A stretch of 64,000 bases of DNA, taken from NCBI RefSeq assembly GCF_014773225.1, contig NZ_JACXAJ010000008.1, positions 62,001 to 126,000 of the forward strand. Reading direction: 5' to 3'. Positions within the stretch are counted from its first letter, which is position 1, and every line of letters begins with the position of its first letter. The DNA comes from Pontibacter aquaedesilientis. Its GTDB lineage: Bacteria > Bacteroidota > Bacteroidia > Cytophagales > Hymenobacteraceae. Position numbers and translations under genes: made by a program. Positions 1-64,000 of the stretch are shown here, piece after piece. A model generated the notes under the pieces. The model did not search any database, had not been told where the DNA came from, and saw only the letters and a list, made by a program, of their open reading frames with translations.

Positions 1-875
1 AGGTAGGGCATGTGAAGAACATGACACTCCTCATTGACCGAGCCAACATGGTGCAGGTTGACATCGAGGTACGCAAAGACCTGCAGATCGGGGACTCTAC
101 CATCGCCAGCCTCGGCAACTCTGACATCCTGGGAAGCAAGGCCATCACCTTACTGCTTCGCAACAACTCGAAACAGTACAATGGCGGCGAAGAGTTGATT
201 GCCTTTAAGGAGACCAGTATTACCGATATGCTTTCTTCCAAGTCGGTACCCGTAATCGATAAGGTGGACACGACGCTCGCTCGCGTCAACAGGCTCCTGG
301 ACAGCGAAGCCAAAAGCAACATACAGCAGATCCTGGCCAACTCCAACGAAACGACCAAGCTGATCAATGCGATCCTGGCAAACAACCAGCGTAACATCAA
401 CCAAATTACCTCTAACCTGAGCCAACTGACTACGGCCCTTCGGCAAACGCAGCGTAACATCGACCGCCTTGCCCTGAACATGACCGAGATCACCGACACA
501 CTCAAGCGTGTAGAGGTGAACAAACTGGTGCGCGACGCCAACTCGGCCGTGAATGAACTGGAAACCACCATCGCCAAGCTCAATTCCAACGAAGGCTCCT
601 TGGGCAGGCTGATGAATGACGAGGAACTTTACCGAAACATGAATCGCTCGACGGAGGCGCTCAACCTGCTGCTGCGCGACATTCAGGCATATCCGAAGCG
701 CTACGTGCAGTTTTCGCTGATTGGCCGCAAAGACAGGTATAAGGTAGATGCTACCGGCCGTGTGATCACGCTAGAGGAGGTGAAGGAGTTGCAGGACGAA
801 AATGCAGACGAGTTCCGTCAGTCTAAGCCTGACTCTGTGAAGCCGTCTTCCGTAGATACCACAAAAAGGCAATAA
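1..875 (+). CDS. MlaD/MCE-family lipid-transport protein, 5' end missing
   Basis: Periplasmic substrate-binding subunit of a putative Mla-type lipid ABC transporter (role inferred from family). The reading frame is open through the left edge of the window; the first visible residues (V-G-H-V-K-N-M-T-L) fit the end of an MCE domain, so the true start lies upstream. The rest is a long helical region rich in N, Q, T and L (about residues 80-215), typical of the coiled helices that follow the MCE domain, then a charged, low-complexity tail ending in S/T/K. Permease and ATPase partners (MlaE, MlaF) would be expected upstream, outside the window. A hairpin with a T-run follows 28 bases after the stop, so this is the last gene of its transcript. 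Substrate unknown. Confidence 0.8.
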   Translation, partial: VGHVKNMTLLIDRANMVQVDIEVRKDLQIGDSTIASLGNSDILGSKAITLLLRNNSKQYNGGEELIAFKETSITDMLSSKSVPVIDKVDTTLARVNRLLDSEAKSNIQQILANSNETTKLINAILANNQRNINQITSNLSQLTTALRQTQRNIDRLALNMTEITDTLKRVEVNKLVRDANSAVNELETTIAKLNSNEGSLGRLMNDEELYRNMNRSTEALNLLLRDIQAYPKRYVQFSLIGRKDRYKVDATGRVITLEEVKELQDENADEFRQSKPDSVKPSSVDTTKRQ

Positions 876-903
876 GCCATCTTATAAAAATTGTATATTT
901 GTG

Positions 904-929
904 AAATCCGCCCTTAAAGCGGATTTTTC
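904..929 (+). terminator. Rho-independent terminator after the MlaD gene
   Basis: Perfect 8-bp stem AAATCCGC/GCGGATTT (904-911 and 919-926) with a 7-base loop, followed by T's. It separates the MlaD gene from the carboxylase gene. Confidence 0.75.
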
Positions 930-965
930 ATTGTAAGTAGTCCCCTTATTTATAATAACCCTTTC

Positions 966-2594
966 ATGGATATCGAATTCAATAAGAACGAAGACTCTCT
1001 CAAACAGCTGAGTTTCCAGCTCAAAAGCAAACTAAACAAAATATACCTGGGTGGCGGTGAAAAGCGCATCGCCAAAGAGCACGCCAAAGGCAAGATGACC
1101 GCCCGCGAGCGCATCGACTACCTGCTCGACGAAGGCACGGAGTTCCTGGAAGTAGGGGCTTTTGCCGGCGACGGCATGTACGAAGAGGTGGGAGGCTGCC
1201 CGAGCGGCGGTGTGGTGACAGGTATAGGTTACATCAAAGGTCGCCAGTGCGTGGTGGTGGCCAACGACGCCACCGTGAAAGCCGGTGCCTGGTTCCCGAT
1301 CACTGCCAAGAAAAACCTGCGCGCCCAGGAAATCTCCATCGAAAACAAAATACCGATTGTATACCTGGTAGACAGCGCCGGTGTGTTCCTTCCTATGCAG
1401 GATGAGATATTCCCGGACAAAGAGCACTTCGGCCGCATGTTCCGCAACAACGCAGTGATGAGTTCGATGGGCATCGTGCAGATTGCAGCGATTATGGGCA
1501 GCTGCGTGGCCGGTGGCGCTTACCTGCCTATTATGAGTGACGAGGCCCTGATCGTGGAAGGTACAGGCTCTGTGTTCTTGGGCGGTTCTTACTTGGTGAA
1601 ATCTGCTATTGGGGAGACGATCGACAACGAAACGCTGGGTGGGGCTGCCACCCATTGCGAGATTTCTGGCGTAACCGATTACAAGTGCAAAGACGACAAA
1701 GAGGCGTTGGATCATATTCGCACTATTTTCGACAAGCTGGGTGATAACCCGAAGGCTGGTTTCAGCCGGGTGGAGCCTGCCGCGCCGAAACTGGACGAGA
1801 AAGAGATATATGGCATGCTGCCAGCCGACCGCACCAAGCCCTACGACATGATGGACATCATCAACCGTTTGGTCGACAACTCTGAGTTTGAGCCTTACAA
1901 AGAGCTTTACGGCCAGACGCTGATTTGCGGACTGGCGCGCATCGACGGCTGGGCGGTAGGTATAGTTGCCAATCAGCGCAAGATCGTGAAAAGCAAAAAG
2001 GGTGAAATGCAGATGGGGGGTGTTATCTACTCCGACTCAGCTGACAAGGCTGCCCGCTTTATCATGAACTGCAATCAGAAAAAGATTCCGTTAGTGTTCC
2101 TACACGACGTGTCGGGCTTTATGGTGGGCAGCAAGTCAGAGCATGGCGGTATCATAAAGGATGGAGCCAAAATGGTAAATGCCATGGCCAACTCGGTGGT
2201 GCCGAAGTTCACCGTTATCCTCGGTAACAGCTATGGTGCCGGTAACTATGCCATGTGCGGCAAAGCCTATGACCCACGCCTGATCTACGCCTGGCCAACG
2301 GCACAGTTAGCCGTAATGAGCGGCGCTGCGGCGGCTAATACCCTGCTTCAGATCCAGGTTTCAGCTTTGAAGTCAAAAGGGGAGGAGATTACTCCGGAAG
2401 CTGAAAAAGAACTGCTGGAACGCATCACGGCAAAGTATAACGAAGAATTATCGCCTTACTACGCAGCAGCCCGCCTATGGATAGACGGCATCATCGATCC
2501 ATTGGAGACCCGCAAGGCCATCTCAATGGGGATAGAAGCCGCCAACCATGCACCAATCGAAAAGCCGTATAATGTGGGCGTAATCCAGACCTAA
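966..2594 (+). CDS. Acyl-CoA carboxylase carboxyltransferase (beta) subunit
   Basis: Transfers carboxyl from carboxybiotin to an acyl-CoA. At 542 residues it has the full length of the beta subunits of propionyl-, methylcrotonyl- and geranyl-CoA carboxylases. The N-terminal GGGEKRIAKEHAKGKMTARERI segment (about residues 29-50) and the two crotonase-like halves are visible. Oxyanion-hole type motifs are GSCVAGGAYLPIMSDE (about 180-195) in the N half and GNSYGAGNYAMCGKAY (about 420-435) in the C half. The motifs LPMQDEIFPDKEHFGR and SPYYAAARLWIDGIIDP look more like the methylcrotonyl-CoA type than classical PccB, so the substrate is left open. The methylmalonyl-CoA mutase genes in this window make a propionyl-CoA role attractive, but that is inference. 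No biotin carboxylase or carrier subunit is in the window. It appears to be a single-gene unit, bounded by hairpins on both sides. Confidence 0.93.
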   Translation: MDIEFNKNEDSLKQLSFQLKSKLNKIYLGGGEKRIAKEHAKGKMTARERIDYLLDEGTEFLEVGAFAGDGMYEEVGGCPSGGVVTGIGYIKGRQCVVVANDATVKAGAWFPITAKKNLRAQEISIENKIPIVYLVDSAGVFLPMQDEIFPDKEHFGRMFRNNAVMSSMGIVQIAAIMGSCVAGGAYLPIMSDEALIVEGTGSVFLGGSYLVKSAIGETIDNETLGGAATHCEISGVTDYKCKDDKEALDHIRTIFDKLGDNPKAGFSRVEPAAPKLDEKEIYGMLPADRTKPYDMMDIINRLVDNSEFEPYKELYGQTLICGLARIDGWAVGIVANQRKIVKSKKGEMQMGGVIYSDSADKAARFIMNCNQKKIPLVFLHDVSGFMVGSKSEHGGIIKDGAKMVNAMANSVVPKFTVILGNSYGAGNYAMCGKAYDPRLIYAWPTAQLAVMSGAAAANTLLQIQVSALKSKGEEITPEAEKELLERITAKYNEELSPYYAAARLWIDGIIDPLETRKAISMGIEAANHAPIEKPYNVGVIQT

Positions 2595-2623
2595 GCTGCT
2601 GCAATTGAAATTTGATGAAGAAT

Positions 2624-2655
2624 ACAGGCGATCAGGTATCTGATTGCCTGTGTTT
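2624..2655 (+). terminator. Terminator after the carboxylase gene
   Basis: 12-bp stem (2624-2635 with 2640-2651) containing one G-T wobble, a GTAT loop and a following GTTT. It lies 30 bases after the stop codon at 2594. Confidence 0.65.
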
Positions 2656-2703
2656 AGAGTAAACTATTGAATACCTGGTACCTAATAAGATTTAAATATT
2701 CCT

Positions 2704-3552
2704 GTGACAAAGAAGGAGATAAAGGCGCTGATCTCGCTGCTGGATGACATAGATTATGAGGTCGCGTCGCATGTAGAGGGTAAGATTGTATCGATGGGAG
2801 AGGGGATCATCCCGTTTCTGGAAGAGGAATGGGAAGAAACGCTGGACTCGGACTTACAGAAGAAGATCGAGGACCTGATCCATAACCTGCAATTTGACGG
2901 CCTGCTGCAGCGGCTTAAGGCTTGGAAAGAAGGCGGTGGCCTGGACCTGATAGAGGGGATGTGGCTCGTGAATACTTACCTATACCCGGACGTGGAACTG
3001 GCAACGCTTACCAAAGGCATAGAACAGCTCTACTTCGACGCCTGGACGCAGATGAAGGAGAACATGCATCCCTATGATCAGGTGAAGGCGCTCAACAATG
3101 TGCTGTTCCGGGAGAAGCGATTTTCGGCTAATACCAAAAATTTCCATTCGCCCTCCAACTCCATGATGCATCTGGCGCTGGAAACAAAGCGCGGCAACCC
3201 GCTTACCTTGTGCGTTATCTACCTGACCATAGCCCAGAAGCTGGATATGCCCGTGTACGGAGTGAACCTGCCCAATCTGTTTATCCTCACCTACAAGAAA
3301 GGCGATGTGCAGTTCTACATCAATGTGTACAACAAAGGACTGATGTTGTCCAAAACGGATATTGATAACTATATCCTGCAGCTCAACCTCAATCCGGTGG
3401 ATATCTTCTATGAACCTTGCTCTAACCTGGAAATTATCAAGCGGGCACTGCGCAACCTGGCATTCGCGTTTGAGAAGACCAACGATCTGGAAAAAGCCAC
3501 AGAAGTGACCAAACTGCTCACCGCCATCACCGACGACGATCCGGTTATTTAA
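2704..3552 (+). CDS. SirB1/transglutaminase-like family protein
   Basis: A 282-residue soluble protein of the SirB1 family (transglutaminase-like fold followed by helical repeats). The family signature is the block KRGNPLTLCVIYLTIAQKL followed by PVYGVNLPNLFIL (about residues 159-196); the C-terminal third is helical and TPR-like (ALRNLAFAFEKTNDLEKATE). Many SirB1 members lack a working Cys-His-Asp triad. Here a Cys is present in LTLCVIY but I see no His in the place a transglutaminase would need one (family members usually have F-P-x-H-F; this protein has PNLFIL), so enzymatic activity is doubtful. The start is GTG at 2704; no ATG lies near it in frame. Function unknown. It converges on the redoxin gene through a shared bidirectional terminator. 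Confidence 0.8.
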   Translation: MTKKEIKALISLLDDIDYEVASHVEGKIVSMGEGIIPFLEEEWEETLDSDLQKKIEDLIHNLQFDGLLQRLKAWKEGGGLDLIEGMWLVNTYLYPDVELATLTKGIEQLYFDAWTQMKENMHPYDQVKALNNVLFREKRFSANTKNFHSPSNSMMHLALETKRGNPLTLCVIYLTIAQKLDMPVYGVNLPNLFILTYKKGDVQFYINVYNKGLMLSKTDIDNYILQLNLNPVDIFYEPCSNLEIIKRALRNLAFAFEKTNDLEKATEVTKLLTAITDDDPVI

Positions 3553-3570
3553 ATTAGGTATAAAGGTGAA

Positions 3571-3609
3571 AGCAAAAGGCCGTTCCAAGTATAGGAACGG
3601 CCTTTTGCT
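3571..3609. terminator. Strong bidirectional terminator
   Basis: Perfect 16-bp stem (3571-3586 with 3594-3609) with a 7-base loop. A-run and T-run flank the GC core, so it can end transcription on both strands between the convergent SirB1-like and redoxin genes. Confidence 0.9.
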
Positions 3610-3658
3610 CTCATTAAGATCTCAAAATCTGTACATGTCGTGCTGGTTGAAAACGTAT

Positions 3659-4246
3659 CTAGTAACGCTTAATCATACAGCCTGTAGCACGCTTATCTGT
3701 CGTACTCACGTTTTTGTTAGCCAGCACTTCGTCAATCACTGATTTCAGGTAATTGCTTTTGACACCGCTTTCTACCTGTGGGTTATCATCGATGGCACCT
3801 TTGTACTTGAGCACGAACTCACCACCCATGTTGTGCAGCACAAACACTTCGGGCGTTTTAGAGGCTCCAAACTGCTGGCTAATGCGCTGGCCCTCGTCGG
3901 CAAGGTATGGGAAGCTGTAGTTCTTGGCGGCTAAATCTTCCATGCTGTCGCTGCCCTCACCAAGGCCCACTCCCGGGTTGATAAAGATAAACTGCACCCC
4001 ACGGGCTGCATAGGTGCTTGATAGCGTTACCAGTCGGTTTTCATAAAGTTTGGCGTAAGGGCACTGATTGTCCGTAAAGACGACCACCACCGTTTTGCTG
4101 TTAGTGAAGTCGCTCAGAGATACGGTTTTATTCTGCCCGTCCTTCAGCGAGAAGTCAGCCACTTTACTGCCCAGTTGGTATCCGCGCTGGGCGAATACAC
4201 TGGCTGTAACCAGCAAGGCCACAACAAAAGAAGCTAGGTATTTCAT
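3659..4246 (-). CDS. Secreted thioredoxin-fold (redoxin/AhpC-TSA) protein
   Basis: A 195-residue exported redoxin-domain protein. The ATG at 4246 is chosen because it begins a clean signal peptide (MKYLASFVVALLVTASVFAQ); a longer frame upstream adds only non-signal sequence that overlaps the neighbouring gene. The thioredoxin-like core starts at GSKVADFSLKDG; the active-site region is DNQCPYAK, with one Cys and no second Cys three residues later, so this is not a CxxC oxidoreductase. A cis-Pro type TPEVFVL strand and a C-terminal GCMIKRY motif follow; the second Cys in that tail is often conserved in this subfamily of Bacteroidota redoxins. Substrate and partner are unknown. It lies 31 bases downstream of the phosphopantetheinyl transferase gene on the same strand, probably co-transcribed. 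Confidence 0.85.
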   Translation of the reverse strand: MKYLASFVVALLVTASVFAQRGYQLGSKVADFSLKDGQNKTVSLSDFTNSKTVVVVFTDNQCPYAKLYENRLVTLSSTYAARGVQFIFINPGVGLGEGSDSMEDLAAKNYSFPYLADEGQRISQQFGASKTPEVFVLHNMGGEFVLKYKGAIDDNPQVESGVKSNYLKSVIDEVLANKNVSTTDKRATGCMIKRY

Positions 4247-4277
4247 ATGAGTTTGTTTAAGGTAAGAAGGTGTCAGA

Positions 4278-4916
4278 TTATCGGTCAATACTATACGTGA
4301 GTATATGGTTAAGCAGCAACTCGTGGTGAATCTGATACAATTTAGAAAATTTATCGGTAACTACACGACCCAGTAGTAAGTTGTTTTCAGGGCTTTGTGT
4401 GGGTTCAACCAACAGGTTTTCTTTAAAAATGAGCTGCTTCTGACTATACATTTTGTACAATGTTTCTTTGGCGCTCCAGTACAGGCAGGTCTGTTGCTCA
4501 TCGTCTGCGGTCAGGGCTTTCTCCTGCTCCGTCAAAAACTTGTCGGCCACCCGCAGCGCCTTCGCACTTACTAGTTCAATATCTATGCCAACATCATACC
4601 TTTCTGAAAGTATAACAGCGGCTAAGCGAGGCGAGTGCGTGATGGACAAATGAAAGCCCTTTTGTGCAAACACCGGTTTACCGGTAGTGTCGCGCAGTAG
4701 GGGCAGGGGCTCATCGGTGAAGCGCTGCAACAGCTGGTAAGCCAGTGTGCGGCTGGCCAGCCACTCCCGCTGGCGGCGTGGGTGCGCCTGCGCCATACTG
4801 GCTTCCGGACTCAGGTGGGCCGGCAAGGTATGCATGAGCTCCTCCGGGCGCTCCTCCAGCGACCATATACCCAACAGGGTATGGGAGTCGAGTTCGCGGG
4901 TGTGGAGCAGGGGCAT
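4278..4916 (-). CDS. 4'-phosphopantetheinyl transferase (Sfp/AcpT superfamily)
   Basis: Transfers the phosphopantetheine arm of coenzyme A to a serine of carrier proteins. The 212-residue length fits the two-lobed Sfp-type enzymes. Visible motifs: KPVFAQKGFHLSITHS (about 80-95), the Mg-binding VGIDIE at 109-114 and WSAKETLYKMYS at 147-158 with the catalytic Lys/Glu pair. No polyketide or peptide synthetase is in the window, so the likely target is the fatty-acid acyl carrier protein or an unlinked pathway; AcpS-type and Sfp-type cannot be told apart by context. It is transcribed divergently from the WD40 gene and followed by the redoxin gene. The 85-bp divergent spacer holds a TAAATTTA palindrome at about 4970 that could serve as a weak -7 element on either strand. 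Confidence 0.92.
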   Translation of the reverse strand: MPLLHTRELDSHTLLGIWSLEERPEELMHTLPAHLSPEASMAQAHPRRQREWLASRTLAYQLLQRFTDEPLPLLRDTTGKPVFAQKGFHLSITHSPRLAAVILSERYDVGIDIELVSAKALRVADKFLTEQEKALTADDEQQTCLYWSAKETLYKMYSQKQLIFKENLLVEPTQSPENNLLLGRVVTDKFSKLYQIHHELLLNHILTYSIDR

Positions 4917-5001
4917 AGCAGGAATTTTTAAGAGACAGCAAATAGGTTCGCCACAATTGTTGTAAATTTAGCTAAAATTAAGCGTAACAGACCAAGCATA
5001 G

Positions 5002-5970
5002 ATGGCCAGTAAAATACAAGTAGAGAAAGTCGCCACCCTGACCGGCCACCGGGACTGCGTGTATACCCTGGAAAGCGGTGCCAGTCCGGCCACGGTATAT
5101 TCCGCGGGCAGCGATGGCATGGTGGCTTCCTGGGACCTGCACCAGCCAGACAACGGCGAACTGGTAGCCAAGGTCACCACTTCGGTATATGCCTTGCGCT
5201 ATGTGCCTGAACGCGAGCTGCTGCTGATAGGGCAAAACATGGAAGGTGTGCAGGTAATTGACTTAAAGAGCAAGGCTATACTTAAATCCGTGGCCCTGCC
5301 CAAAGTGCCGATTTTTGACATAGCCTATGTGCCGGAGACAGGACAAGTATACGTGGCCCTTGGCAACGGAGGTATAGCCGTAATCGGAGCCGAGGACTTT
5401 GAACTGCGCAGCATGGTGCGCAAATCGGACCAGAGCGTGCGCTGCCTTGCCTACAACAAAACCACTAACGAACTGGCCGCAGGATACAGCGACAACATGG
5501 TACGGATTTTCGACGCGACCAGTATGGAACTGAAATACGAACTGGCGTCACATACCAACTCCGTGTTCGCGGTCGTTTACTCACCAGACGGCACCCTGCT
5601 GCTCACGGCAGGCCGGGACGCACACTTGCGGGTATGGGAGGTAGAAGAAAAATACAAGGAACGCGGCTACGTGATCGCGCATATGTATACTGTAAACCAC
5701 ATATCCTACAGCCCCGATGGGCGCTATTTTGCTACCTGCAGCATGGATAAATCCATCAAAGTATGGGACGCCCAGACCTTCAAGTTGCTTAAGGTTATTG
5801 ATAAAGTCCGGAACGCGAGCCACGGCACCTCGGTAAATAAATTATTTTGGTCAGCTCATCAGAATCAGTTAGTTTCGTGTAGTGATGACCGCACCATTTC
5901 GGTGTGGGATATAAAATTCAGTTTGGATCATGAAGATTACACCCTTAGAAATCAGACAAAAAACATTTGA
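5002..5970 (+). CDS. WD40-repeat beta-propeller protein
   Basis: A 322-residue cytoplasmic protein made almost wholly of seven WD40-like blades; no signal peptide. Blades begin near residues 10, 55, 95, 137, 180, 222 and 270, several ending in WD or FD (VASWDL, RIFDA, RVWEV, KVWDA, SVWDI), which closes one seven-bladed ring. WD40 rings are protein-interaction platforms; no enzymatic residue pattern is visible. Its last 41 bases overlap the start of the DivIVA gene, so the two are translationally coupled and probably work in one process (inference). The partner protein is unknown. Confidence 0.88.
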   Translation: MASKIQVEKVATLTGHRDCVYTLESGASPATVYSAGSDGMVASWDLHQPDNGELVAKVTTSVYALRYVPERELLLIGQNMEGVQVIDLKSKAILKSVALPKVPIFDIAYVPETGQVYVALGNGGIAVIGAEDFELRSMVRKSDQSVRCLAYNKTTNELAAGYSDNMVRIFDATSMELKYELASHTNSVFAVVYSPDGTLLLTAGRDAHLRVWEVEEKYKERGYVIAHMYTVNHISYSPDGRYFATCSMDKSIKVWDAQTFKLLKVIDKVRNASHGTSVNKLFWSAHQNQLVSCSDDRTISVWDIKFSLDHEDYTLRNQTKNI

Positions 5971-6907
5971 GAAGGCGTTTAGAGGGCTTGACAAGGACGA
6001 AGTAAATGCTTTTTTGCTGACCTTATCGCAGCAGTGGGAGAAGTTGCTGGATGAGAACAAAGACCTGCGTAACAAGCTGGAGGCGGCTCACCGTGAGACG
6101 CAGAAGCTACGTGAGGTGGAATCTTCTTTATACAAAACATTGAAAACCGCTGAAGATACGGGCAACTCTATTCTGGAGCAAGCCAACAAGTCTTCTGAAC
6201 TGAAAATACGGGAAGCGCAACTGCAGGCCGACCAGCTGATGAACACAGCCCGAAACCAAGCCCGCATGGTGCTGGAGGAAAGCCAGAAGCAGGCGGAGCG
6301 CTTGCTGATCGAAATGCAGCAGGAGGTGAAGGCCCTGGAGCAGGACTACCAGCGTATGGAGAGCCACCTGGATACGATGGTACGCGATCTTCGCAATCTG
6401 GCAAACGAAGCTTTGGAGAAAGCGGAGAAGACAAAAGCTAAACCTAAAACCAATACAAACAGTATTCTTTCAAGAGCAGCCGAACTGCGGGTAGAACAGC
6501 CCGAGTTACTGCAAAACCTGAAAGATATGGACACAACTAACAAAACAATACAACTGCCGGAAGCTACAGCCACTGCAGTAACAACTGCACGCGTACTCAC
6601 AAGTGGCAATGGCTATGATCCGCTGGGCGACCCTGCTCCGGACGTTACGCAACCGCAGCCAGAGGTGCCAAACCCGATCACGCCTGTGCCGGATATACCT
6701 GCCCCAGAGATCGAACAGCCAAAACCTGACTACCCGGGTACCGTACCAGCTCCCGAAATCGAGCGTCCTATACCTGAAATTCAGCCAGTAAAACCGAATC
6801 AGCCAGAGATTCAGCCACCTATGACCGAGCCATCGCGTAACGCTTTGGCCAACTGGGCACAGCGCCAGCAGAAGCCTGCCGGTTCTTTCTTCGACGAGAT
6901 AGGCTAA
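5930..6907 (+). CDS. DivIVA-domain coiled-coil protein
   Basis: A 325-residue protein with a DivIVA-like N-terminus (ITPLEIRQKTFEKAFRGLDKDEVNAFL, about residues 3-30), then a long coiled coil with regular charged/hydrophobic heptads to about residue 170, and an unusual C-terminal region (about 215-300) rich in Pro, Glu and Ile with recurring P-x-P and PEI units. DivIVA proteins mark curved membranes and recruit division or cell-envelope machinery, mainly in Gram-positives; in Bacteroidota the role is not settled. The start ATG at 5930 lies inside the preceding WD40 gene, giving a 41-base overlap in another frame. folB begins 10 bases after the stop, so the three may be one operon. The Pro-rich tail could be a docking segment for another protein (inference). 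Confidence 0.87.
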   Translation: MKITPLEIRQKTFEKAFRGLDKDEVNAFLLTLSQQWEKLLDENKDLRNKLEAAHRETQKLREVESSLYKTLKTAEDTGNSILEQANKSSELKIREAQLQADQLMNTARNQARMVLEESQKQAERLLIEMQQEVKALEQDYQRMESHLDTMVRDLRNLANEALEKAEKTKAKPKTNTNSILSRAAELRVEQPELLQNLKDMDTTNKTIQLPEATATAVTTARVLTSGNGYDPLGDPAPDVTQPQPEVPNPITPVPDIPAPEIEQPKPDYPGTVPAPEIERPIPEIQPVKPNQPEIQPPMTEPSRNALANWAQRQQKPAGSFFDEIG

Positions 6908-6917
6908 TTTACGGCTG

Positions 6918-7274
6918 ATGGGACAGATCGCACTGGAGGGCATGGAGTTTTTTGCCTTCCATGGGTTTTATGACGAGGAGCAGAAAATCGGCAACAAGTA
7001 TGGCATAGACCTCATCATTGAGGCAGACCTGCGCCGCGCCGCCGAAAGCGACGACCTGCATGAGACGGTAAATTACGAAGTGCTGTATGCGCTCGCGTTG
7101 GAGGAAATGAAAATCCCGGCCCGTCTGCTGGAGCACTTAGGCCACCGGATTATCGACAAGATCTATGAACGTTTCCCGTTTGTGCAGTCCGTCAAGATCA
7201 ACGTGTATAAGTTTAACCCCCCGTTGGGAGGTATATGCAAATGGGCGAAGGTAACGCTGGAAGAAGCCCGCTAA
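6918..7274 (+). CDS. folB: Dihydroneopterin aldolase
   Basis: Folate biosynthesis enzyme that cleaves 7,8-dihydroneopterin to 6-hydroxymethyl-dihydropterin and glycolaldehyde. The 118-residue length is normal. Visible family features: ALEGMEFFAFHGFYDEEQ near the N-terminus, the VNYEVLY segment with the conserved Tyr (about 54-60), LLEHLGHRIIDKI, and a C-terminal K-F-N-P-P-L-G-G in the place of the usual Lys-x-x-x-P active-site segment. It starts 10 bases after the DivIVA gene and is the last gene of that run, ended by a hairpin shared with meaB. Confidence 0.95.
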   Translation: MGQIALEGMEFFAFHGFYDEEQKIGNKYGIDLIIEADLRRAAESDDLHETVNYEVLYALALEEMKIPARLLEHLGHRIIDKIYERFPFVQSVKINVYKFNPPLGGICKWAKVTLEEAR

Positions 7275-7299
7275 AGAGTTTACTTATTGATAAGAGAGC

Positions 7300-7329
7300 A
7301 GCCGGTACAGTAATGTATCGGCTGTTTTC
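7300..7329. terminator. Terminator between folB and meaB
   Basis: 11-bp stem CAGCCGGTACA/TGTATCGGCTG (7300-7310, 7315-7325, one wobble), GTAA loop, followed by TTTTC. It sits between convergent genes; its T-run favours the plus strand, and the right arm comes within a few bases of the meaB stop codon. Confidence 0.7.
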
Positions 7330-7331
7330 GT

Positions 7332-8312
<981 letters not shown>

Positions 8313-8348
8313 GGCGCTAAAGCTTTAGGTATAGAATCGATTACACTA

Positions 8349-8356
8349 CAAATTTA
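8349..8356 (-). promoter_or_regulatory. Candidate -7 box for meaB
   Basis: TAAATTTG on the minus strand matches the Bacteroidota TAnnTTTG consensus exactly. The upstream -33 TTG is not at the ideal distance. The spacing to the meaB start (8312) is right. Confidence 0.5.
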
Positions 8357-8397
8357 GAATTAATGCGCAATCGAGCCAGTTTATTTGTGCGAAACTA

Positions 8398-8425
8398 AAA
8401 AGCCGAACATTATTGTCCGGCTTTT
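8398..8425 (-). terminator. Terminator of the secreted beta-propeller gene
   Basis: 12-bp stem (8398-8409 with 8414-8425, one mismatch) with a TTAT loop. On the minus strand it ends in a T-run, 21 bases after the stop at 8446. Confidence 0.75.
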
Positions 8426-8445
8426 AAAAACTTACGGTTATTGCC

Positions 8446-9597
8446 TTATTTCACGTTGGCAGATCTTGCTGCGCCAGATCGTATACCCTGCGGGAAGTTG
8501 GGCAGGCCAAGGTCGCTTTTGCGACCACCCAAGTGCAGGCCTGTATCCACGTAACCGCTTTCTTTTCCTAGCGCGTTCGGCTTGTTGATCACACCGAGGT
8601 GAATATTGTCCTGCCGGGCCACATAGATTTTCCCATCAGGGCCAAGTTGCAAAGCGCCTATGCGCGGGCTGCCGGACGTGCCTACTACCACAGCCGACTT
8701 GGCAATGGCTGCTTCGTCGCCAGCCTGCAGATTGAATTGGATGACCTGCGCCTTACCGCCACCTTTGCCGTTGGCCGTGCCGTAAAGTTTGGTGCCATCC
8801 GGGGAGAAACACACGCCATACGCTTCCTCATAGCCTTTCAATAAAACAGGGTCGGACACTTCGCCTGTACTTCTGTTGAAGCGGAGAACTTCGAAATTGC
8901 TCTCGCTATCCCATAGAGCAGCGGCCAATCGGGTGCCATCCGGCGAAGGCACGAGGTAGCCGATGGCCTTACGGTGAGCGCCACCGTGCACGGTGCCCAC
9001 ATTGGTCATTACAGGTTGCATGCTCACGCCTTCGTCCGTTACCAGGTAGGCAATGTAAGCGTTGCTGTTCCAGCGATGGGCAATCACCCACCAGTCACGG
9101 TTGTTGCTGTGTCGGATAGCGGTCAGCTTTTCGGTGGCGGGTGCGATCATGAACACATTGCGGGCGGTAATTCCGCCGTTGCCTTCATCCTTGTTCATGT
9201 TCACCACACTGTAACGCAAGCCGTTGGATTGTGCCTGTATATCGGTTGTAAAGATGTAGAAAATACTGTCGCTGGCGGGCTTAGGTATAATCAGGGCAGA
9301 TTGTGTGGAGGACTTCATGCCCATCAGGCCGTTGCCGTTTGGCATCACGCGGTGGTGTTTATTCCAGACGGTGATGCCATTGGTATAGAACAGCAGGTTG
9401 CCGTCTTTATCGGAGATAGTGGCACTGCCTTCTTCGGTGTGGAGTCTGCTGTTAACCACAGCCGTTACCGTGTCACCCCTGAAGATGAGTCCGGCTCCTT
9501 TGCCAAAGTACCAGTTGGAGGTTTCGCCTTGCGCAAGGGCGGTGAAGGTAACCAACGCCAAGGCCAGTGATGCTATAATAAGTTTAGGCTGAATCAT
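8446..9597 (-). CDS. Secreted beta-propeller protein, lineage-specific
   Basis: A 383-residue exported protein. ATG at 9597 is chosen because it opens a signal peptide (MIQPKLIIASLALALVTFTA, cleaved after ALAQ); a longer frame upstream lacks one. The mature protein begins NWYFGKGAGLIF, followed by EGSATISDKDGNLLFYTNG and TQSALIIPKP, a pattern I know from the N-terminal propeller of many Bacteroidota surface proteins, including gliding-motility-associated ones. Repeats such as SPDGTRLAA, SPDGTKLYG and GPDGKIYVA mark propeller blades. No type IX C-terminal sorting domain is visible: the chain ends in a basic, short tail (GIRSGAARSANVK). It probably acts in the periplasm or at the surface. Function not known. 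Confidence 0.75.
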   Translation of the reverse strand: MIQPKLIIASLALALVTFTALAQGETSNWYFGKGAGLIFRGDTVTAVVNSRLHTEEGSATISDKDGNLLFYTNGITVWNKHHRVMPNGNGLMGMKSSTQSALIIPKPASDSIFYIFTTDIQAQSNGLRYSVVNMNKDEGNGGITARNVFMIAPATEKLTAIRHSNNRDWWVIAHRWNSNAYIAYLVTDEGVSMQPVMTNVGTVHGGAHRKAIGYLVPSPDGTRLAAALWDSESNFEVLRFNRSTGEVSDPVLLKGYEEAYGVCFSPDGTKLYGTANGKGGGKAQVIQFNLQAGDEAAIAKSAVVVGTSGSPRIGALQLGPDGKIYVARQDNIHLGVINKPNALGKESGYVDTGLHLGGRKSDLGLPNFPQGIRSGAARSANVK

Positions 9598-9743
9598 AGA
9601 GCTATTTATGTGTATAACGCTCTTGTTGCAAACTGAGTGCCAGTTTAGGGCGCAATTTGCAGGATTAGGTATAGCAACCATGCCTCATGCCCGGTCAACA
9701 GGTCGAAATACAGCAGAACAGCTGCACTGTAAATCAGGTAATG

Positions 9744-11375
9744 CTAGCGGCGATTCAGTAGGTCAGGTTTCTGCTCTGCAATAGGACGTAGCTCCGGGTA
9801 TAGCGATAAGAGTTTGAGGAACACACCGTTCGTCCAGCCAAAACCGTCCTGATTTGGGTACTCGCCTCCACCTGCCTCGAGATCGAGGTCTTCCACGTTG
9901 TACTTCTCTACCATCTTGCCGGTGTTTTCGTGCACTTCGGTGCCGAGTGTGATCCAACGGGTAGCAATGTCGCGGGCAAGGTCCTGGTGGTTATAATTGC
10001 GCAAGGCCTGTATGCTCATCCACTGCAGCGGAGCCCAGCCATTTGGTTTGTCCCATTGCTGGTCGGTGTGCACAAGGGTGGTAGCCAGCCCGCCTGGTTT
10101 CAGGAAATCGTTTTGCAGGCGCTCCGCCACGGCCGCTGCCTGTGGTCGTTTGGCCATGCAGAAATAGAGCGGGAATACTGCAGCCAGTGTAGGAACGTTG
10201 GTGGTGCTGCCCTTTACAAAATCATAATCGAAGAAAAAGCCCTCTGACTCATGCCATGTATACCTCAGCAAGGCTTTCCGGCGGGCTTTTGCCTTTTGAC
10301 GGTATAGCCGGGCCTCGGAATTGTTGCCTTCCAGCTCAGCCACCTCGGCCAAGGTGAGCTCCATATGAAAGAGCAGGGAGTTAAGGTCTACGGGAATAAT
10401 GTCGGTGGTATGGATAGTGCTCAGGTTTTGGGCATCGGCAAACCAGCGGCTGCTAAAATCCCAACCCGATTCGGCGGCTGCCCTTATGTGGCGGTATACC
10501 TCTTCTGGATTCCTACCGGACTGTTGCGCAATGTGCACATCTTCTTTAAAAGCCTCTGGGCGCGGTGCCGGCTGATCGTCCCAGTAACGGTTGAGTATGT
10601 TCCCATCGGGCAACAGCACCACGCGGCGATATGCAGGATTGGCTACAGTCAGCGACTCGGCTCCGTCCATCCAGAAGGCATATTCTTTACGAAGCGCCGT
10701 CCCGTATTTCAGCAGTACTTCTCTGCCCTTAACCTGTGTGAGCAGGTGCAGCATAAGGGCATAAAAAGGAGGCTGGGAACGACTGAGGTAATAGCTTCGG
10801 TTGCCGTTCGGTATGTGGCCGGTCGTGTTGATCAGGTGCGTGAAATTGTCGACCATGTTCTGAATCAGGCCAATCTCGCCACTGACCTGCAAGCCAAGCA
10901 TGGTGAAAAAGCTGTCCCAGTAGTATATTTCCTGAAAGCGTCCGCCCGGCACCACGTAGGCACGCGGAAGGGGCAACAAGGAACCGCCGCTCTCGTCGGG
11001 ACGTCGGGTCAGCACAGGCCAAAGCTGTTGTATATGGGCTGTTACGGACAGGCTGGTGTCGGTTGTAAAATCAGATGAGGGCTGTGTAGGCAGCATGAAG
11101 TGCTGCAGCACAAAGTCTTTTAAATCAAAGCCAGGTTGCTGGCGTTGTTCGCGATAAGCCTGCAGAATGAACTCCGGGGATTGCAGCGGCACGCAATCGG
11201 CAAAGGTTTTGGAGTCAGGGAAAACAGGCAGCAACTGTACGTCACTAAAAAGCTCTTCCAAATCAGTCTCAGGGCGGTACTGTGCCTGCGCATAAAATGG
11301 GGCAAATATATAGGATAGAAGCAAGAGACTCAGATTTAGTAGGAAGTATAATTTTTTTGATTTACCGTGCTTCAT
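9744..11375 (-). CDS. Periplasmic alpha,alpha-trehalase (GH37)
   Basis: Hydrolyses trehalose to two glucose. 543 residues from the ATG at 11375, which begins a signal peptide ending near APFYAQAQ; a longer in-frame start upstream adds no signal features. Both trehalase signatures are present: PGGRFQEIYYWDSFFTMLG (about residues 135-153) and QWDKPNGWAPLQ (about 440-451). The catalytic acid is expected in the mid region (the EGWDFSSRW-type motif appears here as ESGWDFSSRW, about 305) and the base near the C-terminus (VEKYNVEDLDLEAGGGEYPNQDGFGWTNGV). The export signal points to use of external trehalose; the symbol treA is possible but not asserted. The 157-bp upstream spacer contains a palindrome at 11453-11474, a possible operator. 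Confidence 0.93.
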   Translation of the reverse strand: MKHGKSKKLYFLLNLSLLLLSYIFAPFYAQAQYRPETDLEELFSDVQLLPVFPDSKTFADCVPLQSPEFILQAYREQRQQPGFDLKDFVLQHFMLPTQPSSDFTTDTSLSVTAHIQQLWPVLTRRPDESGGSLLPLPRAYVVPGGRFQEIYYWDSFFTMLGLQVSGEIGLIQNMVDNFTHLINTTGHIPNGNRSYYLSRSQPPFYALMLHLLTQVKGREVLLKYGTALRKEYAFWMDGAESLTVANPAYRRVVLLPDGNILNRYWDDQPAPRPEAFKEDVHIAQQSGRNPEEVYRHIRAAAESGWDFSSRWFADAQNLSTIHTTDIIPVDLNSLLFHMELTLAEVAELEGNNSEARLYRQKAKARRKALLRYTWHESEGFFFDYDFVKGSTTNVPTLAAVFPLYFCMAKRPQAAAVAERLQNDFLKPGGLATTLVHTDQQWDKPNGWAPLQWMSIQALRNYNHQDLARDIATRWITLGTEVHENTGKMVEKYNVEDLDLEAGGGEYPNQDGFGWTNGVFLKLLSLYPELRPIAEQKPDLLNRR

Positions 11376-11452
11376 GATCAGTGTTTTTAATATGAATATT
11401 CGTTCATACGATATTTGAAGCAGGGAGTCAATTATACTATTCTGTAATCTGT

Positions 11453-11474
11453 TGCACAAATATTAGTTTGTGCA
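11453..11474. promoter_or_regulatory. Operator-like palindrome upstream of the trehalase gene
   Basis: Perfect 8-bp arms TGCACAAA and TTTGTGCA separated by 6 bases, 78-99 bases before the trehalase start codon. Size and spacing fit a dimeric regulator site. No regulator gene is adjacent. Confidence 0.4.
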
Positions 11475-11532
11475 TTTTCGTTTTTTCATAAATAGCTCAC
11501 GTAATTTCTTAAAATTGTATTAAATCTGTTAT

Positions 11533-11928
11533 TTATCGAAAAGGGTAACGCACAAAAGATACCTGTCCCATGGCGTCTTTTTCGTAGCGGGCCAAGGTAT
11601 AAGGCGCAAACTCAGGGGCGATGTGCTGCTGCCCGGGCTGTACCTGTGCTGGTGCAGGCAGGCTGTTCAGAAAAAAGTAGACCCGTGTAGTGCCATATTT
11701 GGTATGGGGCATGTAGTTGCCATACTGCTCCATCTCTTGCCAAAGCGTGTCAGCCACTGTTACGGCATAGATCCGCACAATCGGGCCAGTGTTATTCTCG
11801 TTGCGGTAAAAGGCTACTTCCTTGAAATCACCTTTCAGATCATCGACGCTGGGCTGGGAAAAGGAGTCGTAGATGAAGTAGACGATAAGGACAGCGGTTA
11901 TGGCGAGGAGTATGTGTTTTAGTTTCAT
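11533..11928 (-). CDS. Hypothetical membrane-anchored protein
   Basis: A 131-residue protein from the ATG at 11928 (upstream in-frame codons precede a good promoter box, so they are unlikely to be translated). It has one N-terminal hydrophobic segment (MKLKHILLAITAVLIVYFIY), then a short soluble domain with the sequence feature RIYAVTVADTLWQEMEQYGNYMPH, followed by a strand-rich end TTRVYFFLNSLPAP. I do not recognise the family. It could be an uncleaved membrane anchor with a periplasmic domain. A TAAATTTG promoter box and an overlapping palindrome suggest its own regulated transcript. Confidence 0.6.
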   Translation of the reverse strand: MKLKHILLAITAVLIVYFIYDSFSQPSVDDLKGDFKEVAFYRNENNTGPIVRIYAVTVADTLWQEMEQYGNYMPHTKYGTTRVYFFLNSLPAPAQVQPGQQHIAPEFAPYTLARYEKDAMGQVSFVRYPFR

Positions 11929-11958
11929 GGTGGAGGATACAATTTGAATTTGCAGATA

Positions 11959-11966
11959 CAAATTTA
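11959..11966 (-). promoter_or_regulatory. -7 promoter box for the 11533-11928 gene
   Basis: Exact TAAATTTG on the minus strand; the expected transcript start is about 26 bases before the ATG at 11928. This supports that start. Confidence 0.55.
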
Positions 11967-11977
11967 GGATATCCTAA
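11964..11977. promoter_or_regulatory. 14-bp perfect palindrome overlapping a promoter
   Basis: TTAGGATATCCTAA, directly upstream of and overlapping the -7 box at 11959-11966, so a protein bound here would block RNA polymerase. It also lies only 9 bases past the stop of the mrr-like gene. Confidence 0.4.
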
Positions 11978-11985
11978 CTTAACCC

Positions 11986-12912
11986 TTACTCATCTCCAAA
12001 GTAATCTATATCAATTCTTTTTACCTCATAGATAGATTCAGTTGCAACGCCTAAGTTATAATCGATCATGTACTGCGAGAGTTGCTCTCCATCAATTAAA
12101 ACTATTTTAGTTTCATTGCGTGGAGTATAAGCTTTTGCGTCGGGTGTAAAACGGGAAGTGGTAATAAAAACTCCTTTCTTAGCACCATGGCCTGCTAAGG
12201 CACCTACGAAGCCTTGTACATCAGGTCTACCTACTGGATTGTTACTGTTCCACCTTTTAGCTTGGATATAAATAACATCAAGACCCAATTTGTCTTCTTT
12301 GATAATACCATCTATACCGCCGTCACCGCTTTTGCCAAGTGCTCTACCTGCATCTCTTAGTGAGCCTCCATAACCCATTTTAACTAATAGTTCCACGACA
12401 AGCTTTTCAAAGAATGAGGGCGGTAAACTTTGAATTTTATTGAGCAGTTCCTGAGCAAGAGCTTTACGTATAGCTAAATAAGCCAAATCCATTGTCTCTT
12501 CTGGAGTTTTGCCATTGTCTTCCTCATCTAATACCGTGACTAATTCACCGTTATTTCGTGGACTATTGTCTATGCTTTTAAACTCTCGGAATTCGGGAAA
12601 CCGTGTAAGATAGTTGTTGCAAAGTTTATCAGGTTTAGTAGATAATACTTCTAGTCCACGCTGTGTTATTTTGAAGTGTGCTCTTTTAGTTGCTTCTAAA
12701 AGGAGCGCTTTCTTAAAATAAGTTATGGCCCAACCTGTACGGTTCCTAATGATTGGCTCTTTTCCACTTGGAATAACTTCATTCTTTTCCTCTTCGGTAA
12801 GTTTAAAGTAGTTTGCAAGGTATGCAGTAGCATCTTTACTAGAGTGTTCCTCGTAGTTGCTAGAAAACTTAAGCAAAGGGAGCATTAGAGTTTGAAAATC
12901 AGGAATTGCCAT
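11986..12912 (-). CDS. Mrr-type restriction endonuclease
   Basis: 308-residue protein with the two-domain layout of Mrr: an N-terminal winged-helix module (about 1-90, with WAITYFKKALLLEATKRAHFKITQRG) and a C-terminal PD-(D/E)xK nuclease domain. The nuclease core is visible: FEKLVVELLVKMGYGGS (helix with the conserved Glu), GDGGIDGII with the catalytic Asp, and DVIYIQAKRW with the Q-A-K form typical of Mrr. Mrr enzymes cut methylated DNA (type IV restriction); no methyltransferase is nearby, which fits. The gene is clearly more AT-rich than its neighbours and uses more A/T-ending codons, suggesting transfer. It stands alone between two housekeeping regions. The exact methylation target cannot be read from sequence. 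Confidence 0.9.
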   Translation of the reverse strand: MAIPDFQTLMLPLLKFSSNYEEHSSKDATAYLANYFKLTEEEKNEVIPSGKEPIIRNRTGWAITYFKKALLLEATKRAHFKITQRGLEVLSTKPDKLCNNYLTRFPEFREFKSIDNSPRNNGELVTVLDEEDNGKTPEETMDLAYLAIRKALAQELLNKIQSLPPSFFEKLVVELLVKMGYGGSLRDAGRALGKSGDGGIDGIIKEDKLGLDVIYIQAKRWNSNNPVGRPDVQGFVGALAGHGAKKGVFITTSRFTPDAKAYTPRNETKIVLIDGEQLSQYMIDYNLGVATESIYEVKRIDIDYFGDE

Positions 12913-12949
12913 ATAAACAGGTTATATATTTAAATTCCAATATAAAACA

Positions 12950-12985
12950 AAAACCCATGCTGAGCAATTTGCTAGCATGGGTTTT
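12950..12985 (-). terminator. Terminator of mutB
   Basis: 12-bp perfect stem AAAACCCATGCT/AGCATGGGTTTT with an inner AGC/GCT extension. Lies 21 bases after the mutB stop on the minus strand and before the mrr-like gene. Confidence 0.8.
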
Positions 12986-13006
12986 AAGATTTATAGAATA
13001 AAAAAC

Positions 13007-15151
13007 TTACTCCACCACTCTCCTTATCAATTGCTCCAGAATGTTCTGAGCCGCTACCGAGATGATCGTTCCCGGGCCAAACACCCCGGCTGCACCGGCT
13101 TTGAACAGGAAATCATAGTCTTGGGCAGGTATAACACCACCTACAATAACCATGATGTCTTCGCGGTCGAGTTTGCGAAGCTCCTCGATCAGCTGTGGTA
13201 CCAGTGTTTTGTGGCCGGCTGCCAGCGAGGATACGCCCACCACGTGCACGTCGTTTTCGGCGGCTTGCATGGCTACTTCAGCCGGCGTCTGGAACAGTGG
13301 GCCGATGTCCACGTCGAAGCCGAGGTCTGCGAAGGAGGTAGCGATTACCTTGGAGCCGCGGTCATGCCCGTCCTGCCCCATTTTGGCGACCATGATGCGC
13401 GGTCGGCGGCCTTCCAGTTCCTCGAACTGATCGGCCAGCACCTTGGCCCGCTCAAAGTTCTCGTCGTCGGAGAGCTCGGCAGAATAGATGCCTGAAATGG
13501 ATCGTATCACAGCTTTGTGTCTTCCGTAAATTTTCTCGAGTGCGTCTGAAATCTCGCCTAATGTAGCACGCAGACGAGCTGCGTTCACAGCCAGCTCCAG
13601 TAAGTTACCTTCACCGGATTCAGCGGCAACTGTCAGGGCTTGCAGTGCCTCTTCCACCGCTTGGTTGTCACGGCTTTCTTTTACCTGTGCCAGTCTTCTC
13701 AGTTGCGATTCTCTTACGGCCGTATTGTCGATGTCGAGAATATCGATTTCCTGAATCTGGTCCGGACGGTACTTGTTCACCCCAACGATCACGTCTTTGC
13801 CGGAGTCGATGCGGGCCTGCTTGCGGGCAGCGGCCTCTTCGATGCGCATTTTCGGCAAACCGGTCTCGATGGCTTTGGCCATGCCTCCCAGTTCCTCTAC
13901 TTCCTGAATCAACTCCCAGGCTTTGTGGGCAATCTCGTGCGTGAGTGCCTCTATATAATAGGAGCCACCCCACGGATCGACCACCTTCGTGATGTTAGTT
14001 TCCTGTTGCAGGTAGATCTGGGTGTTGCGGGCAATACGTGCCGAGAAGTCGGTTGGTAGTGCGATGGCCTCGTCGAGGGCGTTAGTGTGCAAGCTCTGAG
14101 TGCCACCCAAAGCAGCGGCCAAAGCCTCCACGCAGGTACGGGTCACATTGTTGAACGGGTCCTGCTCGGTGAGGCTCCAGCCGGATGTTTGGCAGTGTGT
14201 GCGCAGCGCCAGCGATTTCGGGTTTTTTGGGTTAAATTGCTGGATCAGCTTGGCCCACAACATACGGGCAGCACGCATTTTGGCTATCTCCATGAAGTGG
14301 TTCATGCCGATAGCCCAGAAAAAGGAGAGGCGCGGGGCGAATACATCGATGTCCATACCTGCCTTTAAGCCGGTGCGCACATACTCCAGGCCATCAGCCA
14401 AGGTATAGGCCAACTCAATGTCGGCAGTGGCGCCCGCTTCCTGCATGTGGTAACCCGAAATAGAGATGGAGTTGAAGCGCGGCATGTTCTGAGAAGTATA
14501 CTCAAAGATATCCGCGATGATTTTCATGCTCGGCTCCGGCGGGTAGATGTAGGTGTTGCGCACCATGAACTCCTTCAGGATGTCGTTCTGGATGGTGCCG
14601 CTCAGTTGCTCCGGCGTAACGCCCTGCTCTTCAGCAGCCACAATGTAAAAAGCCATGATGGGCAGCACGGCCCCGTTCATGGTCATCGAAACCGACATAT
14701 CGTTCAATGGGATCTGGTCGAAAAGGATCTTCATGTCCTCAACCGAGTCAATCGCGACACCAGCTTTGCCCACATCGCCCACCACCCTCGGATGGTCGGA
14801 GTCGTAACCGCGGTGCGTGGCCAAGTCAAAGGCTACGGAAAGGCCTTTTTGGCCGCCCGCCAGGTTGCGACGATAAAAGGCGTTGGATTCTTCAGCGGTG
14901 GAAAAACCGGCATACTGGCGGATAGTCCAGGGTTTCTGCACATACATTGTGCTGTAAGGGCCGCGCAGGTAGGGCGGCAGACCAGCGGCAAAGTCCAGGT
15001 GCTCAAAAGATTGTACGTCCTCGGAGGTATAGTAACTTTTGAGCGGAATCTGCTCAGCGGTTTTCCAGTCCTTCGGCTGTAGCGGGTCTTTGGGGCCATG
15101 CGCTGCCGAGGCTACCTTGCTGATATCTATTTTCGAAAAGTCAGGTTTCAT
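13007..15151 (-). CDS. mutB: Methylmalonyl-CoA mutase large (catalytic) subunit
   Basis: Adenosylcobalamin-dependent interconversion of methylmalonyl-CoA and succinyl-CoA. 714 residues, normal for the large subunit. The N-terminal [27 protein letters not shown] block (about 65-90) lines the substrate TIM barrel. The C-terminal B12-binding domain carries the D-x-H-x-x-G motif as DGHDRG at about residues 593-598, followed by later glycine-rich segments (GGVIP). MutA (minus strand, 630 bp upstream) is the expected heterodimer partner, but a small lipoprotein gene and a repeat-bearing spacer lie between. MeaB (7.3 kb) and the adenosyltransferase (48.6 kb) complete the set. Confidence 0.97.
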
Positions 15152-15163
15152 GTAATTGAGTTT

Positions 15164-15313
15164 TGAATGAGTGATTGAGTGAATGAGTGAGTAGGGTTTC
15201 CATCAATTCATTCGCTCATCAAAATCCAGTTATATTCTTAATAATTTCAGAATGGGTCACTAAGGGAATATGCTTCAGTAAATTCACTCAATCACTCATT
15301 CACTAATTCAGTC
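15164..15313. repeat. Inverted blocks of degenerate 8-bp tandem repeats
   Basis: Between mutB and the lipoprotein gene. The left block (15165-15192) is GAATGAGT, GATTGAGT, GAATGAGT, GAGT. The right block (15282-15313) is ATTCACTC, AATCACTC, ATTCACTA, ATTCAGTC, the same unit on the other strand. A 21-bp stretch (15164-15184) is perfectly inverted at 15282-15302, 97 bases away. A lone related unit AATTGAGT lies at 15154-15161. No coding potential seen. A similar arrangement is at 37.0-37.75 kb. Confidence 0.8.
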
Positions 15314-15318
15314 ACTGT

Positions 15319-15804
15319 TTAACTCGCGTGCTCGGAGGTGATGACCCAGCGGCCATTGATTTTTTTCCAGAGCTGCGACGAGACGCCGCCCATCAACTTT
15401 TTGCCCTGCAGGTCGATCTGCCAGCGGTATACATAATACACGGTTTCCGGGCCTACCTGCTCGATGTGGAGCGGCTCGTAGGTATACTCACCCATCTTGC
15501 TGCGGTCGGTGAAGTCATTCTGAAACATTTCCAGCACTTCTTTCCAGCCTTTTTCAGTGCCGTTGCGGCTGATCCAGAGCATGTCCGGCGACTCCCAGTA
15601 AAAGTCCATGGCCTTTTCCAGATCACCATTGTTCCAGGCGGCCAGTTGCCCCTCGAGGGCTTGCTTTACTTCTGTTGTTGCGTCAGCCATAGCGATGCGT
15701 TCGTTTTTGGTGGTTTTACCTTTAGGGATTGTGCAGGAAGTCACCGCTATACCTGTTAATAGGACAGCGGCGGCAAAATGCTTAGTTAGTCTGGTTGTCC
15801 TCAT
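15319..15804 (-). CDS. SnoaL-like/NTF2-fold lipoprotein
   Basis: 161-residue protein, with the start at ATG 15804 giving a lipoprotein signal (MRTTRLTKHFAAAVLLTGIA then VTSC as lipobox). The start lies within the last 23 bases of mutA, so the two are translationally coupled. The mature part has the NTF2-like pattern of the SnoaL/YybH type: VKQALEGQLAAWNNGDLEKAMDFYW, SRNGTEKGWKEVLEMF and a final sheet ending WVITSEHAS. Such domains bind small ligands or act as isomerases; no specific activity can be assigned. Position between mutA and mutB is curious but may be chance. An upstream in-frame ATG would give a longer non-signal N-terminus inside mutA and is rejected. Confidence 0.8.
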   Translation of the reverse strand: MRTTRLTKHFAAAVLLTGIAVTSCTIPKGKTTKNERIAMADATTEVKQALEGQLAAWNNGDLEKAMDFYWESPDMLWISRNGTEKGWKEVLEMFQNDFTDRSKMGEYTYEPLHIEQVGPETVYYVYRWQIDLQGKKLMGGVSSQLWKKINGRWVITSEHAS

Positions 15805-17617
15805 CCCGTGATATCCTTTTGTGCACCAGCTCCAGGATAGTGGACATGTCGCAGTCTTCGAATATGAATTCATCATAACCGTGCGCCACCAATTCCTCTT
15901 TCATGTGCTGCGGGTCGTCGGCCATGATAATGGTAGGTTTGGCTTTATGCTCACGCAGTCGCGGTCCGAATTCACGGGCATAGGTATTTTCAGATACTGA
16001 AACGACTACCACTTCGGCAGCAGCGTGCAATAGTCTGTCAGCAGCTTCCTGCACATCGTTATACTGCTGTATCTCGGTTTCAAAACCGGCACAGCTGAAA
16101 AACTCCTGGGCAAACGATGCGTTGAGATGGCGCTTCTCTGATTTTCCGATCACGGCCACCACGGCTTTTGGGCGGCGCTTGCGCTTGCGCAGGTGCAGCT
16201 CCGTCGCCATGCGTATAACCTCGGTCGGGTAGGCGGCGCGGGTCGTGTCAAAATCGGCATGCTGGATCAGCTCCTCCGGGTCGAAGTCAATCTTCTCTTT
16301 CGGGTTCGGGTATTTGTTGGTGCCGACCAATACCTCGCGGCCGGTGGCAATATTCCTGAATTTTTTGCGGCTCACCGCTGTGATAGAGCTCAGGATAAAG
16401 CCGCTTTCGTAGGCCGCTTCGAAACCGCCTTTCGTCTCCACTTCCTTGAAAAGCTCCCATGCTTTGGTAGCCAGCTCGTTGGTGAGTGTTTCCAGGTAAT
16501 AAGAGCCGGCGGCAGGGTCCACGGCTTTGTCCAGGTATGACTCCTCTTTAAGGATGATGGACACGTTGCGGGCAATGCGCTCTGAGAACTCATCGGATGA
16601 CCGGAAAGTATAGTCAAAGGGCATAACCGTAAGCGAGTCGCATCCGGAGAGAACCGCCGACATGGCTTCCGTGGTCACGCGCAGCATGTTCACGTAGGGG
16701 TCGAGTGTGGTTTGGTACCAGCTGGAGGTGATGCTGTGAATGCGGAGCTTGGCGGCCAGCGCCGGCTCGGCCTTGTAAGCTTCTACCACGGCCGCCCATA
16801 GCAGGCGCAGGGCCCGCAGCTTGGCAATCTCGAAAAAATAATTGGTGCCCGTTCCCACGCAGAAATGCATGTTGCGCAGCACCGATTCCAATGGCTCGCC
16901 GGCTGCGGTCAGGCGGTCTGCATAAGCCACAGCCGCACTCAGGGTATAGGCTACTTCCTGGGTGAGCGAAGCGCCAATGCTGCTGAAGTTGGTGCCGCAA
17001 ATTGAAATGCCGTAGAAGTCGCTGCTGTCCTTGGTCAGGTCCAGTATTTTGGTGATGGCTTTGCCTTCCTTATCTGATAATTCGCCTTTGCCGGTCATCG
17101 GGTCGTAGTTCACGAAACCCTTCAGGTTACGGTGCGAGATGTGCTGGTCAGCAAGCAAGGTATAGAGTCGCTTCAGGAAAGCGTCCGGCGTGCTGCTCAG
17201 AGTATAGCTGACCGTGTGCTTTGTCAGGTCGATGTTCTCTAGCAGGTATGCGGTGTCAAAAGCCTGTTGATCTTCAATGTTGAAGTGTATGCCGTCAGCG
17301 CCTCTGCCAAGTGCGTCAGCTGCCTTGTCGATAGCGGGTCTGCCGTTGCCTTGTGCTTTTATCTGCTGTATGTTCAGCCAGTTGTTGTCGCTGCCAACGT
17401 TACCCCGCAGAAAGGGGAAGTCGCCTGGCTTGTGATTTGTAAAAGGAAGGTGCTGAATGTCTTCGCGGGTATAATAGGGCTTGATGGATATGCCCTCATA
17501 GGTCTTCCAGGTCAGTTGCTCGAGAGGGGTTTCGCGCAGGTCTTTTTGTGCGCGGGCCGCCCACTCGGCTGCCGTGGCAGGCGTGAATTCTGAGAATAGC
17601 TTCTGCTCGTCAGTCAT
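15782..17617 (-). CDS. mutA: Methylmalonyl-CoA mutase small subunit
   Basis: 611-residue non-catalytic partner of MutB. It follows the mutase barrel pattern (PYYTREDIQHLPFTN, RGNVGSDNNWLNIQQI), but the C-terminal domain lacks the D-x-H-x-x-G cobalamin motif: the corresponding segment is KSEKRHLNASFAQEFF. This is the expected state for the small subunit of the two-subunit enzyme and argues against it being a second active mutase. It overlaps the downstream lipoprotein gene by 23 bases. A TATATTTA box on the minus strand at 17640-17647 is a candidate promoter about 20 bases before the ATG. Confidence 0.95.
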   Translation of the reverse strand: MTDEQKLFSEFTPATAAEWAARAQKDLRETPLEQLTWKTYEGISIKPYYTREDIQHLPFTNHKPGDFPFLRGNVGSDNNWLNIQQIKAQGNGRPAIDKAADALGRGADGIHFNIEDQQAFDTAYLLENIDLTKHTVSYTLSSTPDAFLKRLYTLLADQHISHRNLKGFVNYDPMTGKGELSDKEGKAITKILDLTKDSSDFYGISICGTNFSSIGASLTQEVAYTLSAAVAYADRLTAAGEPLESVLRNMHFCVGTGTNYFFEIAKLRALRLLWAAVVEAYKAEPALAAKLRIHSITSSWYQTTLDPYVNMLRVTTEAMSAVLSGCDSLTVMPFDYTFRSSDEFSERIARNVSIILKEESYLDKAVDPAAGSYYLETLTNELATKAWELFKEVETKGGFEAAYESGFILSSITAVSRKKFRNIATGREVLVGTNKYPNPKEKIDFDPEELIQHADFDTTRAAYPTEVIRMATELHLRKRKRRPKAVVAVIGKSEKRHLNASFAQEFFSCAGFETEIQQYNDVQEAADRLLHAAAEVVVVSVSENTYAREFGPRLREHKAKPTIIMADDPQHMKEELVAHGYDEFIFEDCDMSTILELVHKRISRDEDNQTN

Positions 17618-17639
17618 CGTGTATGGGTGTTATTTCCTG

Positions 17640-17647
17640 TAAATATA
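17640..17647 (-). promoter_or_regulatory. Weak candidate -7 box for mutA
   Basis: TATATTTA, 7 of 8 matches to TAnnTTTG, with a plausible leader of about 18 bases; no clear -33 element. Confidence 0.3.
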
Positions 17648-17708
17648 TACTTTCTCTGGCAGCTTATAAAAACTCAGGGAAAGGTATAGCGGTTTTCTGG
17701 CTGCGTTT

Positions 17709-18089
17709 TTACTCTACGTGCGCAGCCAGCCGCTGGTATAGCCAGAAACCTAAAAGAAGCCAGACGATCAGGATGGCAGCGCCCATGATGTAGTTCGGCT
17801 TCCGCTCCTGTAACGCATGCCTGGCTTTTGCGCGGTATTCCTGCACCACCTCGTCAGGTAGAAGCCTGATGGAGAGCCAGATACCCAGCGGCAGCAGAAT
17901 GAGGTCGTCGAGGTAGCCCAGCACGGGTATAAAGTCCGGGATGAGGTCGATGGGGCTGAAGGCGTAGGCAACCGTAACAATCACAACCACCTTGGCGATG
18001 AAGGGGACCCGCGGGTCGCGATAGGCCAGGTATAAGGTATAAATATCCTCCTTGAGTTTACGGACTTTTGCTTTCCACTGCTGCAGCAT
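17709..18089 (-). CDS. YkvA/DUF1232-family membrane protein
   Basis: 126-residue protein with the DUF1232 core: DPRVPFIAKVVVIVTVAYAFSP, then IDLIPDFIPVLGYLDDLIL (about 50-68), the hallmark of the family. Two hydrophobic stretches in the core and another near the C-terminus (MGAAILIVWLLLGFWLY) predict about three membrane helices. Function of the family is unknown. It is a single gene divergent from the M20 amidohydrolase gene. Confidence 0.85.
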   Translation of the reverse strand: MLQQWKAKVRKLKEDIYTLYLAYRDPRVPFIAKVVVIVTVAYAFSPIDLIPDFIPVLGYLDDLILLPLGIWLSIRLLPDEVVQEYRAKARHALQERKPNYIMGAAILIVWLLLGFWLYQRLAAHVE

Positions 18090-18219
18090 AGGACGTTGTA
18101 CGTTCGTGCCGAAAAAACTGTAGCTTTATACCTGTAAGTATCAGAAAACAAGTAACAAGGCATCCTGCAACAGAGTCGTTTCAGGTTTGCCGTGTAACTT
18201 ATCCCTATTCAGATTCCAT

Positions 18220-19557
18220 ATGAAAAATAAACTGACACGCCTGCGTTATACCTTGCCGATTTGCCTTGTCCTAAGCTTTATGGCTACAGGTACGTCCCTG
18301 GCGCAAAATGATAAGCTGACTGCCCGCGCCCATGCCCTGGCCGACAAAATGGAGCCCAAAGTGATCGAATGGCGTCGCGACTTCCATCAAAATCCGGAAC
18401 TGGCAAACCGAGAGAAACGGACAGCCGACAAGGTAGCCCAGCATTTGAAATTGTTGGGTATGGAAGTGCAGACAGGTATAGCGCATACAGGCGTGGTAGG
18501 GATACTGAAAGGTGGCAAACCCGGTCCGGTAGTAGCATTGCGTGCCGATATGGATGCGCTGCCTGTAACCGAACGGGTGGAGGTGCCCTTTGCCTCCAAA
18601 GTACGCACCACGTTCAATGGGCAGGAAGTAGGGATAATGCACGCCTGCGGCCACGATGCCCATACGGCCATGCTGATGGCCACGGCTGAGATATTGGCAG
18701 GTATGAAGAACGACCTGGCTGGCACGGTGAAGTTTATCTTTCAACCCTCTGAAGAAGGTGCGCCCGCCGGAGAGGAGGGGGGGGCCAGCCTGATGATAAA
18801 AGAAGGCGTGCTCGACGAAGGACCCAAACCGGAAGTGATCTTTGGGCTGCATTTGAACTCTCAGGCAGAGGTAGGGCAAGTGCTTTATCGTCCGGGAGGG
18901 ATTATGGCCAGCGCCGATGTTTTCCGGATCAAAGTAAAAGGCAAGCAGGTACACGGGGCAAACCCTTGGGATGGTATAGACCCGATTGTGGTGTCGGCAC
19001 AAATCGTGACGGGTCTGCAGACCATCGTGAGCCGGCAAGTGCAGTTGACGGAAGACCCCGCCGTGGTGAGTGTGGGCATGATACAGGGCGGCGTGCGCAA
19101 CAACATCATTCCGGAGGAGGTGCTGATCGAGGGAACTATTCGCGCTTTCAGCCCCGAGATGCAGACGCAGATTCATGAAAAGATAAAACGCACCGCCACC
19201 AAGATCGCAGAAAGTGCCGGGGCTACTGCCGAGGTAAGCATACAGCGCATGGCGCCGGTCACCTTCAACGATCCTGCCCTGACTGACCGCATGTTGCCAA
19301 CGCTGCAGACGGCCATTGGGCGCGACAAGGTGGTGCAGATGAAACCAGTCACCATCGCCGAGGACTTCGCCTTTTACCAGCAGAAGATACCTGGGCTATT
19401 TCTGTTCATTGGCGGCATGCCCAAAGGGCAAGACCCCAAAACCGCTCCGGCACACCACACCCCGGATTTCTTTATCGATGAGAGCAGCATGAAGACAGGT
19501 ATAAAAACCCTGACGAGCCTGACGCTGGATTACATGGCCGGGAAAGGGAAGAAGTAA
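18220..19557 (+). CDS. Secreted M20-family amidohydrolase
   Basis: 445-residue zinc amidohydrolase of the M20D/hippurate-hydrolase type. The ATG at 18220 is chosen because it starts a basic-hydrophobic signal peptide ending near GTSLAQ; the longer frame from a TTG lacks this. Metal-site motifs: HACGHDAHTAMLM (about 143-155), PSEEGAPAGEEGG (about 180-192), GLHLNSQ, and a late AEDFAFYQQKIPG with the final ligand His in APAHHTPDFF. Known relatives remove acyl groups from amino acids (N-acyl, hippurate, indole-acetyl). Export suggests scavenging of acylated amino acids in the periplasm; substrate is unknown. A hairpin about 95 bases downstream may end its transcript. Confidence 0.9.
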   Translation: MKNKLTRLRYTLPICLVLSFMATGTSLAQNDKLTARAHALADKMEPKVIEWRRDFHQNPELANREKRTADKVAQHLKLLGMEVQTGIAHTGVVGILKGGKPGPVVALRADMDALPVTERVEVPFASKVRTTFNGQEVGIMHACGHDAHTAMLMATAEILAGMKNDLAGTVKFIFQPSEEGAPAGEEGGASLMIKEGVLDEGPKPEVIFGLHLNSQAEVGQVLYRPGGIMASADVFRIKVKGKQVHGANPWDGIDPIVVSAQIVTGLQTIVSRQVQLTEDPAVVSVGMIQGGVRNNIIPEEVLIEGTIRAFSPEMQTQIHEKIKRTATKIAESAGATAEVSIQRMAPVTFNDPALTDRMLPTLQTAIGRDKVVQMKPVTIAEDFAFYQQKIPGLFLFIGGMPKGQDPKTAPAHHTPDFFIDESSMKTGIKTLTSLTLDYMAGKGKK

Positions 19558-19652
19558 AAGCCCATTTCTAAGTGTCGGGTAGGTTGCTTTGGTTTGAGTC
19601 ACCTCATCATATAGCAAAAATGGATGTAATTGGCTGTCAGTGTAGAAATAAG

Positions 19653-19684
19653 GCGCTTATAAAATCTTGAAATTTTATAAGCGC
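19653..19684. repeat. Perfect inverted repeat (hairpin) upstream of the 5'-nucleotidase pair
   Basis: 13-bp arms GCGCTTATAAAAT and ATTTTATAAGCGC with a 6-base loop. No T-run follows, so it could be a weak bidirectional terminator or a protein site. It lies 8 bases before the promoter of the next gene. Confidence 0.6.
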
Positions 19685-19691
19685 AGCAAGC

Positions 19692-19722
19692 TTGCCGGAG
19701 CCCTGTAATGTTGATAACTTTG
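19692..19722 (+). promoter_or_regulatory. Consensus Bacteroidota promoter
   Basis: TTG (19692-19694), a 20-base spacer, then TAACTTTG (19715-19722), an exact match to TTG-N19-21-TAnnTTTG. The expected leader to the ATG at 19745 is about 18 bases. Confidence 0.75.
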
Positions 19723-19744
19723 GGGATAATTACAGCAGCATCCC

Positions 19745-20500
19745 ATGAAGCTTCCTCTTTTCAAACACCTCTCCGGAGTAGCCTTGGCCCTGAGTCTGGT
19801 CGCCTGCCAGCGGCCCTTGCAGCCCGCGGCCAATCTGAGCGAAACGGATGTAGCCGTTGACCACAACATCGCCGCCGACCCGGCCGTGGAGGCAATAGTA
19901 GCCCCATACCGTGAGGAGGTGACTGTGAAAATGTCAGAGGTGGTGGGGACAGCGCCCGTGGCTTTGGGAAAAGGAGACTACGAGTCGCCGCTCGGCAACT
20001 TTGTGGTGGACCTGCAACTGGCCCAAAGCGAACCAGTCTACGGCAAGCCCATCGACCTGTCATTGACGACCGAAGGCGGTTTGCGGGTGCCGCTTCCGAA
20101 AGGAGAAATCACAACCGGCCATATTTTTGAGCTCATGCCTTTCGAAAATGAGCTGGTGGTGCTGACGCTGCGTGGCGAAACGGTGAAGCAGTTGTTTAAC
20201 GATGCGGCCGCGCGCAAGATCATCTACATCGGCAATGCGACCTACACGGTGGCTGACGGCAAGGCCACTGACATCCGAATCAAAGGCCAGCCTTTTGACC
20301 CTGGCAAGACCTATACCTTGGTGACGTCCGATTACCTGGCTGGCGGCGGCGATAACCTCACTTTGCTCAAGAACCCTGTAAAGTATGAGAAACTGGGCCT
20401 CATGCTGCGCGACGCCATTCACCAGCAGATAAAACAACTGACGACCGCCGGCAAACAGGTAACTGCGCCGGCCGGAAAGCGCGTGACTGTTCTCCGATAA
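19745..20500 (+). CDS. 5'-nucleotidase C-terminal-domain lipoprotein
   Basis: 251 residues. The N-terminus is a lipoprotein signal (MKLPLFKHLSGVALALSLVA with Cys at 21). The rest matches only the C-terminal, substrate-binding domain of periplasmic 5'-nucleotidases/UshA: YESPLGNFVVDLQL near the start and ELMPFENELVVLTLRGETVKQL, then YLAGGGDNLTLL at the end. It has no metallophosphatase domain of its own; that is supplied by the next gene, 14 bases downstream. So a normally fused enzyme is split in two exported proteins. Each has its own targeting signal, so the split is not a frameshift. It likely binds the nucleoside part of the substrate. Confidence 0.9.
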   Translation: MKLPLFKHLSGVALALSLVACQRPLQPAANLSETDVAVDHNIAADPAVEAIVAPYREEVTVKMSEVVGTAPVALGKGDYESPLGNFVVDLQLAQSEPVYGKPIDLSLTTEGGLRVPLPKGEITTGHIFELMPFENELVVLTLRGETVKQLFNDAAARKIIYIGNATYTVADGKATDIRIKGQPFDPGKTYTLVTSDYLAGGGDNLTLLKNPVKYEKLGLMLRDAIHQQIKQLTTAGKQVTAPAGKRVTVLR

Positions 20501-20514
20501 CCTATACCTGAGCC

Positions 20515-21450
20515 ATGAAAAGAAGAGACTTTATAAAGCACACGGCAGTAGGGGCGGCAGGTATAAGCATGCTGGGCCTGCCCTTTTCGGCGGCGGCCGC
20601 CCGCGAAGGTATAAAACTGACCATCCTGCACACCAACGACCAGCACTCGCGCATCGACCCCTTTCCGGATGATGGCCGCAGGTATGGCGGTATGGGCGGC
20701 ATGGCCCGCCGTGCCACGCTCATCGACAGCATACGACAGCAGGAACCCAACGTGCTCTTGCTCGACTCGGGCGACATCTGGCAAGGCACGCCCTATTTCA
20801 ATTTCTTTGAAGGAGAGCTCGAGTACAAACTTATGACCCAGATGAAGTACGACGCGGCCACGCTCGGTAACCACGACTTCGATATCGGGCTCGAAGGGTT
20901 GCAAAAACAGCTGCCCCTGGCGGGCTTTCCTTTTCTGACCGCTAACTACGACTTCTCCAAAACCATTTTGAAGAACCGTTTTCAACCTTACAAGGCGTTC
21001 GAAAAGCAAGGTATACGGATAGGCATTTTCGGTTTGGGCATAGAGCTGGAAGGGTTGGTGAGCAAAAAGATGTATGGCGAGACCATATACCTGGACCCCG
21101 TGGAGAAAGCCCGTGAGATGGTGCAGGCCCTGCGCGAAAAGGAGAAATGCCATTTGGTTGTCTGTCTCTCGCACCTCGGGTATAGCTACAACACCGAAAA
21201 GATAGACGACCGCAAGCTGGCACAGCAAGTGAGCGGCATCGACCTGATACTGGGTGGCCATACCCATACCTTCCTGGAAAAACCGGAGGTGCTGCGCCAC
21301 GAAAACGGCCATGAGACCATGATTAACCAAGTGGGCTGGTCTGGGCTGTTTTTAGGGCGAGTCGACTTCATATTTAACAGAAAATCAAAGCGAAGTACAG
21401 TTATTAACACGGCTGCTTTGCCTGTGGATAACCCTGTATTAACTTCGTGA
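20515..21450 (+). CDS. Tat-exported metallophosphatase (5'-nucleotidase N-terminal domain)
   Basis: 311 residues with a twin-arginine signal (MKRRDFIKHTAVGAAG), then a complete calcineurin-like metal site: ILHTNDQHSRI (about 37-47), LDSGDIWQGTP, TLGNHDFDIG, LSHLGYS and GGHTHTF. It lacks the C-terminal 5'-nucleotidase domain, which is encoded separately just upstream. Tat export suggests folding and metal loading in the cytoplasm before transport, whereas the partner is a Sec lipoprotein. Likely acts on nucleotides or related phosphoesters in the periplasm. The end of the gene contains the DnaA box described separately. Confidence 0.92.
   Translation: MKRRDFIKHTAVGAAGISMLGLPFSAAAAREGIKLTILHTNDQHSRIDPFPDDGRRYGGMGGMARRATLIDSIRQQEPNVLLLDSGDIWQGTPYFNFFEGELEYKLMTQMKYDAATLGNHDFDIGLEGLQKQLPLAGFPFLTANYDFSKTILKNRFQPYKAFEKQGIRIGIFGLGIELEGLVSKKMYGETIYLDPVEKAREMVQALREKEKCHLVVCLSHLGYSYNTEKIDDRKLAQQVSGIDLILGGHTHTFLEKPEVLRHENGHETMINQVGWSGLFLGRVDFIFNRKSKRSTVINTAALPVDNPVLTS
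21423..21431 (-). promoter_or_regulatory. Consensus DnaA box upstream of dnaA
   Basis: TGTGGATAA, the reverse of TTATCCACA, an exact 9-base match. It is inside the last codons of the metallophosphatase gene, about 125 bases before the dnaA start. A one-mismatch copy (TTATTAACA) is at 21401-21409. This suggests autoregulation of dnaA or part of an origin; only two boxes are seen, so an origin is not claimed. Confidence 0.55.
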
Positions 21451-21555
21451 ATAAATAATTTTTTGTTTAGAATAATTTAATCAAATTTGTAACCCCCCGC
21501 CGTAAAGGAGAGGTTTGTTTCACCAAACGAATCTTAGTGAGTTTTGGAAAATTGG

Positions 21556-22980
21556 ATGATAAAAGACTGTTCAACAGTATGGAGTAACTGTCTACAGGTA
21601 ATAAAGGAAAATATTGGCGAGCAGAGCTTCAAAACCTGGTTCGAACCAATCAAGCCTTTGTCCCTGCGCGACAACGTGCTGACCATACAAGTGCCTAGCC
21701 AGTTCTTTTACGAATGGCTGGAGGAGCACTATGTAGGTCTTTTGAAAAAAGTGATTTACCAGGAGCTGGGAAGCGAGGGGCGACTGGAGTATTCTATTAT
21801 CGTGGACCGTGGCAACGAGGCGAACAAACCGCAGACGGTCAATATCCCTACCAAGAAAATACCGCAGGCCGTGGTTAACTCTTACCGGCCGGAGCAGAAC
21901 TTTATCAAGAGCCCGTTCGAGTCGAAGACTATCGACCGCAACTTTTTGAACTCGCAGCTCAACGGAGCTTATACCTTTGAGAACTACATCGAAGGAGACT
22001 GTAACCGCCTGGCACGCTCAGCCGGTTATGCCGTGGCCAACAAGCCGGGCACGACTTCCTTTAACCCCTTGATGGTATACGGTGGCGTAGGATTGGGCAA
22101 AACGCACCTCGTGCAGGCCATCGGCAACCACATCAAAAACAGCAACCCCGATAAGTTCGTGCTCTATGTGTCTTCTGAGAAATTCGTGAATCAGTTCATC
22201 GAGTCGCTCAAGACCAACAACGTGCAGGACTTCGCCAACTTCTACCTGCTGGTGGATATCCTGATCATCGACGACGTGCAGTTCCTGAGCGGCAAAGAGA
22301 AGACGCAGGAAATGTTCTTCCACATCTTCAACCACCTGCACCAGTCCGGCAAGCAGATCGTCATGACCTCCGACTGTCCGCCGCGTGATCTCAAAGGCTT
22401 GGAGGAGCGTCTGTTGTCCCGCTTTAAATGGGGCCTCACCGCCGACCTGCAGAGCCCGGATTTCGAGACGCGTATGGCTATCATCCAGAAAAAGATGCAA
22501 GGCGACGGCATTGATATTCCGGACAACGTGGTGGAGTACCTAGCCTACAGCGTGGATACCAACGTGCGTGAACTGGAAGGCGTACTGATCTCGCTTATCG
22601 CGCAATCTTCATTAAATAGAAAAGAAATTGACCTGGAGCTTGCCAAGCAGGCCCTGAAGCATATTATTGAGGATGTGGAGACTGAGGTGAACCTCGACTT
22701 CATCCAGAAAACCGTGGCGGAGTACTTCCAGGTAAGTTTGGATTCGCTCAAGGCCAAGACTCGTAAGAAAGAGATCGTGACGGCACGCCAGGTGGCTATG
22801 TACTTTGCCAAGGAGTTCACGAGCCATTCGCTCAAGTCGATTGGTTACCATTTCGGCGGCCGCGACCACAGTACCGTGATTCACTCGGTGCAAACTGTTT
22901 CGGACCTGATCGACACCGACAAGAAATTCAAGGTGAGCATTCAGGAGCTTCAGAAGAAATTCAAATCAAAGGCAGGCTAA
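21556..22980 (+). CDS. dnaA: Chromosomal replication initiator DnaA
   Basis: 474-residue initiator. The ATG at 21556 (MIKDCSTVWSNCLQ) is preferred over an in-frame TTG 12 bases earlier because related DnaA proteins start near this point. Domain I is at 1-80 (SFKTWFEPIKPLSLRDNVLTIQVPSQF), linker II is short, and domain III has the AAA+ Walker A GGVGLGKTHL (about 175-184) and Walker B ILIIDDVQFL (about 238-247). C-terminal domain IV has the DnaA signature helix with FGGRDHSTVIHSVQ (about 439-452). It has a likely weak promoter: TTTG at 21462 and CAAATTTG at 21482, with a spacing of 16. It is followed by a strong bidirectional terminator. Confidence 0.98.
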   Translation: MIKDCSTVWSNCLQVIKENIGEQSFKTWFEPIKPLSLRDNVLTIQVPSQFFYEWLEEHYVGLLKKVIYQELGSEGRLEYSIIVDRGNEANKPQTVNIPTKKIPQAVVNSYRPEQNFIKSPFESKTIDRNFLNSQLNGAYTFENYIEGDCNRLARSAGYAVANKPGTTSFNPLMVYGGVGLGKTHLVQAIGNHIKNSNPDKFVLYVSSEKFVNQFIESLKTNNVQDFANFYLLVDILIIDDVQFLSGKEKTQEMFFHIFNHLHQSGKQIVMTSDCPPRDLKGLEERLLSRFKWGLTADLQSPDFETRMAIIQKKMQGDGIDIPDNVVEYLAYSVDTNVRELEGVLISLIAQSSLNRKEIDLELAKQALKHIIEDVETEVNLDFIQKTVAEYFQVSLDSLKAKTRKKEIVTARQVAMYFAKEFTSHSLKSIGYHFGGRDHSTVIHSVQTVSDLIDTDKKFKVSIQELQKKFKSKAG

Positions 22981-23004
22981 CCTATACCTGTGTCCTAAAA
23001 ACTG

Positions 23005-23036
23005 AAGAAGGCCATACCTGCAGGTATGGCCTTCTT
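23005..23036. terminator. Bidirectional terminator, 32-bp perfect palindrome
   Basis: Arms 23005-23020 and 23021-23036 are exact reverse complements. The centre is CATACCTGCAGGTATG, built from two inverted near-copies of the GGTATA word that is so frequent in this window. Lies between convergent dnaA and the PH-domain gene. Confidence 0.85.
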
Positions 23037-23063
23037 TATTTGTGGCTTCTAAGTATGTATTTC

Positions 23064-23567
23064 CTAGGAGGGAATATTAGCTTCCGTTATTTCAAAATTG
23101 TGCACGGTAGAAAGCTCACGCAAACGGCTCTTTATTTTCTCGATATCTCTTTTTTTGCGCACCTGCTTCAGGTCCAGGTATAGCTTGTTGCCGTCGCGCT
23201 GCGTGATGCGCAGAGCCATAGGCGAAACGTGTATAGCGGCAATGTCAGGTATAGCCGTTATCATTTTGGAGCGGAACACACCATTCTTTTGCACGATGTA
23301 CTCGGGCGTCACCTCAATGTAAGACTGAATGCCAAAAACAGAGGTATTCTGCAAAATCACATAACCCAAGAAAATCACTGCCAGCCCGAAGAAGATGTAA
23401 TACAGATAATTCTGATCATTGGTCGGGTTTTCGGTTAGCAGCAACATGGTGGCCCAGGCCAACCAAAAGAGGGTGAGCACGAGCTGAACCGTGAACGAGA
23501 GCTTAGCATTGCGCGACGGGCTTAACTGTACAAAAAGCGACGATCTTGCATTACCTGCAGTGGGCAT
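23064..23567 (-). CDS. Bacterial PH-domain membrane protein
   Basis: 167 residues. Two membrane helices (about 24-44, FTVQLVLTLFWLAWATMLLL, and 54-72, YYIFFGLAVIFLGYVIL) are followed by a small PH-like beta domain (SYIEVTPEYIVQKNGVF, LRITQRDGNKLYLDLKQV) and a C-terminal helix. Such bPH-type proteins are common in Bacteroidota and of unknown role. No signal peptide; the domain is probably cytoplasmic. It is a single gene, convergent with dnaA. Confidence 0.7.
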   Translation of the reverse strand: MPTAGNARSSLFVQLSPSRNAKLSFTVQLVLTLFWLAWATMLLLTENPTNDQNYLYYIFFGLAVIFLGYVILQNTSVFGIQSYIEVTPEYIVQKNGVFRSKMITAIPDIAAIHVSPMALRITQRDGNKLYLDLKQVRKKRDIEKIKSRLRELSTVHNFEITEANIPS

Positions 23568-23628
23568 AGAAGGATGTTAAAGTGAAACAAACGAGCACAG
23601 TCTAAGTGCAAGCTGCAATATAGTAAAT

Positions 23629-24063
23629 TTATTTTTTTAGTGCAGCAGTCAAAATAATCTCCGGCACTGCTCCCAACGCTTTTGAGATCGGGCATTTCGC
23701 CTTTGCCTCCTGCGCAAGCTTCTGAAACTCCTCGTCTTCTATTTCTGGCACACTGGCTTCGGTGTTCAGTTCGATTTTCATCACATGCGGTCCACCGTCT
23801 TTTTCACCTAAGTGTACGGTTGCCACCGTGCGGATAGTCTCAGGCTGATAATTTGCCTTCTCAAGCAAGGCGCTCAGGAACATGGAGAAGCAACCGGAGT
23901 GTGCTGCGCCAATCAACTCCTCAGGATTGGTGGCAGAGGTATCATCGCCAAAGCGGGACGCGAAGGTATAGCTAACCTTGAAGTGGCCGGTGCCTGATTC
24001 TACTTCTCCCGACCCGTTTTTCAGGCCTTTGTTCCATTGGGCTTTTGCTGTGCTTTTTTTCAT
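23629..24063 (-). CDS. OsmC-family peroxiredoxin
   Basis: 144-residue thiol peroxidase against organic hydroperoxides. The family's two redox Cys are present, in AAHSGCFSMFLS (about 53-64) and AKCPISKAL (about 122-130), in normal spacing. The N-terminal AQWNKGLKNGSGEVESGTG matches the OsmC (not Ohr) branch. No regulator is adjacent. It is transcribed divergently from the GH3 gene across a 165-bp spacer in which no exact TAnnTTTG is seen. Confidence 0.93.
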   Translation of the reverse strand: MKKSTAKAQWNKGLKNGSGEVESGTGHFKVSYTFASRFGDDTSATNPEELIGAAHSGCFSMFLSALLEKANYQPETIRTVATVHLGEKDGGPHVMKIELNTEASVPEIEDEEFQKLAQEAKAKCPISKALGAVPEIILTAALKK

Positions 24064-24228
24064 GTCTGTTGTTTTAAGTATTGGTTTTTAGATGAATATA
24101 GTACCTATAAACTGCCTGATCGGTTTTTTTGTTAGACGAAAGTACCCCTAAGCGGGCAAAACATGGCAATTGATTATGGCATTGCCCGTTTATCTGGCTA
24201 TATTTACCTTCTTTAAAAGCAGAAATTT

Positions 24229-25743
24229 ATGGGTGTGAAAGCATGGCTCAGTAAGCCGCTTGCCGCTTACGTGCACAGAAAACACCAGGCCTGGATACAA
24301 AACCCGGTAGCAGCACAGCAGGCCGTTTTTGATAAGATAATTAAGAAAGCCCAGCATACGGCATTTGGCCGTGAGCACCGCTTTTCAGAAATAAAGACGC
24401 ATGCCGACTTTGTGAAGGCTGTGCCTGTGCGCGACTACGAAGGACTGGCTGATTATTTTAACCGGGTAAAAGAAGGAGAAAGCGATATTCTCTGGCCTGG
24501 AAAGCCGCTATACCTGGCCAAAACCTCCGGTACCACGTCCGGCGCCAAATACATTCCGATCACAAAAGACTCGATACCGAACCACATCAACGGGGCTAAA
24601 GATGCCCTGCTGTCTTACATCCACGAAACAGGCAACGCCAGCTTTCTGGATGGCAAGTTGATTTTTCTGTCGGGTAGCCCGGTGCTGGAGCAGGTAGGCG
24701 GTATAAACACCGGCCGTCTGTCTGGCATCGTAAACCACCACGTGCCCGGCTACCTGCGCACCAACCAACTGCCGAGCTACGAGACCAACTGCATCGAAGA
24801 CTGGGAAACCAAACTCGACGAGATCATCGAGGAAACCATCGAGCAGGACATGACGCTCATTTCAGGTATACCGCCCTGGGTGCAGATGTATTTCGACAAG
24901 CTGATCCGGCAGACCGGCAAGCCGATCAAAGATATTTTTCCTAATTTTTCGCTGTTCGTGTACGGTGGCGTAAATTTTGAGCCATACCGCAAGAAACTGT
25001 TCGAGTCGATTGGCAAGGAAGTGGACTCTGTCGAAACATTTCCGGCCTCTGAGGGTTTTTTTGCCTACCAGAACGAGCAGCATGACAAGGGGCTTTTGCT
25101 CCTGCTGAACGCCGGTATCTTCTATGAGTTTATACCTGCAGGAGAATATTTCAATGAGAACCCGACCCGCCTGACCATTGGGGAGGTAGAGCCCAATGTG
25201 AATTATGCCCTCGTGATCAGCAGCAATGCCGGTTTGTGGGCCTACTCTATCGGCGACACGGTGAAGTTTACGTCGGTGAAGCCTTATAAAGTAATCGTGA
25301 GTGGCCGCATCAAGCACTTTATCTCGGCTTTTGGCGAGCACGTGATAGGCGAGGAGGTAGAGAAGGCCATGCAGCGCACCATGGAGAAGTACCCAACCGT
25401 GGAGTTGGTGGAGTTTTCGGTGGCTCCTTATGTGAGCCAGGACCAGGGACAGTCCTACCACGAGTGGCTGGTCGAGTTTTCGAACCCACCGAGCGATCTG
25501 GACGCTTTCGGAAAGGAGCTGAACATGCAGCTGCAGAAGCTCAACACCTATTATGATGATCTGATAACGGGGCATATTCTGCAAGACCTTCAGATTAAGC
25601 CGCTGCCCATGGGTACGTTCCGCAACTACATGAAGTCGCAGGGCAAACTCGGAGGGCAAAATAAAGTGCCGCGCCTCAGCAACGACCGCAAATTGGCCGA
25701 AGGGCTAATCGAAACGGCCGGCATACTTAACGCTAACAGTTGA
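24229..25743 (+). CDS. GH3-family acyl-adenylate-forming protein
   Basis: 504-residue member of the GH3 superfamily (plant auxin-amido-synthetase relatives, ANL-type fold). It shows the ATP-binding YLAKTSGTTSGAKYIPIT (about 92-109), the YGGVNFEPYRKKL and ASEGFFAY segments in the centre, and a C-terminal GHILQDLQIKPLPMGTF with the mobile domain. The plant enzymes conjugate amino acids to acyl acids; bacterial members in Bacteroidota have no firm substrate. It is immediately followed by dxr, 2 bases after the stop, so the two are probably co-transcribed; the meaning of the link to isoprenoid synthesis is not known. Confidence 0.9.
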   Translation: MGVKAWLSKPLAAYVHRKHQAWIQNPVAAQQAVFDKIIKKAQHTAFGREHRFSEIKTHADFVKAVPVRDYEGLADYFNRVKEGESDILWPGKPLYLAKTSGTTSGAKYIPITKDSIPNHINGAKDALLSYIHETGNASFLDGKLIFLSGSPVLEQVGGINTGRLSGIVNHHVPGYLRTNQLPSYETNCIEDWETKLDEIIEETIEQDMTLISGIPPWVQMYFDKLIRQTGKPIKDIFPNFSLFVYGGVNFEPYRKKLFESIGKEVDSVETFPASEGFFAYQNEQHDKGLLLLLNAGIFYEFIPAGEYFNENPTRLTIGEVEPNVNYALVISSNAGLWAYSIGDTVKFTSVKPYKVIVSGRIKHFISAFGEHVIGEEVEKAMQRTMEKYPTVELVEFSVAPYVSQDQGQSYHEWLVEFSNPPSDLDAFGKELNMQLQKLNTYYDDLITGHILQDLQIKPLPMGTFRNYMKSQGKLGGQNKVPRLSNDRKLAEGLIETAGILNANS

Positions 25744-25745
25744 TA

Positions 25746-26906
25746 ATGAAACGAATTGCCATACTCGGCTCCACCGGCTCCATCGGCACGCAGGCCCTGG
25801 AAGTGATCGGGGCCCACCCTGCAAGTTTTGAGCTTGAGGTCATCACGGCCAACAACAACGCCGATTTACTGATAGCCCAGGCCCTGGCTTTTAAACCGAA
25901 TGCGGTCGTAATCGCGAATGAAAGCCTGTACGAGCAGGTGCGCTACGCCCTGCAGCACGAGGACATCAAGGTATACGCCGGGGCAAATGCACTTTGCGCT
26001 GTGGTGGAGATGGGCACTGTGGACATGGTGCTTACCGCCATGGTGGGCTATGCCGGTCTGCAACCAACCATACGCGCCATCAAAGCCGGCAAAGAGATTG
26101 CCCTGGCCAACAAAGAAACGCTGGTGGTGGCAGGTCAGCTGATCACCGACCTGGCCCGTCAGCAGGGCGTCAACATTTACCCGGTAGACTCCGAGCACAG
26201 CGCTATTTTCCAGTGCCTAGCCGGCGAGTTTCATAACCCTATCGAGAAGATTATCCTGACTGCGTCCGGTGGACCATTCAGGGGCCGAAAAGCCGATGAG
26301 TTGCGCCAAGTGACAAGAGCACAAGCGCTCAAGCACCCGAACTGGGAGATGGGCGCCAAGATCACCATTGACTCGGCATCGCTCATGAACAAAGGTTTGG
26401 AGGTGATTGAGGCGAAGTGGCTTTTTGGGCTACGGAACGACCAGATCGAAGTAGTGGTGCATCCGCAATCCATCATCCATTCGCTGGTGCAGTTTGAGGA
26501 TGGCTCTATTAAGGCGCAGCTGGGGCTGCCGGATATGAAACTGCCGATCCAGTATGCGCTGGGCTACCCGAACCGACTCAAATCCGACTTTCCCCGTTTC
26601 AGCTTCCTGGACTACCCGCAACTCACCTTCGAGCAGCCTGACCTGGAGACCTTCCGCAACCTGCAGCTCGCTTTCGATGCGATGGAGCGTGGGGGTAACA
26701 TGCCGTGCATTCTCAACGCAGCCAATGAAGTTGCCGTAACAGCCTTCCTGCGCGAGGAGGTGGGCTTCCTGGAGATGTCCGATATCATCGAAAGCAGTAT
26801 GGCAAAAGTTGCGTATATTGCGAATCCTTCTTACGAAGACTATGTTACAACAGACAGGGAGACGCGCGCTCATGCGGCAGAAGCAGTTAGCAAACGAAGC
26901 CATTAA
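25746..26906 (+). CDS. dxr: 1-deoxy-D-xylulose-5-phosphate reductoisomerase
   Basis: Second enzyme of the non-mevalonate (MEP) isoprenoid route; makes 2-C-methyl-D-erythritol 4-phosphate with NADPH. 386 residues, the usual length. The NADPH site is GSTGSIGTQAL at 7-17, and the metal/substrate region is VYPVDSEHSAIFQCL-like (here IYPVDSEHSAIFQCL, about 145-159), followed by LTASGGPFRG and the SLMNKGLEVIEA helix. The ATG at 25746 gives the standard MKRIAILGS start; a TTG six bases earlier overlaps the GH3 stop and is not preferred. rseP follows, as in many bacteria where dxr and rseP are neighbours. Confidence 0.98.
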   Translation: MKRIAILGSTGSIGTQALEVIGAHPASFELEVITANNNADLLIAQALAFKPNAVVIANESLYEQVRYALQHEDIKVYAGANALCAVVEMGTVDMVLTAMVGYAGLQPTIRAIKAGKEIALANKETLVVAGQLITDLARQQGVNIYPVDSEHSAIFQCLAGEFHNPIEKIILTASGGPFRGRKADELRQVTRAQALKHPNWEMGAKITIDSASLMNKGLEVIEAKWLFGLRNDQIEVVVHPQSIIHSLVQFEDGSIKAQLGLPDMKLPIQYALGYPNRLKSDFPRFSFLDYPQLTFEQPDLETFRNLQLAFDAMERGGNMPCILNAANEVAVTAFLREEVGFLEMSDIIESSMAKVAYIANPSYEDYVTTDRETRAHAAEAVSKRSH

Positions 26907-26918
26907 AGCACGTTATTC

Positions 26919-26947
26919 ATTGTCAAACAATCATCTGTTCTAAATTT
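26919..26947 (+). promoter_or_regulatory. Candidate promoter of rseP
   Basis: TTG (26919-26921), an 18-base spacer and TAAATTTA (26940-26947), 7 of 8 bases of TAnnTTTG. The start codon is only 12 bases further on. Confidence 0.4.
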
Positions 26948-26958
26948 ATTTCTATTAA

Positions 26959-28272
26959 ATGGATATTTTAATTATGGTGGGCCAGCTCATTTTGGGCCTG
27001 ACAATATTGGTCGGATTGCATGAGCTGGGACATATGTTGGCTGCCAAGTGGTTTGGCATGCGCGTCGAGAAATATGCGATCGGTTTCCCACCCAAGATAT
27101 TTAGTAAGAAGGTAGGCGAAACAGAATATATGCTGGGCCTGATTCCGCTGGGAGGTTTTGTGAAGATATCCGGTATGGTGGATGAATCGTTGGATACAGA
27201 GGCTCTGAAGAAAGACCCGGAGCCATGGGAATTCCGCGCCAAACCAGCCTGGCAGCGCCTGATTGTGATGATGGGCGGTATTATCGTGAACGTGATCACA
27301 GGTATAGTGATCTTCATCGCACTGACTTACAGCTATGGGGAGAGCTATCTGCCCGCCAAAGAAGTGAAGTATGGCGTACAGCCAAACGAGATCGGGCAGG
27401 ACATTGGTTTCCAGACCGGCGATAAGATTGTGGCCGTGAATGGTCAGCCTCTGGAGAAATTCGAGGATGTGTATTCGATGGACATGCTGCTTGGCCGCGA
27501 CGCTTTCTATACCGTGGAACGCAACGGCGACCGCATCAACATCCCTATACCTGCCGACTTTATGGATCGCATGGCCGACAACAAGGAGCGTATGTTCTTT
27601 GTGCAGCCGCGTGTACCGTTTGTTGTAGGCGAGGTTGCACCAAGCAGTCCTGCCTCTAAAGCTGGCCTACAGTCCGGAGATTACATTAAGCGTATTAACG
27701 GAGAAAGCACCCAGTTCTTTACCGAGTTCCAGGCCGTCATGCAGAAGTATGCTGGCAAGCCAGTAACGATAGAAGTGGAGCGTAACAATGAGCTGGTGGT
27801 TCTTGAAACCACGGCGAATGAGGACGGAACCCTGGGCTTTTACCAAAAGCCGCTTCTGGAGTACGCCACCCGCGACTATAGTTTGGGTGAGGCCATTCCG
27901 CTGGGTACCAACCAGGCCTTCGGAGTGATCACGGCCAACCTGAAAGGCTTCGGCAAGATTTTCCGCGGCGAGGTATCGGCTTCTAAGTCATTGAGCGGAC
28001 CGATCGGTATAGCCCAGATTTTTGGCGACACTTTCAACTGGTATAAATTCTGGTCGATTACAGGTATGCTGTCGATGGTGCTGGCCTTTATGAACTTCCT
28101 GCCTATACCTGCACTGGACGGCGGCCACGTTGTATTTTTGACATATGAGATGATCAGCGGTCGCAAGCCGTCGGATAACTTTTTAGAAAACGCCCAAAAA
28201 GTGGGCATGGTTTTATTGTTGGGCTTAATGGCTTTTGCTATATTTAACGATGTGTTCAAGATAATCTTCTAA
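26959..28272 (+). CDS. rseP: RIP site-2 metalloprotease RseP
   Basis: Intramembrane zinc protease, 437 residues, normal length. The metal-binding HELGH is at about 21-25 in the first helix, the second site motif is NFLPIPALDGGHV near residue 373, and there are two PDZ-like regions in between (PQ-rich segments ending VGEVAPSSPASKAGLQSGD and a first one with VQPNEIGQDIGFQTGDKI). Four membrane helices. In other phyla RseP cuts anti-sigma factors and signal peptide remnants; its targets in Bacteroidota include anti-sigma factors of ECF systems, none of which is seen here. It follows dxr by 52 bases. Confidence 0.96.
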   Translation: MDILIMVGQLILGLTILVGLHELGHMLAAKWFGMRVEKYAIGFPPKIFSKKVGETEYMLGLIPLGGFVKISGMVDESLDTEALKKDPEPWEFRAKPAWQRLIVMMGGIIVNVITGIVIFIALTYSYGESYLPAKEVKYGVQPNEIGQDIGFQTGDKIVAVNGQPLEKFEDVYSMDMLLGRDAFYTVERNGDRINIPIPADFMDRMADNKERMFFVQPRVPFVVGEVAPSSPASKAGLQSGDYIKRINGESTQFFTEFQAVMQKYAGKPVTIEVERNNELVVLETTANEDGTLGFYQKPLLEYATRDYSLGEAIPLGTNQAFGVITANLKGFGKIFRGEVSASKSLSGPIGIAQIFGDTFNWYKFWSITGMLSMVLAFMNFLPIPALDGGHVVFLTYEMISGRKPSDNFLENAQKVGMVLLLGLMAFAIFNDVFKIIF

Positions 28273-28286
28273 CCAAAGATTCCCCT

Positions 28287-29456
28287 ATGAAAACCTTCGT
28301 GAAATATGCCCTGGCAACAGTTGCCCTTATTTTTATTTTTGCATTTAATCAGGCCGGTGCTACACCCGTAGCATCGGCCTTTTCATTTTCCCAGCATAAG
28401 GCCGTATCAGACAGCGTGTATGTTGTGCAGCAGGGTGAGACCTATTACAGCCTGTCGCGCCGTTTCAACATTCCACTAGATTCGCTGCAGAAATGGAATG
28501 GTACAAAGTTGCAGATGGGGCAGAAGCTATACCTGACCAGCCGCAAGCCGCAGGCGAAAGCAGTAGCCACCAAGCCAGCCACAGCCTCTAAACCGGTTGC
28601 CGCTGCAACAACGACTAAGGCTGCAACACCGGCCACAGCCAAGCCTGCCACCGCCGCCAAGCCAGCTGCAGCTATGGGCACTGGCCCGGCCCGCACCCAG
28701 GAAAGTACATCTGCCTCGGCTTCTACGCTGCCCTCACTCGAAAGCAAGGTAAAGCAACGCATCCTGGTTGTTCCGTTCGACCCATACCTGTACTTCTCCG
28801 ATGCCGACGATGAAATAGCCCGTCACTCCAAGATCCCACGCCAGAATGTGCGGCACGTGTTCAGGGGGAGGCTCAATGCCATGTTGGCGCCTGATGGCTA
28901 CGAGACCATCAACCTGCTGGGCGGGGTATACCGCGATAGTGTGAGCGAGCTCAGCACCCTGTACAAATCATTGAACTACGGCTATCAGGATAACAAACAA
29001 TCCCGTTACAACCACCAGCCCGTAGTGAAAGCAAAGGAACGTGAAAATGCGCTCGACTGGGTGAAGCGTCAGAAAAAGAACCTGAACATTAAAAGTGGCC
29101 AACTGGCCACGGTACCGGTGGCACAGGACGAGAACAAGCACTTCGGCGTGCAGGTGAAAGACCCGAAGTTCTTCACGCACTTCAACAACCAATACGGGAT
29201 CGACTACTACGTTTTCATCAATCAGTTTGAAGTGAAGACGAATTACGAAAACTGCCTGGACCGTGCCAGCTGGAACTACGAGCGTGACTTCCTGGTTCAT
29301 TATTCGATCTATGACAGTAAGGGAGAGCTAGTGTCTGGCAACAAGGTGAAAGTGCCTTATCAATCCAATATGAACGACGTGCAGCGCATCGTGAGCGACA
29401 ACATGCCCAACATGGCCAAACGCGTTCTTTCTGACCTCCCGCAAGCCCAGAAATAA
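28287..29456 (+). CDS. LysM-domain protein
   Basis: 389-residue exported protein. The signal region is followed by one LysM repeat (VYVVQQGETYYSLSRRFNIPLDSLQKW, about 49-75), which binds peptidoglycan. Next is an Ala/Thr/Pro/Lys-rich linker (about 90-135, ATKPATASKPVAAATTTKAA style) and a C-terminal domain of unknown family (VKQRILVVPFDPYLYFSD, DYYVFINQFEVKTNYENCLDRA). The linker is GC-rich and repetitive, so a large antisense frame here is a shadow. It begins 14 bases after rseP and ends 2 bases before the DUF6702 gene, so it is part of that run. The C-terminal domain may be a periplasmic enzyme or a binding domain; it is not recognised. Confidence 0.8.
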   Translation: MKTFVKYALATVALIFIFAFNQAGATPVASAFSFSQHKAVSDSVYVVQQGETYYSLSRRFNIPLDSLQKWNGTKLQMGQKLYLTSRKPQAKAVATKPATASKPVAAATTTKAATPATAKPATAAKPAAAMGTGPARTQESTSASASTLPSLESKVKQRILVVPFDPYLYFSDADDEIARHSKIPRQNVRHVFRGRLNAMLAPDGYETINLLGGVYRDSVSELSTLYKSLNYGYQDNKQSRYNHQPVVKAKERENALDWVKRQKKNLNIKSGQLATVPVAQDENKHFGVQVKDPKFFTHFNNQYGIDYYVFINQFEVKTNYENCLDRASWNYERDFLVHYSIYDSKGELVSGNKVKVPYQSNMNDVQRIVSDNMPNMAKRVLSDLPQAQK

Positions 29457-29458
29457 GC

Positions 29459-29953
29459 ATGCTCCGAACAATCATATTTGCATTGGCTCTCACCTTTTTG
29501 AGCCAGTTCGCCTTCGCCCACGACTACCACGCCAGCATTACCGATGCCAGGTATAACCCCCGCTCCCAAAGCCTGGAAGTGGCGATAAAGGTGTTTGTGG
29601 ACGACCTGGAGGAAGCCCTCTCGCGGCGCAGCAAGAAGAAAGTAGTCTACAACCGGTCTGCCCAGGTGCAACAATATGTGCAGGAGTACATTGGGGCTAG
29701 CCTTTCTTTTGAACTGGAAAAGGGGAAACCGCTGCGGCCTACCTTTGTAGGCGCGGAGCAGGAGGCCGATGTGGTGTGGGTATACCTGGAGGTGCCACTG
29801 AAGACCCCGGTCCTTACCCACCTGTATGTGCGCAACGTGGTGCTGCAGGAGTTGTTCAGTGACCAGATGAATATCGTGAACCTCGACTATAAAGGCAAAG
29901 TAAGCAGCACGCTGTTTCAGAAGAATGATGGCACCCGCAAGATGGGCTTTTAA
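29459..29953 (+). CDS. DUF6702-family exported protein
   Basis: 164 residues, signal peptide MLRTIIFALALTFLSQFAFA. The mature domain HDYHASITDARYNPRSQSLEVAIKVF is the family hallmark (starts H-x-x-H-x-S). It has a rather hydrophilic beta-rich pattern and a conserved end FQKNDGTRKMGF. Function unknown; the family is commonly next to LysM or peptidase genes in Bacteroidota. It starts 2 bases after the LysM gene and its TAA overlaps that of the convergent DUF4184 gene in a single TTAA. Confidence 0.85.
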   Translation: MLRTIIFALALTFLSQFAFAHDYHASITDARYNPRSQSLEVAIKVFVDDLEEALSRRSKKKVVYNRSAQVQQYVQEYIGASLSFELEKGKPLRPTFVGAEQEADVVWVYLEVPLKTPVLTHLYVRNVVLQELFSDQMNIVNLDYKGKVSSTLFQKNDGTRKMGF

Positions 29954-30696
29954 GCTCGCTGCCGGTACCTGCTGATTTGGAGGGCTATGCTCAGGGCCAG
30001 CGTGGCCAGCATAGCGCCTGACAGGAACGACACCACAATCCCCATCAACGACCGCATAAAGGCACTTGCAAACAAGGCGAAAACCATAAAGCCAAACCCG
30101 GCAACCCCAATACCCGTCCAGAACCAAAATTTACGGCGCAGACCCATGCCGTCAGGTATAGCCACGGCCGGAAGCTGCCAGGTATAGAGCAAAATAGCCA
30201 GACTGCCTACCAAAGTGCTGGTATGCTGCAAGATCCGGCAATACATCATTTCCATTCCCAGTATGGTTGTTGTCCTAGTCAGGGCGGGCCACTGTTGCAC
30301 AAAGTATCCGCCATAATGCGTGAACCCATCCCAGAAAATGTGCGTGGAAGCGCCTATTATCACCGAAGTGGCGAATACCAGCCACCTCTCCCGCATATAG
30401 GAAATCCACGATAACCTTGGTACAGCCAGCGCCCGGCTTTGAAGCCAGGTAGGTAAATGTGCCACGACCGGCCTTCGGACTATTACATGAAACACCATTG
30501 CCAATACAAAAGCCACAGGCAGGTTGAAATAAAGCAGTCCTTCGAGGGTATGGCCGCTATGCCTGAAAAGGGGGAGTAAAAAGAAATACTGAAAGTCAGG
30601 CGCAATGCTACCCGTGATCAGGCCAGTGGCTGAAAACCAGCGGCTACGTCGAAGCAACGGAAGTATGGCGGCAGGATGGGCAGCGGTGAAGGGCAT
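29950..30696 (-). CDS. DUF4184-family polytopic membrane protein
   Basis: 248 residues, N-terminus MPFTAAHPAAILPLLRR with the family start (P-F-T-x-x-H-P). At least five hydrophobic segments are visible, the C-terminal one very long (VVSFLSGAMLATLALSIALQIS). Conserved polar residues DFQYFF and THIFWDGFTHYGG within the membrane region may form a metal or catalytic site, but the function of the family is unknown. It lies between DUF6702 (convergent, 4-base overlap) and the PorE-like gene. Confidence 0.85.
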   Translation of the reverse strand: MPFTAAHPAAILPLLRRSRWFSATGLITGSIAPDFQYFFLLPLFRHSGHTLEGLLYFNLPVAFVLAMVFHVIVRRPVVAHLPTWLQSRALAVPRLSWISYMRERWLVFATSVIIGASTHIFWDGFTHYGGYFVQQWPALTRTTTILGMEMMYCRILQHTSTLVGSLAILLYTWQLPAVAIPDGMGLRRKFWFWTGIGVAGFGFMVFALFASAFMRSLMGIVVSFLSGAMLATLALSIALQISRYRQRA

Positions 30697-30717
30697 AAAA
30701 TGGCAAACATGATTACG

Positions 30718-32700
30718 CTAGTTTGCTTTACCTCCTTTACTCACAACGGGTTTTAACAATCTGAACTCCACGCGGCGGTTTATGCGGCGGTCCGCTTCTG
30801 TCTTCTCCTCACGGAGCGGTTTGCTGCTGCCATGCCCATAGGCTTCTATCCGGCCATCGTCTATACGAACCCTATGCTGGATGTACTGCATGATGGCGTC
30901 AGCCCGGTCTTTTGACAGAATCTGGTTAAACTCCGGATCGCCGGCACTATCGGTATGGCCTGAAATCTCAAGGCGGAACGCTGGATTCTCCGCCAGGAAG
31001 AAAGCCACTTCGTCGAGTATGGGATGCATGCTCTCGGTAATGTTCGACTCATTGGGGGCAAACTCAATGTTCTTGAACACCATCGGAATGTTGTGGTCAA
31101 TCACCTTGGCCATAATCTGCAGTGAAGTGTCCTGTTTGAGAGCCAGCTCACGCTCAATCGTGAAAAAGTCAGGGCTCTGGATGATCATCATATACCTGGA
31201 ATTGTCGATCAAGCTGAAGGCAAAGCTGCCATCCGGACGAATGTACTTCGACGAGATTTCAATTCCGTTGTCCAGGTCGATGATAGAGATAATGCCCGTG
31301 AGCGGCTTGTTCGTAACCGAATCGCGGACTACTCCCTCCACTTTGGTAACGGCAAGGGGGTGTGCTTCCATGGGGAGCGGGAAAGAGTAAAGGTCCAGAT
31401 TCTTGATGTCACTCTCTTCGGAACGGGCATAGTAGAGGTTTTTCGACTGCGCATCGATGGTGAAGTAGTACTCGCTGCCTCTTCCGTTCACAAGCGGCCC
31501 GATATTGCGGGGTTCCTGCCAACGGTTGCCTACCAGGTATGTTTTGTAGATGTCAAAATCGCCGAAGTTGAAAAGCTGGCCTCTGGAGCTGAAATACAGT
31601 ACTTTATACTTGGGGTGGTAGAATGGGCTGACTTCACTCTGTCGGGTATTGATGATCGGGCCCATGTTCTGCGCGGGAGCCCACTGTCCGCTCTTGGTTT
31701 TGTAGGTGAAGTAGATATCGGAAAGTCCGAATCCGCCCAGGCGGTCAGAAGCAAAATAAAGCGTGTCCTCGTTTGGCGATAGGGCTGGCTGCGAGTCCCA
31801 GGCAGCACCGTTAACGTTAGGACCCAGGTTTTCTATTTCGTGCCAGTTGCCGTCTGGTTGCAGGGTGGCCTTGTAAATGTCACAATTGCCGTACCCGTCC
31901 GGCGATTCGCAGCGTGCAAAGTAGAGTGTTTTTCCGTCGCGGGTAAGGGTGGCAGAACCTTCGTTGTAAATACTGTTGATCGGCTTGCCAAAAGACTTGG
32001 CCTCAGACCAGAAATCATTGTGGTTCTGGGCAAAGTACAGGTCTTCGTTTGGCCTGCTTTGTATCCCTAAAAAAGTACGCTTTGATGTGAAGATCAGGGT
32101 ATTGTTGTCACCGCTCAGGGTAGGGCCGTAGTCTTCGTAAGGCGAGTTGATGCCATTGCCCATGTTCAGGTATACCCCGCGTGGTGGCTGGTAACTCGAG
32201 ATGGACTTACGGTACTCCACCAACTCATAGTAGTAGCTAAGCGGCACGTAGTTGTCTTTGGTGTTCTGCTCCAGCGAGTCGTAGTATGACTGTACCTGGC
32301 GCACATCGCTGCGATGGTGTTTCAGTACAAGGCGGTATACCTCCATGGCCTGGTTCATCATACCCTGGCGCTCGTACAGCTGGCCAAGCCGCCACAGCAA
32401 GCGGGTATCCTTGTAAAAGTTCTGAATACCGAAGCTGCGCACATAGCGCTCGAGCAACGGGAGCGCCTGCCCATACTGCTTGCGCCTTTCGAAACGCTGT
32501 ATCTCCGATAGCTTTTTGGAGTCTTTGTAGTACGTGATTTTATTCAGGTTCGGGAAGGTGAGGTGCATCTCCTGGTTGGGAGCGGTTTTTTTCACTTTCA
32601 CATCGGGGCCGTCCTTCAGGGGGGTATGCTTCGACTGGCCCAGGCATAAGATGGGAGTCAATAGAAGAAAGAAAAGCACAAGGGCATTAAATCGTTTCAT
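30718..32700 (-). CDS. TPR-PD40-CRD-OmpA protein (PorE-like)
   Basis: 660-residue envelope protein with signal peptide (MKRFNALVLFFLLLTPILCLG). Domains in order: TPR-like helices (about 55-145), a beta-propeller of PD40 blades (about 185-430; repeats such as GSATLTRDGKTLYFA and QPALSPNEDTLYFAS), a carboxypeptidase-regulatory-like domain (about 440-515, EGVVRDSVTNKPLTGIISI), and a C-terminal OmpA peptidoglycan-binding domain (about 545-650, FRLEISGHTDSAGDPEFNQILSKDRA). This order is the architecture described for PorE, a type IX secretion/gliding component that ties the OM part to peptidoglycan. Such proteins have many paralogues, so PorE itself is not claimed. It has a good promoter on the minus strand. 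Confidence 0.85.
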   Translation of the reverse strand: MKRFNALVLFFLLLTPILCLGQSKHTPLKDGPDVKVKKTAPNQEMHLTFPNLNKITYYKDSKKLSEIQRFERRKQYGQALPLLERYVRSFGIQNFYKDTRLLWRLGQLYERQGMMNQAMEVYRLVLKHHRSDVRQVQSYYDSLEQNTKDNYVPLSYYYELVEYRKSISSYQPPRGVYLNMGNGINSPYEDYGPTLSGDNNTLIFTSKRTFLGIQSRPNEDLYFAQNHNDFWSEAKSFGKPINSIYNEGSATLTRDGKTLYFARCESPDGYGNCDIYKATLQPDGNWHEIENLGPNVNGAAWDSQPALSPNEDTLYFASDRLGGFGLSDIYFTYKTKSGQWAPAQNMGPIINTRQSEVSPFYHPKYKVLYFSSRGQLFNFGDFDIYKTYLVGNRWQEPRNIGPLVNGRGSEYYFTIDAQSKNLYYARSEESDIKNLDLYSFPLPMEAHPLAVTKVEGVVRDSVTNKPLTGIISIIDLDNGIEISSKYIRPDGSFAFSLIDNSRYMMIIQSPDFFTIERELALKQDTSLQIMAKVIDHNIPMVFKNIEFAPNESNITESMHPILDEVAFFLAENPAFRLEISGHTDSAGDPEFNQILSKDRADAIMQYIQHRVRIDDGRIEAYGHGSSKPLREEKTEADRRINRRVEFRLLKPVVSKGGKAN

Positions 32701-32725
32701 CAGCACAGGGCACGTTACCTGAAAC

Positions 32726-32733
32726 CAAAGATA
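32726..32733 (-). promoter_or_regulatory. -7 promoter box of the PorE-like gene
   Basis: TATCTTTG on the minus strand, exact TAnnTTTG. A TTTC 21 bases upstream is a near -33 element. The expected leader to the ATG at 32700 is about 20 bases. Confidence 0.55.
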
Positions 32734-32771
32734 TTATTTTTTAGCCTATGTTCTGAAACGATTTATTAAAT

Positions 32772-32927
32772 ATGGCTTATATTTTAGGTATAGACACCGG
32801 AGGAGGTACAAAAAGCGACAATTTCGACTATTGGCCGCACTTGGCACAGCTCTTGACCATAGTACACCTCACAGGCATAAAGGGAGAAATTCGCTATCTT
32901 TATGTCAATTTGGCACTGATACAACCT
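32772..32927 (+). pseudogene. In-frame remnant of an ASKHA sugar-kinase-like N-terminus before lon
   Basis: The open frame leading into lon begins MAYILGIDTGGGTKSD, a close likeness of the phosphate-1 motif that opens ROK and BadF-type kinases (typically L-G-I-D-(I/G)-G-G-T-K-T). After about 18 residues the likeness stops (NFDYWPHLAQLL) and no kinase continues in any frame. Lon proper starts at 32928 or 32976. The simplest reading is a decayed or truncated gene start, here still in frame with lon. A fused N-terminus on Lon is possible but lacks support. Confidence 0.4.
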
Positions 32928-35411
32928 ATGAACTATACATCAAAGAACTACTTCAACAACCTTTTGTTCGGAAACATGTCGATTGAAGACAGCGATGACC
33001 TGATTCCTGTTATTACCACTGACCCTGACGAAGAAATGCTTCCGGAGGATATGCCCGGCGAACTGCCTATACTGGCCGTGCGCAACACGGTGCTGTTCCC
33101 GGGTGTGGTGCTACCGATTACCGTAAGCCGCAAAAAATCAGTACGCCTGGTGCGCAAGGCCCACAAAGGCGACAAGATCATCGGGGTGGTGGCGCAACGC
33201 AATACTAACAGCGACGACCCTACTGCGGAAGACCTGTATGATACCGGCACGATGGCCAAGATCCTGAAAATGCTGGTGCTGCCCGACGGCAACACGACCA
33301 TCATCATTCAGGGCCAGAGCCGCTTCAAGATAGACGAGGTTACGCAAGAAGACCCTTACCTGTCGGCTAAGGTGAGCTACTGCCAGGACACATTCCCGAA
33401 CAAGAAAAGCAAAGAGGTAAAGGCGCTGGTGCATTCGCTCAAAGACGCGGCTGCCAAAATGCTCAAGCTTAACCCCGAAATTCCGCAGGAAGCCCAGGTA
33501 GCCCTTGACAATATTGACAGCCCAAGTTTCCTGACGCATTTCTTGTCGAGTAACCTGAATGTGGATGTGGCGCAGAAGCAGAAGCTTCTGGAAGTGAACG
33601 ACGGGGTGGAGCGTGGTACGCAACTCCTCGAAATCATGCTGCGCGAGATTCAGCTGCTCGAACTCAAGCAGGAGATTCACAGCAAGGTGCACACCGACAT
33701 CGATCAGCAGCAGCGCGACTACTTTTTGCGTCAGCAGATCAAAGTGTTGCAGGACGAGTTGGGGCAGGAGGGACCCGATCAGGAAATTGAGCGCTTCCGT
33801 GAGCGTGCCGCCAAGAAAAAGTGGCCGGAGCAGGTGGCCAAGCACGTGCAGAAAGAACTGGAGCGACTGGCTCGTCTTAACCCACAGGCTGCGGAATACC
33901 CGGTAGCGGTGAACTACATCGAATTCTTGCTAGACCTGCCCTGGAATGAAACCACCAAAGACAATTTTAACCTGAAGCGCACCAAAAAAATACTGGACGC
34001 CGATCATTATGGTCTGGAGAAAGTAAAGGAGCGCATACTGGAATACCTGGCTGTACTGAAGCTCAAGCAGGACATGAAAGCTCCTATTTTGTGTCTCTAT
34101 GGACCTCCGGGTGTGGGTAAAACATCACTGGGCCGTTCCATTGCCACTGCATTGGGGCGTAAATATGTCAGAATGTCACTGGGCGGCGTGCGGGATGAGG
34201 CCGAGATTCGTGGTCACCGCCGTACTTATGTGGGGGCCATGCCGGGCAAAATCATTAGCCAGATCAAAAAAGTGGGATCTTCCAATCCTGTGATCATACT
34301 CGACGAGATCGATAAGCTAGCCTCTGATTTTCGGGGCGACCCGTCTTCGGCTTTGCTGGAAGTGCTGGACCCGGAGCAGAACCATACCTTCATGGACAAC
34401 TACCTGGACGTGGAATACGACCTCTCCAAGGTACTGTTCATTGCCACAGCCAATTCCCTAGAGACCATACAGCCTGCCCTGCGCGACCGTATGGAGATCA
34501 TTGAGCTCACGGGTTATACCATGGAAGAAAAAACCGAGATCGCCAAACGCCACCTCGTGCCGAAGCAAGTGAAAGAGCATGGTCTGGAGGAAGAGGACGT
34601 GAAAATGCCGAAGGCTACGATCCAGAAAGTGATCGAGGACTATACCCGTGAGTCAGGGGTACGAAGCCTGGAGCGTAAGATCGGGCGGGTAATCCGCAAC
34701 ACAGCGAAAATGAAGGCGATGGAAGAAGAATATGTTCCGACCATCAAACCGGAGGACGTCGTGAAAATTCTTGGCCCGGAAACTTTTGACAAGGAAATCT
34801 ACCAGGACATAGATACTGCTGGTGTGGTTACAGGCTTGGCCTGGACCTCGGTAGGTGGTGATATTCTGTTTATCGAGTCGATTCTTAGCAAAGGCAAAGG
34901 CAAGCTGACCTTGTCTGGCCAATTAGGCGATGTGATGAAAGAGTCGGCCATGACAGCCCTCTCTTACCTGCGTGCCCATGCCGAGCTGCTGGACATCGAC
35001 TACCGCATATTCGAGCAATACGACTTGCACATTCACTTCCCGGAAGGCGCCGTTCCGAAAGACGGTCCTTCGGCAGGTATAGCCATTTTCACATCGATTG
35101 CTTCGGTGTTCACGCAACGCAAAGTGAAGTCGCGCCTGGCTATGACCGGTGAGATTACGCTGCGTGGCAAGGTGTTGCCGGTAGGAGGTATAAAAGAGAA
35201 GATTCTGGCTGCGAAGCGTGCCGGAATATCCGATATCATTCTTTGCAAAAAGAACCGGAAAGACATTAGCGAGATACCGGAGCAGTATATCAAAGGGCTG
35301 CACATCCATTATGTGGACCGTGTAGACGAAGTAATTCAGATTGCGTTGCTGAAGCAGAAAGTAAAGCACCCGCTGAAACTGGTTGTGACCGAGAATAATA
35401 AGAGTGAGTAA
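32928..35411 (+). CDS. lon: ATP-dependent protease Lon
   Basis: 827 residues from the ATG at 32928; another ATG at 32976 is possible. The frame is open 156 bases further up, but that part holds a kinase-like remnant and a likely promoter (TATCTTTA at 32895-32902), so it is left out. The N-terminal LON substrate domain is LPILAVRNTVLFPGVVLPITV; the AAA+ Walker A is GPPGVGKTS and the Walker B ILDEIDKL. The C-terminal protease has the catalytic Ser in KDGPSAGIA and the Lys in GGIKEKILAAKRAG, both intact. Degrades misfolded and regulatory proteins in the cytoplasm. It is followed by a 201-bp spacer and hslU. Confidence 0.96.
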   Translation: MNYTSKNYFNNLLFGNMSIEDSDDLIPVITTDPDEEMLPEDMPGELPILAVRNTVLFPGVVLPITVSRKKSVRLVRKAHKGDKIIGVVAQRNTNSDDPTAEDLYDTGTMAKILKMLVLPDGNTTIIIQGQSRFKIDEVTQEDPYLSAKVSYCQDTFPNKKSKEVKALVHSLKDAAAKMLKLNPEIPQEAQVALDNIDSPSFLTHFLSSNLNVDVAQKQKLLEVNDGVERGTQLLEIMLREIQLLELKQEIHSKVHTDIDQQQRDYFLRQQIKVLQDELGQEGPDQEIERFRERAAKKKWPEQVAKHVQKELERLARLNPQAAEYPVAVNYIEFLLDLPWNETTKDNFNLKRTKKILDADHYGLEKVKERILEYLAVLKLKQDMKAPILCLYGPPGVGKTSLGRSIATALGRKYVRMSLGGVRDEAEIRGHRRTYVGAMPGKIISQIKKVGSSNPVIILDEIDKLASDFRGDPSSALLEVLDPEQNHTFMDNYLDVEYDLSKVLFIATANSLETIQPALRDRMEIIELTGYTMEEKTEIAKRHLVPKQVKEHGLEEEDVKMPKATIQKVIEDYTRESGVRSLERKIGRVIRNTAKMKAMEEEYVPTIKPEDVVKILGPETFDKEIYQDIDTAGVVTGLAWTSVGGDILFIESILSKGKGKLTLSGQLGDVMKESAMTALSYLRAHAELLDIDYRIFEQYDLHIHFPEGAVPKDGPSAGIAIFTSIASVFTQRKVKSRLAMTGEITLRGKVLPVGGIKEKILAAKRAGISDIILCKKNRKDISEIPEQYIKGLHIHYVDRVDEVIQIALLKQKVKHPLKLVVTENNKSE

Positions 35412-35527
35412 TTAGCGTAAGCAGGCTATGCCGCGTTCTCTCCTGAAACCCTCCGTATGTGGTTTAGGCACAGGGTGGCTATTGCTTTGGGCAGTACCTG
35501 ACATTAAAAAGCTACTGTTATACGGAC

Positions 35528-35542
35528 ACGTTTCCGAAACGT
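35528..35542. promoter_or_regulatory. Interrupted palindrome upstream of hslU
   Basis: ACGTTTC-C-GAAACGT, two 7-bp arms around one base, 70 bases before the hslU start and inside the lon-hslU spacer. Could be an operator site; no regulator identified. Confidence 0.3.
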
Positions 35543-35612
35543 AGGAGTAAAAAGTAAGGCAGTTTATGGCCCTGTGGGGTAACTGTCAGGTTTTTAATTT
35601 TAAAATATCGAA

Positions 35613-37007
35613 ATGTTAGATTCAATTGAGCATTTGACACCAGCCCAGATTGTTGAGGAGCTGGATAAATATATCATCGGGCAGAAAGACGCTAAACGCA
35701 ATGTGGCCATCGCGCTGCGTAACCGCTGGCGCCGCATGAACGCTGACGAAAGCATCCGCCGCGATATTGTGCCCAACAACATCCTGATGATCGGTGCAAC
35801 CGGCGTGGGTAAGACCGAAATTGCCCGTCGCCTGGCCAAAATCGCCGATGCCCCCTTTACTAAGGTAGAGGCCTCTAAATTTACAGAAGTAGGCTACGTG
35901 GGCCGCGATGTGGAAAGCATGGTGCGCGACCTGGTGGAGCAATCTGTGAACATGGTGAAAACCAAAAAGAAGGAGGAAGTGAAGCAGAAGGCTGCCGAGG
36001 CGGTGGAAGACATCATTCTGGATGCGCTGATTCCGCCGATACAGGGAGGACGCGCGACCCCCGGCTACTCCAGCACAACCGAGCCCAATGCCATGCCCGA
36101 CAACGACTACGAGCTGAATGAGCGCACCCGTGAGAAGTTCAGGGAGAAAATCCGCAACGGCGAACTAGAAGACCGCAAAATTGAAATCCGCATTCAGCAG
36201 AGCGCCATGCCAGGTATGGGCGTGATGGGCCCGGGTATGGACGAAGCCTCTATGATGAATATTCAGGAGATGATCAGCGGCATGATGCCCAAAAAGACCA
36301 AGAAGCGCAAAGTAACCATTGCTGAAGCCCGCAAGATTCTGTTGGAGGAAGAGGCGTCTAAGCTTATTGATATGGATGAGGTGAAGGAAGAGGCCATCTT
36401 TAAGGCTGAAAACTCCGGCGTGATCTTTATCGACGAGATTGACAAAGTGGCCAGCGCCAGCAGCAAAGGCAGTGGGCCGGACGTGAGCCGCGAAGGCGTG
36501 CAGCGTGACCTGTTGCCGATCGTAGAAGGTTCTACGGTAAACACCAAGTATGGCGTCATCAACACCGACCACATTCTGTTCATTGCAGCGGGTGCCTTTC
36601 ATGTGGCCAAGCCATCAGACCTTATACCTGAGTTACAGGGCCGTTTCCCGATCAGAGTAGAGCTGCAAAGCCTCACCAAAGATGACTTTTACCAAATCCT
36701 GAAGTTCCCGAAAAACGCGCTGACCAAACAGTATGTAGCATTGCTGGCAGCCGAGAATGTAGAGCTTAGCTTTGCTGACGAAGCACTGGATGAGATCGCG
36801 AACATCGCCTTTGAAGTAAACTCGGAGGTGGAGAACATCGGTGCCCGCCGTCTGCACACGGTGATGAGCCGCCTGCTCAACGACATCCTCTTCGATGTGC
36901 CAGACAAGATCGGCCCGAACGCCCACATCATGGTAAACCGCGAGATGGTACTGGAAAGGCTGTCTGATATGGTGAAGAACAGGGATTTGAGCCAGTATAT
37001 TCTGTAA
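35613..37007 (+). CDS. hslU: ATP-dependent protease ATPase subunit HslU
   Basis: 464-residue AAA+ unfoldase of the HslUV complex. N-terminal LTPAQIVEELDKYIIGQKDAKRNVAIALRNRWRR block, Walker A GATGVGKTE (about 59-67), the intermediate I domain (about 110-240) with the Met-rich MPGMGVMGPGMDEASMMNI, Walker B VIFIDEIDKV and the sensor region QGRFPIRVEL. The extreme C-terminus (LSQYIL) is the tail that docks into the HslV peptidase. No hslV is in this window, which is less usual because the pair is mostly adjacent. A hairpin terminator lies about 165 bases downstream. Confidence 0.96.
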   Translation: MLDSIEHLTPAQIVEELDKYIIGQKDAKRNVAIALRNRWRRMNADESIRRDIVPNNILMIGATGVGKTEIARRLAKIADAPFTKVEASKFTEVGYVGRDVESMVRDLVEQSVNMVKTKKKEEVKQKAAEAVEDIILDALIPPIQGGRATPGYSSTTEPNAMPDNDYELNERTREKFREKIRNGELEDRKIEIRIQQSAMPGMGVMGPGMDEASMMNIQEMISGMMPKKTKKRKVTIAEARKILLEEEASKLIDMDEVKEEAIFKAENSGVIFIDEIDKVASASSKGSGPDVSREGVQRDLLPIVEGSTVNTKYGVINTDHILFIAAGAFHVAKPSDLIPELQGRFPIRVELQSLTKDDFYQILKFPKNALTKQYVALLAAENVELSFADEALDEIANIAFEVNSEVENIGARRLHTVMSRLLNDILFDVPDKIGPNAHIMVNREMVLERLSDMVKNRDLSQYIL

Positions 37008-37029
37008 GTTTAGGAGTTGAGGAAGTTAG
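37006..37029 (+). repeat. Degenerate 8-bp tandem repeat, left block
   Basis: AAGTTTAG, GAGTTGAG, GAAGTTAG, directly after the hslU stop. AGTTTAGGAGTT (37007-37018) is perfectly inverted as AACTCCTAAACT at 37729-37740. Same style as the repeat at 15.2 kb. Confidence 0.6.
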
Positions 37030-37067
37030 AAACGGGTAAACCTCAACTCAAATCATACAAAGCAAGA

Positions 37068-37165
37068 ACAGGTCGCGACCTGTCCGAATCATGCTTAAGT
37101 TTTTTAAAGAACTGGCGCGGGAATTATTCCCGTGACTTGCATATAAGAGCGAGTCTGTGACTCGC
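37068..37165. repeat. Cluster of three near-perfect hairpins (REP-like)
   Basis: ACAGGTCGCGACCTGT (37068-37083, perfect 16-bp palindrome); CGGGAAT-T-ATTCCCG (37118-37132); GCGAGTC-TGT-GACTCGC (37149-37165). They are spaced 30-35 and 16 bases apart, with a short T-run after the first one. No coding potential. Resembles dispersed REP elements; a transposase gene of the REP-associated type is not in the window. Confidence 0.6.
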
Positions 37166-37172
37166 CAAAATG

Positions 37173-37213
37173 AAAAGCTGGTGTTTCCGCGAAGGCAGAG
37201 ACATCAGCTTTTT
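37173..37213 (+). terminator. Terminator before the orphan gene
   Basis: 12-bp stem AAAAGCTGGTGT/ACATCAGCTTTT (37173-37184, 37201-37212; one G-T wobble) with a 16-base loop and a T-run. Confidence 0.7.
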
Positions 37214-37254
37214 AGGTTAAGCGAATTCGCTACTTGCAGTCAAGTGATTTTCCT

Positions 37255-37683
37255 ATGAATAGAACGCAGTTTTCTCAGTTATTGGCTGTCCTAACATTGT
37301 TTTTAGTGTTAGGCGCTGTTTTGTCTTACTTTCTATTGCTAGATGTGTCCACTTCGAAACATGTGAAAGAGATGAGACATTTCTTTTCCACTGTAGACAG
37401 CTGTGAGTCGGCTATTTCAAAGGCAGAAACAGACCATAACAAAGGAGAATTCAAGATGTACTTCAGTAGTGGGTTTGATGCATATGAAAATAAGTTTCCA
37501 TTCACATTCTACAAGCGCATAGAGGAACAATATGGGATCGAGATTATCTATACTGGTGATGTAGGGCATCCCTATTTCAGTTGTTATAATCTCAAAATGG
37601 ATAGTCTGTTAATTGAGAAGATCGGCTATAAGACAATAGAAAACCTTTACAAGGCAATGCATAGAGAGCAGTATCCGGATTAA
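37255..37683 (+). CDS. Orphan membrane-anchored protein in an AT-rich island
   Basis: 142-residue protein from the ATG at 37255 (the frame is open back to a TTG 21 bases earlier). It has one N-terminal hydrophobic helix (about 8-30), then a soluble domain with paired Cys (SCESAISKAE and FSCYNLK) and a tail FYKRIEEQYGIEIIYTGDVGHPYF. No family recognised. Base composition and codon use are AT-rich against hslU and SDR on either side, and repeats flank it on both sides, all signs of an acquired segment. It may be a real gene (a signal anchor and a regular reading frame) but homologues cannot be checked here. Confidence 0.55.
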   Translation: MNRTQFSQLLAVLTLFLVLGAVLSYFLLLDVSTSKHVKEMRHFFSTVDSCESAISKAETDHNKGEFKMYFSSGFDAYENKFPFTFYKRIEEQYGIEIIYTGDVGHPYFSCYNLKMDSLLIEKIGYKTIENLYKAMHREQYPD

Positions 37684-37728
37684 AGTATCCCCATTCACAC
37701 CCTATCCGTAATCTGAAGAACAACCCTT

Positions 37729-37754
37729 AACTCCTAAACTCTCAAACTCCCAAA
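37729..37754 (+). repeat. Degenerate 8-bp tandem repeat, right block
   Basis: CTCCTAAA, CTCTCAAA, CTCCCAAA, followed by CTTTC, ending 6 bases before the SDR start. AACTCCTAAACT at 37729-37740 inverts the left block at 37007-37018. Confidence 0.65.
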
Positions 37755-37759
37755 CTTTC

Positions 37760-38494
37760 ATGAACTACTACTTCATCACCGGAACGAGCAAAGGTATAGG
37801 CAAGGCCATCGCAGAGGAACTTCTTAAGGACGAGCACAACTGTGTGATTGGCGTATGCCGCAACAGTACCATACAGCATAAGAACTACCGCCACCAGCCA
37901 CTGGATTTCTCGGACATACCTGCCGTGGAGCATAACCTGCACAAGGTGTTTCTACCTTACAAAGACGCCGAGCGATTGGTGCTGATCAACAATGCTGGGG
38001 TGCTGGGTGACATCGGGTATGTGGGCGAAGGTATGCCAAACGAGCGTTTTGAGTTCGTGTTTGATATCAACGTGATCGTGCCGGCTATGCTTATGAACAG
38101 CTTTCTGCAGGTGTACCAGCCGCTGCAAGTCCCCAAAGTAATAGTCAACATCAGTTCTGGTGCAGGGCAGCACCCGATTGATGGGTGGGCGAGTTACTGC
38201 GCTTCCAAGGCGGCGATCGACATGCTTTCGCAAACCATACAGCAGGAGCAAAATGTGCGCGGCTCTGGGGTGCGGGTATACGCCCTTTCGCCAGGCGTGG
38301 TGGATACGGCCATGCAGGAGCACATCCGTGAAAGCGATGAAGAGAAGTTTAGCAACGTGCAGCGTTTCCGCGATTATAAAGAGCAAGGCGAACTGGCATC
38401 ACCGGAAGAGGTGGGACGCAAGATCGTCTGGTTCCTCAACAATACCGATGATTTTGGAGAAGTGCTGGTCTCGGTGCGGGACATGCAGGTATAA
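37760..38494 (+). CDS. Short-chain dehydrogenase/reductase
   Basis: 244-residue Rossmann-fold enzyme of the SDR superfamily. The cofactor motif is TGTSKGIGKAI at 8-18 (T-G-x3-G-x-G), NNAGVLGDIGYVGEG follows at about 76-90, and the catalytic Ser and Y-x-x-x-K are in NISSGAGQHPIDGWASYCASKAA (about 130-152). No nearby redox partner. The substrate is unknown; the shape is that of a 'classical' SDR. A strong terminator hairpin follows 12 bases after the stop. Confidence 0.9.
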   Translation: MNYYFITGTSKGIGKAIAEELLKDEHNCVIGVCRNSTIQHKNYRHQPLDFSDIPAVEHNLHKVFLPYKDAERLVLINNAGVLGDIGYVGEGMPNERFEFVFDINVIVPAMLMNSFLQVYQPLQVPKVIVNISSGAGQHPIDGWASYCASKAAIDMLSQTIQQEQNVRGSGVRVYALSPGVVDTAMQEHIRESDEEKFSNVQRFRDYKEQGELASPEEVGRKIVWFLNNTDDFGEVLVSVRDMQV

Positions 38495-38506
38495 AGCAGT
38501 TAAGCC

Positions 38507-38546
38507 AAAACAAAAGCCTTGTCATAAAGACAGGGCTTTTGTTTTT
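38507..38546 (+). terminator. Terminator of the SDR gene
   Basis: 17-bp stem (38507-38523 with 38529-38545, one wobble), 5-base ATAAA loop, T-rich end. Confidence 0.85.
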
Positions 38547-38617
38547 ACCGGAAGGCAATAGATATAGGTGCTATACCTGTTGTGTAAGGCAGCCAATACG
38601 TCCATATAGTTCAAAGC

Positions 38618-38625
38618 TATTTTTG
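38618..38625 (+). promoter_or_regulatory. Candidate -7 box upstream of DUF4212
   Basis: TATTTTTG matches TAnnTTTG exactly, 120 bases before the DUF4212 start. No TTG at the right distance, so moderate support. Confidence 0.35.
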
Positions 38626-38744
38626 TTATTCTTCTGGAGTTGTGCTAATTTAATCAACTGTAGTACAGCACGCTCTAGCCCGGCAACATCTAATTACTGA
38701 CTTTGGGCGGGCAGCTAAGTCTTACCTAACAATCAAGCCATCTT

Positions 38745-39008
38745 ATGGAGAATGACAAAAAAAGCATGCGGGAGTACTGGCGGCGCAACATCCGGTTACT
38801 GTTAATACTACTGGGCCTATGGTTCGCTGTATCCTATGTGTTCGGAATTCTGCTGGTAGACGAAATGAATGCTTTCCGGCTGGGCGGTTTCAAGTTAGGC
38901 TTCTGGTTTGCGCAGCAGGGGGCAATTTATGCCTTCGTGCTCATTATTTTCATTTATGTGTGGCTGATGAACAGGCTCGATCGCGAGTTTGATGTAAACG
39001 AAGACTAA
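38745..39008 (+). CDS. DUF4212 small subunit of a sodium:solute symporter
   Basis: 87-residue protein with two membrane helices (about 17-37 and 55-75) and the family feature REYWRRNIRLLLILLGLWFAVSY. DUF4212 genes typically stand directly in front of a VC_2705-type sodium:solute symporter, as here (28 bases), and are thought to form a two-component transporter. Ends in an acidic tail. Confidence 0.9.
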   Translation: MENDKKSMREYWRRNIRLLLILLGLWFAVSYVFGILLVDEMNAFRLGGFKLGFWFAQQGAIYAFVLIIFIYVWLMNRLDREFDVNED

Positions 39009-39035
39009 CCAATCTCAACCAAAGCATTCAGCACG

Positions 39036-40727
39036 ATGGATATCCTAACCTGGACCTACCTCATAGTGGGGCTAACCTTCGCCTTGTACATCGGTATTGC
39101 AATCTGGTCGCGGGCCGGTTCCACCAAAGAATTCTATGTGGCCGGTGGCGGCGTGAGCCCTTTGGCTAACGGGATGGCCACGGCAGCCGACTGGATGTCG
39201 GCCGCCTCGTTCATTTCGATGGCAGGCCTGATTTCGTTTATGGGCTACGACGGCTCGGTATACCTGATGGGCTGGACGGGCGGCTATGTGTTACTGGCCC
39301 TACTCCTGGCCCCATACCTGCGCAAGTTCGGCAAGTTCACCGTTCCTGATTTTGTGGGCGACCGCTATTATTCCAAAACCGCCCGGCTGGTGGCGGTGGT
39401 CTGTGCCATTTTCATTTCTTTTACCTACGTGGCCGGCCAAATGCGTGGTGTGGGCATTGTGTTCTCCCGTTTCCTGGAAGTACAGATCGAAACAGGGGTA
39501 ATCATCGGTATGGTGATCGTGTTGTTTTATGCCGTGCTGGGCGGTATGAAAGGCATTACCTATACCCAGGTGGCCCAGTACTGTGTCCTGATTTTCGCAT
39601 ACATGGTACCGGCTATTTTTATCTCGATGATGCTGACAGGCAACCCGGTTCCGCAACTGGGTCTGGGCGGCACTTTGGCCGATGGTACTTACCTGCTCGA
39701 CAGACTGGATGGCATGCTGACCGAGTTGGGCTTCGTGGCCTATACCGACGGTAGCAAGGCCACAATTGACGTGTTTTTTATTACGGCTGCCCTGATGGTA
39801 GGGACAGCGGGACTGCCGCATGTTATTGTGCGATTTTTTACGGTTCCGAGGGTAAAAGACGCCCGCAAGTCGGCAGGTTATGCGTTGGTGTTTATTGCCA
39901 TACTATACACAGCCGCGCCTGCAGTGGGGGCTTTTGGTATGTACAACATGCTGCAAACCACGAGCAACCAACCCATGGCTTCTATGCCGCAATGGGTAAA
40001 CAACTGGGAGAAAACCGGACTGATTGGCGTGGACGACAAGAACGGTGATGGCCGCATTCAGTATGCGAAAGACCCTGCCGTGAACGAACTCAAAATCGAC
40101 AAAGACATCATGGTGCTGGCGAACCCGGAGATTGCTAGGCTGCCCAACTGGGTGATTGCCCTGGTAGCGGCCGGTGGTCTGGCAGCGGCGCTTTCCACAG
40201 CGGCCGGTCTTTTGCTGGTCATTTCCACCTCCATCGCACACGACTTGCTCAAAAAGTCGGTTATGACAGGTATATCCGAGCGGCAGGAACTGATTGCGGC
40301 CCGTCTGGCAGCGACTTTTGCGGTAGTGGTGGCCGGTTACTTTGGCATCAATCCGCTTGGTTTTGTGGCGGAGGTAGTGGCTTTTGCTTTTGGTCTGGCC
40401 GCTGCTTCGTTCTTCCCGGTCATCATCATGGGCATCTTCTCGAAGCGTATGAACAAGCAAGGTGCGATAGGGGGCATGATCTCAGGGCTCTTGTTCACGA
40501 TCAGCTACATTTACTACTTCAAATTCATGAACCCAGCCGCCAACATACCTGAGAACTGGTTCATGGAGATTTCTCCGGAAGGTATAGGAACCGTCGGGAT
40601 GATTATCAACTTCGGGGTATCCTTCATTATCTCCCGCTTTACTCCGGCTCCACCAGCCCACATTCAGGATTTGGTAGAGGACATCCGCATACCGAGAGGA
40701 GCAGGTGCTGTTGTGGCAAAACATTAA
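39036..40727 (+). CDS. Sodium:solute symporter (ActP-like)
   Basis: 563-residue SSS-family transporter with about 13 membrane helices. A helix-breaking GGGVSPLANGMATAADWMSAASF segment near residue 36 and the sodium-site-like stretch VGTAGLPHVIVRFFTVPRVKDAR (about 250-272) are typical of the acetate/ActP branch. An insert with KNGDGRIQYAKDPAVNELK between helices is hydrophilic. The DUF4212 gene precedes it and acetyl-CoA synthetase follows 285 bases later, so the substrate is probably acetate or another short carboxylate (inference from context and branch). Confidence 0.9.
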   Translation: MDILTWTYLIVGLTFALYIGIAIWSRAGSTKEFYVAGGGVSPLANGMATAADWMSAASFISMAGLISFMGYDGSVYLMGWTGGYVLLALLLAPYLRKFGKFTVPDFVGDRYYSKTARLVAVVCAIFISFTYVAGQMRGVGIVFSRFLEVQIETGVIIGMVIVLFYAVLGGMKGITYTQVAQYCVLIFAYMVPAIFISMMLTGNPVPQLGLGGTLADGTYLLDRLDGMLTELGFVAYTDGSKATIDVFFITAALMVGTAGLPHVIVRFFTVPRVKDARKSAGYALVFIAILYTAAPAVGAFGMYNMLQTTSNQPMASMPQWVNNWEKTGLIGVDDKNGDGRIQYAKDPAVNELKIDKDIMVLANPEIARLPNWVIALVAAGGLAAALSTAAGLLLVISTSIAHDLLKKSVMTGISERQELIAARLAATFAVVVAGYFGINPLGFVAEVVAFAFGLAAASFFPVIIMGIFSKRMNKQGAIGGMISGLLFTISYIYYFKFMNPAANIPENWFMEISPEGIGTVGMIINFGVSFIISRFTPAPPAHIQDLVEDIRIPRGAGAVVAKH

Positions 40728-41012
40728 AGCAGATCGGGCAGGTAGTCTTGTTAGCTAAAACCGGAGTAGTCTGTTGTGCCGCTGCTTGCCTTGTGGTATT
40801 CTGTCTGGTTAACTCAAAGGGTGATTATAAGACTGAGAATAGGGCATTTTACAAGGAAGATGGCTATATTTAGATCATCGACGATATATTTCTAACTGCC
40901 ATGTGAGCAATATCTCTAGGGAAATTGGAGCCCGCCCATGAACCGAGGAACCAGAATGCCATCTGATAAAAACACCTGAACCTAAAACACTAAACTAAAC
41001 TTACCTGTCACC

Positions 41013-42911
41013 ATGCCTAACATCCAAATTAAAACTATTGAAGAATACCAGCAAGCTTATAAGCGTAGTGTGAAAGACCCGGAAGGGTTTTGGGCCGATA
41101 TAGCCAGCACGTTTACATGGCGTAAAAAGTGGAACACCACATTGGAGTGGAACTTCGAGGAGCCGAACGTGAAATGGTTTAAAGGCGGCAGGCTTAACAT
41201 TACCGAAAACTGCCTCGATCGGCACCTCAAAACCCGCGGCAACAAACTGGCCCTGATCTGGGAACCGAACGATCCGAAAGAAAGATATATCCGCTATACC
41301 TACCGCGAGCTCCACGAGAAGGTATGCCAGTTCGCCAACGTGCTCAAAAAGAACGGAGCTAAAAAAGGCGACCGCATCTGTATTTATATGCCTATGATTC
41401 CGGAACTGGCTTTTGCCGTACTGGCCTGTGCCCGTATTGGAGCCGTCCACTCGGTAGTGTTCGCCGGTTTCTCGGCGGTGGCCATGGCCGACCGCATCAA
41501 CGATGCACAGTGCAGTATGGTACTCACCTCTGACGGTCTGAACCGCGGCACCAAGCAAATACCGGTGAAGCGTGTGGTGGACGAGGCCCTGGAGCGTTGC
41601 GACTCGGTGCAGAAAGTGATTGTAGTGGAGCGATTGGGCTGGGCCGTGAACATGGTAGAGGGCCGCGACGTGTGGTTTCACGACGAGGTGAAAGGGGTAA
41701 GCAAAGACTGCCCCGCCGAGGAAATGGACGCCGAAGACATGCTTTTTGTTCTCTATACCTCCGGCTCGACAGGCAAGCCGAAAGGTGTGGTGCATACCTG
41801 CGGTGGCTACATGGTATACGCCCAATACAGCTTCAGCAACGTGTTTCAGGTGCAGGAAAACGACATCTACTGGTGCACCGCCGACATTGGCTGGATTACG
41901 GGGCATACCTACCTGCTTTATGGCCCGCTCTTGTCGGGTTCCACTTCACTGATGTTCGAAGGCGTACCCACTTATCCGGACATGGGCCGTTTCTGGCAGG
42001 TGGTGGATAAGTTCGGCGTCAACATTTTCTATACCGCCCCAACTGCCATCCGGTCCCTGATGGGCGGCGATATCGACGATGTGTTATCCTATAGCCTCGA
42101 CTCCCTCAAAGTGCTGGGTTCGGTGGGCGAACCGATCAACGAGGAGGCGTGGCACTGGTACCATACCCACGTCGGAAAGGAGCGCTGCCCGGTGGTGGAT
42201 ACGTGGTGGCAAACCGAAACCGGTGGCATCATGATCTCGACCATAGCGAACATTACTCCCATGAAACCGAGCCACGCAGGCTTGCCGCTGCCGGGTATAC
42301 AGCCGATACTGGTAGACGCAGAGGGCAATGAAATAACCGACAATGAGGTGGAAGGTTACCTCTGCATGAAGTTCCCGTGGCCAAGTATCATCCGTACCAC
42401 CTACGGCGACCACGAGCGGGCCCGCCTCAGCTACTTCTCGACCTACAAAGGTCTGTACTTTACCGGTGATGGCGCCAAGCGCGACAAGGATGGACTGTAC
42501 CGCATTATCGGCCGCGTGGATGACGTGATCAACGTGTCTGGTCACCGCTTTGGAACCGCCGAGATAGAAGAAGCCATCAACCACAATGCGCATGTGGTGG
42601 AGTCGGCTGTGGTGGGGTATCCGCATGATGTGAAGGGGCAGGGCATTTACGCCTTCGTTATTTGTAAAGATGTGCCGGAACGCGCAGATTACCTGCGTGC
42701 CGAGATCATCGAGACGGTGGTGGAAAAGATTGGCAAAATCGCGAAGCCAGACAAGATCCAGATCGTGAGCGGTCTGCCAAAGACCCGTTCCGGCAAGATC
42801 ATGCGCCGCATCCTGCGCAAAGTTGCCGAGGGCGATACGTCCAACCTGGGCGATACCTCTACTTTGCTCGATCCGGATGTGGTGGAGGAGATCAAAGCCG
42901 GGGCTTTGTAG
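41013..42911 (+). CDS. acs: Acetyl-CoA synthetase
   Basis: AMP-forming acetate activation; 632 residues. ANL superfamily motifs are intact: the ATP-binding YTSGSTGKPKGVVHT (about 250-264), the WWQTETGG motif (about 399-406) that marks acyl-CoA synthetases of the acetate type, and RSGKIMRR with the catalytic/acetylatable Lys (about 593-600). Context with the symporter suggests acetate use. The 285-bp upstream spacer has only an imperfect TATATTTA -7 match (at about 40863) and no other recognisable signal. Confidence 0.97.
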   Translation: MPNIQIKTIEEYQQAYKRSVKDPEGFWADIASTFTWRKKWNTTLEWNFEEPNVKWFKGGRLNITENCLDRHLKTRGNKLALIWEPNDPKERYIRYTYRELHEKVCQFANVLKKNGAKKGDRICIYMPMIPELAFAVLACARIGAVHSVVFAGFSAVAMADRINDAQCSMVLTSDGLNRGTKQIPVKRVVDEALERCDSVQKVIVVERLGWAVNMVEGRDVWFHDEVKGVSKDCPAEEMDAEDMLFVLYTSGSTGKPKGVVHTCGGYMVYAQYSFSNVFQVQENDIYWCTADIGWITGHTYLLYGPLLSGSTSLMFEGVPTYPDMGRFWQVVDKFGVNIFYTAPTAIRSLMGGDIDDVLSYSLDSLKVLGSVGEPINEEAWHWYHTHVGKERCPVVDTWWQTETGGIMISTIANITPMKPSHAGLPLPGIQPILVDAEGNEITDNEVEGYLCMKFPWPSIIRTTYGDHERARLSYFSTYKGLYFTGDGAKRDKDGLYRIIGRVDDVINVSGHRFGTAEIEEAINHNAHVVESAVVGYPHDVKGQGIYAFVICKDVPERADYLRAEIIETVVEKIGKIAKPDKIQIVSGLPKTRSGKIMRRILRKVAEGDTSNLGDTSTLLDPDVVEEIKAGAL

Positions 42912-42941
42912 AAGTGTATTAGTTTAGTTGATTGTGTAAAG

Positions 42942-42968
42942 TCCTGCAACGTTTGTGGCAGGATTTTT
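42942..42968 (+). terminator. Terminator of acs
   Basis: Stem TCCTGC/GCAGGA with a partly paired extension AAC/GTG, followed by TTTTT. Lies 30 bases after the stop. Confidence 0.65.
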
Positions 42969-43059
42969 AACTTTCCTGCGATAGTATACCGGGCGTTTAG
43001 CACTGCCAGGAGCCTCATTTGTTACTCGCCTTGCGGCAAGTTTACAAACTGCAAATTCT

Positions 43060-43067
43060 TATCTTTG
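43060..43067 (+). promoter_or_regulatory. -7 promoter box of the Nudix gene
   Basis: TATCTTTG, exact TAnnTTTG. The expected transcript start (about 43072) falls on or just before an ATG at 43074 and 15 bases before the ATG at 43089, so it decides against any earlier start. Confidence 0.6.
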
Positions 43068-43088
43068 CCACAAATGACAGTAACCGCT

Positions 43089-43646
43089 ATGATCGACGAA
43101 CAACGTAACCCCTGGACGACCCTATCATCCGAAGAAGTGTACCAAAACCCCTGGATAAAAGTACGCGAAGACCAGGTGCTCAATCCAAACGGCGGAGAGG
43201 GCATTTACGGTGTGGTCAGCTTCAAAAACAAAGCCATTGCCGTTATACCTGTCGACGACGAGGGCTATACCTATCTGGTGGGGCAGTACCGCTACGCACT
43301 CAACGAGTACAGCTGGGAGGTACCCATGGGCGGTGGATTGATCGAACACGACATACTCGATTCGGCGAAACGCGAGCTACAGGAAGAGACCGGTTTCACG
43401 GCTGAAAAGTGGACTAACATTGCCCGACTGCATACCTCCAACTCGGTTACCGACGAAGAAGGCTTTGTTTTTCTGGCGCAGGAACTAAAGGCCGGCGAAA
43501 CAGCTTTTGAAGAAACGGAGGAGCTTCACATCCGACGGGTATCCTTCGAGGAGGCCGTGCGCATGGTCATGGACAATGAGATTACCGATGCCATCAGTGT
43601 GGCCGGGATCCTCAAAGCCGCCATACTCTTGCAGCAGGATAAATAA
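43089..43646 (+). CDS. Nudix hydrolase
   Basis: 185-residue Nudix-fold pyrophosphatase, probably of the ADP-sugar/NDP-sugar type (N-terminal NPWIKVREDQVLNPNGGEGIYGVV, as in ADP-ribose pyrophosphatases). The Nudix box is GGGLIEHDILDSAKRELQEE, then TGF: the RELxEExG end is intact, but the first half is the shorter GGG-type variant, so the earlier Glu of the textbook box is not at its usual place. The ATG at 43089 is preferred because a promoter box lies at 43060-43067; ATG 43074 would be leaderless. Confidence 0.88.
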   Translation: MIDEQRNPWTTLSSEEVYQNPWIKVREDQVLNPNGGEGIYGVVSFKNKAIAVIPVDDEGYTYLVGQYRYALNEYSWEVPMGGGLIEHDILDSAKRELQEETGFTAEKWTNIARLHTSNSVTDEEGFVFLAQELKAGETAFEETEELHIRRVSFEEAVRMVMDNEITDAISVAGILKAAILLQQDK

Positions 43647-43683
43647 GTGCTCTTTAAGTTGCTGCACTCTCAAAGCGCCCCGA

Positions 43684-43713
43684 TTGTTAACTGATGGATT
43701 ATTGTTACATTTG
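43684..43713 (+). promoter_or_regulatory. Consensus promoter abutting plsC
   Basis: TTG (43684-43686), 19-base spacer, TACATTTG (43706-43713): an exact match to the lineage consensus. The start ATG is at 43719, so transcription would begin at or within 1-2 bases of the start codon. Confidence 0.7.
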
Positions 43714-43718
43714 AAGGC

Positions 43719-44525
43719 ATGAAAGCGCTGAAATACCTGTCACATCGTCTCTACACAACCTGGTGCGTTACCTGGTTTGTAATGCCGTTTGTGGTTACCT
43801 ACCCGTTCCAGGCGGTGCTCATCCGGAGGCAACGCTGGTACCGGCACGTGCATGGCATCAACCGCTTTTGGTCCTCCTCGGCCTTGCGCATGTTTTTAGC
43901 GCCGATCATAGTAGAGTGGCGCATGCGATTCAGCCATAAGGAGCAGTATATCTTCACGCCCAACCATAGTTCTTACCTCGACATTCCGCTTTTGCTGCAT
44001 ACCATCCCGGGTTTTATTAACTTTGTCGGGAAGAGCTCCTTAGCCAAAGTGCCGCTTTGGGGCAAGGTATACGAGAAACTTTACATCTCCGTAGACCGCA
44101 AAAGTGCCATTAGCAGTGCCAAGAGCTATATCCAGTCGATGAGGTCGCTGGAGCAGGGGCGTAACCTGGTTATTTTCCCGGAAGGAACCATTCCGCCTAC
44201 GGCAGGGGAAGAACTTTTGCCTTTTAAGGATGGTCCTTTCAGGCTGGCCATTGAGAAGCAGTTGCCAGTGGTGCCGGTAACGATGCCCTTTAACCATAGG
44301 TTTCTGCCCGTTCTGGACGGCAAGCTGAGGGTACGCTGGCATCCGCTCAAGATCGTGCTCCACGAGCCGATTGAAACCAAGGGCATGACGCTACAGGACG
44401 TGCCCGCCCTGAAAGAGAGAGTGCATCATATTATTCAAACTGAAATTACGAAACATAACAAGATAGATGTCAACCGATATTCAAACCATCAGAAAGATCG
44501 CGCACCTGGCCAGGCTGGAGTTTAA
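43719..44525 (+). CDS. plsC: 1-acyl-sn-glycerol-3-phosphate acyltransferase
   Basis: 268-residue membrane-bound PlsC-type acyltransferase in phosphatidic acid synthesis. Catalytic NHSSYLD (N-H-x4-D, about 85-91), the acceptor-binding FPEGT (about 154-158) and a later VPVTM are present. One N-terminal hydrophobic segment (about 12-34). Its last 59 bases overlap gatC in a different frame, so the C-terminal residues (IDVNRYSNHQKDRAPGQAGV) are an add-on created by the overlap and are not expected to be conserved. Starts directly at its promoter, hinting at a leaderless message. Confidence 0.9.
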   Translation: MKALKYLSHRLYTTWCVTWFVMPFVVTYPFQAVLIRRQRWYRHVHGINRFWSSSALRMFLAPIIVEWRMRFSHKEQYIFTPNHSSYLDIPLLLHTIPGFINFVGKSSLAKVPLWGKVYEKLYISVDRKSAISSAKSYIQSMRSLEQGRNLVIFPEGTIPPTAGEELLPFKDGPFRLAIEKQLPVVPVTMPFNHRFLPVLDGKLRVRWHPLKIVLHEPIETKGMTLQDVPALKERVHHIIQTEITKHNKIDVNRYSNHQKDRAPGQAGV

Positions 44526-44754
44526 CGAGGAGAAAGAGCAGGAAGTGCTGCAGGACCTGAATAAGATCCTGAACTGGGTAGACCAGTTACGTGAACTCGA
44601 TACAGAAAACGTAGAGCCGCTGATTCACATGTCGGAAGAAGTGAATGTGATGCGCGAAGACATCGTGTTTAACAGCGTGTCGCACGAAGACGCCCTGAAA
44701 AATGCTCCTAAGAAAGACTCCGATTATTTCAGAGTGCCGAAAGTACTGGAATAG
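44467..44754 (+). CDS. gatC: Asp-tRNA(Asn)/Glu-tRNA(Gln) amidotransferase subunit C
   Basis: 95-residue subunit of the GatCAB transamidase. N-terminal IRKIAHLARLEF and the ILNWVDQLRELDTENVEPLIHM middle are the family hallmarks; C-terminal DYFRVPKVLE is the normal end. gatA and gatB are not in the window. The start lies inside plsC (59-base overlap), suggesting translational coupling; the next gene follows 15 bases later. Confidence 0.95.
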   Translation: MSTDIQTIRKIAHLARLEFNEEKEQEVLQDLNKILNWVDQLRELDTENVEPLIHMSEEVNVMREDIVFNSVSHEDALKNAPKKDSDYFRVPKVLE

Positions 44755-44769
44755 CCTCCTGGCGTGTCT

Positions 44770-47700
44770 ATGAACAAAATTAAGTTTTGGAACAGATGGG
44801 ATGCGGACACCAGGTATCCCTATCTTTTTTTACTGATACTGGCTGTACTGGCACTGCTGCTGGGGGTATACCACTATTTTACTGGTGATAGCACGGCATT
44901 TGCCTGGGACAAGTTGCCTGAGCTGCAGGTCGTGCAGGTGCCCGTGCATGAGTTCAGCCGCCTGCTCGAACCTTTCACACTATACGTCGACGGCTACCTG
45001 CTAACCGAGCAGTACGATGTGGCCATGCCAAGGGTCAATACCTTTGCGGCCATCGGGGTGCTGGTGGTGCTTGCCATTGCGCTGGCCTTTTATGCCGCCG
45101 CCATCAGTACCATGCAGCGTATTCCTTACTTTGCGGGCATGCTGCTGCTTATGCTCTTGCTGGCATCCTTTAACCTCGATCTGCTGGGCGTGATCGGCAA
45201 CAGCACAGGACAGACCACTCTGCTGCTCTTTATCGTGTTTTTTGCCGTGGCCAGCTATGCATTCCAGGCTTTCTACCAGCAGGTTTCCTTCACGCTGCGT
45301 GTGCTGGCCATGTTGGGTCTGGTAGGGGTGCTGGGCGCCTTGGTTTACATGGAGTCCGACTTTCCGCCGCTGCTCACCACACTGCACCTGGTCAACTACA
45401 GCTCATTGGGGTTGATCGTGGCATCTTTCCTCTTTATGATCTGGGTGGGCTATGCGAACATCAACGCATTGCTTTGGATCAATACACAGGGCGGCAAGCC
45501 CGAGCGCCGTTTCAGCATGTGGCAATTTGTGCTGGTAAGTATGTTATACCTGCTCAACCTGCTGTTGCTATACCTGCGCCACGTGGGCTATGTAAAGGGC
45601 GAAGATTTGTTTTATGTGAACGCCTACGTGATCCTGCTGCTCTCGGTGGTGGCCGGGTTCTGGGGGATGGGGCAACGCGAAGCTTACTATGGCAGGCTGT
45701 TCCCTTTCAAACCGACCGGGGCGGTGCTATACCTGGTGTTTGCCATCATCACCTTTCTGAGCATAGGCTACGCCTTCGCCACCTCCAACGACTCACTCAC
45801 CGTGCTGTTTCATGACCTGATCGTGTACACGCACCTGGCTTTTGGGGTGTTTTTCTTCATCTATGTGATGGCCAACTTCGGCCGTCTGATCGAACAGCGG
45901 CTACAGGTATACAAGATTGTGTACCAACCGAAACGGCTTCCTGTTTATACCATTTTCACGATGGGAGCCATTCTGATGGCCATTCTGGTGATGCGCACCC
46001 AGTACCGGGTCTATTTCTATGCCTACGCAGGCTACTACAGCTACCTCGGCGATCTGTACCGAACCTCCGACAACAGCATTTTGGCCGAGCGCTTCTATCA
46101 GGAGAGTGACCTGTACGATGTCAACAACGTGAAGGCCAATTTCAGCCTGTCTAGTATGTACCGCGAGCAGGGACAGCGGAACAACGAGATACTAAGCCTG
46201 CAGGAGTCACTGCAAAAGCGCCCAAACCCGAAGCTGTACGTGCGCCTGGCAAACCTCTACGATCTGAAACAGTACTTCTTCGAAAAGCTGTATGTGCTCC
46301 AGCAGGGGGCAGCTGCCTTCCCGGAAAGCGGTGAGATATACAATAACCTGGCCCTGTTGTACGCCAAAACCAGTGTGTCTGACAGTGTGGAGTACTATTT
46401 TGACCTGGCACAGAAACACACCTCTGAGCCGGATGTGGTGCGAAGCAACAGGCTGGCGTTTTATACCCGCCAGGCCATGCCGGATGAGGCCAAGGAACTG
46501 GTGTCTGAGATACGTTCTGCCAAATACAAGCCGCTTCGCAGCAATATGGCCGCGCTCGACCTATTGCTGGGTCGAACGCATGATGTGAAAGCAGACATTT
46601 TTGAGCCCGATTCGCTGGAGCAAGTGGCCGATATGACACTGTTCTACAACAACACGATCGGCAGCGTGAACAAAGGCGATACCTCACTTTTGAAGCCGAT
46701 CAACCGTTACCTGTCCTCCCGCGAGAACCAGCTGTTTATGGAGGACCTGCTATACCTGAAGGGGCTCGTGCACCACTATGACGGACGGCCAAAAGAAGCC
46801 AGAAGCGTGGTGGAGAACCTGGCCCTTTCAGCAACAGGCCGCAGTGGCTACTATTACAATGCACTGGGCCACTGGATGATGGAGGAGGAGAACTACGGAG
46901 CAGCCGCTTCCTACTTCAAAGAGGCCAAAGACCGAGGGTTCAACCAGGCTTTCATTTCCCACGCCTATGCGCTGGCCCTCAACCACCAGACCGAGGCTGC
47001 CACGGAAGCCCTGCGTGAAGTGGGTTTCACAGAATTGGAGTCTGCGATTGCTGTGGCTACCTCCCTGCGCGAAGTGCTGGACCAGTCGCCTGTCACCATC
47101 ATGGCGGAGGCCCCGGACCGTGACAAGGTGCAGTACCTCATTGCCTACCTGCCGGACCTGCTGCCACAGGATGTGGAGGGCATCGTGAGCAGCGTGAAGG
47201 ACAAAGACCTGCGCCGCGAGGCCATGGTGGCCCGGGTGGACTATTACATAGAGAAGAAACGCTGGAAACTGGCGAGCGATGCCATAAAAGAGGCCGCTGC
47301 AGAACTGCGTCCGGAAGGAGAGCTCCGCTCGAAGTTGAACCTGCAGCAGATGAAGCTCTGGCTCTACACCAAGAACTACGACATACTGGTGAAACGCATA
47401 GACAACCTATACCTGACACCGAAGGACAAACGGCAGAAGCTATACCTGCGGGCCAAGATCGCCGAGGTGAAAGGCCGTGACCGCGAAGCCGCCGAACGCT
47501 ACGAGCAGGCCCTGAGTATGCTACTGTACGATGAGCACGTTGTGGAAGACGCAGCCGCTTTCTTCGCCAGGTATAAGCCAGCAGAAATGAAAGCCTACAG
47601 CATCCTGCTGGATGGTATCACCTATAACCCTTACTCGGCGAGGCTGTACAAAGCCTATGCGCTGGAGAGTGTCAACAAAGGCTTGGGGAGCTATGCCGAT

Positions 47701-47817
47701 CAGGCACTTGTTTCGCTGCGCAGCTTGCTTTCTGCCCCGGAATATACTACATTTAAAGAGAAATTTGATAGACAGCGCCGAGCGAAAGAGGCTGAGGCCG
47801 ACGAATGGCAACTATAA
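44770..47817 (+). CDS. Large polytopic membrane protein with TPR-like C-terminal half
   Basis: 1015 residues from the ATG at 44770 (a GTG six bases earlier is possible). N-terminal half (about 15-415): about 11-12 membrane helices, starting at [18 protein letters not shown], with a large loop at about 45-90. C-terminal half (about 430-1000): helical repeats of the TPR kind ([92 protein letters not shown]), probably extracytoplasmic or cytoplasmic depending on helix number. No enzyme motif seen. It is the third gene of plsC-gatC-this-ABC ATPase-adenosyltransferase, with an ABC ATPase 10 bases downstream. I do not recognise a function; a scaffold role is a guess. Confidence 0.75.
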
Positions 47818-47827
47818 CCCAGGTCAT

Positions 47828-48550
47828 ATGAGCACCATCATTGAGACAAACGATATTTCCAAGGTATACCGGATGGGGAGCGAAACCATCCACGCACTCA
47901 AGTCTGTGTCTATCCGGATAGAGCGGGGCGAATACGTGGCGTTTATGGGGCCTTCCGGATCCGGAAAGTCTACGCTCATGAACATCATCGGCTGTCTCGA
48001 TACCCCTTCGGGCGGGCAGTACGTTCTCAATGGCAACGATGTGAGCAATATGACTGACAACGAGCTGGCAGAGGTGCGCAACAAGGAGATCGGCTTCGTA
48101 TTCCAGACATTTAACCTGTTGCCGCGCCAGAGCTCACTCGAGAATGTGGCCTTGCCTTTGATCTACGCCGGGTATAACAAATCTGCACGCGAAGAGAAAG
48201 CACAGCAGGCGCTGGAAAGTGTGGGACTGGGCAACCGGGGCAAGCACAAACCGAACGAACTATCCGGTGGTCAGCGGCAGCGTGTGGCCATTGCCCGTGC
48301 CCTTATCAATAACCCGAGTATCATTCTGGCCGACGAACCCACGGGTAACCTCGATACCAAGACCTCTTACGAAATTATGGAGCTGTTCGAGAACCTGCAC
48401 GCCAAAGGCAACACCATTATCATGGTGACGCACGAGGAGGACATTGCCAAGTATGCCCATCGCATCGTTCGACTTCGGGACGGGCTCATAGAATCGGACG
48501 AGGTGAACCACGAAATTGCCTCGCATGCGAATGAAAACGCAGCGCATTAA
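47828..48550 (+). CDS. ABC transporter ATPase, MacB/LolD type
   Basis: 240 residues from the ATG at 47828; a longer frame upstream lies inside the preceding gene and is rejected. All nucleotide-binding motifs are intact: Walker [10 protein letters not shown] (about 40-48), Q-loop [13 protein letters not shown], the signature [15 protein letters not shown], Walker [12 protein letters not shown] and the His switch IMVTHEED. The family (LolD/MacB/FtsE type) couples to permeases with large periplasmic domains. No permease with the FtsX/MacB fold is adjacent, so the partner may lie elsewhere; the 1015-residue neighbour upstream does not look like it. Confidence 0.93.
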
Positions 48551-48556
48551 CCCAAC

Positions 48557-49108
48557 ATGAAAATATACACGAAGACAGGCGACAAAGGCACCACCTCCCT
48601 TATAGGAGGCACCCGGGTAGCCAAGTCGCACCTGCGCATAGAATCTTACGGCACCATAGACGAACTCAATTCCTACATCGGACTGGTGCGCGATCAGGAA
48701 GTGAACAAAGGCCGGGCTGATATCCTGAAAGAGATTCAGGACCGCCTCTTTACCATCGGCTCCACCCTGGCGACCGATCCTGAAAAGGGCACTAAAATGG
48801 TAACGCCCGATCTGCACGAACAGGATGTAACCTTACTGGAGCAGGAAATTGACAAGATGACCGCTGAAGTGCCGCCCTTGCGTGCTTTTGTGCTGCCGGG
48901 AGGCCACCAATCCGTTTCGTTCTGCCACCTGGCCCGTTGCGTGTGCCGCCGTGCCGAGCGCCTGGCCATACGCCTGCAGGAAGAGTCTGCTGTCGCTGAT
49001 CTGGTCATCGTATACCTGAACCGATTGTCGGATTACCTGTTTGCTCTTTGCCGTAAAATGACGTATGAGTTACAGGCTGAAGAGATAGCCTGGAAGCCAC
49101 GCGTCTGA
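48557..49108 (+). CDS. PduO-type cob(I)alamin adenosyltransferase
   Basis: 183 residues. Adds the 5'-deoxyadenosyl group to cob(I)alamin, giving adenosylcobalamin, the cofactor of methylmalonyl-CoA mutase. Visible signature: KIYTKTGDKGTTSLIGG at 2-18 (ATP site), RIESYGTIDELNSYIGL, and the C-terminal helix FCHLARCVCRRAERLA with the conserved Arg residues. The related genes mutA, mutB and meaB are in the same window but 31 to 41 kb away. It starts 6 bases after the ABC ATPase gene. Confidence 0.94.
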   Translation: MKIYTKTGDKGTTSLIGGTRVAKSHLRIESYGTIDELNSYIGLVRDQEVNKGRADILKEIQDRLFTIGSTLATDPEKGTKMVTPDLHEQDVTLLEQEIDKMTAEVPPLRAFVLPGGHQSVSFCHLARCVCRRAERLAIRLQEESAVADLVIVYLNRLSDYLFALCRKMTYELQAEEIAWKPRV

Positions 49109-49141
49109 TTTTATTGTTCAACTCTAATAATCCCTTTATTT

Positions 49142-50215
49142 ATGTCAGTTGATACCCCAACTATACCTGTCCGGTGCGTGCCCCAAAGCCGCATTAGCGA
49201 GCTGGACTTCAATAATATCGAGTTCGGGAAGATCTTTGCCGATCACATGCTGGTAGCCGATTATAAAAACGGTGCCTGGCAAACTCCTGAAATCGTGCCT
49301 TACGGTAACATGTCGCTCAGTCCTGCTACTTCGGCCCTGCACTACGGTCAGGCAATTTTCGAAGGTATGAAGGCCTACAAAAACGCTGAAGGCGATATCC
49401 TGTTGTTCAGGGCGCTCGATAACTTCAGGCGCCTCAACATATCCGCTGACCGCATGTGTATACCTGAACTGCCGGAAGAAATCTTCATGCAGGGACTGGA
49501 GCAATTGCTGCGTCTCGATGCGGCCTGGGTGCCACCTACACCAGGCTGTGCCCTGTACATTCGTCCGTTCATCTTCGCCACTGACGACTTTATCGGTGTA
49601 CGCCCGTCATCCAACTACCGGTTCGTGATTTTCAGCTGTCCGGTTGGGGCTTACTACGGCCAGCCGTTACGGGTAGCCATCGAGCCAAACTACGTGCGAT
49701 CTGCTGAAGGCGGAGCGGGGTATGCCAAGGCAGCCGGTAACTATGGTGCAGCGCTTTACCCTGCCCGTAAAATGCAGGAGCGTGGCTATCATCAGCTAAT
49801 CTGGACAGATGCCCTGGAGCACAAGTACATCGAGGAATCCGGCACCATGAACCTGATGTTTGTGATCGACGGCAAACTGGTGACACCTTCCGTGAGCACC
49901 ACCATCCTGGCAGGTATAACCCGCGACAGTGTGCTGCAGATTGCCCGCGACAAAGGCATACCGGTGGAAGAGAGGAAAGTATCTGTAGACGAGATTGCCC
50001 AGGCTCACAAAGCAGGCAAGCTGCAAGAGGCTTTCGGTACAGGTACAGCTGCCACCATTGCGCAGATTGCCACCATCCATGTGAATGGCGAAGACCTGGA
50101 TTTGCCAGCAGTGGAAGATCGCCAGATCTCTCTCAGCATAGCCGAAGAGCTGGAGCGCATTAAGACTGGTCAGGCACCAGACCCGCACAACTGGATTCAA
50201 AAAATCAGCCTCTAA
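49142..50215 (+). CDS. ilvE: Branched-chain amino acid aminotransferase
   Basis: 357-residue PLP enzyme of fold type IV that links Val/Leu/Ile with their keto acids. Length and sequence fit the longer, eukaryote-like BCAT branch. Visible parts: MSLSPATSALHYGQAIFEGMKAYK (about 57-80), the PLP-lysine region AKAAGNYGAALYPARK (about 197-212), and EESGTMNLMFVIDGKLVTPSVS. A terminator hairpin lies 20 bases downstream. Position after the adenosyltransferase may be meaningful, because valine and isoleucine breakdown feeds propionyl-CoA into the methylmalonyl route (inference). Confidence 0.95.
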   Translation: MSVDTPTIPVRCVPQSRISELDFNNIEFGKIFADHMLVADYKNGAWQTPEIVPYGNMSLSPATSALHYGQAIFEGMKAYKNAEGDILLFRALDNFRRLNISADRMCIPELPEEIFMQGLEQLLRLDAAWVPPTPGCALYIRPFIFATDDFIGVRPSSNYRFVIFSCPVGAYYGQPLRVAIEPNYVRSAEGGAGYAKAAGNYGAALYPARKMQERGYHQLIWTDALEHKYIEESGTMNLMFVIDGKLVTPSVSTTILAGITRDSVLQIARDKGIPVEERKVSVDEIAQAHKAGKLQEAFGTGTAATIAQIATIHVNGEDLDLPAVEDRQISLSIAEELERIKTGQAPDPHNWIQKISL

Positions 50216-50236
50216 AGGCTTTTTCCAATAATACAG

Positions 50237-50276
50237 TGCTGGAGGACAGGCAGACAAGCTTTTCCTCCAGCATTTT
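50237..50276 (+). terminator. Terminator of ilvE
   Basis: 10-bp stem TGCTGGAGGA/TCCTCCAGCA (50237-50246, 50263-50272), 16-base loop, TTTT. Confidence 0.8.
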
Positions 50277-50306
50277 GTCGTTCTAACCAGAATTTAACCA
50301 ACCCAT

Positions 50307-51384
50307 ATGACTGCTGAGCAAGTAAAGGATTTAAAAGCCCGTGTAGAGGCTTTGAGGAGGTATCTTTGACTACGATACCAAGAAAGAACAGATAGAAGAA
50401 ACCGAGAAGCAGACGCTGGCCTCCAACTTTTGGGACGACCCGAAAGAAGCTGAGAAGGTGCTCAAGGAAGTGAAGTCCATCAAGGTATGGACAGACCATT
50501 ACGAAGAGGTGGAGAAAGTGCTCTCAGACCTGGAAGTACTTTTTGATTTCTACAAAGAAGGAGACGTTTCGGAGGAGGATATTAAAGAGGAGGCCAAAAA
50601 AACGGAGGAGGCCATTGAGGGACTCGAGTTCAAGCGTATGCTAAGCGGCGAGGAAGACCAGCTCAGCGCCATTTTGGAGATAAATCCGGGCGCGGGCGGC
50701 ACCGAGAGCCAGGACTGGGCCGAAATGCTCATGCGTATGTACATCATGTGGGCCGAGTCGCACAGGTTCGGGGTGAAGCAGGTAAACTACAACCCGGGCG
50801 AGGGGGCAGGTATAAAATCGGCCACGCTGGAAATAACCGGCGACTTTGCCTATGGCTACCTGAAGTCTGAGATCGGTGTGCATCGGCTGGTGCGTATCTC
50901 TCCGTTTGACTCCGGTGGCCGGCGCCATACCTCTTTCGCTTCTGTGTTTGCCTACCCTGTGGTGGACGACACCATCAACATCGAGGTAAACCCGGCCGAC
51001 ATTGAGTGGGACACTTTTCGTTCAGGTGGTGCAGGTGGTCAGAACGTGAACAAAGTCGAGACGGCCGTACGCCTGAAGCACAAACCGACAGGCATCGTGA
51101 TCGAGTGCCAGATCGAGCGCTCGCAGCTCATGAACAAAGAGCACGCCATCCGTATGCTTCGGTCGCGCCTGTACCAGATAGAAGTTGACAAGCGCAATGA
51201 GGAGCGTGACCGGGTGGAGAGCACCAAAAAGCGCATTGACTTCGGTTCCCAGATTCGCAATTATGTGCTGCACCCATACAAGCTGGTAAAGGATATCCGG
51301 ACCGGTGTGGAACGCTCTGACGTGCAAAAAGTGCTGGACGGCGACCTGGACGAATACATCAAGGCGTTTCTGATGCAGGCCTAG
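50307..51384 (+). CDS. prfB: Peptide chain release factor 2 with programmed +1 frameshift
   Basis: Recognises UGA and UAA stop codons and releases the protein. The first 20 codons (ATG at 50307) end in an in-frame TGA at 50367-50369. A +1 slip at CTT-T lets reading go on from GAC (50368) for 338 more codons, giving about 358 residues, the normal length. The tripeptide anticodon SPF is in RISPFDSGG (about 213-221) and the GGQ motif in [11 protein letters not shown]. The stimulator is the AGGAGG just before the slip site, typical of RF2 genes and here one of the few Shine-Dalgarno-like sequences in the window. This autoregulates RF2 level: when RF2 is low, the ribosome pauses at UGA and shifts frame. 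Single gene, ended by a strong terminator. Confidence 0.96.
50355..50370 (+). promoter_or_regulatory. prfB: prfB programmed frameshift site
   Basis: AGGAGG-TAT-CTT-TGA-C: internal Shine-Dalgarno, spacer of three bases, slippery CTT, the stop TGA, then C. Matches the classical RF2 autoregulatory signal. Confidence 0.95.
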
Positions 51385-51416
51385 GCAAATTGCAAAGTAT
51401 CGTATACCCTTTTAAT

Positions 51417-51452
51417 AAAAAAAGAGGCTCCTTAACGGGAGCCTCTTTTTTT
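51417..51452. terminator. Bidirectional terminator between prfB and the first SusD gene
   Basis: 15-bp perfect stem (51417-51431 with 51438-51452), TTAACG loop, A-run and T-run on the flanks. Confidence 0.9.
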
Positions 51453-51472
51453 AATTAAACTGAATAACAGGT

Positions 51473-52951
51473 TTAGTCCTCTGTGCCATCATCCCACCAA
51501 ACACCGCTTGAGAAAATCTGAGACCCCCTCACATCCGGAACATTTGACTCGTTTGTGTCCAGTTCGTTTTGAGCGTAAGGGAAGCGCAGGGGCGGAGGGG
51601 AGATTGGATGCTGGGATATAAAGGCTGGGAAGCCTGTTCTTCGCCAGTCGTTATAAGCCTCAATCGACTGGAAGTAGAAGAAGGCGATCCACTTCTGGCG
51701 GATGATACTCTCCAAGGAAACAGTAGCCGCATTTGCAGCGATATACGCGTCAATGGCAGCAGGGGGAGCATTGATCTGCCTGACCATGGCCGCCCTAATT
51801 CCTTCCTGATAAGCGATCAGGGCTTGCGCGGTGTTGCCTAATCTAAGGTGAGCTTCGGCCTCAATGAATTTTAATTCATCGTATGTCATCAACGGAAGAG
51901 TAGAGGTCGACTCCAGTACATAGGGCCCCGATGAGGTGTTATTCGGGTTCTTGACATCCGAGAAGGCGCGGTTAGCCTGATCATTGATGAGCGTGCCATT
52001 GGGAGCTCCGACTATAACGGGGTTTCCGGCTGCAGTGCTCGGATCAGGAGCGGGGGCAACCATAGCCGCCAGGCGAGGGTCATTCAGGCCCTGCAATGTT
52101 TGCACGAAAGATGCGCTCACGGCGTGGTGGCTTCGGTCATTGGCTTCTTGCCACCAAGGGTGTTGCCCCGTGGCGGCTGCAGAATATTTGTTGAAAGTGA
52201 AATTCTGAGTAGCGCTAGTGAAGCCTTGGGCCGCCGCTGCAAGCGCCGCTTGGGCAGAGCCCGTCGGGTCAATGTTGCTCAACCTGTTGTGAAACCTTGC
52301 TTTCAGGGAGTAAGCAGCCCTGGTCCAGTTTGTGGTATTGCCTGAGTAAATCAGATCCTGGCCGGCAGGAGTGGGAGCCCCGCTTGCCAGATCGACAATG
52401 GCCTCGTCCAGCAGACTTTGAATCTCGGTGTAGATCTGCTGCTGCGTATCGTAAACCGGCGTGCGGTTCTCTACGCCCTGACCCGCTTCGGAAAGGGGAA
52501 CGCGGCCCCAGATGTCTGTGGCAATGGACATGGTGTACGCCTTCAATACTTTGGCTATACCTACATGCACCAGGTTGCCGTCCTCCGCACCGCCAGCTGA
52601 ACCACGCTCAATTATCAGGTTCAGGTCTGGAAGCACGCCAGCGTATATGTTGTTCCACATATTATTGACCAGCGTGTTGTTTTCCAGTCCGGAACGGCGA
52701 TCTGCCTCCTGCAGCTGGGCATGCACACCGGCGGTATGCTGCACAAAAACGGAGGAATACCACGACAGGTCGGCACCTGCCACTGCTGTTGGAATGTTTA
52801 CCGTTACCTGCGGCAAAAGCAGGTTCACCGACACCTCCTCGGGGTTATTGGGGTTGGTGTCAATCTCATCTAGCTTATCGTCGCTGCATGAGCCGCCTCC
52901 TACGACTAACCCAACAGCAAGAAAAAAACTTATATATCTATGCTTTTTCAT
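51473..52951 (-). CDS. SusD/RagB-like nutrient-binding lipoprotein (SusD_2 type)
   Basis: 492-residue outer-membrane lipoprotein (signal MKKHRYISFFLAVGLVVGGG, lipobox Cys 22). The mature N-terminus CSDDKLDEIDTNPNNPEEVSV matches the SusD-like_2 subfamily, in which D-x-x-x-D-x-N-P-N-N-P is typical. TPR-type helices carry the fold. It works as a lid over the SusC channel encoded upstream in the same transcript (20 bases apart). No glycoside hydrolase or peptidase sits nearby, so the substrate is unknown; this subfamily is often linked to peptide or mixed oligomers. Confidence 0.92.
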   Translation of the reverse strand: MKKHRYISFFLAVGLVVGGGSCSDDKLDEIDTNPNNPEEVSVNLLLPQVTVNIPTAVAGADLSWYSSVFVQHTAGVHAQLQEADRRSGLENNTLVNNMWNNIYAGVLPDLNLIIERGSAGGAEDGNLVHVGIAKVLKAYTMSIATDIWGRVPLSEAGQGVENRTPVYDTQQQIYTEIQSLLDEAIVDLASGAPTPAGQDLIYSGNTTNWTRAAYSLKARFHNRLSNIDPTGSAQAALAAAAQGFTSATQNFTFNKYSAAATGQHPWWQEANDRSHHAVSASFVQTLQGLNDPRLAAMVAPAPDPSTAAGNPVIVGAPNGTLINDQANRAFSDVKNPNNTSSGPYVLESTSTLPLMTYDELKFIEAEAHLRLGNTAQALIAYQEGIRAAMVRQINAPPAAIDAYIAANAATVSLESIIRQKWIAFFYFQSIEAYNDWRRTGFPAFISQHPISPPPLRFPYAQNELDTNESNVPDVRGSQIFSSGVWWDDGTED

Positions 52952-52971
52952 GATTCTATGGTTTCTGTCTG

Positions 52972-55900
52972 TTAAAATGTTAGTCTTAAACCGGCTCCAA
53001 AGCTTCTGGCCTGCGGTAGTGTCACATACTCCAATCCCTGGAAGTTGCTACCGCCACCCACACTTGTCTCGGGGTCAAAATTAGGGTAGTCAGAGATCAG
53101 GAAGATGTTACGGCCAGTCAGCACCACCGAAGCGTTTTTGACAAAAGTCCGGTCGGTCAGCGTTTCAGGAAGTGAGAAGCTGAGGGCAACCTCCCGCAAC
53201 CTCACAAAAGAGGTAGAGAACACATTGGATTCATCGATCTGGTCCATGGTGCTTTGCCAAAACACCTGATTTCGCTGGATGGTGATATCATTTGGCCCTT
53301 CCACAACCAAGTTTCCATTGTCATCCCGGAATCCTTTCACGCCAGGGTATACATAGTCGCTTTCGCGGTCTTCGGTCAGCTCTGCCATGCCGTACAGCTT
53401 CAGCAGTCTGGTATTTCCAGCGTACATGTTGCCGCCTTTGCGCCAGTCCACCTGCGCTGTCAGGTTGATGCCTTTATAAGTGAAGCCATTGGTGAAAGAA
53501 ATTTCAAAGTCAGGCTGCACGTTGCCAATGTTCTTGGCTTCGCCGCCAAGCAGCGGCATGCCAAACCTTGGGTTCGGGTTGCCGGATATGGTTTCGCGAC
53601 TGTCTACCACCACATTGCCGTTGTCGTCCCTCACAAAAGAAGAGCCGAATATGATCGGATACAGCGCTCCGGCCTCAGCCCGGACGTTCGGTGTCACGAA
53701 GCCACCCAGAAAGATGCTCTCCACCCCTTCGGCCAGTTCGACCACCCGGTTTCGATAGCGGGTATAGTTCGTGGTGAAGGTCCATTCAAAATCTTCTGTC
53801 TGAAGAGGGATAATGGAGGCGATTAATTCATGGCCTTTTGTCTCCAGGCGTCCTGCGTTTCTAAACTCAGCGGAAAAACCCGAAGAGCTCGCCACCGGAA
53901 CACTGAATATCTGATCTTCCGTTGTCTGCACATAATAGGTATAGTCCAGCGTGATGCGGTTATCGAACAGTCTGAAGTCACCGCCAAACTCCACTGTACG
54001 CGTGTTCTGTGGCCTCAATTCCTCTGTCCGGAATGTGGCGCTGCGGGTATAGCCAATGGTGTTGTTGAACGGGAACTGTATACCATCATTCAGGAAACCA
54101 CCCACATTCAGAGCGCCTCCCGGGATGAAGATATTGCGGGTGATATAAGCCTGGTCAGGCGCCTGGCCAGCCTCGGCATACGATGCTCTCACTTTGCCAA
54201 AGTTCAGGATATCATTCTGCAGGTCGAAGGCATCGGTAAAGGCAAAGCCCACTCCCACCGAAGGGTAGAAGAAAGCACGGTTGCCGCGGGCCAGGTTAGA
54301 TACATAGTCCCTTCGTGCTGATGCGTTCAGGAAGAGGTAATCCCGAAATCCGACTTCTGCGTTGGCATAAAATCCGGCGACCCTTCTGCGGGTGATGGTT
54401 TCAGCGGCGTTTTGCACCACCGTGTTGCTTATGTTGCGGAAACCGCCCTGCGCTATACCCCGGCCCACCGTAGAAATTAGCCGGTTGCGGATATCGTATA
54501 TCTCATTTCCCAAAAGGAAGTTTACATTGATGTCCTCACCGAACTCTCTGTTGGCAATAAAGGAAAGGTTGGAGTTGATCTGGTTTTGGTTGTAGGCATA
54601 GTCATTGATCTGGCCGCCAGAAGGAGTAGGAGTTCTACCACCCGTAAAGCCCGAACCAAGTTCATAAACCTCTTTGCCATCTGTTATAAAGAAGTCGCCG
54701 CCTAGCCTGTAGTTTACTTGCAACCAGTCCAAAGCCTGGTAATTAATATTGGCTGTACTGATAACTCGACGGGTGTCCTCATAGAACTGGTTGTTGGCCA
54801 GCGCCCATCTTGGGTTGTCCATCGCGCCCCGGTAGTTGATTTGTCTGTACGGGTTGAGCGGGTCGGCAAAAGGAAGACCCCATAGGTCGAAGTTGCGCGG
54901 TGCCGCGTACAGTGTGAAGAGCGGGTTGGAAAGGTTAGAGCCGCCCGGCACCTTATCGATGTGAACGTCAGAATAATTGACGGATGCACCGAGTGTTACC
55001 TTAGGGTGCATCTTGAATTCGCCGGCTATTTTACCGTTGAAGCGCTCCATACCTGTAGTCGGGATAATTCCCTCCTGGTCTGTATAGCCCAGGGTTACGG
55101 CATAGTTGCCTATCTGGCCGCTGTTAGCTACCGAGATGCTGTTTGTGGCCGTATGTCCGGTCTGGAAGAATGGGTCCACGTTGTCGAACACCCTGTTGCC
55201 GGATACTGTTGCGCCAGTGGCATCCACCACATCGCCGAGCTCACTGATCCGGGGGCCCCACGAGAGGGAGGTGGCGCGGTTATACACACCGCCGGAGCCT
55301 TGGGAGTATGTGCTTTGCAGGTCTGGCAGTTTGGATACGCGATCTATTTGGTAGTCGGTTGAGAACGTAATGGTTGCTCTCTCTTGTGCATCCAGGCCTC
55401 TTCCTTTCTTAGTAGTGATGAGCACAACACCATTTGCGGCGCGAACACCGTAAAGCGCCGCGGCTGCACCACCCTTGAGCACAGAGATCGACTCGATGTC
55501 ATTCGGGTTGATGTCAAGGGCACGTGCCGAAGCATCGGTTCCGCTGACACCACCCACGCCTATACCTGTACCGCCGGCCTGTTGAATCGCATCGCTTTCA
55601 ATCGGCATGCCGTCCACCACATACAGCGGTTGGTTGTTGCCTACAAGAGAGCGGGCCCCCCGGATGGTGATCTGTGAGGACGAGCCCGGCATGCCGCTTG
55701 ACTGGCGGACAATCACGCCGGCCACCTTGCCTTGCAGCGCATTCGTTACGTTGGGCTGGTTAGCCCGGTTCACTTCGTCGCCGCTTACCTGTTGTACGGA
55801 GTAGCTTAGCGCCTTTTCTTCCCTTTCTATACCGAAAGCGGTTACCACAACCTCACCAAGTTGCCGCGTGTCTACATTCAGGGTCACGTTAATGGTGGTC

Positions 55901-56166
55901 TGGTTGTCGATGTTGCGTGTAACGGTAGTATAGCCGATAAAACGGAATGCGAGTGTGTTGGAGCCTTGCGGCACGTTGATGGTATATTCGCCATTGGTTC
56001 CGGTTGTTGTGCCGACGCTGGTACCTTGTACCAGTACGGCAACTCCGGGCAGTCCCTGCCCTGTTTGCTGGTCTGTTACGGTGCCCGTAACCGTTTTAGT
56101 CTGGGCCATACCTTCATGAAAAAGGAAGAATGCCAGAATAAAACTTACTAGTAGTAGTTTGTGCAT
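52972..56166 (-). CDS. SusC/RagA TonB-linked outer membrane channel (locus 1)
   Basis: 1064 residues. Signal peptide to about residue 21, then a carboxypeptidase-regulatory-like domain (TVTGTVTDQQTGQGLPGVAV, about 24-43, to 110), a TonB box-like stretch, the plug (ALQGKVAGVIVRQSSGMPGSS, GVGGVSGTDASARALDINPNDIESISVLKG) and a long barrel ending in the aromatic GAGLRLTF. Receives ligands from the SusD partner and imports them with TonB energy. Codon use is the ordinary mixed one for the window. An anti-sigma/sigma pair is not adjacent, so regulation is unclear. Confidence 0.95.
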   Translation of the reverse strand: MHKLLLVSFILAFFLFHEGMAQTKTVTGTVTDQQTGQGLPGVAVLVQGTSVGTTTGTNGEYTINVPQGSNTLAFRFIGYTTVTRNIDNQTTINVTLNVDTRQLGEVVVTAFGIEREEKALSYSVQQVSGDEVNRANQPNVTNALQGKVAGVIVRQSSGMPGSSSQITIRGARSLVGNNQPLYVVDGMPIESDAIQQAGGTGIGVGGVSGTDASARALDINPNDIESISVLKGGAAAALYGVRAANGVVLITTKKGRGLDAQERATITFSTDYQIDRVSKLPDLQSTYSQGSGGVYNRATSLSWGPRISELGDVVDATGATVSGNRVFDNVDPFFQTGHTATNSISVANSGQIGNYAVTLGYTDQEGIIPTTGMERFNGKIAGEFKMHPKVTLGASVNYSDVHIDKVPGGSNLSNPLFTLYAAPRNFDLWGLPFADPLNPYRQINYRGAMDNPRWALANNQFYEDTRRVISTANINYQALDWLQVNYRLGGDFFITDGKEVYELGSGFTGGRTPTPSGGQINDYAYNQNQINSNLSFIANREFGEDINVNFLLGNEIYDIRNRLISTVGRGIAQGGFRNISNTVVQNAAETITRRRVAGFYANAEVGFRDYLFLNASARRDYVSNLARGNRAFFYPSVGVGFAFTDAFDLQNDILNFGKVRASYAEAGQAPDQAYITRNIFIPGGALNVGGFLNDGIQFPFNNTIGYTRSATFRTEELRPQNTRTVEFGGDFRLFDNRITLDYTYYVQTTEDQIFSVPVASSSGFSAEFRNAGRLETKGHELIASIIPLQTEDFEWTFTTNYTRYRNRVVELAEGVESIFLGGFVTPNVRAEAGALYPIIFGSSFVRDDNGNVVVDSRETISGNPNPRFGMPLLGGEAKNIGNVQPDFEISFTNGFTYKGINLTAQVDWRKGGNMYAGNTRLLKLYGMAELTEDRESDYVYPGVKGFRDDNGNLVVEGPNDITIQRNQVFWQSTMDQIDESNVFSTSFVRLREVALSFSLPETLTDRTFVKNASVVLTGRNIFLISDYPNFDPETSVGGGSNFQGLEYVTLPQARSFGAGLRLTF

Positions 56167-57012
56167 GTTGCCAAGTTTTTTGGGTCATGATTAATGCAGA
56201 ATATCAAAAGTGCAAAGCGCTTGGGAAGACACTTAGTGGGGAATTTGGAATTGGACTTAAGAAGATTTTAGAAATATTTGAACTAAATAAAATGAAAGTT
56301 TAAACAATGAATATTTAAATAAAAGTATCTTTTAATGTTAAAATGCAATTATAGATTCATAACATTATACGTAACAAAACTTTAAAAAGGCTTGATATAC
56401 AATATTTTAACTAAATATATACCCTTTATTAGGCTGCATATAGCATTGTTAAATTTATATATTCAATGTTTAAAAATGTTGAAACATTGTTTTGGGGGAA
56501 TTTGGGGGTGTTAAGCAGGCGGTAATGCCAACAACGGAGGAGATAGGTGTAATGGAAAAAATAAGTGTGCTTAGCGAAATCCGGAAACTTATATTTCCCG
56601 TAAGTGAGGCGCTGAGAATGAGTATGATCTAGGTTTAATTTTATATATATCTGTTTGCTATACTGTGAAATTATATTCTTAATTTACCGCTCTGAAAAGG
56701 TGAATTAAAATTTTGACATCCGAAGGATGGAGTATTGCAAGAGCAGAATTTTATTCATAAATATGGGGCATGAATAGCCTGTAAATAATATATTAAAAAG
56801 AATATGCTTTAGATTTACTTTACATTTTACCTGTATTTGTAGTTAGCTGCAAAACAAGCCCATCAGGCAAACACTGCCTAATCCATAGAATTCCTGACGA
56901 CTTTCCGATAAGGGTAGTTCATGCTCTGAGCATCAGAACTTTCAGGATTATTGTGTTAAATGTGTATTACAACTCTAATCTATAATTATTATTCACCTCA
57001 ATTAACAGACCA
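56167..57012. other. 846-bp AT-rich divergent spacer between two SusC genes
   Basis: No open frame or RNA gene recognised. The composition is strikingly AT-rich (long A/T runs at 56280-56480 and 56640-56840). Neither strand shows an exact TTG-N19-21-TAnnTTTG promoter. One perfect 8-bp inverted repeat, CAATGTTT at 56464-56471 and AAACATTG at 56482-56489 (10-base gap), could be a regulator site. The right-hand promoter must lie here because the SusCD genes to the right look highly expressed. Confidence 0.6.
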
Positions 57013-60000
57013 ATGAAAAAACTACTACTGTTGAGTTTTGCTCTGGTATTCGCCCTGCTTCACCAGGCAGTGGCTCAGAGCAGAACCGTTACGGGTACCG
57101 TAACAGACCAGTCGACTGGCCAAGGCCTTCCTGGTGTTGCAGTGCTTGTGAAAGGAACAAGTGCGGGTACCGCTACAGGTGCAGACGGTGCTTTCTCTAT
57201 TAATGTGCCTGCGGGCGGCAATACTTTGGTATTCCGATTCCTGGGTTACAAGACCGTAGAGCGCCCGATCGGTACTGCTGCCTCTATTAATGTTTCGCTT
57301 GAAATTGACCAGAGACAACTTGACGAAGTTGTTGTAGTAGGTTATGGCACGCAACAGAAGAAAGACGTGACCAGCTCTATCGCTTCTGTAAAAGGTTCGG
57401 ATATTGCCAATTTGGCCACTCCGTCTTTTGATCAGCAGCTGGCAGGTCGTGCATCTGGTGTACAGATCACGCAGCCATCTGGTATCCTAGGTGCGCCTCC
57501 AAAGATCAACATCCGTGGTGTAAACTCTATCTCTTCCAGCACGCAGCCGCTTATCGTAATTGATGGTGTGCCAGCTACTTCTGGAAACCAGGGTGCATTT
57601 ACTCCATCTAACTCGCTTGCCGACATCAACCCGAACGATATCGAGTCATTTGAGATCCTGAAGGACGGTGCTGCAACTGCAGTTTACGGTTCACGTGCAT
57701 CCAACGGTGTAATCCTGATCACTACAAAACGTGGTAAGGCTGGCCAGGCCAAGTTTGCTTACGATGGCTGGGCAGGTACTGCCAAGGCTATTGAGCTGCA
57801 TGACCTGCTCAACGCTCAGGAGTTCGTGGAAATCACAAACGAGAAATACAGAAGCCTTGGTCTGACTTCGCCAGCCGCTTTAGGTGACGCAGATACAGAC
57901 TGGAACGACGAAGTGTTCCGTAGAGCATTCCAGCAGAGCCACTCATTCTCTGCAAGCGGTGGTACTGATAAAACTACTTACTACTTCTCACTTGGCTATT
58001 CAAACCAAGAGGGTATTGGCCGTGCCAACAGCCTGGAGCGCTACTCTGTGCGTACCAACCTAAATACCAAAGTAACTAAGTTCTTGGATTTTGGTTTGCA
58101 GGCTGGTTTGACCAATCAGATCAACGAGGGTCCTCTTACAGGATCTAACAGCTTGTCAGGTAACATCTTCAGTGTGATTCGTATGCACCCTAACGTGCCG
58201 GTATTCAACCCGAACCACCCTACAGGTTACAACATTGACATAGCTGAGCCAAGAGCTCTTGGACGCGGTCCGAACGCCGGCATCATCGCCAATGGTATCC
58301 CGAACATCCGTTTCGTTCTAGATAACAACGTTCGTAGAGCAACTACTTACCGTGGTCTTGGTAACGTATACCTGGATTTCAAACTGGTGGATAACCTGCG
58401 CTTCAAGACCTTATTGGGTGCTGACTTAACATTGGTTGATGACTTCCTTTACAATGACCCACGTCATGGTGACGGTATAGGTTCTAGCGGTCTGGTATCT
58501 CAAGCTTACTCTCCAATCAAAGCATGGAACTGGCAGAATATCCTGAGCTATAACAAAACATTGAACGAGGTTCACAACTTCGATGTAACTGCTGTTCAGG
58601 AATATAACAAAACAAGATCAAGCTTCTTCCAGGCACAAGGTACAGGCCTATCTGACCGCTTCTTCAGCGAAAACCTGGTAAGTGGCGCATTTGCGAACCA
58701 GTTTGCTTCCGGTGGTGTAGGCGAGAACGGTCTTGCTTCTTACCTGGGTCGTTTCAACTATAACTACGCTGGCAAATACTATGTAGGTGCTTCAATGCGT
58801 GCCGACGGTCTTTCTAAACTTTCTCCTGACAACCGTTGGGGCTATTTCCCTGGCGTATCTGCTGCCTGGAGAGTTTCTGAAGAGGAATTCTTTAAGAACG
58901 CAAGCAGCCTGAGCTTCATCTCTGATCTGAGATTGCGTGGTAGCTTCGCTGAAGTTGGTAACATTGGTATCCCTGGTGGTAACTATCCATACCTGGGTTC
59001 ATTCGGTGCAGCTCAGTACGGAACTTTCAATGGTATTTCGTTCAGCAACACTGGTAACCCAGACCTACGTTGGGAATCACAGCAGATTACTGACTTCGGT
59101 ATGGACTTAGGCTTGTTCGACGGACGTCTTAACCTAGAGCTTGCTTACTGGAAAAAGGACAACTCTGACGTAGTGCTTGCTGCGCCAACACCTCCATCAT
59201 TGGGCGTTCCTAACAACTCTATCATCAGAAACATCGGCCGTGTGTACAACGACGGTATCGAATTCAGTATCTCTGGTACTGTAATCGATAAGTCTAACTT
59301 CAGCTGGAACTCTAACTTCAACTTCTCTACGCAGAACAACGAAGTAAAAGAACTGGTTGACGGTCGTGACATTATATTTGACTACACGATCCACCGTGAA
59401 GGAGAGTCTATCAACTCTATCTACGGCTATCAGTACGAAGGTGTAAACAAAGTAAATGGTAACCCAATCTACCGCAAGGCAAATGGCTCATTAGTACAGG
59501 GTAACATCTCTGGTAATGGTGGTTCTGCCGGCGTTTACTACGTTTACGATCCTGCTAATCCTAACGTGCTTGGTGCGCAGTCTTCACTGTCATCTGCTGA
59601 TAAAGTTATCCTTGGTAACACACTTCCTAAGTGGTTCGGTGGTTTCGACAACAACTTCAAGTTGGGTAACTTCGACGCTAACGTGTTTGTTCGCTTCTCT
59701 GGTGGCAACAAGATCATGAACCGTACGCGCCAGGACCTTTTGACGATGGCATTTGAAAACAACGGTCGTGAGATCCTTGGCAGATGGCAGAGTGCTGAAA
59801 ACCCAGGCGACGGACAAACTCCTAGACTGGCAGCAGGTGCGAACTTCGGTAACTTCATCAACACAAACGGCGAATCTTCTTCTCGTTTTGTTGAAAGCGG
59901 TGACTTCTTAAAAGTGAGCAACCTTTCATTGGGTTATACCTTGCCTAAGACACTGAGCGAGCGTATCAGCGTTGACCGTCTGAGATTGTATGCGCAGGTT

Positions 60001-60141
60001 CAGAATGCATTTGTGTTCTCAAGCTACACTGGCCTTGATCCTGAGACCTACACCAACCTGACTAACAACAACCTGGGTGTAGATTGGAATGGCCAGCCTC
60101 AGCAGCGTGTGTTCACAGTAGGTTTAAACCTTGGTTTCTAA
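57013..60141 (+). CDS. SusC/RagA TonB-linked outer membrane channel (locus 2)
   Basis: 1042 residues with the same order: signal peptide ending HQAVAQ, carboxypeptidase-regulatory-like domain (SRTVTGTVTDQSTGQGLPGVAVLVKG), plug (SIASVKGSDIANLATPSFDQQLAG, INIRGVNSISSSTQPLIVIDG, NPNDIESFEILKDGAATAVYG) and a large barrel ending VFTVGLNLGF. The codon use differs from that of locus 1 and most of the window: strong preference for GGT, CGT, AAC, GTT-type codons that usually mark abundant proteins. Partner SusD-like gene follows 18 bases later. This is likely a major outer-membrane protein. Substrate unknown. Confidence 0.95.
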   Translation: MKKLLLLSFALVFALLHQAVAQSRTVTGTVTDQSTGQGLPGVAVLVKGTSAGTATGADGAFSINVPAGGNTLVFRFLGYKTVERPIGTAASINVSLEIDQRQLDEVVVVGYGTQQKKDVTSSIASVKGSDIANLATPSFDQQLAGRASGVQITQPSGILGAPPKINIRGVNSISSSTQPLIVIDGVPATSGNQGAFTPSNSLADINPNDIESFEILKDGAATAVYGSRASNGVILITTKRGKAGQAKFAYDGWAGTAKAIELHDLLNAQEFVEITNEKYRSLGLTSPAALGDADTDWNDEVFRRAFQQSHSFSASGGTDKTTYYFSLGYSNQEGIGRANSLERYSVRTNLNTKVTKFLDFGLQAGLTNQINEGPLTGSNSLSGNIFSVIRMHPNVPVFNPNHPTGYNIDIAEPRALGRGPNAGIIANGIPNIRFVLDNNVRRATTYRGLGNVYLDFKLVDNLRFKTLLGADLTLVDDFLYNDPRHGDGIGSSGLVSQAYSPIKAWNWQNILSYNKTLNEVHNFDVTAVQEYNKTRSSFFQAQGTGLSDRFFSENLVSGAFANQFASGGVGENGLASYLGRFNYNYAGKYYVGASMRADGLSKLSPDNRWGYFPGVSAAWRVSEEEFFKNASSLSFISDLRLRGSFAEVGNIGIPGGNYPYLGSFGAAQYGTFNGISFSNTGNPDLRWESQQITDFGMDLGLFDGRLNLELAYWKKDNSDVVLAAPTPPSLGVPNNSIIRNIGRVYNDGIEFSISGTVIDKSNFSWNSNFNFSTQNNEVKELVDGRDIIFDYTIHREGESINSIYGYQYEGVNKVNGNPIYRKANGSLVQGNISGNGGSAGVYYVYDPANPNVLGAQSSLSSADKVILGNTLPKWFGGFDNNFKLGNFDANVFVRFSGGNKIMNRTRQDLLTMAFENNGREILGRWQSAENPGDGQTPRLAAGANFGNFINTNGESSSRFVESGDFLKVSNLSLGYTLPKTLSERISVDRLRLYAQVQNAFVFSSYTGLDPETYTNLTNNNLGVDWNGQPQQRVFTVGLNLGF

Positions 60142-60159
60142 TAATTTAATTTCCTTAAA

Positions 60160-61743
60160 ATGAAAAATAGATCATTCCTGAAAAATAAGCTGAAGTTAGC
60201 GGTACTTGCCCCAGCGGTATGCTTCTCGCTGATGCTGACTTCATGTGATAAAGACGTAACGGAGCTGGCTCCATTCGATCGTCTGACAGAAGAGAGTGCC
60301 TTTACAACTCCTGAGCGTGTTGAGCTTGCTGTAAACGGTGTTTATGACGCTGCCCAGTCTGGTTTCTATGCCGGTGGAGCTGTTCGTGGCTATCCATTCG
60401 GAGCTGCCCACGTAGAGCAAGGCGATAACCGTGGTGAGGACATGTTGAACCTCGAGGCTTTCTATGCCATCACTTACGGCTCAACTTACAATGCGGCATC
60501 TGCTAACAACGTTTTCCACTTCGAAACACTTTATGCTGTAATTAACAAGGCAAATATCGTGATTGAAGGTGTTGAGAAGGCAGTAGCAAGTGGTCTGATT
60601 ACGGCTCAGGTAGGCAATGCTTACATTGGCGAGGCTCGTTTCCTGCGTGCTCTCTCAAACCATGAACTGCTGGTGCATTTTGCACGACCTTACAACCACA
60701 CGGCGGATGCTTCGCACCCAGGTGTTCCGATCAGAACGATTCCTGTGAACACTCCGGCCCGTGTTGAAGAAGCAAGACAGCAAGGTAGAAACAGTGTGAA
60801 AGAAGGTTATGCCGCCATTCTAGCCGATTTGGACTATGCAGAGGCAAACCTTCCGGATACGCGTGCAGCTGGAGCTAAAATCTCAAGAGCAACCAAAGGT
60901 GCTGCTATTGGTATGAAGACCAGAGTTAAGCTTCACATGCGCGACTGGCAGGGAGTGGTAACAGAAGGAAATAAGCTTATCACTGGTACGGTAGCTCCTT
61001 TCTCCAGCCCAATCGGCGGATATGCATTAACAGCGTCACCTGATGGCCCATGGGCGAGCAACTCTGGTAATACGGAGTCTATGTTCTCGTTCATGAACAC
61101 AGCAAATGACAACGCCAGTGTAAACGGTTCATTAGGTCAGATGTACAATGCCCTTCCTGGTGCACGTGCGCTGGTGGCTATTAGCCCAATTATCTGGAAT
61201 GCAACTTTTTGGCCTGCAAATGACGCTCGTCGTGCCATTACCACTTCGACTACCCGAGCGATCTTCACCAGAAAGTACAGAGATGCTGCTACACAGTCAG
61301 ATTGGTCACCAATCATGCGTTATGCTGAGGTACTGCTAAACGTTGCGGAAGCTGAGTCTAGACTTGGTAACAGCCTGAGAGCCCTTTCACTTCTGAATGC
61401 TGTGCGTGGCCGCTCTACCAGCGAGGTTTATACCTTATTGGTTGGCGATAACCTGACGCAGGCGATCGTAAATGAGCGTCGTATCGAGTTCTTGGCAGAA
61501 GGTATGCGTTGGAAGGACATCCACCGTCTGGCAAAAGAAGGTAAGTTTGGACCTGCAGGTATACCTGCTAAGGTAGCGTCTGCCCCAGTTGTACTTCCTC
61601 AGTACGAGGCTGGCACAGGCAAAGCCGTGACAACTGCTATACCTTTTATACCTTACGATGACTTCCGTTTTATCTGGCCTATTCCAATCTCTGAAATTTC
61701 ATCTAACCCTGTGTTAGCTGCTCAGCAGAACCCTGGATACTAA
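60160..61743 (+). CDS. SusD/RagB-family nutrient-binding lipoprotein (locus 2)
   Basis: 527 residues. Lipoprotein signal (MKNRSFLKNKLKLAVLAPAV then LTSC, Cys about 30), then the classical RagB/SusD core: TELAPFDRLTEESAFTTPERVELAVNGVYDAAQSG, KANIVIEGVEKA, and the C-terminal NERRIEFLAEGMRWKDIHRLAKEG, the best-known RagB signature. Ends with WPIPISEISSNP, another family hallmark. Coded with the same high-expression codons as its SusC partner. Locus 2 carries no hydrolase, so the imported nutrient is unknown. A strong terminator follows 22 bases after the stop. Confidence 0.95.
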   Translation: MKNRSFLKNKLKLAVLAPAVCFSLMLTSCDKDVTELAPFDRLTEESAFTTPERVELAVNGVYDAAQSGFYAGGAVRGYPFGAAHVEQGDNRGEDMLNLEAFYAITYGSTYNAASANNVFHFETLYAVINKANIVIEGVEKAVASGLITAQVGNAYIGEARFLRALSNHELLVHFARPYNHTADASHPGVPIRTIPVNTPARVEEARQQGRNSVKEGYAAILADLDYAEANLPDTRAAGAKISRATKGAAIGMKTRVKLHMRDWQGVVTEGNKLITGTVAPFSSPIGGYALTASPDGPWASNSGNTESMFSFMNTANDNASVNGSLGQMYNALPGARALVAISPIIWNATFWPANDARRAITTSTTRAIFTRKYRDAATQSDWSPIMRYAEVLLNVAEAESRLGNSLRALSLLNAVRGRSTSEVYTLLVGDNLTQAIVNERRIEFLAEGMRWKDIHRLAKEGKFGPAGIPAKVASAPVVLPQYEAGTGKAVTTAIPFIPYDDFRFIWPIPISEISSNPVLAAQQNPGY

Positions 61744-61765
61744 GTCAAGCGGTTATTATAAATTG

Positions 61766-61801
61766 AAGAAAGCCTGCCAATGCAAATTGGCAGGCTTTCT
61801 T
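61766..61801 (+). terminator. Terminator of SusCD locus 2
   Basis: 16-bp perfect stem (61766-61781 with 61786-61801) closed by a GCAA tetraloop, then TATTT. Confidence 0.9.
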
Positions 61802-61864
61802 ATTTAAATGGAGTTGATTAACAGGTAGTAGCGAGTATGCAGCTTCAAGTGAAACCTACTCTTT

Positions 61865-61896
61865 TTTGTCCATCATGGTGCATTGTAATACCTTTA
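61865..61896 (+). promoter_or_regulatory. Promoter of rnhB
   Basis: TTTG (61865-61868), a spacer of exactly 20, then TACCTTTA (61889-61896; 7 of 8 of TAnnTTTG). The ATG at 61926 lies about 23 bases after the expected transcript start, which argues for that start and against the longer TTG frame. Confidence 0.55.
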
Positions 61897-61925
61897 CATG
61901 TAAATCTAAACCATTTACTAGTACT

Positions 61926-62522
61926 ATGCTCCTCCCCAACTTCAGCGGAAAATTATTCGAAGCCGGCATTGACGAAGCAGGCAGAGGCTGCCTGGCAGGA
62001 CCGGTGGTGGCCGCAGCCGTTATCCTGCCGCCGGACTACAGGCATGCATTGCTGAACGATTCGAAAAAGCTGAGCCATAAACAGCGGACACTGATACGGG
62101 AGGATATTGTGCGAGATGCCGTGGCTTGGGCCATCGGCGAGGCGAGTCCGGAAGAGATAGACGCGATGAATATTTTGCAGGCGACTTACCTGGCCATGCA
62201 CCGGGCAATTGAGGGGTTGAGGGTAAAGGCAGAATACTTGATTGTAGACGGCAACAGGTTCAAGCCGTTTCAGCTTGTTCCGCATACCTGTATCGTAAAA
62301 GGGGATGGCAAATACCTGTCTATCGCTGCCGCTTCGGTATTAGCCAAGACGCACCGAGATGAGCTGATGCACCAGCTGGCGGCAGCGTATGGGCAATATG
62401 GTTGGGAAAGAAATGCCGGCTATCCGACGCAGGAACACCGTAGTGCCATTGCCGCATCAGGCACTACGCCGCATCACAGACTGTCTTTTAAATTGCTTCC
62501 TGACCAGCTAACACTATTCTAA
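61926..62522 (+). CDS. rnhB: Ribonuclease HII
   Basis: 198-residue endonuclease that cuts the RNA strand of RNA-DNA hybrids and single ribonucleotides in DNA. Conserved GIDEAGRGCLAGPVVAAAVI (about 14-33) carries the first catalytic Asp-Glu pair; NDSKKLS (about 44-50) and LIVDGNRF (third Asp) follow, and the C-terminal ASVLAKTHRDELM is present. The start at 61926 is supported by the upstream promoter; a longer frame from a TTG (61866) would cover the -33 and -7 boxes. It ends 16 bases before the convergent response regulator. Confidence 0.96.
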   Translation: MLLPNFSGKLFEAGIDEAGRGCLAGPVVAAAVILPPDYRHALLNDSKKLSHKQRTLIREDIVRDAVAWAIGEASPEEIDAMNILQATYLAMHRAIEGLRVKAEYLIVDGNRFKPFQLVPHTCIVKGDGKYLSIAAASVLAKTHRDELMHQLAAAYGQYGWERNAGYPTQEHRSAIAASGTTPHHRLSFKLLPDQLTLF

Positions 62523-62538
62523 TGGAGGTATAGCAAAC

Positions 62539-62973
62539 TTATTTCAGCTTGATCAGATCCAGGAAAAGCGTGAAACTGTCAAGTGAGGAGTGGCTGTTGT
62601 CAAAATGATCAAAAGTCATGGGCTTTACAATGTAGCCAGCTACGTTCAACCGCTGCGCTGCCATCCGGTCGGTCTCCTCGTTCGAAGTGGTCATGATGAA
62701 AACCGGAATGTGGCTGAACTCAGGCTCTGTGCGCAGTTCTGCCAAAAACTCCAAGCCGTTCATCTTGGGCATGTTAATGTCGAGTAGGATGACGCTGGGA
62801 GCAGGGGAAATTTTGGGCACACCGCTTCCTCGCAACATGTCAAGGGCTTCCCGGCCGTTACGTGCCACGTGTATCGGATGTGTGATACCTATTTTCTTTA
62901 GTTCACGTTCGACGTTCATAATATCCAGGTAATCGTCTTCTACAAGCAGGATATTAACTTCTTTATTGGTCAT
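62539..62973 (-). CDS. Single-domain response regulator (CheY-like)
   Basis: 144-residue receiver domain without an output domain. Phosphorylation site in LLDINMPKMNG (about 65-75), acidic pocket ILLVEDDYLD, switch TTSNEE and the late K in YIVKPMTF. The form LxVEDDxxDxxNVxRxLK is that of the regulators paired with phytochrome-type or hybrid kinases (Rcp1-like). The ATG at 62973 is preferred to a TTG 12 bases further up. It is 46 bases downstream of the histidine kinase gene on the same strand and is its probable partner. Output is unknown; such regulators often pass phosphate on or control other kinases. Confidence 0.92.
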   Translation of the reverse strand: MTNKEVNILLVEDDYLDIMNVERELKKIGITHPIHVARNGREALDMLRGSGVPKISPAPSVILLDINMPKMNGLEFLAELRTEPEFSHIPVFIMTTSNEETDRMAAQRLNVAGYIVKPMTFDHFDNSHSSLDSFTLFLDLIKLK

Positions 62974-63019
62974 GTTGTTTGTCAAAATTCAATGTGCAAA
63001 ATTACTATAAATATTTAAC

Positions 63020-64000
63020 TTATACCTGATCTTTAGGCCAAGTAAAGCTAAAAGATGCACCGTTGCCGGGCGATGAAGATACCCAGATGCTACCGCCATG
63101 CCGCTCTACAATCTTCTTGACGATCGCCAGGCCAACTCCGGTGCTTTCAACGGCGTCGCGTTCCTGTAATGTCTGGAAAATCACGAAAATTCGATCATGG
63201 TACTCGGGGTCAATGCCTGGCCCGTTATCCGACACCGAAAAGGTATAGAAGGAGTCAGCGTCTTCCCAAGTCACGTCAACCTCGCCCTTTTGCTTATCAT
63301 GGTACTTCAGCGCATTGCTGATGAGGTTAAGGAAAACCTGGTGCAGCTGTACCCGCTCAGTATATAAAATCGGCATACCCGGTGCAATGTTTACCTGAAA
63401 GCCTTCCGCCGGAGCCACCATATCGGAAACTTCCATCAGCAACTGATTCACATCTACTTCCTCCTGTATATGGGTGGTGCGGCCAACGCGGGCAAGCGCC
63501 AAAATCCCGTTAATCAGGTTCTCCATGCGATGTACCCGTACCCGCATCATCATGAGGTATTCTTTGATGTTCTGAGGCAGGCTCTGCCCCATATCTTCCT
63601 CTACCCAGCGGGACGCCACCTCGATGCCGCGCAGAGGCGCCTTAAGGTCATGCGAAACGACGTAGGCAAACTGGTCCAGCTCTTTGTTTTTGCGGTCGAG
63701 CTCGGTAAAAGTCTCGTCGATGGTGGCCGACATCCGGTTGAGAGAGTTCGAGAGCTGGCTCATTTCATCTTTGGTGGTGTCCACGATCTGCGTCTGGTAG
63801 TCGCCCCTGGAAATTCTGTCGGCCAGCGTAACCATCTTGACAATCCGGTTAGAGATCAGCCTGGTAATGTAGTAGGCCCAGCCCAGGCCGAGCAGCACCG
63901 ACAGTATGGTGAGAACGGTGGAAACCTGCCGCGTAGTATTGATACTGCTGTTGAGACGTTCCCGCCTTTCCTCCCGAAGCTTGTACTCAAATGAGTTGAA
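63020..64000 (-). CDS. Sensor histidine kinase, 5' end outside the window
   Basis: The frame is open to the right edge (reads FNSFEYKLREERRERLNSSI, then NTTRQVSTV), so about 327 C-terminal residues are present and the sensor domain is cut off. Features in order: a membrane helix (TILSVLLGLGWAYYITRLI), HAMP linker, HisKA with the phosphorylated His in FAYVVSHDLKAPLRG, and HATPase with N box NLISNALKYH, G1 DNGPGIDPEYHDRIF and G2 GVGLAIVKKIVERHGG. The last helix before the edge looks like the end of a CHASE-type input region. A GTG at 63898 falls inside the membrane helix and is not taken as the start. The kinase and the response regulator downstream form a two-component pair. Confidence 0.93.
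   Translation of the reverse strand, partial: FNSFEYKLREERRERLNSSINTTRQVSTVLTILSVLLGLGWAYYITRLISNRIVKMVTLADRISRGDYQTQIVDTTKDEMSQLSNSLNRMSATIDETFTELDRKNKELDQFAYVVSHDLKAPLRGIEVASRWVEEDMGQSLPQNIKEYLMMMRVRVHRMENLINGILALARVGRTTHIQEEVDVNQLLMEVSDMVAPAEGFQVNIAPGMPILYTERVQLHQVFLNLISNALKYHDKQKGEVDVTWEDADSFYTFSVSDNGPGIDPEYHDRIFVIFQTLQERDAVESTGVGLAIVKKIVERHGGSIWVSSSPGNGASFSFTWPKDQV

Follow-up and report, generated by a model that had tools for sequence, protein, structure and literature searches.

What kind of protein is encoded between gatC and an ABC ATPase in the DNA analysed here, where a block of membrane helices is joined to a long TPR arm in a single chain, and does its position say anything about its function? 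The window (the whole stretch of 64,000 nucleotides that was analysed) had been given a preliminary description, which placed a membrane/TPR protein of 1015 residues at 44770-47817 with gatC and the ATPase lying no more than 15 bases away on either side. Both statements were borne out, the open frame lying exactly where it had been placed. The gene and its neighbours are as follows:

44467..44754, + strand: gatC, upstream neighbour (PF02686, TIGR00135; synteny)
44770..47817, + strand: predicted polytopic inner-membrane / periplasmic TPR protein, 1015 aa plus stop (open frame, presence in 108/118 order genomes, dN/dS)
47828..48550, + strand: LolD/MacB-type ABC ATPase, downstream neighbour, 240 aa (PF00005; TIGR02211 below cut-off; synteny)

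A conserved gene under purifying selection

Read in frame 1 of the forward strand, 44770-47817 gives 1015 residues with a single terminal stop, the frame translated from the opposite strand over the same interval being interrupted by stops. The ATG at 44770 agrees with the starts of relatives in a 20-sequence alignment. The end of gatC at 44754 lies 15 bases before the gene, with the ABC ATPase beginning 10 bases after it. The genome itself holds a single match to the protein and the closest named relatives are from Pontibacter species, with 78-83% identity. Across 11 Pontibacter orthologues (22 comparisons) dN/dS was 0.065-0.129 over both halves, values that are approximate given a dS of 0.8-1.7, confirming 44770-47817 as a genuine conserved gene under purifying selection.

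Distribution of the family

A strong match (E≤1e-63) was found in 108 of 118 genomes of the order Cytophagales, some of these over less than the full length, the remainder comprising one fragment at a contig edge (G041, E 2.1e-30), two weak matches (G031 and G136) and seven genomes with none. Seven of the nine genomes with no match or a weak one belong to family f21 (0.7-1.2 Mb) and the other two to family f8 (1.6 Mb); G036, also of 1.6 Mb, retains the gene. The earlier proposal of a probable need for the protein in normal growth fits its retention in the order and the purifying selection, but is tempered by the missing or weak matches in two small-genome families.

At class level a Cytophagales-only profile detected the family in 6 genomes outside the order, while a widened profile recovered 13 order members along with diverged homologues in 16 of the 283 other genomes, the open frames measuring 973-1124 aa; six of the outside-order sequences went into building the widened profile and match it by construction. 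Across the phylum a membrane profile made from the order alone found 12 order members and two marginal matches among 284. Weak matches in the phylum search (G176, G323) and in the class searches (G550, G466) were regarded as chance, and the matches to the full-length profile outside the order look, among the matches listed, like TPR cross-matches. No relative was found on viral contigs. Among the papers listed by the literature searches no title or abstract opening pointed to the family, which does not in itself prove its absence in print. It is a real and conserved family of Cytophagales and some other Bacteroidota, and seemingly an undescribed one.

The membrane half

44770..46002, + strand: membrane half, residues 1-411, with 11 predicted TM helices, N-in (hydropathy, K/R counts, conservation)

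From the hydropathy peaks of the window protein and of a 20-sequence family profile 11 TM helices were counted, their borders being drawn manually. The last of them stops close to residue 411, and neither profile shows a peak of comparable size past residue 430. This is close to the 'about a dozen' helices first described. The first outer loop spans approximately residues 37-91 and is some 55 residues long. Summed K+R amounted to 8-20 in the predicted inner loops against 2-7 in the outer ones, inner exceeding outer in 20/20 aligned sequences, and because of this bias together with the odd number of helices the TPR half is predicted to be periplasmic.

Conservation in the membrane half is much like that in the TPR half, with a mean top-residue frequency of 0.41 versus 0.37 in a set of 53 sequences whose redundancy was limited by keeping 4 of 19 further genus members for which loci were available. 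N369 is the sole invariant residue of this half across 23 diverse sequences, and Y365, Y260, R177, N340 and F253 are also more than 90% conserved in the order alignment. No acidic position is fixed in the membrane half, the best being residue 229 (D+E 0.87 in 47 order sequences). In the window protein residue 229 (window 45454-45456) is Ala, this position being acidic in 87% of the 47 order sequences.

Sequence and profile searches of Pfam, NCBIfam and the PDB gave no convincing match of the membrane half to a transporter, enzyme or other family, in agreement with the earlier description of the protein as one of unknown function. Matches to NnrU (E 0.0012, one of 20 members), QoxD (E 0.004, one of 21 members) and MalF in the PDB (E 0.11, residues 255-344) were regarded as chance. 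Structure prediction, which had been proposed as a check, was usable for residues ~800-1010 and partly for 470-530, but failed to give a confident membrane half: the full-length AF2 model from 12 Pontibacter sequences had a mean pLDDT of 47.5, with the membrane half below 50, and a membrane-half model from 12 Pontibacter sequences had a mean of 37.0 and was unusable for a fold search.

It has to be asked whether this half is itself active. A transporter, lipid flippase or sensor, in which the membrane half would move or sense a small molecule and the TPR half would serve for docking, is in our view unlikely. Such a role would be in keeping with the 11 helices, with the conserved Tyr, Trp and Asn residues in or beside TM7-TM10 (Y260, W298, Y365 and N369) and with the mostly acidic site 229, but neither transporter profiles nor structure-sequence searches gave a convincing match, that to MalF being regarded as chance, and the commonest acidic site is the one replaced by Ala in the window protein.

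A diverged GT-C-type glycosyltransferase resembling TMTC1-4, with a catalytic membrane half and a TPR arm recruiting protein substrates, appears less probable again. The plan is TMTC-like, being N-in with a first outer loop of ~55 residues and the TPR repeats on the outer side. As described in PMC11292533, TMTC proteins have a GT-C half followed by luminal TPRs that may recruit substrates. The TMTC1-4 and TMEM260 O-mannosyltransferases (GT105, GT117; PF11028) share a multi-helix half with the window protein, with the TMTC TPRs being non-cytoplasmic according to the same paper (PMC11292533), and related genomes encode TMEM260-like proteins of similar length (~1000 aa). However, homology between these and the window family was undetectable by profile comparison, in which the TMEM260-like profile (24 sequences, first 700 residues, mostly own genus) reached a probability of 0.4-4.3% compared with 97-99.8% for distant members of the family itself. 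In addition, the TMEM260-like control has three acidic positions at 1.00 in its first 40 residues (E28, D35 and E38 in 24/24 sequences), whereas the first outer loop of the window family has no fixed acidic residue, its best position reaching 0.62 D+E in 47 sequences, and no Pfam enzyme family, the TMEM260-like one included, was matched. The O-antigen ligase/polymerase domain Wzy_C likewise gave no Pfam match and 0.5-1.1% in profile comparison. At the level of sequence, the profile comparison with its controls speaks against detectable shared ancestry of the membrane half with TMEM260-like proteins or Wzy_C.

The genome has one separate TMEM260-like (PF11028) protein of ~1000 aa (G000:C16:167397-167927, locus L261), and at least one such protein is present in 29/29 related genomes, including G031, which has no good match to the window family. 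The argument that TPR-bearing TMEM260-like proteins make this architecture common was dropped, three such proteins having been scanned with no Pfam TPR at E≤0.01.

The TPR half and its asparagine ladder

46027..47814, + strand: predicted periplasmic TPR half, residues ~420-1015 (TPR families in relatives; AF2 model of ~800-1010)
46138..46650, + strand: asparagine ladder N457, N526, N560, N592 and N627 (conservation, repeat-length periodicity)

In the window protein every Pfam TPR family stays below its cut-off and the NCBIfam TPR-type models PrsT, MamA and PilW are not matched, the assignment coming from relatives and from the model. TPR_14 matches 10 of 20 aligned family members (E≤0.01), all six members from outside the order score above the cut-off for one or more TPR families, and among the relatives PrsT is matched in 15/21 (best E 3.2e-23), MamA in 16/21 and PilW in 9/21. 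In the AF2 model residues ~800-1010 have pLDDT values mostly of 67-87 and match TPR chains, with residues 886-991 aligning to a designed TPR at Z 15.1 and rmsd 2.5. The first-listed fold match, to the TPR domain of OGT, has an rmsd of 14.2 and a Z tied with many TPR chains. The C-terminal half is tandem TPR, as had been described, though it extends over roughly 595 residues (~420-1015) rather than the ~550 first given.

Bacterial TPR proteins of the PrsT, MamA, PilW, LapB and BcsC types are membrane-linked or periplasmic, as the window family is predicted to be. These types are not known to have more than a few membrane helices, and among the matches obtained none of them extended over the 11-helix half of the window protein.

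Within the TPR half 11 positions carry one residue in at least 90% of 47 order sequences, four of these being Asn (526, 560, 592 and 627; P 0.004 versus background) at spacings of 34, 32 and 35. Weaker Asn sites at 424 (0.74) and 457 (0.70) prolong the ladder, with site 424 being Ser in the window protein and the ladder having no Asn near residue 492. The Asn profile scored 9.88 at a lag of 32-36 against 6.76 (sd 0.67) when shuffled, a value reached in 0/2000 shuffles. A second signal appeared at lag 66-70, corresponding to two repeats (P 0.0005), while seven other lags gave no signal. When all 20 residues were compared at lag 32-36 only two gave a strong signal, Pro at z 4.8 and Asn at z 4.5; Ile, Tyr, Ala and Leu were weak, at about z 2, and among the polar residues Asn was followed by Ser at z 1.2. 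Of the six ladder sites, at most one lacks Asn in 40/47 order sequences and at least three have it in 47/47, counted in the same alignment from which the sites were picked. In the six outside-order members Asn stands at 3 to 6 of the sites, some relatives lacking single ones. Asn recurrence at the TPR period on successive repeats, with one gap, is accordingly present in the sequence pattern.

The ladder is the sole mechanistic clue found for the window protein, and an indirect one. From the local motif N525/N526 can be read as TPR positions 5/6. In PMC9715652, Asn at positions 5/6 or 6 is described as important for substrate binding in SPINDLY and OGT. Both resemble the window family in having TPR repeats with Asn at repeat spacing, which in their case form a ladder that holds peptide, but they are nucleocytoplasmic glycosyltransferases, whereas the window TPR half is predicted to be periplasmic and is joined to a membrane half; Pfam scans of the window protein and 20 aligned family members left the GT41 domain unmatched.

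A candidate periplasmic holder for extended polypeptides

The explanation that we favour, to which we give about an even chance, is that the window protein is anchored in the membrane and serves as a periplasmic TPR holder or scaffold for extended polypeptides. Computation supplied its starting points: a real and conserved gene, a predicted topology, TPR in the C-terminal half and Asn at periodic spacing. The 11-helix inner-membrane half would anchor a long periplasmic TPR superhelix, on which the row of Asn on successive repeats, lining the inner groove and binding peptide, would most likely grip the backbone of a client polypeptide in extended stretches. The protein would then serve, bound to the membrane, as docking platform or chaperone to proteins crossing the periplasm, with envelope or secreted proteins as the presumed clients and the membrane half as anchor or assembly platform rather than as enzyme or transporter. 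Since the membrane half is conserved about as well as the TPR half and contains the invariant N369, it may do more than anchor. Against binding by the ladder, conserved Asn in repeats can also have a structural role, and against an inward-facing ladder, the AF2 model of residues 420-790, where 470-530 is partly usable, is mostly of low confidence.

A bolder version, which we regard as doubtful, would make the protein a so far unrecognised class of polypeptide holder, anchored in the inner membrane and near-universal in Cytophagales. In it a new membrane domain would be fused to an Asn-ladder TPR arm capturing unfolded cargo bound for the outer membrane, whether envelope proteins, lipoproteins or type IX substrates. 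The novelty lies in a membrane half without a known family being joined to an Asn-ladder TPR arm, no new mechanism having been demonstrated. The protein is kept in 108 of the 118 genomes of the order, yet ~40% of its length falls outside the scanned family libraries. The family thus marks a gap in the envelope biology of Bacteroidota, making the window protein a good study target, and it may be usable as an order-level marker. Were the ladder reading true, it would give a direct handle on periplasmic polypeptide handling in Bacteroidota.

Neighbouring genes and the ABC ATPase

The linkage of the gene to its neighbours is complete in its own genus, with gatC and the LolD-like gene both present at 20/20 loci (window included), and partial beyond it. 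Among 42 order loci outside the genus, which are the best-scoring of several searches and not a random draw, gatC lies upstream in 24 (8 of 15 families), a LolD-like gene downstream in 17 (nine families) and both in 14. Outside the order gatC lies no more than 100 bases upstream, or overlaps, in 6/16 homologues, with G517, G603 and G565 having flanks of less than 820 bases. In family f15 a cobalamin adenosyltransferase directly follows the gene in 6/6 loci. Other neighbours where synteny is broken include, in the order, an ABC ATPase with ABC-F-type domains at one f4 locus (which we take to be an ABC-F protein), an E1 dehydrogenase, a beta-lactamase-family protein and further TPR proteins; in loci outside the order they include a formyltransferase, AICARFT/IMPCHase or polyphosphate kinase. 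No constant partner gene was found in the loci scanned, the identified neighbours being mostly housekeeping, and for this reason the gatC linkage, although old, probably has little functional meaning.

The downstream ATPase is the third best of five ATPases of the genome that score 230-267 bits against the LolD model, none of the five exceeding the LolD cut-off of 307.75. Ten FtsX-domain matches in the genome lie in nine genes; related ATPases flank three of the ten FtsX loci (within 1.5 kb), and once a tandem copy and a second domain are also taken into account five of the nine genes have none. As had been pointed out, no partner permease lies beside the ABC ATPase in the window; with five FtsX genes lacking a flanking related ATPase, an ATPase without an adjoining permease is unremarkable here and looks ordinary for the genome.

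The weakest alternative, that the protein is a dedicated partner of the LolD-like ATPase (a permease or periplasmic adaptor in ABC export, for example in lipoprotein release), is improbable, slightly more so than the glycosyltransferase: the ATPase directly follows the gene throughout the genus and in 17 of the other order loci, but it was not seen in 25/42 (at least G122 and G134, with 0 and 108 bases downstream, being too short to show it), including 6/6 of f15, in 5/30 gatC loci of a class sample gatC or plsC has a LolD-like gene behind it and no gene for the TPR protein, and Pfam scans of the protein and 20 aligned family members gave no FtsX or MacB_PCD domain, separate FtsX permeases being present in the genome. 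Adjacency in only 17/42 order loci outside the genus suggests that the ATPase is probably no obligate partner, and a functional tie to it was not supported.

In the five class-sample loci (L124, L136, L143, L145 and L151, of 30 gatC loci) a LolD-like ATPase comes after gatC without the TPR protein, or after plsC in the case of L151, which has no gatC call. In two of the five a cobalamin adenosyltransferase comes next after the ATPase. Gene order of this kind suggests an older gene cluster into which the window gene may have been inserted, or from which it may have been lost. In the window a plsC-like acyltransferase frame (43719-44525, + strand) overlaps gatC (44467-44754) by 59 bases, the length of the overlap varying among Pontibacter relatives. 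Elsewhere in the window prfB (50307-51384, + strand) contains the classic programmed +1 frameshift site, AGGTATCTTTGAC, with an in-frame TGA at 50367-50369, and the listed ORF therefore lacks the N-terminus.
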